Of a stretch of 32,359 nucleotides of DNA, positions 1 to 32,359 are shown in pieces. The DNA is taken from contig MWLD01000074.1 of assembly GCA_002018045.1 (NCBI GenBank), positions 1 to 32,359 of the forward strand, read 5' to 3'. Both the position numbers and the translations under genes were made by a program. The notes beneath the pieces were generated by a model. The model had not been told where the DNA came from. It ran no database searches and saw nothing but the letters and a program-made list of their open reading frames with translations. The stretch's first letter is position 1, and every line of letters starts with the position of its first letter. Source of the stretch: Candidatus Synechococcus spongiarum LMB bulk15M. Lineage in GTDB: Bacteria; Cyanobacteriota; Cyanobacteriia; PCC-6307; Cyanobiaceae.

Positions 1-699
1 TGGATGAACCTTGGACTATCTCCCTGGAGGGGCAACGGCAGGAAGACCGCACCGCTACTGCTCCTGTGGATTACTCCCTTGAGCTGCGCTTCATCTCTGT
101 GTTCTGAGCAGCACGCTGCGCTGGTGGCTGAAGCGGGCAAAACCGGGGCGCGGACCCGGGAGCCCAATGCCACGCTTCCCCAAGCTGCGTGACGGTAACC
201 GGGGAATCCTGCCTTGGAGCGCTACGTTGCTCTTTGGACAGTCTGTCGCGAAGGGACGTTCGGCCAGGATGGGCTGCCCGGTTCTCTGTTGATTCGGTGT
301 TCAAGGCTTGTCCTGTGCGCAGCGCTACGGCTTGCTTTGCAAACGGTTTGTATAGGAAGGGAACCTCTGAAAATGAAAAAGTCGCTTCAATCTCTGCTGG
401 TCCTTTGAAAAGCCTTGTAAAGACGGAAAGGCATCTCATGCTTGTACTTTTGCCGGGACGGAGCCGCAATAAAAAACGTTCGTGACGACAAGATTCTTGT
501 CGTCAAGCTGAAGGACTGGCGCCGCATTGCAATACGCTATGACCGCTGCGCCTACATCTTCCACTCTGCCATCCCCCTGGCCTTAGCCCTTGTCTCCTGG
601 TTATGAGTCCTGAACCTGTAACACAGGTCAATGGTTCTGCACCTGTTTGCAGTTCCGCCTTATTGCCTTGCTCCTGGATGGGTGACGGGAGGCAAGTGG
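1..699. other. gene-poor leading region
   Basis: I see no recognisable gene in this stretch. Short open frames occur on both strands (for example plus 189-485, 98 codons). Their translations are rich in Arg, Ser and Cys, show no known domain, and overlap competing frames on the opposite strand, so I regard them as non-coding. The ispH stop codon at 700 closes the region. A perfect inverted repeat at 484-504 is the only clear structure. The segment could be decayed coding sequence or a long spacer. Confidence 0.5.
484..504. repeat. perfect 9-bp inverted repeat (hairpin)
   Basis: GACGACAAG (484-492) and CTTGTCGTC (496-504) are exact reverse complements separated by ATT. An A-rich run (CAATAAAAAACG, about 468-479) lies just before it, so read on the minus strand the hairpin is followed within a few bases by a T-rich run (CGTTTTTTATTG). 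This resembles a minus-strand rho-independent terminator and could serve a minus transcript entering from ispH (700-1944). The 200-nt distance from the ispH stop makes this uncertain. Confidence 0.5.
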
Positions 700-1944
700 T
701 CAATGGAGTGGACGGTGATCAGCCCCATCGGAAAAGCTGTCGTTGGCAATTTCGAACAGGGCGCAGATGGTTTCCCCGACAACCCGGTCAGGGGTGGATG
801 CACCCGAGGTAACCCCCACGGTGATCTCTCCTTCCGGCAGGAAAGGGGAGAGGCGCTCCAGGCTCTGACCGAGCGGCTTGTGTTCAATGGCGTTGCCAGG
901 ACCAATGCGTTCGGGAGCGTCGATGTGGAGAGAGAGAATGCCGCGCTCCATGGCGATTTCCTGTAGATGGGTGGTGTTGGAGGAGTTGTAGCCACCGATA
1001 ACAACCATCAGGTCCAGCTTTTCCTCCACCAGGGAAAACATGGCGTCTTGCCGCTCCTGGGTTGCATCACAGATGGTGTTGAAGGCCAGGAAGTGTTCTT
1101 TCAGGGACGGGGGGCCGTAGCGACGTAACAGGGTCTGCTCAAACAGCCGTCCAATCGCTTCTGTTTCTGTTTTCAGCATGGTGGTTTGATTGGCCACCCC
1201 TAACCGAACCAGATCACTGTCGGGGTCAAAGCCAGGAGAGCAGGCATTCTTGAAGCGCTCCAGAAAGGCCTCGCGGTCTCCGCCCGAGAGAATGTAGTCA
1301 CATACCACACGGGCTTCCTCCAGGTTCAGCACCACCAGGTAGGTGCCGGCAAAGGAACTGGTGGCCAAGGTTTCTTCGTGCTTCACCTTGCCGTGGATGA
1401 TGGAGGTGAAGTCTCTCTTCTTGTGGCGCTCCACAGCGCTCCACACCTTGGATACCCATGGACAGGTGGTGTCCACAATAGTGCATTGACGCTGGTTGAG
1501 GAGTTGCATCTCGTCTACCGTGGCGCCAAAGGCGGGCAGGATGACCACGTCCCCCTGCTCCACTGCCGAAAAATCCTTGCGTCCCTCCAGAATCGGGACG
1601 AACAACACGCCCATCTGGCGCAGATGACGGTTGACAGAGGGATTATGGATAATCTCGTTGGTGATCCAGATGCGCTCTTTGGGGAAGTGGCGCCGGGTCT
1701 CGTAGGCCATGGCCACGGCCCGCTCCACACCCCAGCAGAATCCGAAGGCCTCAGCCAGGTGAATCGTGAGACGACCCTGGGTGAGCTTGTCGCTGTTGGC
1801 GCGGATCTGCTGGATCAGGTCGCACTGGTAGGCGTTTTCCAGGGTGCTTGCCACCTCGTTGGCTCGACCGAAACCACGCCGGTTGTAGTTGCCGGAGTGG
1901 TGGAGCGTGCGGCGGAACGCCTGAGTATTAATGGTTTCAGTCAC
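700..1944 (-). CDS. ispH: 4-hydroxy-3-methylbut-2-enyl diphosphate reductase
   Basis: IspH (LytB) catalyses the last MEP-pathway step, reducing HMBPP to IPP and DMAPP with a [4Fe-4S] cluster; in cyanobacteria the electrons come from ferredoxin. The 414-residue product has the three expected cluster cysteines: C70 in [11 protein letters not shown]161 in [11 protein letters not shown] and C292 in [10 protein letters not shown]. The length and the N-terminal extension before the first cysteine fit the cyanobacterial/plant form (about 400 residues), longer than the E. coli enzyme (about 316). The start [20 protein letters not shown] matches that form. It lies downstream of amt1 on the same strand, but a terminator-like hairpin separates them, so it is probably transcribed separately. 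It supplies precursors for carotenoids, phytol and quinones. Confidence 0.97.
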
Positions 1945-1984
1945 AGCAACACAACGGGATCAGTGAGCAGTGTATAGGCAGATC

Positions 1985-2022
1985 AAGAGAAAAAGGCTCC
2001 GGACCAGGGTAGTCCGAAGCCT
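1985..2022 (-). terminator. rho-independent terminator of amt1
   Basis: The arms AGGCTCCGGAC (1994-2004) and GTCCGAAGCCT (2012-2022) pair over 11 positions with one mismatch or wobble, around a 7-nt loop. Read on the minus strand, the hairpin is followed immediately by TTTTTCTCTTG. It lies about 70 nt past the amt1 stop and just before ispH, so it should end amt1 transcripts. Confidence 0.85.
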
Positions 2023-2093
2023 GGGGATGGGAGATTTCACAGCGGAAGCTGAAGAAGTGACCTGGTGCTGATCCAGCGCCGGGTTCAAAACGT

Positions 2094-3560
2094 TCAGCTA
2101 TTGCTGGACGCAAACTCCGGGTAGGCCTCCATGCCGTGCTCGCCAATGTCCAGACCCGTGAGCTCTTCTTCTTCGGTTACCCGAATACCACCGAAGATGC
2201 TGCCAATGATCTTCCAGGCGATGAAGCAGGTCACCACGGTCCAGATGCCATAGGCCAGACAACCCACGATCTGATAACCCAGTTGGGCAAAGCCACCGCC
2301 GTTGAGCAGGCCAATCCCGGCGGCTCCGGCATCCATGCTTTCAACACCCCAGAGACCGATCACCAGGGTGCCCCAGATCCCGCATGTACCGTGAACCGAG
2401 AAGGCGCCAACGGGGTCGTCGATGCCAATGCCGTCCAGGACACCGACGGAGAGCACCACGATGAGACCGCCGATAAAGCCGGCAATCCATGAGCCCGCCA
2501 GGGTCATGTTCCCGCAGCCGGCGGTGATGCTCACCAGACCCGCCAGGATGCCGTTGATAATCATGGTGAGGTCCGGCTTGCCGGAGGTGATCTTGGAGAG
2601 CAGGGCCGCGCCGATGCCGCCACCAGCAGCAGCCAGGGTGGTTGTCACCGCCACAAAGGGTACGTACTGATCCATGGCCAGCTCGGAGCCCGGATTAAAG
2701 CCGTACCAGCCGATCCAGAGCACCAGGCAGCCCAAGGTGGCGATCCCCATGTTGTGACCAGGCATGGCCTGGGCCTGACCGTTGACGAACTTGCCAATCC
2801 TGGGACCCAGGAGAGCTGCGCCCACAACACCGGCCCAGGCGCCCACGGAGTGAACGATGGAGGAGCCGGCGAAATCAATAAAGCCCATCTCGGAGAGCCA
2901 GCCGCCGTTCCACTGCCAGCTACCGGAGATCGGGTAAATGATCCCGGTCAGTATCAGGGAAAAGATCACGAACTCGCCAAACTTGATCCGCTCCGCAACC
3001 AGACCGGAAACGATGGTTGCGGCCGTGCCGGCAAAGGCGGCCTGGAAGAGGAAGTCCACCGTAGGCACCAGTCCGGCCTCGGCAATGGTCTCCGGCGAGA
3101 CGTAGGGATCAAAGAAGAACTGGTTCCAATAGAGCCATCCACCGGCTACGGGATCCCCATACATGATGGAATACCCCATGAGCCAGTAAGCGCTCACGGC
3201 CAGGGCAAACACGAAAAGGTTTTTCGACAGGATGTTGACGGCGTTCTTCTGCCGGCACATCCCCGCCTCCACCATGGCGAAGCCCGCATTCATGAAGATG
3301 ACAAGAATGGTGGCGATCAGCAGCCAGAGGTTGTTGGCCAGGAAGGCAGCGCTGATTTCCGGCTCAGCGCCTGCCATGGCTTCCTGTGCTCTGGCAGCAA
3401 GATTGAACAAGCCCAAGCCCATCAGACCCAAGGGCACACAGGCCAACCAGGCCAGCCGGTTGAAAGAACCCTTCGTGATGAACTCAGTTAGCTGAGCGAC
3501 ACCGTTGTACAGGCTCTTCTGTGCCAACTGCTGGGCCGCAGTCACGCGCGGGCGATGCAT
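2094..3560 (-). CDS. amt1: Amt-family ammonium transporter
   Basis: Inner-membrane ammonium channel/transporter of the Amt/MEP/Rh family, used for high-affinity nitrogen uptake. From the start MHRPRVTAAQ the product is 488 residues with a hydrophobic leader and about 11 membrane helices. The twin pore histidines are visible at H237 (SSIVHSVGAWAG) and H391 (FSVHGTCGIWG). The frame is open further upstream to 3692, but that extension would run through the NtcA box at 3665-3680, so a start at 3560 (or ATG 3572) is preferred. I see no strong Shine-Dalgarno sequence, which is common in cyanobacteria. A T-tract hairpin follows at 2022-1985. From memory, amt1 next to ispH (lytB) is also seen in marine Synechococcus and Prochlorococcus. 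Confidence 0.96.
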   Translation of the reverse strand: MHRPRVTAAQQLAQKSLYNGVAQLTEFITKGSFNRLAWLACVPLGLMGLGLFNLAARAQEAMAGAEPEISAAFLANNLWLLIATILVIFMNAGFAMVEAGMCRQKNAVNILSKNLFVFALAVSAYWLMGYSIMYGDPVAGGWLYWNQFFFDPYVSPETIAEAGLVPTVDFLFQAAFAGTAATIVSGLVAERIKFGEFVIFSLILTGIIYPISGSWQWNGGWLSEMGFIDFAGSSIVHSVGAWAGVVGAALLGPRIGKFVNGQAQAMPGHNMGIATLGCLVLWIGWYGFNPGSELAMDQYVPFVAVTTTLAAAGGGIGAALLSKITSGKPDLTMIINGILAGLVSITAGCGNMTLAGSWIAGFIGGLIVVLSVGVLDGIGIDDPVGAFSVHGTCGIWGTLVIGLWGVESMDAGAAGIGLLNGGGFAQLGYQIVGCLAYGIWTVVTCFIAWKIIGSIFGGIRVTEEEELTGLDIGEHGMEAYPEFASSNS

Positions 3561-3612
3561 TGCAAGCGTCATACAAAGAAAAAAGCACGTGCAAATGAGA
3601 AGAAGAGGCGTC

Positions 3613-3646
3613 GGCGAATGTCGCCAACTCTTTGCACAGAGTGCAA
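3613..3646. other. two tandem inverted repeats in the amt1 5' leader
   Basis: GGCGA-ATG-TCGCC (3613-3625) and TTGCAC-AGA-GTGCAA (3632-3646) are perfect short palindromes between the NtcA box and the amt1 start. They could be leader RNA hairpins or binding sites for another regulator. No family is recognised. Confidence 0.4.
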
Positions 3647-3664
3647 GTCTATGGGGGGAAGTTT

Positions 3665-3680
3665 TGTAGCCGCTGTTACA
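3665..3680 (-). promoter_or_regulatory. NtcA-type box upstream of amt1
   Basis: TGTA-N8-TACA occurs as TGTAGCCGCTGTTACA, a perfect match to the palindromic core (GTA-N8-TAC) of the cyanobacterial global nitrogen regulator NtcA. It lies about 105 nt upstream of the amt1 start, as expected for a nitrogen-controlled transporter. I do not see a good TAN3T -10 element at the canonical 22-nt spacing on the minus strand, so the exact promoter geometry is unresolved. Confidence 0.75.
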
Positions 3681-3819
3681 AGATTTGACCACAAGAGACC
3701 ACGAGGTCGGTTATCGGTCCCACACCATCACCCCGGCAAAAGGTATTGTCCTCGTCCTCCTCCGGTCCGGACAACGACCGTCGGACCACAGGCCAGGACA
3801 TCAGGGCAGCCGTACGGCC

Positions 3820-4518
3820 CTACTCCCCCGGAGTGGGTTCCTCGGGCTGACGCTCCAGAACCGTTGCCAATCCACACCAGTCCACCCCATCGAGCCGGTG
3901 GGCAAAGCGCGGCGCATACACCTCGACTCCAGCAGTGCGCGCCATGCGGAACAGCTCTCCATAGCGAGGATCGGCACGGTCACCGGGTGCAAAGCTGTGG
4001 CAGTCGCTGCGGCTGATACACAACAGAAGCACAGCCCGGGCCGTGGGCAGCACGTCCATGAGTTCTTGCAGGTGCTTCTGCCCTCGCGTGGTCTCCGTAT
4101 CGGGGAACAAGGCCACTGGCCCCCTGCTCCACGTGGTGTTCTTGATCTCCACGTAGACAGGTCGCTCTCCACCGTCAAGCAGCAGGTCAATCCGGCTCTT
4201 TTTCCGGCTGCCGTAGGTCACCTCGCGGCGGATGGTTGTGCAGGCGCCCAGTTGGGCGTCCATCCTCCCTTGGCGGATGGCCTGTTCCAGTAGACGGTTG
4301 GGCAGGGCGGTGTTGATGCCCACCCACTCGGGTTGTCCCCCGTCACCGCGAACCTGAATCTGCTCCCAGGTCCAGGCCAGTTTGCGGTGGGGGGCGGGAT
4401 CGTGACGGATGCGCACCGGGGCCCCCACCTGGCAGACACCGGTCATGGGACCCGTATTGGCGCAGTGGGCCGTCACCTCCGTCCCGTCGGCCAGTATTGT
4501 TGGAGCCGCCACCGGCAT
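3820..4518 (-). CDS. sfsA: SfsA-family protein, 5'-truncated
   Basis: SfsA (sugar fermentation stimulation protein) is a nuclease-fold DNA-binding family of uncertain role. Family hallmarks are present: TAHCANTGPM near the N terminus, SRIDLLL and VYVEIKNTTW in the core, and FPDTETTRGQKHLQEL. Numbering from ATG 4518 gives 232 residues. Family members normally begin with an Arg-rich segment (roughly RRYKRFLADVEL) before the first motif. Here homology starts only at LADGTEVTAHC, so about 20-30 family residues are missing or replaced. The frame is open to 4572, but that part lies antisense to conserved murJ codons. The ATG overlaps the murJ ATG in the palindrome CATG (4516-4519). The function of the truncated product is doubtful. 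Confidence 0.85.
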   Translation of the reverse strand: MPVAAPTILADGTEVTAHCANTGPMTGVCQVGAPVRIRHDPAPHRKLAWTWEQIQVRGDGGQPEWVGINTALPNRLLEQAIRQGRMDAQLGACTTIRREVTYGSRKKSRIDLLLDGGERPVYVEIKNTTWSRGPVALFPDTETTRGQKHLQELMDVLPTARAVLLLCISRSDCHSFAPGDRADPRYGELFRMARTAGVEVYAPRFAHRLDGVDWCGLATVLERQPEEPTPGE

Positions 4519-6091
4519 GAGCAAACTGGGTGGACTGGTTCGCCAGTTGGCATTGGCGGCAGCCTTTGGCATTGGCCCGGCCTACGACGCCTATAACTAC
4601 GCCTATGTGGTTCCCGGATTCCTGTTGATCCTGCTGGGAGGGATCAACGGACCTTTCCATAGCGCCATGGTCTCGGTGTTGGCCAAGAGAGACCGTCAAC
4701 AGGCCCGACGACTCCTGGAGACCGTCAACACCATGGTGGGAATGGTGCTGGTGCTGGTGACGCTGGCGCTGGTGTTGGGCGCCGAACGCATCATTGACGT
4801 CACAGCCCCTGGCCTGGCCCTGGCAGGGAAGGAGACCATTCGCCAGTTGGCCGTGCTTCAGGTGCGGCTTATGGCGCCCTTGGCTCTGGTGGCCGGGCTG
4901 GTGGGTCTGGGCTTTGGCGCCCTCAATGCAGCGGATGCGTTCTGGCTTCCTTCCCTCAGCCCCCTCTTGTCGAGTTTAGCGGTTCTGGCTGGACTGGGCT
5001 GGCTTTGGTGGCAGTTGGGAGCAGACATTGGCGCCCCTGAGCAAGCCCTGCTGGGGGGCATCGTTCTGGGCGTCTCCACCACTGCCGGCGGGCTCTTGCA
5101 ATGGCTGGCGCAGTTGCCGGCCATGGGCCGCCTGGGGTTGGGCTGGCCACGGCTGCGCTGGCACTGGCGAGATGCGGGGGTATGGGAAGTGCTGCGGGTC
5201 ATGGGTCCTGCCACCTTGTCCTCGGGAATGCTCTACATCGCTGTCTTTACGGACCTCTTCTTCGCGTCCCTTCTGCCCCGGCAGGGGGTGGCCGCGGGGC
5301 TGACCTACGCCAACCTGTTGGTACAAACCCCACTGGGCATTGTCTCCAGCATGGTGTTGGTGCCGCTGCTGCCAGCCCTGTCCCGCATGGTGAAGACCGC
5401 CGATGTCGAGGGTTTCCGCAGGCAACTGCGCTGGGGCCTCATGGTGAGCGTTGCCGCCATGTTGCCCATGGGCGCCCTGCTCATGGTGCTGGCGGAACCG
5501 CTGATCCGGACCGTCTACGGCCATGGCGCCTTTGACAGTCGCGCAGCGGAACTGGTGGGCGCTCTGCTGGTGGCCTATGGACTGGGAATGCCCGCGTACC
5601 TGGCCAGAGATGTATTGGTGCGGGCCTTCTACGCTTTGGAAGATGCCGTCACGCCCTTTCGCATTGCGGCGGTGAGCATTGGTCTCAACGTCGTTCTGGA
5701 TTGGACTCTCACAGGGGGACCGACCCCGGCCGGGCTGCTGCTGCCCTTCAACTTCGGGGCGGCGGGGTTGGTGCTGGCCACTATGGGTGTGAACGTGAGC
5801 GCAGCCCTGGCGCTGATGATCAGCCTGCAGCGTCATGGGCGATCACTGCCAAGCGGAGGAGTTGCTGCAGTTGATGGGCCGCCGTCTCAGGGGCCGTGGT
5901 GGTCGTGCTTCCGGGCCGGAGGCGGACTGACCGTTGGGGTTACTGCTTGTCAGATCTCAGGGGGGATCACCTGCCGTCGCTCCCGCAGTTTGAGGGGAAC
6001 CTCCAGGCGATTCACCGTGAGTTCCATGCCCTCCACGGACAAGATATTCGCTTCAATGCCAAAGGATTTAAAGGCTGTCTCCAGTTCTTGA
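4517..6091 (+). CDS. murJ: MurJ lipid II flippase, damaged at both ends
   Basis: MurJ/MviN flips lipid II across the inner membrane for peptidoglycan synthesis. Residues after ATG 4517 (SKLGGLVRQLALAAAFG, AYDAYNYAYVVPGF, LLGGINGPFHSAMVS) match the cyanobacterial family, and about 12 membrane helices follow. Homology begins slightly upstream (SIVGAATGMSK), so the original start was lost in the fusion with sfsA. After helix 12 (near 5845) the frame leaves the family. The usual C-terminal end (EELLQLMGRRLRG) is present in another frame and stops at 5930, just before the convergent gene at 5950. Helices 13-14 (about 70 residues) are absent. As read, the frame continues with unrelated sequence to 6091, antisense to its neighbour. 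Since murJ is normally essential, either a second flippase exists or a truncated form works. Confidence 0.88.
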   Translation: MSKLGGLVRQLALAAAFGIGPAYDAYNYAYVVPGFLLILLGGINGPFHSAMVSVLAKRDRQQARRLLETVNTMVGMVLVLVTLALVLGAERIIDVTAPGLALAGKETIRQLAVLQVRLMAPLALVAGLVGLGFGALNAADAFWLPSLSPLLSSLAVLAGLGWLWWQLGADIGAPEQALLGGIVLGVSTTAGGLLQWLAQLPAMGRLGLGWPRLRWHWRDAGVWEVLRVMGPATLSSGMLYIAVFTDLFFASLLPRQGVAAGLTYANLLVQTPLGIVSSMVLVPLLPALSRMVKTADVEGFRRQLRWGLMVSVAAMLPMGALLMVLAEPLIRTVYGHGAFDSRAAELVGALLVAYGLGMPAYLARDVLVRAFYALEDAVTPFRIAAVSIGLNVVLDWTLTGGPTPAGLLLPFNFGAAGLVLATMGVNVSAALALMISLQRHGRSLPSGGVAAVDGPPSQGPWWSCFRAGGGLTVGVTACQISGGITCRRSRSLRGTSRRFTVSSMPSTDKIFASMPKDLKAVSSS

Positions 6092-6210
6092 ATCACGGCT
6101 TTCTCCACTTCCGTCTCATGGTCAAGAACACGACCAACGAGACGATCTCCCAGTCGCCCAATGCGCTTACGCATCACCTCGCGGGTGTTGAGGATCTCAA
6201 TGACCAGCAT
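5950..6210 (-). CDS. small conserved cyanobacterial protein
   Basis: An 86-residue soluble protein from the ATG at 6210 (MLVIEILNTREVMRKRIGRL); the frame is open further upstream only through TTG/GTG codons. It is rich in charged residues with predicted helices (HETEVEKAVIQELETAF) followed by a beta-like segment (EANILSVEGMELTV). It looks like a genuine conserved protein because codon use and composition match neighbouring genes, but I cannot assign a function. Its stop lies 20 nt from the ancestral murJ stop at 5930, giving a convergent pair. Confidence 0.6.
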   Translation of the reverse strand: MLVIEILNTREVMRKRIGRLGDRLVGRVLDHETEVEKAVIQELETAFKSFGIEANILSVEGMELTVNRLEVPLKLRERRQVIPPEI

Positions 6211-6298
6211 GACGACCACGTCGTTGCTGCCCAACCCTATCGGCAAGCTCGGCCCTCGACTTCCTCACTGGGCAACCGGGCTGTCCGGCAGCGCCGCT

Positions 6299-6595
6299 TC
6301 AGCGGATCCGCCGTTGCGCCACAATTGCCAGGTGAGCCAGCAGCGCCAGGAGCCACACCAGGCTGAACAGGCCTGGATAGGACCAGGGATGTCGCAACAT
6401 CTGGGTGAACCAGAGACCGGAATTGACGGCAGCGTAGACAGCTCCGTGCAGGGCTAGATTGACCCGCCGCTCCAGATCCCGATAGCGGGGATCTGCAGGG
6501 TCAGGCTCACCGATCCAGCGTAAGGGCATGGCCAGGGCAACAGCAGGGCATTCCATTGTCTCCCGAATCATCCTCCGGCATTGCGCCGCCGCCAT
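6299..6595 (-). CDS. 2TM-domain membrane protein
   Basis: A small protein (up to 98 residues) matching the pattern of the 2TM domain family: an amphipathic stretch DPRYRDLERRVNLALHGAVY, one membrane helix through AVYAAVNSGLWF, a short HPWSYPG loop, and a second helix FSLVWLLALLAHLAIV ending in basic residues. The start is ambiguous: ATGs at 6595, 6571, 6556 and 6529 are all in frame, and homology convincingly begins near MPLRWIGEPDPADP (6529). The cellular role is unknown. It is transcribed away from the tRNA gene at 6677. Confidence 0.65.
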   Translation of the reverse strand: MAAAQCRRMIRETMECPAVALAMPLRWIGEPDPADPRYRDLERRVNLALHGAVYAAVNSGLWFTQMLRHPWSYPGLFSLVWLLALLAHLAIVAQRRIR

Positions 6596-6676
6596 GGGCT
6601 TGACGACCGGAACCGATCGGGTGCATAATCGATATCCGCCAGGCTGCCGTTCGGCTCCTGGGCATCGCTAACGGCT

Positions 6677-6750
6677 GGGCTTGTAGCTCAGTGGATTAGA
6701 GCACCTGACTACGGATCAGGGTGTCGGGAGTTCGAATCTCTCCAGGCCCG
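6677..6750 (+). tRNA. tRNA-Arg (ACG anticodon)
   Basis: The 74-nt cloverleaf is complete: acceptor GGGCTTG paired with CAGGCCC (one G-U), D-arm AGCTCAGTGGATTAGAGC, anticodon arm CCTGA-CTACGGA-TCAGG with ACG at the wobble triplet (A34 read as inosine), T-arm GGGAG-TTCGAAT-CTCTC, and discriminator G. CCA is not encoded. It reads CGN arginine codons. Confidence 0.96.
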
Positions 6751-6852
6751 CTTAGCGCTCTCCAGCCGCCCCGTCGTGGGCGGCTTCGGTGTCTTTGCGT
6801 GCGAGGAGATTTCCGTGTTTCTACCATCGGAAGAGCACCCCATGCAAAGCCT

Positions 6853-8112
6853 TTGAGCCCGACCACCAGCGCTGTCCGCAACCGCTCACTACTGGAGAGT
6901 GATCCAGACCTGGCCAACCTGGTCATTCAGGAGGAGCGCCGCCAGCAGGAGCACATCGAGTTGATCGCCAGCGAGAACTTTGCCTCCAGGGCCGTGATGG
7001 AGGCCCAGGGAACAGTTCTCACCAACAAGTACGCGGAGGGCTTGCCCGGGAAGCGCTACTACGGCGGTTGTGAGCACGTTGATGCCGTGGAGTCTCTGGC
7101 CATCAGCCGGGCCAGGCGCCTCTTCAAAGCGGAGTGGGCCAACGTGCAGCCCCACAGCGGCGCCCAGGCCAACTTTGCTGTCCTTCTGGCGCTTCTGAAT
7201 CCAGGGGACACCATCCTGGCCATGGACCTGTCCCATGGCGGCCATCTAACCCACGGCTCACCGGTGAACGTCTCCGGTAAATGGTTCCGGGCTGTGCATT
7301 ACGGCGTGGATCCGGACACGGAGCGTCTGGACTTTGCCGCCATCCGTCGCCTGGCCCTGGCGTGCAAACCCCGGCTCGTCATCTGTGGCTTCTCGGCCTA
7401 TCCCCGCATCATCGACTTTGCCGCCTTCCGCGCCGTTGCCGACGAGGTGGGGGCCTATCTCCTGGCTGATATGGCCCATATTGCCGGGCTGGTGGCGGCG
7501 GAGGTACATCCCAGCCCTCTGCCCCACTGCCATGTGGTGACCACCACCACCCATAAAACCCTGCGGGGTCCCCGGGGAGGCCTGATTGTGTGCAACGATC
7601 CCGATCAGGGCAAGTTGCTGGATAAAGCTGTGTTTCCCGGTTGTCAAGGGGGACCGCTGGAGCACGTGATCGCCGCCAAGGCCGCAGCTCTGGGAGAAGC
7701 TCTCGACCCAGGCTTCCGCAACTACGCTCGGCAGGTTGTGACCAATGCACAAGCCATGGCCCAGCGCCTGCAGGAGCGTGGTCTACGGTTGGTGTCGGGA
7801 GGAACGGACAACCATCTGGTACTCGTGGACGTGCGCTCCCTGGGCATGACCGGGAAACGGGCTGATGCCTTGATCAGTGAGATGAAGATGGCCGTCAACA
7901 AGAACACCATCCCCTTTGATCCCGAGTCTCCCTTTGTCACCAGCGGGATCCGCCTGGGCACCGCTGCCATGACTACACGGGGATTTGACGCGGACGCATT
8001 CCGACAGGTGGCGGAGGTCATTGCAGATCGCCTCCGGAACCCGGACAGTGAAGAGGTGCTTCACCGTTGCCGCCAGCGGGTGGACGAACTGTGTCGTCGT
8101 TTTCCGTTGTAG
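6853..8112 (+). CDS. glyA: serine hydroxymethyltransferase
   Basis: A PLP enzyme interconverting serine and glycine while loading tetrahydrofolate with one-carbon units; in cyanobacteria it is also tied to photorespiratory glycine. Family motifs run throughout: [63 protein letters not shown], and the PLP-lysine motif [13 protein letters not shown] (K235 from the chosen start). No ATG is available in frame. TTG 6853 gives 419 residues and places the N terminus where the family usually begins (about 15 residues before [10 protein letters not shown]). The frame is open back to the tRNA 3' end, but that upstream translation has no homology. It is followed at 70 nt by the glycosyl-1-phosphate transferase gene. 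Confidence 0.96.
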
Positions 8113-8181
8113 GTCTCGTGCCCATGGCCACTCAACCGCGTCTGCCCCATCCTTTCTATTCCACTCACCAGAGTCGTTGAG

Positions 8182-9483
8182 ATGGCAGGGATTCTCGCCG
8201 CCGTTGCCAGCCCCTGGAGCTTCAGCCTGTTTGTGTTCGGCCTTTCCGTGCTGATCACAACCTTGCTGGTTCCGGTTGTGCGGGGTTTGGGGTTGAGATT
8301 CGGCTTCACGGACCGGCCCGATACCCGTAAGCAGCACAAGACACCCGTCGTGCGGATCGGGGGAATTGCCATGGTGCTGGGATTTACGCTGGCCTTGGCT
8401 GTGACCTGGGCCTGCGGAGCTTTTGGCGTCCTGCCCAGGAATCAGGAGACGCTCATCTGGGCAGCCATCGGGGGATCACTGGCGTTTTTCTGCATTGGCC
8501 TGGCAGACGATCTGTTCTCGTTGCCTCCCCTGCCCCGGCTCTCCATGCAGTTTCTGGTTGCAACGGTGGTGTGGGAAGCGGGCATCCGCATCACGGCCGT
8601 TAACCTCTATCCGGGTGGTCAGGTGCTGCAATTCTCCACAGGCTTCAGTGTATTGGTGACGATGCTGTGGCTGGTGGGCATCACCAACGCCATCAACTGG
8701 ATTGATGGACTTGACGGGTTGGCTGCAGGGGTAGGTGGCATCGCGGCGGCGGGGCTGACGGTTGTCACCTTCTACGTAAACGACCAAATTGCCCTGGCCC
8801 CCACACTGCTGGCTGTGGCGCTGGCGGGAACCTGTCTGGGATTTTTGCGCCACAACTTGAACCCGGCACAGATCTTCATGGGCGATGGGGGGTCCTATTT
8901 TCTCGGCTTTGCCTTGGCCTCGATCAGCGTTATCGGTCCAGCCAAGGAATTCACCGGGGTCAGTCTTCTGCTGCCCCTGATGATTCTCTTCTTGCCCCTG
9001 GCGGATATGTCTGCCGTGGTGATGTGCCGGTTGCGATCCGGTTACTCTCCCTTCCATCCGGACCGACGTCATCTGCATCACCGGTTGCTGCGGGCAGGGT
9101 TCAGTCACCGGCACACCGTCTTTCTGATCTATGCCGTCACCCAGTGGCTGGCTTGTCTTGCCCTGGTGGTGGCCAACGTAGGCAATCGTTTCCTCTGGCT
9201 GAGCCTGGCTACAGCCTTACTCATCTGGCTGCTCCTGCGCAGTCGTTGGAAGCGGGTGGCGCCCCGGGGCCATGGTGAAGACTCCGGAGGTCGGATGGCG
9301 GTACATGGGGCTGATGTTCCGCCATCGCAGGCAGAACAAGGGTGTGGTACGGCCCAGGCAGGCTATCCCCAGCCCCCCTTGAAGCACGATGCGCCACAGG
9401 CCTCCCCGGCGGCAACCGTTCGCCCTTCAACCAGGCCGGTCAAGATATTTGTGTCCCGACGTAACGCATCCCATGGACACTGA
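8182..9483 (+). CDS. WecA/TagO-type undecaprenyl-phosphate glycosyl-1-phosphate transferase
   Basis: A polytopic membrane enzyme of glycosyltransferase family 4 (MraY/WecA/TagO). It transfers a HexNAc-1-phosphate from a UDP-sugar to undecaprenyl phosphate to start surface polysaccharide synthesis. Signatures: [18 protein letters not shown] (44-61), the DD pair at 109-110 in [25 protein letters not shown] (169-183), [11 protein letters not shown] (232-242) and [12 protein letters not shown] (292-303), the HxHH type that separates WecA/TagO from MraY. About ten helices end near residue 350. The last 80 residues are hydrophilic, low-complexity and unlike the family, and may be read-through of a former spacer. 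The end overlaps the cinA start by 11 nt. Confidence 0.92.
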
Positions 9484-10768
9484 TCGGGGTCACCCGGGGG
9501 AAGGTGCAGAGGTGCTTTGCATCGGTAGTGAGTTGCTGCTGGGCAACATCCTCAACAGCAATGCCCGCTGGCTGGCGGAAGCCTTGGCAGCACTGGGCGT
9601 TCCCCATTTTCGCCAGACGGTGGTGGGGGACAACAGCCAACGGTTACAGGAGACGTTGCGAGAGGCAAGCCGTCGCTGTCGGGTTCTCGTTACCACCGGT
9701 GGGCTGGGTCCCACCACCGATGACCTCACCACCCAGGCCATGGCCAACTGCTTTGGCCAACCCCTGGAACTGCGGGAGGATGTGCTGACCGCCATCGCCG
9801 CTCACTATAAGACCAGGAGGCAGTCGATGCCGGCCAGCGGCCGCAAACAGGCACTGCTTCCCAAGGGCGCCGTGGTTATCCCCAATCCCACCGGCACTGC
9901 TCCGGGCATGATCTGGGAGCCAAGACCGGGCTTCGTCATTCTCACCTTCCCCGGTGTGCCTGCTGAACTCCACGCCATGTGGCGGCAAACTGCTGTGCCA
10001 TGGTTTCGGCAGCAGCCCTATGGCCGTGGCGTGACGGTGAGCCGTATCCTGCGGTTCTGGGGGGTGAGTGAATCCCGGCTGGCGGCGGCTGCAGCCGCCG
10101 AGTTGGCGCAAACCAATCCTACCGTTGCTCCCTATGCCGGCACTGGCGAGGTGAAGCTCAGGATTACGGCCTGTGCGGAGACCAGCCAAGCAGCCGAGGC
10201 CCTGATTGCTCCCACCCAGGCACGGCTGATGAAGCTGGGGGGCAGTAGCTGCTATGGCTGTGACGACGACAGCCTGGCCAGTGTGGTGCTGAATCTGTTG
10301 ATGGAGCGCCGGCAAACCGTGGCCACTGCAGAGTCTTGCACCGGTGGTGGCGTGGCTGCAGCCCTCACCGCTGTGCCCGGTAGTTCGGCCGTTGTGCTGG
10401 GAGGCATCGTGGCCTATGCCAACGCCGTCAAGCACAAGCTGCTTGGTGTGTTCACCACCGACCTGGAGCGCCATGGGGCCGTAAGTGAACCGGTTGCCAA
10501 GGCCATGGCTATCGGGGCGCGCCACCGCCTTGGGGCGGACTGGGGGGTGGCGGTCACCGGCATTGCGGGACCCGGGGGGGGGAGTGCCAGCAAACCCGTA
10601 GGGCTTGTGGTGTTTGCCGTGGCCAGTGCGCAGGGCGCCGTCACAGTGACCAGGCGACTGAACTCCAGCCGTGGCCGCCACTGGATCCAGGCTGTCAGTG
10701 TGGGCGCCAGCCTGGATTTGCTGCGTCGCCAACTGTTGGGCCTCGAACTGGAGAACACTTGGGGTTAA
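9473..10768 (+). CDS. cinA: CinA-like protein (nicotinamide-nucleotide amidase)
   Basis: A 431-residue two-domain protein. The N-terminal MoaB-like (MoCF) domain shows [19 protein letters not shown] and [14 protein letters not shown]; the C-terminal CinA domain shows [20 protein letters not shown] and [17 protein letters not shown]. The C-terminal domain in this family deamidates NMN in pyridine-nucleotide recycling; the N-terminal domain is linked to ADP-ribose pyrophosphatase activity. The start ATG 9473 ([18 protein letters not shown]) overlaps the preceding gene by 11 nt, implying translational coupling. The frame extends upstream to 9389, but that part has no family similarity. Confidence 0.95.
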
Positions 10769-10868
10769 ACCGGGAAACCTGCCCCACGAACTGATGACGG
10801 CGTGATCCAGGACGCTACGGGGTCGTAGTGTTGACCGGCTCCGAGGCGCTTGCGCCAGCAGCGCCGAA

Positions 10869-11180
10869 TCAGGCTTCCTGGCTGCTGTAGTACCCCATTT
10901 CCCAGGCTTTCCCCAATTGGGTTACCTGTTTCCCAAGGCTCCCAACCAACTTGAAGATTATTCTCGGCAGCAACTGAATAAATTTTCCGATAGGCTTCAA
11001 AGCTTTCTTTTTCGAGAAGACCAAAGATTGCTTTATTACCTTTGTTGCTTTACTCAAACGACTTCTCGGCAAGGCATCGTCTTTCTCCAAGTCTTTTATC
11101 TTTATTGTTGGTTCCTCTGATCTCTGAACAGAAGACCTATAGTTATTAACGCTGAGGACTGCCTGATCTGCAGAGGCCAA
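10869..11180 (-). CDS. AT-rich hypothetical frame, possibly decayed
   Basis: A 103-codon frame whose base composition is clearly more AT-rich than the flanks. The product is basic, with an amphipathic/hydrophobic stretch (KFIQLLPRIIFKLVGSLGKQ) and the end EMGYYSSQEA. The only in-frame start is TTG at 11180, with no internal ATG until the last nine residues. This suggests either an alternative start, a 5'-truncated gene or chance. I recognise no family. It sits in the gene-poor stretch between cinA and psbU beside the ndhD relic, which favours foreign or decaying DNA. Confidence 0.3.
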   Translation of the reverse strand: MASADQAVLSVNNYRSSVQRSEEPTIKIKDLEKDDALPRSRLSKATKVIKQSLVFSKKKALKPIGKFIQLLPRIIFKLVGSLGKQVTQLGKAWEMGYYSSQEA

Positions 11181-11196
11181 GCCCTGTTCAGCCGCA

Positions 11197-11690
11197 GTGG
11201 AGAGTTTTCCCTATCTGAGCGTTGCCATCCTGTTTCCCGTCACAGCGGCGTTCCTCATCCCCCTCCTCCCTGATCCCGGCGACGGCTCCCGCATCCGCTG
11301 GGTATGCCCTCACCGTCTTCTTGGCGGACTTCCTCGTCACGGTGGCGGGTTTTATCAACGGCTACGACCCCACCGTGGACGGTCTGCGTGCGTCACCTTC
11401 AAACCACGGCTCTTTCATGTGCTCATGCTGGCCATGTGCGGCGGGCGGCCAGGGGGCGGGATTTGCCGTGCAGGACGTGTTGCTCTTCTTCCTGGCCTGG
11501 GAGCTGGAGTTGATTCCCGTCTATCTGCTGCTGGCCATGGGCTTCCGGGGGGACGGTGGTCCCCCCGGCTTTGCCTACGGAGACATTGCCGCCAAGCCGT
11601 TGGGACCGGCTTTCCAGGTGCTCTGCTACTCCGGTCTTCTCGTTGCCTTTGGCGTCAAGCTTCCCGTTGTGCCCCCTCCACACACCCGGT
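11197..11690 (+). pseudogene. ndhD: ndhD relic (NDH-1 subunit 4)
   Basis: Pieces of the NdhD proton-pumping subunit of photosynthetic NDH-1 appear in order but in different frames. FPYLSVAILFPVTAAFLIPL opens in one frame (from 11206). After a one-base slip at about 11300 comes YALTVFLADFLVTVAGFING in another. After a deletion of roughly 50 residues, VTFKPRLFHVLMLAMCGG returns in the first frame (about 11393). GFAVQDVLLFFLAWELELIP and VYLLLAMGF follow in the second, and FQVLCYSGLLVAFGVKLP closes before homology ends near 11685. At least three frame changes, an internal deletion, and loss of about the last two thirds of the gene make it non-functional. A working ndhD should exist elsewhere. No identifiable homology continues past 11690. 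Confidence 0.85.
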
Positions 11691-11991
11691 TGTCGGCAGA
11701 GTGTTCAGAGCATCATTCTCAATATCGAGAAAGAACTCCACAGGGGAGCGTGATCCCCATATCCCTGTTTTCGTTGCCCCTGCGCACGGGTCTGTGGAAA
11801 CCCGATTCTTTCCCGGTCTGCCAGGCCCTCACCGGCGGCCAGGCTCAGGAGGCGTCACCGTTCCGGCTTTTTCGGAGTTCCTTGAAGAACTGCAAAAGCC
11901 TTGCGCCTGAAGGCAGGATTTGTTCTTTCCGTCTGTCAAGCTGCTGAGGGCCTTACGAGGGCCACTCCCCGATAAACCTGGAACGATTCCG
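11691..11991. other. spacer between ndhD relic and psbU
   Basis: I see no convincing gene here. Frames continue open from the ndhD relic but lose all similarity. The psbU promoter must lie in this segment; I could not identify a -10 or -35 with confidence. Confidence 0.4.
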
Positions 11992-12369
11992 ATGAAGCGT
12001 CTTGGTACTTGGCTGCTGGCGGCAGTGATGGCCATTGGGCTGCTCTGCACTATGGCGCCGAAGACCGCCTTGGCTGTTGAGCTGCGCAATGCCGCTGATG
12101 CCAAATTGGCGGAGCAGAAAAAAGGCCTGGTGGATTTGAACAACGCTTCCGTGCGGCGCTTCCAGCAGTTCCCTGGCATGTACCCCACTCTGGCGGGTAA
12201 AATTGTTGTTGGTGGTCCCTACAAGAGCGTTGATTCCGTGCTCGAGCTGGACTTGACGCAGCGGCAGCAGGAACTGTTCGAGAAGTACAAGGACAACTTC
12301 ACGGTGACAGATCCTGAAATGGCGCTGAACGTCGGATTCGACCGCATTAACGACGGTCAATACCGCTAG
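11992..12369 (+). CDS. psbU: photosystem II extrinsic 12 kDa protein PsbU
   Basis: PsbU binds the lumenal face of photosystem II and stabilises the oxygen-evolving cluster with PsbO and PsbV. The 125-residue precursor begins MKRLGTWLLAAVMAIGLLC, a basic N terminus plus hydrophobic core, with a likely cleavage after TALA (about residue 28) for export to the lumen. The mature part holds the helix-hairpin-helix-like fold: DLNNASVRRFQQFPGMYPTL, then KSVDSVLELDLTQRQQELF, and the end in DNFTVTDPEMALNVG. Its length fits the family. The next gene, nadB, starts 57 nt downstream. Confidence 0.96.
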   Translation: MKRLGTWLLAAVMAIGLLCTMAPKTALAVELRNAADAKLAEQKKGLVDLNNASVRRFQQFPGMYPTLAGKIVVGGPYKSVDSVLELDLTQRQQELFEKYKDNFTVTDPEMALNVGFDRINDGQYR

Positions 12370-12426
12370 GGCAGACAACAGGGTCTAGGGTTTGCCGGTA
12401 GCGACCCGGGTCCTGCGGGCCAATCA

Positions 12427-14082
12427 ATGACGTCTGATTGCGGCCTCTTCGACCAGGCATGGGACGCGGTGGTTGTGGGCAGTGGCGCTGCCGGCCTCAT
12501 GGCCTGCCTGGCGTTGCCACCCGAACTCAACGTCCTCCTGCTTACCAAGGATTCCCGGGCACGCTCGGCAAGTCGCTGGGCACAGGGGGGCATTGCCGCA
12601 GCCCTGGGTCCGGACGATTCCACAGAGGCCCACTTTCACGACACCATGGCGGCGGGCGCGGGTCTCTGTGAGCCCACTGCCGTGCGTCTGCTGGTGGAAC
12701 AGGCGCCACGCTGTGTGGAGCGTCTCCTGTCTCTGGGAGTGGGATTCGACCGCCAAGGAGGGCAGCAGTTGAGCCGCACTATCGAAGCGGCCCACAGCCA
12801 ACGACGGGTGCTCCACGCCGCGGATCAAACCGGTCGGGCCATCGTGGACGTTCTCCAGGCCAGAGTGCGGGAACGTCCACGACTGCACCAACACAACGAC
12901 GCCGTGGTGTTACAACTCTGGCGAGAAGGTGAACGCTGTTGTGGCGTGCAGCTCATGGCGGCCGGCCTGATCGGTTGGCTACGGACTGGCGCCGTAGTGT
13001 TGGCCAGTGGCGGCGGCTGCCGCCTGTTTGCCCAGACCACCAATCCCCCTCTCGCCAGCGGGGATGGGGTGGTCATGGCCTACCGGGCCGGTGCCGTGTT
13101 GCGGGATCTGGAGTTTGTGCAGTTTCACCCCACAGCCCTGATGATTCCAGGGGCGCCCCACTTCCTCATCAGTGAAGCGGCCCGTGGAGAAGGGGCCGTG
13201 CTCCGTAGCCTGGACGGCAGTGATCCGGTGGCTGCCGTGGGGGGTGGCAATCTGGCCAGCCGTGACGAGGTCAGTCGCGCCCTGGCCGAGCACATGGTGC
13301 GCCATGGGGATGCCCATGTGTGGCTGGATCTGCGTCCTGTCGGTCAGGAGCGCTTGTTGCAGCAGTTCCCCTCCATTCTGGAACGCTGTCGCGCTTGGGG
13401 CATTGACCCGCTCACCATGCCCGTCCCCGTGGCTCCCGCTGCCCACTACTGGATGGGCGGGGTAGAGACCGATCTCCAGGCCCGCACCACGGTATCAGGT
13501 CTTTACGCCCTCGGGGAAGTGGCCAGCAGCGGCGTCCACGGCGCCAATCGCCTGGCCAGCAACTCCCTGATGGAATGCCTGGTTTGGGCCCACCAGTTGG
13601 GGCAGGGAGCCTGGGATCCGGATCCCGGCCCCTGCGTTGTTCCTGCTCACCGTCCAGCCGCTCCTGTTGCCGTGACCAGCCAGTCCATGGTGACAGCGCG
13701 GCAGATGGGGCGCCGGATTCGTCGTCTCTGCTGGACCATGGCCGGGCTCAATCGTCAGGACGACGCCATGGCCATGGCCCAGCAGCAGTTGCAGGTGTTG
13801 GCCCATGAATTGAACCACAGGCCGGAGTTGGCCTGGCGCCAGGCCAGTGCTCCCGGTGATCGGCACCCGATCCTGCCCCAGACCATGGGACTCCTGCGCC
13901 GTTGGGTGGAGGTGGAACACTTTTGTAACTTGGGGCTGTTACTGTTGGAAGCAGCCCGCTTCCGCCGTGAAAGCCGAGGCGGTCATCACCGCCTGGATTA
14001 CCCGGCTCAACAGACCTTCTGGCGCCGCCACAGCCGTCAGCAACAGGGCCAAGCCATCAGCAGTCGCCCCGTGGGCGTCTAA
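12427..14082 (+). CDS. nadB: L-aspartate oxidase
   Basis: NadB oxidises L-aspartate to iminoaspartate with FAD, the first step of de novo NAD synthesis, working with quinolinate synthase NadA. The 551-residue product has the Rossmann FAD motif VVVGSGAAGLMA (15-26), SRWAQGGIAAAL (49-60), LEFVQFHPTALM (228-239), ISEAARGEGAVL (248-259), HYWMGGVETD and the second FAD-binding motif GLYALGEVASSGVHGANRLA. The succinate dehydrogenase/fumarate reductase C-terminal helical domain is also present. The start MTSDCGLFDQAWDAVV is close to the FAD motif, as in the family. It is convergent with the VKOR gene; a short interrupted hairpin without a T-tract lies at about 14086-14106. Confidence 0.96.
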   Translation: MTSDCGLFDQAWDAVVVGSGAAGLMACLALPPELNVLLLTKDSRARSASRWAQGGIAAALGPDDSTEAHFHDTMAAGAGLCEPTAVRLLVEQAPRCVERLLSLGVGFDRQGGQQLSRTIEAAHSQRRVLHAADQTGRAIVDVLQARVRERPRLHQHNDAVVLQLWREGERCCGVQLMAAGLIGWLRTGAVVLASGGGCRLFAQTTNPPLASGDGVVMAYRAGAVLRDLEFVQFHPTALMIPGAPHFLISEAARGEGAVLRSLDGSDPVAAVGGGNLASRDEVSRALAEHMVRHGDAHVWLDLRPVGQERLLQQFPSILERCRAWGIDPLTMPVPVAPAAHYWMGGVETDLQARTTVSGLYALGEVASSGVHGANRLASNSLMECLVWAHQLGQGAWDPDPGPCVVPAHRPAAPVAVTSQSMVTARQMGRRIRRLCWTMAGLNRQDDAMAMAQQQLQVLAHELNHRPELAWRQASAPGDRHPILPQTMGLLRRWVEVEHFCNLGLLLLEAARFRRESRGGHHRLDYPAQQTFWRRHSRQQQGQAISSRPVGV

Positions 14083-14131
14083 CGTGCGGTCCCTTACGGG
14101 TCCCGCAAGAGTCACTGGATGAGAGGCAGGG

Positions 14132-15070
14132 CTAGGAGGGCAGCTTGGGGAACAGACGCTCTCCCGCGTAACCGGAAACGTCCGCCAACACATCCGGATC
14201 CTTGATCCCCGGTGCAATCAGCGCTCCATCGATTTCCCATGTGGGATAAGACCGTATGCCCTTTGCCTCACAGAGTCGGGGCTGTGCGTTGTAACCATCC
14301 TGGGCACACTCCACAATGGCCAGCTTCTTGGCGGCCTCCTTGCCGAACAACTCCTTCTGCACGCGGCAGGCGGGGCACCAGTAGGCCGTGTAGATAACGG
14401 CGCCGGAGGCGCTGAGGTGCTCAGCCAAGGCAATCTGGGTGTCGTTACTGGTGGTGGTGATGACCGGTGGATGGCGGCCGTCCCGGTTGCCCACCTGGTG
14501 ATCGGGATGACTGGCTTGAATCCAGGCAAAGGAGCCCACCGCCACCACCAGGGTGACGATCAAAGCCCGAAACACCTGGGCCCCCAGGTCGTCCCACTTG
14601 GGGCCCAACAGGGCAATCAAAAACAGCAGCACCGAGAGGATGGCCGAGAGCAGGCAGAAGAAGCAAAACGCCTGAATGACCACCACCATCAACACCACCA
14701 GGCTGATGCTGAACACAGCCATGGCCAGGCACAGGGGCATGAGCAGCGGCCATGTGGCGCGGTTGAACTGCCAGCGGTTCTGCTTGGGCACCAACAGGGG
14801 CGCCACAGCCATCACCAGCACCGTGGCATAGGCCAGAAAGCCGAACAGCGCCAAGGGTTGTCCCAGAACGGTGGCCCAAGGGCTATTGAGCACGATGTCG
14901 CAGCCGTCCCCCGTGACGGGGCAGGCCAGCTCCGGCACAATCTGCCACCGTTTGAGGGTGATGAGCCCTGTATCAACAGCCCCGATCGAGGCCAGGACAG
15001 CCATCACCAGACGGGGCCATCGGTCAACAGTCTCGTTGCGGTTGCGTCGGGTCGGACGTGAACTGCCCAT
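14132..15070 (-). CDS. VKOR-thioredoxin fusion (disulfide-forming protein)
   Basis: The bacterial homologue of vitamin K epoxide reductase fused to a thioredoxin-like domain. In cyanobacteria it makes disulfides in lumenal/periplasmic proteins and passes electrons to quinone. From ATG 15070 the product is 312 residues. Four to five membrane helices carry the loop cysteines C50 and C57 (ELACPVTGDGCDIVLNS) and the quinone-side CxxC at C136/C139 (AFCFFCLL). The thioredoxin-like domain has C232/C235 in YWCPACRVQKELFG and a likely cis-proline in SYPTWEIDG. C255 and C267 form the extra pair seen in this family. All redox cysteines are intact. The frame extends upstream to 15313 without homology. 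Confidence 0.94.
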   Translation of the reverse strand: MGSSRPTRRNRNETVDRWPRLVMAVLASIGAVDTGLITLKRWQIVPELACPVTGDGCDIVLNSPWATVLGQPLALFGFLAYATVLVMAVAPLLVPKQNRWQFNRATWPLLMPLCLAMAVFSISLVVLMVVVIQAFCFFCLLSAILSVLLFLIALLGPKWDDLGAQVFRALIVTLVVAVGSFAWIQASHPDHQVGNRDGRHPPVITTTSNDTQIALAEHLSASGAVIYTAYWCPACRVQKELFGKEAAKKLAIVECAQDGYNAQPRLCEAKGIRSYPTWEIDGALIAPGIKDPDVLADVSGYAGERLFPKLPS

Positions 15071-15166
15071 GCAAGCGTTGTCGTGTTTCACCCATTTTAA
15101 CACCAGGATGGACCAGCGAATGGCACAATGACCGGAAGGTCGCTTTTCCTCAACTCCACACCCTTG

Positions 15167-15421
15167 ATGACCACGCAACCACCCACCCGCTGCCAACAGG
15201 CAGCCCTGCTGTTCGCTGGCGTCGGCTGCAGCATCCTGGCCTTCGGCAATTGGTCTCCCGAGGCGACTGCCCATCCTCATGCCCCCGGCAGCGCCGCCTT
15301 TCCCCATACCCACGAGGACGCCACGCCCCCCCAGTCTGCTGATCCAGCCCTATGGCTTGCCGGTTTAGGCTGTGCCATGTTGACGGTTCCCGTGGCCCGT
15401 CGTTTGTGGTCTCAAGGGTGA
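15167..15421 (+). CDS. small His-rich membrane protein, hypothetical
   Basis: An 84-residue product from ATG 15167 (MTTQPPTRCQQAALLFAGVG). It has two hydrophobic segments (ALLFAGVGCSILAFG and LWLAGLGCAMLTVPVA) flanking a polar, His/Pro-rich loop (AHPHAPGSAAFPHTHEDA), and ends in basic residues. The loop could bind a metal or sit in the lumen, but no family is recognised. The 5' end is divergent from the VKOR gene, and its 3' end overlaps the btpA 3' end by 10 nt on the opposite strand. An upstream in-frame ATG at 15128 is possible. Confidence 0.5.
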   Translation: MTTQPPTRCQQAALLFAGVGCSILAFGNWSPEATAHPHAPGSAAFPHTHEDATPPQSADPALWLAGLGCAMLTVPVARRLWSQG

Positions 15422-16245
15422 AACCGGCTCCGTAGCTGTGCAACCCGCTGGGGATCCACCGGATTCCATAGTCGGCCGTCCTGCTTCAATGCGGAGGCCA
15501 CGATCACCCCGTCACACAGGGGACCCAGACGGTCTGCAGTGGCTGGCCCGAATCCACTGCCAATGAGCACAGGGGCTCCTTGGGCTCCATGGCGGGCCTG
15601 CTGCAAAACCTCCGGTTCCACCGGAGTTCCTGTGCTGTCCCCTGAGACGATCACCCCATCCGCCCCACCCCGCGCCAGGGTGTCCTGAACTGCTACATGC
15701 ATCGGCAAGGGGGCAAGGGGCAAGGCATGCTTCACCAGCACATCCGCCAGCACAGCCACCCCATCCGTTGCGCCATCGGCTGCCAGGAGGCGGCGCTGGC
15801 GTAGAAGCGGCGCTGCACACCCCTGGATCAGGCCTTGATCGGTCACCATGGCCCCGCTCAGAACGTTCACCCGGATAAACTGCGCCCCACTGGCCACCGC
15901 CACGGCCAGGGCGGCAGCGCCGTCATTGCGCAACACGTTGATGCCCACCGGCAGGGAAACCGTCTGAACCACCGCGGTGGCAATGCGCCCCATGGCGGCA
16001 ACGGTCTCCGGTGGGACCTGGTGGGGGAAGAAGGGATGATCCCCGAAATTTTCCACCAGCACCGCGGTGGCTCCACCACCGACATAAGCCTGGGCATCTG
16101 CCAGGGCCCGGGCTTCCACCGCAGCCATGTCCCCTCCCCAGCCTGGGGAACCCGGCAACGGGGGCAGGTGAATCACACCGATCAACGGCCGGCGCTCCCC
16201 GAAGAGTTGGCGCCAGCGGTTCATCCGTGGGTGATCGAGATCCAT
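15412..16245 (-). CDS. btpA: BtpA-family photosystem I biogenesis protein
   Basis: BtpA is a membrane-associated TIM-barrel protein required for accumulation of photosystem I reaction-centre proteins in Synechocystis. The product (277 residues from ATG 16245; ATG 16227 is also possible) shows the family pattern: PLIGVIHLPPLPGSPGWGG, AVLVENFGDHPFF, LPVGINVLRNDGAAALAVA, GAQFIRVNVLSGA, VIVSGDSTGTPVEPEVL and the phosphate-binding-like PVLIGSGFGPATADRL. The ends are complete. The bases immediately upstream of the ATG (16248 onward) are the left copy of the 133-bp repeat that bounds the defence island. Confidence 0.93.
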   Translation of the reverse strand: MDLDHPRMNRWRQLFGERRPLIGVIHLPPLPGSPGWGGDMAAVEARALADAQAYVGGGATAVLVENFGDHPFFPHQVPPETVAAMGRIATAVVQTVSLPVGINVLRNDGAAALAVAVASGAQFIRVNVLSGAMVTDQGLIQGCAAPLLRQRRLLAADGATDGVAVLADVLVKHALPLAPLPMHVAVQDTLARGGADGVIVSGDSTGTPVEPEVLQQARHGAQGAPVLIGSGFGPATADRLGPLCDGVIVASALKQDGRLWNPVDPQRVAQLRSRFHP

Positions 16246-16247
16246 CT

Positions 16248-16380
16248 CTACAGCACCGGCCGGGGTGAGGGACCATGATGGCAACACCACTCTGCCATCC
16301 CCTTGCCCACTTCCAACTCCCCCGTGCTTGCCCCTGATGCCACGGCCCGATCCCGTGGCAAGCGTCCCACTGTGGCCTTT
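16248..16380 (+). repeat. 133-bp direct repeat, left copy
   Basis: Identical over 133 bp to 30911-31043, starting CTACAGCACCGGCCGG and ending CACTGTGGCCTTT. It contains the btpA-rimO spacer and the first rimO codons. Immediately left lies intact btpA; immediately right the sequence jumps to a later part of rimO (see the relic). A 7-bp inverted repeat (GCCACGG/CCGTGGC) lies inside both copies. Confidence 0.98.
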
Positions 16381-16588
16381 TCATCCAGGAGAAACGTCGA
16401 GGAGTCGGTGCGCACCCTGGTGCGGCTGGCGGAGGAAGGGAAACAGTTGATCATTAGTGAATGGGGCTGTCCATCTGCAGCAGGGGTCCGGCACGGGTGG
16501 CTGTCATGGTCAGGCTCACATCACCGCCGAACTCTTGGAGCCACCACACGACCTGGAAGCCACCAGGGGGGATCATGCGGTCTCCCCA
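16303..16588 (+). pseudogene. rimO: rimO relic with two internal deletions
   Basis: Three segments of rimO are joined. First, 16303-16380 is identical to the start of the intact gene (30966-31043). Second, from 16381 the sequence equals 31171 onward, so 127 bp are missing; one inserted base restores the frame, giving [19 protein letters not shown]. Third, near 16456 about 980 bp are missing, and the sequence resumes as a diverged version of the 3' end (NGAVHLQ, QAHITA, HDLEATRGDHA versus [25 protein letters not shown]). All radical-SAM and cluster cysteines are lost. The tail is markedly less similar to the intact gene than the first two segments. Confidence 0.92.
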
Positions 16589-16602
16589 GCCAGGATCATG
16601 GG

Positions 16603-17373
16603 TCACCCACCACAGAACACATGTTGGCGGTGCCAAGCCAGATGGGCCTGGTGTTTGGGTGTGAGGGGGATGGGCTCTTGCCAGCGCAGTTCCACCTGGG
16701 CTGCCTGGCTGAGGCGGGGTGAAAACTGTGGCTGGCCCGCGGCATCGAAGCTTACCAAGCCTCGATCAAAGGCGGCATCCCAAAGGGCGGAGAGGAGCAG
16801 GCCGTTGTACACGTCCAGCCTGGTGGCATCGTTCTGGCAGTGAGACCACGGGACGATGTGGGAAGCCCGCAGCAGATCTTGATCGCCGATGCCGGTGAGC
16901 GGGCAGCAGCCCTGCCAGTATTCCATGAGGCTGACGCGAAAAATGTCCTGGCCGATGCGCTGAACCACCAATCGCTCGGCCTCGGTTGTGCGGGGCAGAC
17001 CGCGAATCCGGGCCACGAACTGCTGCAGCGGTGCATCGGGGAGGCTGGCGGAGAGAGCGTAGACCCGTGGCAGCACGCCGTAGAGAGCGCCAAGGCCGGG
17101 GAAGCTGTAACGGGCCAGACCGGGACCGGCCATGGCCGTGGGGACGAGGCCAATCGCCTCAATAACCCCGCCATGATCCAGAGCCAGGAACCAAGGCCCC
17201 TGGTCTCCGGCAGCGGCCAAGGACAGGGTTCCCGGAACGGTGGTGGAGGTGAAAGCGGCCCAGCCCTCGCTTGCTGACGGCATGGTCCGGCGAAAACCAT
17301 GCTGCCATGCGGCCTTCTCGCACTCCTGGCGGACGATGAAGGACTGGGGCGCCTGGACCGTGGGCGTGCTCAT
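16603..17373 (-). CDS. HNH endonuclease-domain protein
   Basis: A 256-residue protein whose C-terminal half fits the HNH_2 type nuclease. It has CCPLTG (156-161), ASHIVPWSHC (170-179) with the metal/catalytic histidine H172, and NGLLLSALWDAAFDRGLVSF (190-209), which carries the later HNH residues. The N-terminal 130 residues may be a sensor or DNA-recognition domain, with no clear assignment. Such proteins are common near restriction and defence genes. It is divergent from the AAA ATPase gene (106-nt spacer) and its stop lies just beyond the rimO relic. The start ATG 17373 gives MSTPTVQAPQSFIVRQE. Confidence 0.85.
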   Translation of the reverse strand: MSTPTVQAPQSFIVRQECEKAAWQHGFRRTMPSASEGWAAFTSTTVPGTLSLAAAGDQGPWFLALDHGGVIEAIGLVPTAMAGPGLARYSFPGLGALYGVLPRVYALSASLPDAPLQQFVARIRGLPRTTEAERLVVQRIGQDIFRVSLMEYWQGCCPLTGIGDQDLLRASHIVPWSHCQNDATRLDVYNGLLLSALWDAAFDRGLVSFDAAGQPQFSPRLSQAAQVELRWQEPIPLTPKHQAHLAWHRQHVFCGG

Positions 17374-17479
17374 CGGTGCAACAGCCTCATCAGCGCCCTT
17401 GGCCTGTGGGTTGTTTATGGGAATGCCTGGACACAGGCTCCAGCAATGTGGTACACCCTAGATCAGATCAGACAACGCC

Positions 17480-18628
17480 ATGGGTGGCGAACTGCCACTG
17501 CCAAGCCTCTCGATCTCCGGTTTCCGGGGATTTCCGAGCCTCTCAATCCCCCAACTGGGCCGCGTGACCTTGTTGACGGGGCGCAATGGGGTGGGCAAAA
17601 CAACGGTGCTGGATGCCATACGCATTTATGCTGCGACCACATATGACACCCCCTTTCCCTTGGCCACTCTGCTGGCGGAAAGGCTGAGACAACAGGACGA
17701 GTGGAGAGACGGTCTGGACGAGGATGGGGATAAGGTGCTCATTGCGGACTACAATACTCTGTTCCATGGCCGCTTCTTAACCCCTGGCCAGCCCATCTCC
17801 ATTGGTCCAGAGAATGACGAGAATAATGTCAAGCTTGAGGTGTATCAGGAAGGAACCTTGCCTAAGGAACAGGAAGAAAAACTAATTCTCTCACTCTCCC
17901 GCATAGAAGATACAGACATTCCACCTCTCTTGGTTACCTTTAAGAACCGTCCCAAGTATCTTTTGCCTTGGATGAGTAGCGAATCGAACATGAGGTTCCT
18001 AAATAGATATTTTTCTAGAATGGTGGATGACAATAGTGAGGAATCACCAGAGAAGCTTAACTGTGTATACATCGGCCCTAACTTGCCAAGCAACGAAGCC
18101 CTGGTTGAATTTATTGATAAAGTCGCTTTAACTGAAGAAGATTATAGACCGAAAGAGGCTCTAGAGTTGATTCTGGACTATAAAATCTATGGGATTGCCG
18201 TTGTTGGCAGAGATAAAAAGTCTCGGCCTCGGGTTATGGTGAAGTTATCGAAGCAAGAACCCCGTGTTCCTCTGAAAAGGCTGGGTGATGGGGTGATGCG
18301 CCTTTTTGGGATTGCTGCAGCTTTGGTAAAGAGCCGCAATGGCCTCCTTCTCATCGATGAAGTGGAAAATGGAATTCACTATTCTGTTCATGAAAAACTC
18401 TGGACGATGATTCTCAAAGCTGCCGGTGAACATAACATCCAGGTAGTGGCAACGACTCATAGCTGGGACACAATTGCTGGTTTTGCACGGGCTATGCAGA
18501 ATCCAAAGATAAAGAGTTTTAATTCTACTCTTGTAAGAATTGAAGGGCAAGGAGAAAATGCTCAAGCTGTCGAATACAGTAAAGAAGAAATAAAGACAGC
18601 ATCTCAACACAACATTGAAGTGAGGTAG
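17480..18628 (+). CDS. AAA/ABC-type ATPase of an ATPase-TOPRIM pair
   Basis: A 382-residue OLD/AAA_21-like ATPase. It has Walker A GRNGVGKTT (34-42), an ABC-like signature RLGDGVMRLFG (267-277), Walker B NGLLLIDEVENG (287-298; D293, E294) and the H-loop TTHS (325-328). The middle (about 50-260) holds the family-variable insert. The 3' two thirds are notably AT-rich compared with flanking genes, a sign of transfer. The stop is 4 nt before the TOPRIM gene, so the two form an operon. ATPase plus TOPRIM effector pairs (PARIS AriA/AriB, OLD, Gabija-like) are anti-phage systems; this looks like a relative, not a firm member. Confidence 0.88.
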   Translation: MGGELPLPSLSISGFRGFPSLSIPQLGRVTLLTGRNGVGKTTVLDAIRIYAATTYDTPFPLATLLAERLRQQDEWRDGLDEDGDKVLIADYNTLFHGRFLTPGQPISIGPENDENNVKLEVYQEGTLPKEQEEKLILSLSRIEDTDIPPLLVTFKNRPKYLLPWMSSESNMRFLNRYFSRMVDDNSEESPEKLNCVYIGPNLPSNEALVEFIDKVALTEEDYRPKEALELILDYKIYGIAVVGRDKKSRPRVMVKLSKQEPRVPLKRLGDGVMRLFGIAAALVKSRNGLLLIDEVENGIHYSVHEKLWTMILKAAGEHNIQVVATTHSWDTIAGFARAMQNPKIKSFNSTLVRIEGQGENAQAVEYSKEEIKTASQHNIEVR

Positions 18629-18632
18629 AGTG

Positions 18633-19415
18633 ATGAGTAATTTGCAAAACCGCATTTTATTGGTGGAAGGTGATGACGACAAGCATTTCGTCAAGAATTT
18701 CGTCGAGAATTTCTGCCGCAGAAGGTTATCTGAGAAATTAGCTTGCAAATTTGCGGACGAAGATGAAGAAAATAATAGTAATAATGATAACAGCAGGTCG
18801 GTACTTTATATTGATAGTCGCAGCAGGAAAAAAGGGGGCATTAAAAATATGATTGATGACATACCACTCAAGATCAAGGAAGCCGGAAGAGAGGCTGTAG
18901 GAATTCTAGCAGATGCTAACGGATACAGTCTTGACAGTTGTAAACATCCATGGCAAAAGATAAAAACTAAATTAGAGGAAGTTTTGACTTTAGAGGAACA
19001 CCTCCCAGAAAGACCTTGCCAAGAAGGACTTATTCGTCGTAATATAACACCCAAACAGAAACCGAAATCAACTCTTTGTATTGGCGTCTGGTTGATGCCA
19101 GACAATCAATCCAAGGGTGAACTTGAAAACTTTTTTGCAAGGCTAATTCATGAGAACAACCCAACGTGGGCACGCGCTAATGAATACATCAACCAATGTA
19201 TCGAATCAATGGAACAGGCAGACAATCAACGGGGTGGTTTTGATACGGGAAAGCCGTACAAGGTCTCGAAATCAAAAGTCTACGCATGGCTGGCGACAAG
19301 AAAGAAACCTGGCAAAATGGCCGCGGCCATTTCTGAAGGTCACGGCCTTGACTTTGATTCTGAACTGGCCCAACGCTTTGCTCGATGGCTTGAAAAACTG
19401 TTCTGTGATTTCTAA
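18633..19415 (+). CDS. TOPRIM (DUF3226-like) partner protein
   Basis: A 260-residue protein with a TOPRIM-type start ILLVEGDDDKHFV (8-20; E12 is the conserved acidic residue), a second acidic motif GILADANGYS (90-99; D94) and the DUF3226-like motif WLMPDNQSKGELENFFA (153-169). TOPRIM domains of this kind act as nucleases or tRNA-cleaving effectors when paired with an ATPase. ATG 18633 follows the ATPase stop by 4 nt; the overlapping upstream GTG (18630) is an alternative. The gene is AT-rich like its partner. It is convergent with the HEPN-like gene, 26 nt apart. The family call rests on motif pattern and is fairly sure; the exact activity is inferred. Confidence 0.82.
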   Translation: MSNLQNRILLVEGDDDKHFVKNFVENFCRRRLSEKLACKFADEDEENNSNNDNSRSVLYIDSRSRKKGGIKNMIDDIPLKIKEAGREAVGILADANGYSLDSCKHPWQKIKTKLEEVLTLEEHLPERPCQEGLIRRNITPKQKPKSTLCIGVWLMPDNQSKGELENFFARLIHENNPTWARANEYINQCIESMEQADNQRGGFDTGKPYKVSKSKVYAWLATRKKPGKMAAAISEGHGLDFDSELAQRFARWLEKLFCDF

Positions 19416-19441
19416 ATCGAGGTATCCCTAGAAGCACTGAC

Positions 19442-19960
19442 CTACTTGGACGTTTTGAGATTCTCCTGAAACAGTAGTGCCATAAGAAAAATTCTTGTTG
19501 CTTCATCATCTTTGATATTTTGCCATTTTTGGTGAGCTACTTTAGTTCCATTGAAAATAATCGTAGCATCTTCTTTGGTATAGCTACGGGCAAAATTGTA
19601 GTCAGCCTCATTGCGCTCATCTCGAAGAGAGCAAAAGGTGTTTGCTATGTGGGCTAGATCATCAGAAATCCTATGGTCTGCCAGCACATCCCTGATTTTC
19701 TGGCCAGGGTTTTTCTGGGCAAACCCCTGGCAAACATTTGCCATACTGCGATGGCCAAAGGCACGGATTACATAACCTCGTAGAAGTCTCTTCTTCGGTC
19801 CGCTACCCACCACAGCCACTGCTGCTTCATCAACAAGCAGAGAAAACAGGGAATAATACGCTGTCGAGATTGACCGCCTCAGATTGGCTTGCCTGGGTTT
19901 ACGTGAGTCCAGCTCGAGAAGGTGTTGTGCCTGCTGTAACAGGTCAGTAGCAAGGCTCAT
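19442..19960 (-). CDS. HEPN-like protein, putative toxin or RNase
   Basis: A 172-residue, mainly helical protein. LRRSISTAYYSLFSLLVDEA (27-46) and LRDERNEADYNF (112-123) are the helix pattern typical of HEPN-fold proteins, where an R-N-x-x-[AD]-Y/H element forms the RNase centre of dimeric toxins. The catalytic histidine of classical Rx4-6H is not present in that spot (RNEADY), so activity is uncertain. The start ATG overlaps the stop of the upstream small gene by ATGA, so the two are translationally coupled like a toxin-antitoxin pair. Confidence 0.65.
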   Translation of the reverse strand: MSLATDLLQQAQHLLELDSRKPRQANLRRSISTAYYSLFSLLVDEAAVAVVGSGPKKRLLRGYVIRAFGHRSMANVCQGFAQKNPGQKIRDVLADHRISDDLAHIANTFCSLRDERNEADYNFARSYTKEDATIIFNGTKVAHQKWQNIKDDEATRIFLMALLFQENLKTSK

Positions 19961-20322
19961 GCTGGCGCCTCCTGGTCCTCTTCAAGAGCAGCTTCCTGGC
20001 GTTCCAGCTCATCCAATTCCTCCTGTCCCGCTTTTGTGCGGAATCGTACATAGACCCAGCGCTTCTCCCCCGAGTTGGCAATCCGCTCACAGACCTGCTT
20101 ACGGATTTCCTCCAGTTTGTCAAATTCCCCCTGGCTGGTTTCAAGCTCAAACTTCTGGTTGGTTGCAAGAAGCACCCAGACCCAGATAGCCGGGTAGCCA
20201 AGGGAGTCTTCCCCAGTCTCCACCTTCCAGTTGGCAACTGGGGCGGCCCAGGGCTGGCCCTGTTCCTGCAACAAGGCGAGGATCTCCGACTCCTCAAGCA
20301 AAGCTGTTGATCTGATCATCAT
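19957..20322 (-). CDS. small partner of the HEPN-like protein, unknown
   Basis: A product of about 120 residues from ATG 20322 or 20319 (IRSTALLEESEILALLQEQG). It shows a mixed alpha/beta core (YPAIWVWVLLATNQKFELE, WVYVRFRTKAGQEE) and an acidic C terminus rich in Glu (LDELERQEAALEED). The acidity and the ATGA overlap with the downstream HEPN-like gene fit an antitoxin or chaperone-like role, which is inference. The frame remains open to 20487, but that extension is basic, overlaps the HEPN remnant region and is probably not translated. No nucleotidyltransferase (MNT) motif is seen. Confidence 0.6.
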   Translation of the reverse strand: MMIRSTALLEESEILALLQEQGQPWAAPVANWKVETGEDSLGYPAIWVWVLLATNQKFELETSQGEFDKLEEIRKQVCERIANSGEKRWVYVRFRTKAGQEELDELERQEAALEEDQEAPA

Positions 20323-20368
20323 CGTTGCGCCTCCCAGGCTGAACATGGTAGAAAGTGTAGCAGCAGGT

Positions 20369-20650
20369 TCAGCTTGCATCCATATGCTCCCCGCTCGCCT
20401 TTTCTGGCCTTCCCATCCCACTTGCCGTCTCCTTTTCGTTGATTGGTTTCTCGACATACTTTTTGACTTCTTTTTCTGTCTCATCAATCAAACGTTCGAC
20501 ATGATTTAGATAGCCCTCAACATGAGTCTTATTTAACTGTAAATTATCACTTCTCTGACCATGTGCAATTTTATGACGAATCTCAATATAATTATCAAGC
20601 TTGCTTGCTGCTTGTTCATCACTCATACGTTGCCATTTCCAACAACTAGA
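20369..20650 (-). pseudogene. 3' remnant of a HEPN (RiboL-PSP type) gene
   Basis: The segment encodes CWKWQRMSDEQAASKLDNYI followed by EIRHKIAHGQRS. This is the C-terminal half of HEPN_RiboL-PSP-like proteins, including the R-x4-H element (RHKIAH). Upstream, homology stops abruptly where the frame enters codons of the truncated methyltransferase in another phase (about 20650-20665). The N-terminal half is therefore lost and the two genes are fused at a deletion junction. A short product could start at ATG 20626 (85 codons), but it would lack part of the fold. Confidence 0.7.
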
Positions 20651-22568
20651 AAGTTTTGGTGGGCACCGTACGGCTGTGGACTGCCGGGGCGGCGCCGGTT
20701 TTCGGCAGCAGGAAGGCGGCCACGTAGAGATCCGCTGCGGCCCGGGCACGCTGGAAATCCGGAGTTTGGCGCAGATCCCGGAAGCGGGCAGCCTTGGTCT
20801 GAATTTGCCCCACCGTGTCCTCCCCCAGGTTGCGCAAGCGGGAAAACGCCAGCGCCAAGGGCTTCAGAGCTGGAACGATGGCGGCGCCGCTGCCTAGATC
20901 CAGTTCAATCTGGCCCCTCTTTGCGGCGCGGTTGGCTCTTTTGTAGTGGTTGGCGGCGGCTTCGTCGTCGCCGATCAGGGTCTTGTAGGCGGCGTCGGGA
21001 ACGCCGTCTGTCAACACGCCCAGGTCAACCAGGCCCAGCAGGGCGTCGCCGCAGCGAATTTGCCCATCCAGAAAACCCAGGGGGAGGCCGGGGGTCACCG
21101 TCTCGATCCAGAGGGCCACACGGGTGAGCTCCACAGCCATGGGGTTCTTGTCCACCCCGTGGAGACAGCAACGGGCCACGTCCCGCAGGGCAGGGCGGAA
21201 GTCCGCCAACCCTGGGGCGCCGTCGGCGCGGATGCGGGCCAGGCGGGTGGCCAGGCGACGGGCGGCGGCCAGCAGAAAGTGGCCCGAGCCGCAGGCCGGG
21301 TCCAGGATGGAGAGCTTGAGGAGCGCCGCGGCGGGGTCGGCGGCTTCCGCTTCGGTGCTGTCCAGAACGGGGTCAAGGGCGCTGTCCAGCAACGTCTGAA
21401 CCAAGCTGTCCGGGGTGTAGTAGGAGCCCGTGGTTTTGCGCTGGTTGCCTCTCCGTTCGCTGGCCTCGGCGGCAAACACCAGGCGGCGGCCGTCGGCCGC
21501 CGGTTGGGGTTGGAGTTCCAGAAGGGATTCATACACCGAGCCCAGTTCTTCGGTTTCCATGGCCCGCCAGTTGACCGGCACCCGGCCGGCCCGCTCCGGT
21601 AGCCACCCCAGATGCCAGAGGACCGCCATGAAGGCGTTGTTGGGTAGGCGGGCCGCTTCCAGGTTCGGCAACTGGTGGGGGGCGAAGAGGCCGCCAAGGG
21701 CGGGCAGGGCCAAGCGCGCCTCCCCATCGGCCAGGCCACGAAACACCACTTTCATGCCCTCATAGCGGTCGTGGTGCTTGTCCCACGTGGCGCGGCGTTG
21801 GCACTTGCGGCGCAGTGTGGTGAGGCTGTAGCCCTCCCCGTAAAGCTGGCGGGCGGCGGCTGTGCTGGAGACGGGGTGGAGCAAATTGCGGTCCTCCGCC
21901 ACCATCAGGAAGATGAGCCGATACACCAAGCGCAGGAGTTCATTGAACCAGTCCGCCAGGGGGATGTGGCCGGATTTCAACTGGCTGGCCAGATCGTGGT
22001 TGGCGCTCAGGAATCCGGAACCCAACACCTTGAGGGCCTCCCGCACCTGGCATTGTCCCGCAGCAGCCGCATCCGGCAGCCGTTGGTCACCAGGCCCCAG
22101 AGGGCATGGTCATGGTGGTTGAGCCAATCCTGGAGGGCAAAGGCGGGGGAGCAGGACCGGATCCGTGGAGAGGGTGGGGCTGCGGCGCTCCAACTCCTCC
22201 CCTGGCGGCGCCACCACCACGGGAACCCGATCCCCGGCAAGAAAGGACACAACCCCATCGGCTGGGGCAAGATCATGGAAGCCGAAGGTCTCAGCCAGAA
22301 ACTCCCGGACAAAGCGCTGCGTGGTGGCCAGGGAAGACTGTTGGCGCCGGGCAAACTCATCCCAGTGGGACTGGCCCACCCGGAAAGCCGTGGAGATCTC
22401 CTCGCGAATCGTCAGCCCTTTGCGGACGCCGTAGCTGGTGCGGGTGGCGGTGTCGTCTTCGGGGGCGCCAATCCGGGCCAACATGGCGGGGGCGATGAGG
22501 TTGCCCTCCAGGCTGAGGGAGGGCCAGACCCCCATCTCGGTGGCAGGTTGACGGGCCACGGCGCTCAA
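20646..22568 (-). pseudogene. N6-adenine DNA methyltransferase (Eco57I/PglX-like), broken
   Basis: The N-terminal piece (from TTG 22568; SHWDEFARRQQSSLATTQRF) reads to about 22150. A frame change follows, giving HALWGLVTNGCRMRLLRDNA. At about 22050 a second change with loss of perhaps 80 residues leads to the main frame: REALKVLGSGFLSANHDLAS, LVYRLIFLMVAEDRNLLHP, TTGSYYTPDSLVQTLL and SAM motif I ILDPACGSGHFLLAAA. The frame continues through IRCGDALLG and GVPDAAYKTLIGDDEAA and stops after ADLYVAAFLLPKTG, where it is fused to the HEPN remnant. In this family motif IV (NPPW/Y) follows that helix, so the catalytic motif and the whole target-recognition part are gone. It is overlapped (TTGA) by the coiled-coil gene and lies in the helicase operon. 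Confidence 0.85.
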
Positions 22569-22996
22569 GCCTCGGGCGTGGGCAGGCGTTCCAAAATCCG
22601 ATCCAGCTTCTCGTTCAAGGCCCTGTTGTCCGCTTTGACTTCTGCTTTGAAGTCTTGCAGGTCTTGCCGTTGCCTGGCCTCACTGGCGGCGATGGCTTTG
22701 CTCAGCCTGGCCTCCGTGGCGGTGACGTCCATCTTGACCGCTTCAATCTTCTCGGTCAGCCTGGTCTCCGTGGCGATAATCTCGTCACTGAGCCTGGTCT
22801 CCACGTCTCTGATATCACCCTTCAGAGACTGGAAACCCGCCACGCCAACACTGACCAGGGCAATCACCAGCGCACTGATGATGGCCCCCGCTACCACAGG
22901 CTCCAACCATTGACGCCACCAAGGGATCCGTGCTGGCGAATCCTGGTCTTCAGACTTGGTGATGGGCGGGCTGGAGGTCACCGCGCCATGGTTCAT
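22565..22996 (-). CDS. membrane-anchored coiled-coil protein
   Basis: A 143-residue product: a short cytoplasmic N terminus, one membrane helix (VVAGAIISALVIALVSVGVA, about 34-53), then a long coiled coil with heptad-like repeats (DVETRLSDEIIATETRLTEK, TEARLSKAIAASEARQ) up to the end. It sits between the DrmD-like gene and the methyltransferase, and its stop overlaps the methyltransferase start codon as TTGA. Similar coiled coils are often mere scaffolds. A role as membrane tether for the defence complex is speculation. Confidence 0.75.
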   Translation of the reverse strand: MNHGAVTSSPPITKSEDQDSPARIPWWRQWLEPVVAGAIISALVIALVSVGVAGFQSLKGDIRDVETRLSDEIIATETRLTEKIEAVKMDVTATEARLSKAIAASEARQRQDLQDFKAEVKADNRALNEKLDRILERLPTPEA

Positions 22997-23036
22997 GGAT
23001 CACCAGACCAGTCTAAGATCATGGTTTGGCCACGAC

Positions 23037-25805
23037 TTACACCACACTGGGCATGAGAACAAAGAGGCCAATCACGTCGGGCGGATCAACAGCCTCCACG
23101 CTGACGCGGGAGGCTGAAGAGGCGGCGGCCCGCAGTCGGGCATGATCCTGGCCCAGTTCAGCGGCGCGGGCGCAGACAAAGTTCGCCAACGGGCCTCTCA
23201 GTAGAGCAGGCAGGCGCGCCTTGGCGGTCTTGATGAATCGATTCCGCGCCGCGGGCGCAATGTTGGTTGCTGCCGGCGTGTTCAGTAATTTCCGGGCCTC
23301 TTCCCCTGTGGCCATGATTGTGCTGTCTTGGGTGGCCGCCAATGCTGCTTCCTCCGCCAGAAGGAGCCGCTCGCGCCGGGCATGGGTGGTGAGCTGATGG
23401 CGGATCCGCAACAGTAGAAGGCATGTCAGCCGCTCAACCGCCGGAGTAGCCCAGGCGCCAACCCGGCCAATGCCCAGTCCAGGTAGAAACTCCGGGTCCA
23501 GGGAAGCTTCCACCAGAGCTTCCGCCGTGGTGGTGACCAGCCCGTGGGTCCGGGTCAGTCGCTGGACGCCAGGTGGCGCCGGCTCGTCGTCGGCCAGCCG
23601 CACCGATCCCGCCAGATTCCGCTGCTGGAGCCGTTCCCGCAACCCGGCCTCCAACCCCCCCACATGGGCCAACACCACAGGTCCTCTGGGTTCCAACGGC
23701 ACGCCAAAGCAGGCCATGGCACGCTGAAGAAAAATCCGGGCATCGTCAGGGGACCCCAGAAGCGGACGCACCTTGTCCCATTCGGGGGCCACGTCCTGGG
23801 GCTTCATGGCGTTCTGGGCAAAACGGGTGCGGGATTTCTTTTCGTTCTCCGCCACATCCCGCCAGCGGGTCTCCATGGCTGTGGCGCCCTCGCCAAGGCC
23901 CAGATCAAGGGCCAACTGAGGGGTGGCGCCCCGCTGCAACATCATGGAGGCCAGCAGGGCATCGGTGACGGGACCCCTTTCCTGGGGAAGGGGCACGGTG
24001 ACGCCCGTGGCTTGGCGGATGTCCTTGGCCTTGCGCAGGATCACCTCCAGCACGGCGCCGTCAACAGCGCTGTCCGGGGAGAACATCATGATGGAGCGCA
24101 CCAGCGGCGACGGCTGCCCGAAACGATCCACCCGGCCTTCCCTCTGCTGGTGGCGGGTGGGATTCCAGCACAGATCGTAGTGAACCACTGTGTCAAAGAG
24201 TTGCTGAAGGTTGATGCCTTCTGAAAGACAGTCGGTGGCCACCAGAAGCCGCTGGCCGGCCGTCTTGTCCCCCTCCCCGTCAGCCATCTCCGCTACCTGA
24301 TCCCGCCGCTCGTCAGGGGTCAGAACACCGGTGACGGCCACAATGGTGAGTTGGGGAAAGGCGTGCCGGAGCTGATCTTTCACATACTCTGCCGTGGCAA
24401 TGTACCGGCAGAACACAACGGGATTGGCCCCTTGACGAAGAAGGGGCGCAAGGGCCCTGATGAGGGCCGCCAGCTTGGGATCAGGTTGATCCAGCAAATC
24501 CTCAGCCTGGCTCACCAGGGCACGGAGCGCCGGATCAGCAGCAAAGGTGGTGCCGGGCTCCAGGTCAACGGCGTCTTCGTCCTCTCCGTCTTCGTCGTAG
24601 ATTTGGGGCTCCAGGCGCTCACCCTGGTTCAAGGCCCGGTTGCGCAGTGCGCTAAGAGCGGCGCGAGGGGATGAACCAACGCAGCGCATCAGTGCAAGGG
24701 TGCCCCAAAACGCCAGCCGCCGCTCCCGCTGGCCGGTTCCGGCTTGCCCCACCACGGCAAGGCAGTAATCCAACACCGCCTCTTGAAAGGCCATGTGGGC
24801 TGGCGATAGGGGATAGGGATCCTCGGTGGTCTCGTGTTTTGGGAAGGCGCGGGCCTCATGCCAGTCCCCTGTGACAAGATCCACCCGCCGCCGTTGCACA
24901 AAATGCCGAGCCAGCCGCTGCCGATAGCGAAGGTCGTCAAAATCCATCTCTGCGAAGGATGAATCAACGAGGGACAACAGGCGCCCAAACGCCGCCTCGT
25001 CTCCGGAATGGGGGGTTGCCGTCAGCAGAATCATGCGGCGATCAGAATCCTCGGCTAGGCCAGAAAGGAGGGCAAACCGCTGTTGCTTGCCTCTGTGGGT
25101 GCCCACGCAGGCATGGGCCTCGTCCACAATCACAAAGTCCGGGCAGGCTCTGGCAAAGGTGTCACGGCGTTTCTCGGCCTTGATGTAGTCCAGGCTCACC
25201 ACTGTGGCGGGGAAGGCGTCAAAGAGGGTCTGGGCCATGGGCAGCCCTCGTTCCAGACGCGCCGCCGTTCCAGCGGTGACGGCAACCGCCGTGATCCCGA
25301 AACGCACTTTCAGCTCGTCGACCCATTGCTCTACCAAGTGGGGAGGGCAGAGCACAGAGAAGGCATCCACCTCGCCCCGGTCCTTCAGCTCCCGCAGGAT
25401 CAGCCCGGCCTCGATGGTCTTGCCAATGCCCACATCATCGGCAATCAGGAGGCGGGGTACCGGCAGCCGCAGGGCCATGAGCAGGGGCACCAACTGATAG
25501 GTGCGTGGCTCAAAGGTAAGCTGGGCCGCAGAGCGGAATGGGCCGGCGCCGCGGCGGAGGGCAAGCCGCAACGCATCCGCCAGGAGCGCAGCCTTGGCCT
25601 GGACTGCGATCCCGGCATCCGCGGGCAAATCAAAGCGGGCCGGCTCAACAGGGCTCAGTTCAAGGGACGGATCCAGCAGCACCACATCGTCTTCACTGCC
25701 TGAGAGGGGGCGCAGCGCCAGGATGTCATTCCCACGAGACGGTAGGGTCACCCACTCGCGGCCCCGGGCCCGCACCAGATCGCCAGGGGCAAAATTCATG
25801 CTCAT
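23037..25805 (-). CDS. SNF2-type helicase, DISARM DrmD-like
   Basis: A 922-residue SF2 ATPase closely resembling DrmD, the class 1 DISARM helicase: FAPGDLVRARGREWVTLPS, GAGPFRSAAQLTFEPRTYQL, Walker A IADDVGIGKTIEAGLI, CPPHLVEQW, DEAH in VIVDEAHACVG, LTATPHSGDEAAFGRLLSL. The helicase C-terminal domain has LLVATDCLSEGINLQQLFD and LCWNPTRHQQREGRVDRFGQ. The C terminus (DVIGLFVLMP) looks complete. The start ATG 25805 follows the upstream helicase stop (25823-25825); a TTG at 25826 would overlap that stop as TTGA. All ATPase motifs are intact. In DISARM it works with a methylase, DrmA, DrmB and DrmC; only some counterparts exist here. Confidence 0.9.
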   Translation of the reverse strand: MSMNFAPGDLVRARGREWVTLPSRGNDILALRPLSGSEDDVVLLDPSLELSPVEPARFDLPADAGIAVQAKAALLADALRLALRRGAGPFRSAAQLTFEPRTYQLVPLLMALRLPVPRLLIADDVGIGKTIEAGLILRELKDRGEVDAFSVLCPPHLVEQWVDELKVRFGITAVAVTAGTAARLERGLPMAQTLFDAFPATVVSLDYIKAEKRRDTFARACPDFVIVDEAHACVGTHRGKQQRFALLSGLAEDSDRRMILLTATPHSGDEAAFGRLLSLVDSSFAEMDFDDLRYRQRLARHFVQRRRVDLVTGDWHEARAFPKHETTEDPYPLSPAHMAFQEAVLDYCLAVVGQAGTGQRERRLAFWGTLALMRCVGSSPRAALSALRNRALNQGERLEPQIYDEDGEDEDAVDLEPGTTFAADPALRALVSQAEDLLDQPDPKLAALIRALAPLLRQGANPVVFCRYIATAEYVKDQLRHAFPQLTIVAVTGVLTPDERRDQVAEMADGEGDKTAGQRLLVATDCLSEGINLQQLFDTVVHYDLCWNPTRHQQREGRVDRFGQPSPLVRSIMMFSPDSAVDGAVLEVILRKAKDIRQATGVTVPLPQERGPVTDALLASMMLQRGATPQLALDLGLGEGATAMETRWRDVAENEKKSRTRFAQNAMKPQDVAPEWDKVRPLLGSPDDARIFLQRAMACFGVPLEPRGPVVLAHVGGLEAGLRERLQQRNLAGSVRLADDEPAPPGVQRLTRTHGLVTTTAEALVEASLDPEFLPGLGIGRVGAWATPAVERLTCLLLLRIRHQLTTHARRERLLLAEEAALAATQDSTIMATGEEARKLLNTPAATNIAPAARNRFIKTAKARLPALLRGPLANFVCARAAELGQDHARLRAAASSASRVSVEAVDPPDVIGLFVLMPSVV

Positions 25806-25822
25806 CCGTTCCAATCTTGAAC

Positions 25823-28800
25823 TCAAGTCTGGAACATGGCCGTCAACTCACTGGGTGGTCCTTCGGCGGTGGCGTCTGGCAGGGCAAACAGCATCCAGCC
25901 CTTGGCATCACCCATCTCCCGCGCGGCGTCCGTCACTGGATCAAGGGCAGCCGCAATAAAATGGCTGCGCCATGCAAAGGGGAACACTTGGCCCGCCATG
26001 GTGATGGGTGCAGAATCCGGCGTGGGGATGCCGGCTGCACGGAACAGGGCCGGCCATGGGCCGGTCTTCTGGTTACCGCTTGACAGGGTGGCATTCAGCA
26101 CAACTTTACCACGGGCCAGATCAACCAGCAACTGCTTGACCTGGTCACTGGTGCGGTGAATCAACTCATGGTCCGGTTGATTGAAGTAAGACAGAAGGCA
26201 GCGATAGCAGCCCCGCACACAGGCGTCCTCCCGTTGATCAACGAGAAGGGATGCATCACCAGCGGCAATGGCGTCGTTCACCTTGTCGAAGTGCATCAAG
26301 CCCAGAGCCTCGCGGGCCACACGGCCCAGAGCCCGGGGCTCCTCCACCAGCCGGCTCAATACACCCGCGCCGCCTTCAGTGGCCTCATAGGCGAGGATGG
26401 AGCGGCAGCGGTTGCGCTCGGGCAGTGGTTCGCTCAGCACTTCTCCTTCCTCTAACTGGAAGGCAACTGCAATGCCGCGAACCAGAGCATGTTGGACCGT
26501 TGCCATCGTCTCGGGCAAATAGATCTCCGGCTCGTGGAAGCGTAGCAGCAGCGCATTCTTCCGCTCCCGCACGATGGGAACAATGCGCACCGGCCGGCTC
26601 ACTTCGGGCGATTCCTCCTCGGTCTCCTCCACGTCCGACTTCACCCAGTAGCCGCTTTGGGGGTCAATATTGAAACCAAAAACAGTCTGGTTTTTGCGGC
26701 GTTTCAGACCCTTATTAATGCGGCTGATTTCAGCACTGTTGGCATATTGCAGGGTCAGGATTGTGGTTCTCCCACAGTGAAACTCAGCCTCTGTGATCTG
26801 CAGGCGATTATCTCGTCTGGGCCAGGAAAACACTGTCTGGATATCAAATCCCTGGCGAATACGCTCTTCATCATTGGCGGTGATCCGTGTGGCCGGTGCG
26901 GCTTCCACATTGTCGATTCGCAGCGTCCGCTGCACAGACGCCTCGTTGACCATGGATTGATCGCAGGCGTGGCAGCGCTCTACTTCGCTTTCATGGCAGG
27001 CGCCACAATTGGAGCAGATGAAGATATCATTGGTGGCCAGCTCGGTGCCGTCACTGGTGCGCACTTCCGGTGGAAGTTTTGCCTTGATCACCCGATAGGC
27101 ACGGCCTTCGTGATAAATCAAACTGCGGGGACCAAATTCTGAAATGGCCAGGAAACGGGCCCGTTGCAGAAAGGAACCAGTATTTCTCTCGCCGGGAATA
27201 AAGGCATAAAGGGGTAGGCGGGGAAAGTTATAGCCGGGGAGAAAACCTTCGGTGGCAAGGTATCGGTAGGAATAGAAATCCGAACCGTTGGAGGCTTTGC
27301 CTTCCTCAAGCAGGGCAATCTGTTTGCTGGCCTGGGCCTGGGCGGCTTGGGTCATCCTACGCTCCTTGCGAGCAAGGCCAGGGGTCTCGGAGCGGGCGTT
27401 GGCCTCTTGCAGTTGGGCGCGGGCAGCTTTGTAGAGCTGCCGCCATCTGTCGAAGGCACAATCAAACGTCTCTGGCGCTCCTTTGGCAATCATCAGCACA
27501 AAATCGTCAGGATTGGTCAGCCAGGGGGGCCTCACATCAACGGAGTCCAGAATTTGATCCAGAACCTGCCTCATCGGAGCCTGGGCAGCATCCACCAATC
27601 TCTCCTGGTGAATGACATCCAGAATCTCCCGCTTCAGCGGAAACTTATCCTTCTCCTTCTCAAGATCCAAGACCTGGGGGATATCCGGCGAGAGGGCAAG
27701 TTTCGCCTGCGCCAGCCAGACGGCATGGAGATGGGACCGCACCAACTCTTCATTGGTGATGTCCAGCGCTGGAGGACGCACCACCCCCGCAACCATGGCG
27801 TTACGGCGCTTGAAAAAGTATTGGTCATGGGGTGACTGGGCCGCGCAATAGGCTATAATCACTGCCGCCTGACCTGAACGGCCAGCCCGCCCTGCCCGCT
27901 GGGCATAGTTGGCCGGGGTGGGGGGGACATTGCGCAAATAGACGGTATTCAACGCCGAAATATCTACGCCCAATTCCATGGTAGGAGAACAGAATAGAGC
28001 GGGAAGAAACTGGTCCGGTTCTCCAGCGGCTTTGATGTCTGCACGGTTCTCGCCAATTTTCTTGCAATCATCCTCTTCATAGCGAAAACGCCATTCCCGC
28101 CACTCCCGCTGTTTCTGGGCAACCTGTGCTGTGTGTTCACGGCTTTCCAGGCCCCAATAGATGCTGTGGCCATGGTTCAGATCATTGGCTATGGCATGGT
28201 AGAGGTCATGGAAATACCTGTTCCCTCGCGGTTGCCCTTGACGCACTGCTTCGCCCGGAACCAATTTGACCGCAGCAGGGGAGAGATGCCAGCCATGCAG
28301 GTCGTCCTCAATCTCGCAGCGTGACACCAGCCCTTCCCGGGCCATCAACTCCATTAGCCCTGCCATAACCTGTGAGTAGTCGTCCCGGCTGAGCGTCATG
28401 CCAGGAATTTTCCTGATGGCTCGGCCAATACGAGAGTTGTGGCCTGCACGGATCACCGCCTGTTCCTGGCGACGGCTTGGCTTCAGGATCAATGCATTGC
28501 GGTGTTGCAACGTTTCCTGCTGATCCATGGCCCAGGGAGCGCGGAGGAGACTTCTTGATTGCTGGGCAACAGGATCAAGAATCGTCGGGTCCAGCGCCTC
28601 CGTGTTGACTGCAAGGCCCTCAAGCAAGGCAGTAAGGATGATCTGGAGGACTTTTTTGCGTTGCTCTCGGTCAACCGCCACCTGTTGGGGCAGGATGGCC
28701 CCCAGGCTTTCCACATCATCGGCCACGTCCTCAAGACCGACAAACCGGAAGTCCACCAATTCGAGCACCACCAGACTCGGGTTTGTGTACCGCCAGCCGC

Positions 28801-30791
28801 GGCGCAGATCTGTCCAGACGCGGTGAGCCAAGACCTTGGCCAGGGCCCGCTGAGCCTGCTCCCGCACAACAGCGCCGGCTTCCGGTTCCAGCATCCAGTG
28901 GATACGGGCAGCCCTGTTGACTGCTGTGAAGCCCAGCGCTTTCACCAAGCCCAGGCCAAATTCGTCCTCGCTGATACCGTCATTGCCAGCACCCAGAACA
29001 GCCCGCAACGTGGCGCCCCGCAGGAGGCTGACAAAGAGAAAGTCATTAAAGTGCCCCGACTGGAGCGCTGCATCCTGCCGGTTGTCCGTGAAGCCCAGAA
29101 TCTTCCGCTTCTCCGGCAAGATGCCACTGGTTTCGCTATTCATCCACTCCAGTGCAGTGGATACCAACAGGGTGGTGGCCGAACTTCGACCTTCGCCGGA
29201 TAGCCCCGTCAGCTTGCTGCGCTCCCACGTGGCGGCATGGGGCTGGTCAAGACAACAGGGGCAGAAACGAAAACGACCCGGAATGAACCAAAAGCTGGAA
29301 CCAGACCCACTACAGCGGCCGTCGGGCCCCACAGTCAGTTGCTGGGGAACGTGATTCCTCCGATTGGCGCGAAGCCGTTCGCTACCGTTACGCTCTTCGC
29401 GCCAGTCTTCCGGGAATGCTTCCAGCTCACCCGTGAACAGGTAGTCAGTGTCCCCCTGTTGTCTCGTTGGCGTGAGGTATCCGGCAATGTTGTCCTGATC
29501 CTGATCATCAGTTGGGGTGTCATCAATATTTCGGGGCAGAAATATCTCCTTGCCTTTGATTGTGGTTCGGGTGACAACATGGGCTTCATGGCCACATTTC
29601 CTGCAGAAACGGGTTGGGTATAGACGACGTCCCGGTTTCTCCGGGTCTTCAAGTTGACCATCGAACAGCACCCGGCGTGACTCTGTGAGGGTTGTGTAGA
29701 CCTCTCCCGCACCGGAGATGAACCGGTGCAGTTTGAATGCCAGAAAAGCGCCGTCCCCTGTCCCGCCCCGCCAGCGGGTGGGTGCGGAGCTTCTCGTCGG
29801 TGAGGCCATGGGACAACTCGGCCCGCAGCACATTCGCCAGTTTCGGGCGAATGTGCTGAAGCTGGAGCCCATCGTCCGTGGTGCGCTGTAGGGATTCGTC
29901 AATCACGGCATCCGGCCCCATGGGCATTCCAAAGAGCCGTGCGGCAACGGCAGCCACCGCCTGGGCTCTGCTGCCGCTTTCTTCCGCATTGGCCATGGTG
30001 GCCGAGGTGCCAATACAGATAGGCGCCTTGTCTGGCGTGCATCGGTTCCGAAGCCGACGGACAAGGATGGCCACATCCGCTCCCTGGCGCCCCCGATAGG
30101 TGTGGAACTCATCAAGGACAATGAATTGCACCCCCCGGGTCTGGTCGATGACTTTGGTATCCAGTTCGTCCTGCCGGGTCAGCAGCAGTTCGGCCATCAT
30201 GAAGTTGGTCAGCAGAATATCGGGCGGCTCCTTGGCAATGCCCTGGCGCTCCTCCTGGCTTTCCTGGCCCGTGTAGCGCCGCACGACGGGCTTCAGAGCC
30301 TCCGGGAGGCCAGACTGGGCAATGAATTTCTCAATCTCGTTGATCTGGCTGTTGGCAAGGGCATTCATGGGGTAGACAATGACGGCCCGCGTCCCCCGTG
30401 GCTGATGGGCCTTACGGGCACGGACGATGGCGTCCACAATGGGGACGAAGAAGCAGAGGGACTTGCCCGACCCGGTTCCTGTGGTCACCACATAGCTCTT
30501 TCCCGCCCTGGCTTTGGCGATGGACTCAGCTTGGTGCTGATACAGAGGACCGGGCAAGCGGAAAATTTTGCCTGTTGCCTCGTCAAGCGTCCCATCCCCC
30601 ACAAGACGGTCCACAGTGGGGCCAGATCGGAAGCGCGGGTTCAGGGACAACAACGCATCTGGCCAAAAGCGCTTGTTGACGTACTGACGGTTAATCTCTT
30701 CACGCAGGTCATCGGCCCGAATGGTGCTGAACGACCGGGAGAATTGTTCATAGGAATTGATGATGTGCCGGTCAAACGCAAATGCCCTCAT
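25823..30791 (-). CDS. large DEAD/DEAH helicase with DUF1998 (DruE-like), one frameshift
   Basis: Together about 1,656 codons, resembling the helicase-DUF1998 proteins of Druantia (DruE) and combining what DISARM splits into DrmA and DrmB. The N-terminal part (from ATG 30791, MRAFAFDRHIINSYEQF) has Walker A TTGTGSGKSLCFF (G105-S111), VYPMNALANSQINEIEKF, GQESQEERQ, the DEFH box VLDEFHTYRGRQGADVA (227-230) and GTSATMAN. At about 29765-29775, in a G-rich run, the frame shifts by one base; the N-terminal frame would end at 29649. The other frame continues with FCRKCGHEAH, helicase C motifs FCSPTMELGVDISALN and YAQRAGRAGRSGQ, a zinc-like CSNCGAC/CHAC region, and the DUF1998 end YEATEGGAGVLSRLVE with CVRGCYRCLLSYFNQ. 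The alternative start ATG 30842 is in frame. The shift may be real decay or a base error. Confidence 0.88.
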
Positions 30792-30910
30792 GGCAGTCGC
30801 TACCTGGTTCAGCAACCATAGATCGGCTGCAGTAGGAACCATGGGGCTTGACGCTTCCTCCCGCACCCCCCCATTGCTTGAGTCCCTCTCTAGCCCCAGC
30901 GTGGTTCCGC

Positions 30911-31043
30911 CTACAGCACCGGCCGGGGTGAGGGACCATGATGGCAACACCACTCTGCCATCCCCTTGCCCACTTCCAACTCCCCCGTGCTTGCCCCTGA
31001 TGCCACGGCCCGATCCCGTGGCAAGCGTCCCACTGTGGCCTTT
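30911..31043 (+). repeat. 133-bp direct repeat, right copy
   Basis: An exact copy of 16248-16380, 14,663 bp away. Its left end falls upstream of the large helicase gene and corresponds, in the other copy, to the base pairs just 5' of the btpA start. Its right end lies inside rimO, which continues intact. Confidence 0.98.
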
Positions 31044-32345
31044 GCCCATCTGGGTTGCGAGAAAAACCGGGTGGACAGTGAGCACATGCTGGGGTTACTG
31101 GAGGCAGCCGGCTATGGGGTGAGCAGTGAGGAGACAGTTGCTGATCTGGTGGTGGTGAACACGTGCAGCTTCATCCAGGAGGCACGTGAGGAGTCGGTGC
31201 GCACCCTGGTGCGGCTGGCGGAGGAGGGAAAGCAGTTGATCATTGCCGGCTGTCTGGCTCAACACTTCCAGGCGGAGTTGCTGGAGGCCCTGCCCGAGGC
31301 ACGGGCCGTGGTAGGCAGCGGCGATTATCAACACATCGTCTCCGTGTTGGAGCGGGTTATGGCAGGGGAGCGGGTCCGGCAGGTGAGCGCTGTGCCCACC
31401 TTCCTGGCCGATGAGCACGTGCCCCGGAAGCGCACCACGGCCAATGCCGTGGCCTATGTGAAGGTGGCAGAGGGCTGCGACTACCGTTGCGCCTTTTGCA
31501 TCATTCCCCACCTGCGGGGCAACCAGCGCTCCCGCTCCATGGAATCCATCCAGGCCGAGGCGCAGCAGTTGGCGGAGCAGGGGGTGCAGGAGTTGATCCT
31601 CATCAGCCAGATCACCACCAACTACGGACGTGACCGCTACGGCAAACCCATGCTGGCGGAGTTGTTGCGGATGCTGGGTACCGTGGCGATTCCCTGGATC
31701 CGGGTCCACTACGCCTATCCCACCGGTCTGACGCCCGAGGTGCTGGCGGCGTTTCGGGAGGTGCCCAACGTGCTGCCTTATCTGGATCTTCCCTTACAGC
31801 ACAGTCATCCGGAAATCCTCAGGGCCATGAATCGTCCTTGGCAGGCGGATGTCAACGGTGCGCTGCTGGATCGCCTGCGCCATCAATTGCCGGATGCCAC
31901 CATCCGCACCACCCTCATTGTGGGATTTCCCGGGGAAACAGAGGCCCACTTTTCCCACCTGGAGGACTTTGTCCAAAGACAGCAGTTCGATCACGTTGGG
32001 GTGTTTGCCTTCTCTCCGGAGGAGGGCACCACCGCTGCAACCTTGCCCAACCCCGTGTCCCATGCCGTGGCCGAGGCGCGCCGTGACCGGCTCATGCAAC
32101 TCCAGCAACCCATTGCCCAGCAGCGGAACCAGGCCTGGGTGGGGCGCGTTGTTCCGGTGTTGGTGGAGAAGGAAGACCCGACCACCGGTGAAGTCCTTGG
32201 CCGTTGCAGCCGCTTTGCACCGGAGGTAGACGGGGTTGTCCACCTGCAGGGGCCAGCCCGGGTAGGCGCCATGGTCCAGGCCCGCATTACCGCTGCCCAT
32301 CTCTACGACCTGGAAGCCGCCACGGTGGATCATGCCGCCCCCTGA
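30966..32345 (+). CDS. rimO: ribosomal protein S12 methylthiotransferase RimO
   Basis: A radical-SAM enzyme that adds a methylthio group to the conserved aspartate of ribosomal protein S12. The 459-residue product has the UPF0004 domain cysteines C31 ([10 protein letters not shown]), C67 (NTCSFIQ) and C96 (IAGCLAQHF). The radical-SAM CxxxCxxC is at C171/C175/C178 ([16 protein letters not shown]), followed by [36 protein letters not shown] and a C-terminal TRAM-like domain ([16 protein letters not shown]). No ATG is in frame at the 5' end: TTG 30966 or GTG 30987 are the plausible starts, both inside the 133-bp repeat. All functional residues are intact, so this is the working copy. Confidence 0.95.
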
Positions 32346-32359
32346 TGCCAAGCCGTCCC

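Follow-up and report, generated by a model that had tools for sequence, protein, structure and literature searches.

The operon at positions 20646 to 30791 is most probably a decayed ARMADA Type I defence system of alphaproteobacterial origin, in which the Vsr-type nuclease fused to the large helicase is dead and an HNH endonuclease at the 3' end probably cuts instead. The window, that is the whole stretch of 32,359 nucleotides analysed here, lies within a 42-kb contig. The source genome (1.5 Mb, 74% complete) is fragmented, and the host belongs to the clade of Candidatus Synechococcus spongiarum, a sponge-dwelling cyanobacterium.

Gene content and origin of the operon

ARMADA (disARM-related Antiviral Defense Array) was described by Bell et al. 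(bioRxiv, 15 September 2025, PMC12458937). According to the main text of that preprint, these operons consist of a Druantia-like YprA helicase, a DISARM-like BrxHII/RapA-like helicase and a PglX-like methylase, and the general order in Type I is YprA, BrxHII-like, PglX-like. A first-pass annotation of the window had proposed a hybrid of Druantia and DISARM genes and possibly a distinct multi-gene anti-phage type. The published composition and order are those of the window operon. Therefore the hybrid is real and the type distinct, but it is already known, and by these features we assign the operon to ARMADA Type I. The genes of the window are as follows.

29649 to 30791, minus strand: YprA/DruE-like helicase (ArmC-like), 5' half; contains RecA1, in which the Walker A and DEFH motifs are present, and breaks frame at about 29769
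25823 to 29902, minus strand: YprA helicase, 3' half; RecA2 and zinc motifs, an OB/MZB (DUF1998) region and, at the C-terminus, a Vsr-type nuclease domain that has degenerated
23037 to 25826, minus strand: SNF2/RapA-BrxHII-DrmD-like helicase (ArmA-like), intact; from PADLOC, sister-genome identity and the E. coli ArmA match
22565 to 22996, minus strand: 143-aa membrane-anchored coiled-coil ORF, open, with one hydrophobic stretch
22110 to 22568, minus strand: N-terminal fragment of the PglX/DrmMI-like methyltransferase (ArmB-like), in a frame that differs from the rest of the gene
20646 to 22046, minus strand: methyltransferase, middle fragment; DPACGSG (SAM-binding motif) kept, C-terminal target-recognition half deleted
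20369 to 20640, minus strand: fragment of a HEPN-domain gene, joined by a deletion to the truncated methylase (Pfam RiboL-PSP-HEPN, 8.7e-9)
16603 to 17373, minus strand: HNH (H-N-D) endonuclease gene, intact and co-directional (Pfam HNH_2, 8.8e-12)

The two helicase ORFs are halves of one gene, which in the sister genomes is a single ORF of 1719 to 1744 aa. Its start codon had been placed at 30791, and an ATG is found there. The 5' half matched Pfam DEAD (5.7e-28) and PADLOC DruE (2.3e-42) and was 90% identical to the intact protein of two relatives (L024/L025). The 3' half matched Helicase_C (9.6e-8) and MZB (4.5e-7) and was 86% identical to the YprA of a sister symbiont (L048), with similarity to intact relatives beginning at about 29770. 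Several CxxC motifs are present in YprA. Helicase and DUF1998/MZB region are joined in one protein, as the single ORFs of L048 and L038 also demonstrate, and the best-scoring PADLOC models were DruE, not DrmA or DrmB. The description as a Druantia-type helicase-DUF1998 protein, and not an ordinary DrmA/DrmB, was thus correct.

For the SNF2 protein the earlier label DrmD applies in part. It is DrmD-like (6.9e-73, partial match), but the best PADLOC model was DpdE (PDLC02853, full length, E 1.6e-191). The protein was 84 to 88% identical to those of sister genomes and matched E. coli ArmA at 3.9e-42. The adenine methylase had been named correctly: its middle fragment matched PADLOC DrmMI (3.6e-56) and Pfam N6_Mtase (3e-7), and the N-terminal fragment aligned with residues 1-136 of the methylase of sister genomes at 79 to 83% identity. 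The intact homologue (L048, positions 12894 to 16955, 1353 aa) contains both the SAM motif and an NPPW motif. All three core proteins matched ArmC, ArmA and ArmB of the E. coli ATCC 8739 ARMADA II system, and no ArmD match was obtained in this comparison. As had been reported before, no drmA/drmB pair, drmC, druA-D, druH or druM was detected among the proteins scanned with PADLOC and Pfam.

The order YprA, SNF2, methylase was found again in dozens of genomes, so the co-occurrence is neither chance nor unique to the window. The expected intact form exists as a three-gene copy in L048 and in alphaproteobacteria. Within the genus, the operon is carried by Candidatus Synechococcus spongiarum and by other MAGs; their SNF2 proteins fall in the range of identity given above. 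Identity of the SNF2 helicase was 68 to 76% for alphaproteobacteria and about 40 to 46% for other cyanobacteria. In both the SNF2 and the YprA tree the symbiont sequences were nested within an alphaproteobacterial group; the simplest reading is therefore that the Candidatus Synechococcus spongiarum lineage gained the operon horizontally from an alphaproteobacterial pool. The two trees conflict over L149/L199. A search of phage genome records found no close YprA relative. The bin-name prefix of one alphaproteobacterial relative (L043, CAR1_bin_3) resembles that of a sister cyanobacterium, CAR3_bin_5, and the names suggest a common sampling series.

The fused Vsr-type domain and the HNH gene

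The preprint's main text lists a BrxA-like domain, a beta-barrel zinc module and MarR-like insertions as features of the ARMADA I YprA, and a C-terminal Vsr domain that is predicted to be an active nuclease. In our alignment of intact-type domains, the E, PDF and IDGPHH residues were invariant or nearly so. All of them are missing from the window YprA (codons 25826 to 26212) and its alphaproteobacterial relatives. We therefore describe the window branch as a variant and not as a standard member of ARMADA I. Despite the loss of these residues, degenerate and intact domains could still be aligned by profile. A structure model of the degenerate C-terminus had a mean pLDDT of 69, with 82 to 92 over the last ~80 residues, and gave no significant match in the PDB. 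The model of an intact C-terminus matched MrfA and, weakly, the nuclease domain of I-Bth0305I (E 0.19, probability 0.93).

The first-pass annotation had set the limits of the system at 20646 and 30791. The core genes lie inside, but the HNH gene just outside is, as judged from conserved linkage, likely to be a fourth part of the system in this sub-branch of ARMADA I. Its residues H172, N190, D199 and D203 were invariant across 16 sequences, which is the H-N-D and not the H-N-H form (HNH_2, PF13391). The tally covered loci for which 2.5 kb or more of sequence is available on the 3' side of the methylase, using a corrected and broadened Vsr motif pattern in which the ADF...IDGPHH group (L196-L205) counted as intact. 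Loss of Vsr together with a co-directional HNH gene 3' of the methylase was seen at 26 loci including the window (25 scored directly, plus L148, where the HNH gene is located across the numbering origin of the plasmid). Vsr was intact and no HNH gene followed at 21 loci. Eighteen of these belong to the YprA set; the other three, gammaproteobacterial loci fetched later, kept Vsr and lacked HNH, matching the prediction. None of the surveyed ARMADA I loci combined an intact Vsr with HNH. Loss of Vsr without HNH occurred at three loci, two from planctomycetes (L061, L065) and one (L145) with an IS21 element after the methylase.

Fisher's test on the 25/3/0/18 counts gave p of about 5e-10, a value for related loci and not a test of independent events. 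On the YprA tree, with the E. coli outgroup left uncounted for Vsr state, the distribution could be explained by 3 changes in Vsr and 2 in HNH, with only 2 independent pairs. By this count the pattern reflects few evolutionary events. L148 grouped with an intact-Vsr protein (97 SH-aLRT), and therefore the loss of Vsr together with the presence of HNH there may be a separate event.

The reciprocal pattern and the adjacency of the genes suggest that HNH replaces the fused Vsr domain as the cutter. On balance we favour the view that in a broad sub-branch of ARMADA I the YprA-fused nuclease was inactivated and functionally replaced by a separate HNH (H-N-D) endonuclease, so that nuclease modules around one helicase core would swap between cis and trans. 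It is also conceivable, though rather unlikely, that the operon is an ARMADA Type I remnant and HNH a linked passenger of a defence island with no part in replacing Vsr. A gap of 0.8 to 3.8 kb that holds variable genes indeed separates many of the HNH genes from the methylase, and close homologues occur away from ARMADA: most plasmid records with near-full-length HNH matches are ARMADA plasmids, but four with close matches have no ARMADA within 13 kb, so the gene can stand alone. The HNH domain by itself is common to unrelated loci. The association with ARMADA I is thus best regarded as strong and not exclusive. Against a passenger speaks that the gene is always 3' and co-directional, that in five loci (L038, L046, L139, L142, L195) there is a 4-bp overlap between it and the methylase stop, and that it was never met alongside an intact Vsr motif. 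Two of these five, L038 (Rubellimicrobium) and L142 (Sphingomonas sp. MM-1), have compact operons of four genes. The linkage is also kept across alpha- and gammaproteobacteria, Acidithiobacillus, Hydrogenimonas and cyanobacteria. Among 385 alphaproteobacterial genomes, seven had the SNF2 gene at E <1e-120 and sixteen an HNH match at 1e-10. Each of the four strong HNH matches (E <1e-45) belonged to an ARMADA I locus; the SNF2 gene was complete at three of them, and at the fourth the neighbour was an SNF2 fragment of 85% identity.

In the intact form, the probable role of the PglX/type-IIG-like adenine methylase is to mark self DNA. DNA structures that lack the mark or are specific to phages would be the loading sites of the RapA/SNF2 translocase and the YprA helicase, which would unwind them; a nuclease would then cut the foreign DNA. 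The related DruE is reported to be a helicase-nuclease effector on ssDNA-containing intermediates (PMC13192584). In the sub-branch without the catalytic Vsr residues, cleavage is probably supplied by the stand-alone HNH protein at the operon's 3' end, as far as sequence can tell. HNH is not mentioned in the main text of PMC12458937, and a literature search found no paper linking HNH to ARMADA or DISARM-like operons. Relative to that main text, the nuclease exchange looks new. Which ARMADA part cuts DNA becomes directly testable with natural systems in which the fused nuclease is gone and a different one is encoded in trans.

Decay of the window copy and the coiled-coil ORF

The operon had been described as four tightly packed minus-strand genes. 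ORFs and packing are as stated, but YprA is split into two ORFs and the methylase is broken. Relative to sister genomes, the YprA gene has a frameshifting deletion of ~173 bp (58 codons in the alignment to L048) between RecA1 and the zinc region. The methylase gene has a deletion of ~0.2 kb at 22049/22050 and is truncated near 20657 to 20688, upstream of the NPPW motif. In the alignment to L048, a segment of >2 kb is missing from the window; it starts at about residue 698 of the methylase and ends midway through the downstream HEPN gene, of which L036 and L048 have longer homologues. What remains of the methylase has kept the SAM motif and lost NPPW, a motif that the preprint's main text calls essential to ARMADA II defence. 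In contrast to a functional system, the window copy thus has the features of a pseudogenised ARMADA Type I remnant. Since the methylase is without its catalytic half and YprA is frameshifted, we infer that this copy no longer defends. The SNF2 and HNH ORFs are open and constrained, with dN/dS against L048 of about 0.2 (0.21 for SNF2). A dN/dS of 0.17 was obtained for the 3' half of YprA; therefore the decay may be recent.

The breaks could be errors of metagenome assembly, with the system intact in the organism. The window genome is fragmented and incomplete, and the sister assembly L049 is full of frameshifts. However, whole blocks of ~173 bp, ~0.2 kb and >2 kb are missing here, the junctions are clean and the breaks are not single-base indels; we consider this explanation improbable. 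True decay is the preferred reading.

The membrane coiled coil within the operon (22565 to 22996) does exist as an open ORF, but the suggestion that it could be a constant member of the system did not hold. It had no PADLOC or Pfam match. In protein searches its family gave 2 to 28 matches per genome in nine same-genus genomes and one marginal match in 30 genomes outside the genus. Common to the copies are an N-terminal hydrophobic segment, coiled-coil repeats of variable length and a conserved C-terminus. In four sister genomes this point of the operon holds a short remnant that is in frame (MTSETRLGKAIATSEARQLPAPKA), and the alphaproteobacterial operons have no insert at this junction. We therefore place the coiled coil outside ARMADA, and by its distribution it would be an arrival or leftover of the symbiont lineage. 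A new and still functional four-gene system with the coiled coil as a true component is very improbable. The operon-like spacing, in which this ORF abuts or overlaps its neighbours, and the purifying constraint on SNF2 and HNH are compatible with it, but its absence from alphaproteobacteria, its dispersed genus-restricted copies, the mere remnants in sisters and the broken YprA and methylase genes are not.

Comparison with known defence systems

PADLOC-DB 2023 labels ARMADA genes as DruE, DpdE/DrmD and DrmMI. ARMADA loci therefore resemble incomplete Druantia, Dpd or DISARM systems, which is a warning for annotators. With class 1 DISARM the window operon shares a DrmD-like helicase and a DrmMI-like adenine methylase. 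In contrast to DISARM, DUF1998 is fused to the helicase (no separate drmB) and the PLD nuclease DrmC is lacking. Membership in DISARM was rejected, as no separate drmA/drmB and no drmC was present among the proteins scanned or annotated beside relatives; Dpd was rejected as well. A class 1 DISARM or Dpd system with missing genes is hardly credible: the DpdE label of the SNF2 protein and the DrmMI match point that way, but helicase and DUF1998 form one DruE-scoring protein, drmC is missing from intact relatives too, and no Dpd genes are annotated beside, for example, the Paracoccus, Sphingomonas and Deinococcus loci.

In Druantia Type III (DruE/DruH; PMC13192584), too, a YprA helicase combines DUF1998/MZB with a nuclease region at the C-terminus, and DruE is the best PADLOC family of the window YprA. 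Unlike Druantia III, the window has no DruH or PLD domains, and it has an SNF2 helicase and a methylase. Druantia was ruled out, with no matches to DruH (Type III), druA-D (Type I) or druM/F/G (Type II) among the proteins scanned.

ARMADA Type II (E. coli NCTC 12900 / ATCC 8739) is the only type for which the preprint's main text demonstrates anti-phage protection. Its ArmC, ArmA and ArmB are homologous to the three core proteins. Its order is ArmA-ArmB-ArmC-ArmD, and the window lacks ArmD (UvrD/GajB-like plus RelE). Membership in Type II was rejected because of this different order and because none of the window proteins included in the comparison matched ArmD.

With ARMADA Type I the operon shares YprA, BrxHII/RapA-like helicase and PglX-like methylase in the same order, a DruE-like YprA with a C-terminal domain past DUF1998, and the lack of a GajB-like gene. 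It differs in that the fused Vsr domain of the window branch is without catalytic residues and an HNH gene lies 3' of the methylase, and in that the window copy is frameshifted, truncated and carries a coiled-coil insertion.

Membrane-anchored coiled-coil proteins of the symbiont clade

The 143-aa gene inside the window operon belongs to a multicopy family with further copies at L106-L125.

22565-22996: membrane-anchored coiled-coil protein, multicopy family member

This multicopy family is genus-wide in the Ca. Synechococcus spongiarum clade, and its members are short coiled-coil proteins that carry a membrane anchor and variable repeats. The protein search revealed 2-28 matches per genome in the same-genus genomes, while the family was essentially missing from the genomes searched outside the genus.

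HNH genes at and away from ARMADA I

Two loci from other genomes carry the HNH gene in the following settings.

L214, 12980-14889: close HNH homologue with a TIR-domain gene immediately after it, Rhizobium sp. SU303 plasmid
L193, 9788-10945, minus strand: HNH gene adjoining an SNF2 fragment, alphaproteobacterium

No ARMADA was observed near the HNH-TIR gene pair on the Rhizobium plasmid. The alphaproteobacterial L193 is a further decayed ARMADA I locus. In the planctomycete ARMADA I loci L061 and L065 the HNH gene is absent, and the Vsr motif was independently lost from their YprA proteins. By eye, a UvrD-like sequence was seen at the end of the ORF between YprA and SNF2 in L061.

Genes preceding the HNH gene

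In the window, a gene pair that was also found in L036 and the sister symbiont L048 lies in the gap separating the ARMADA remnant from its HNH gene.

17480-19415, plus strand: AAA_15/AbiL-like ATPase and DUF3226 protein (match to PADLOC candidate system PDC-M38A/B)

The methylase-HNH interval holds variable cargo in seven other loci. L140 carries an LmuB-like SMC protein, as tested in that locus, and L141 and L144 carry SMC genes by annotation. A 262-aa protein lies in the interval of L044 and L133, a weakly UvrD/GajB-like protein in that of L143, and a HEC-03B-like ATPase in that of L147.
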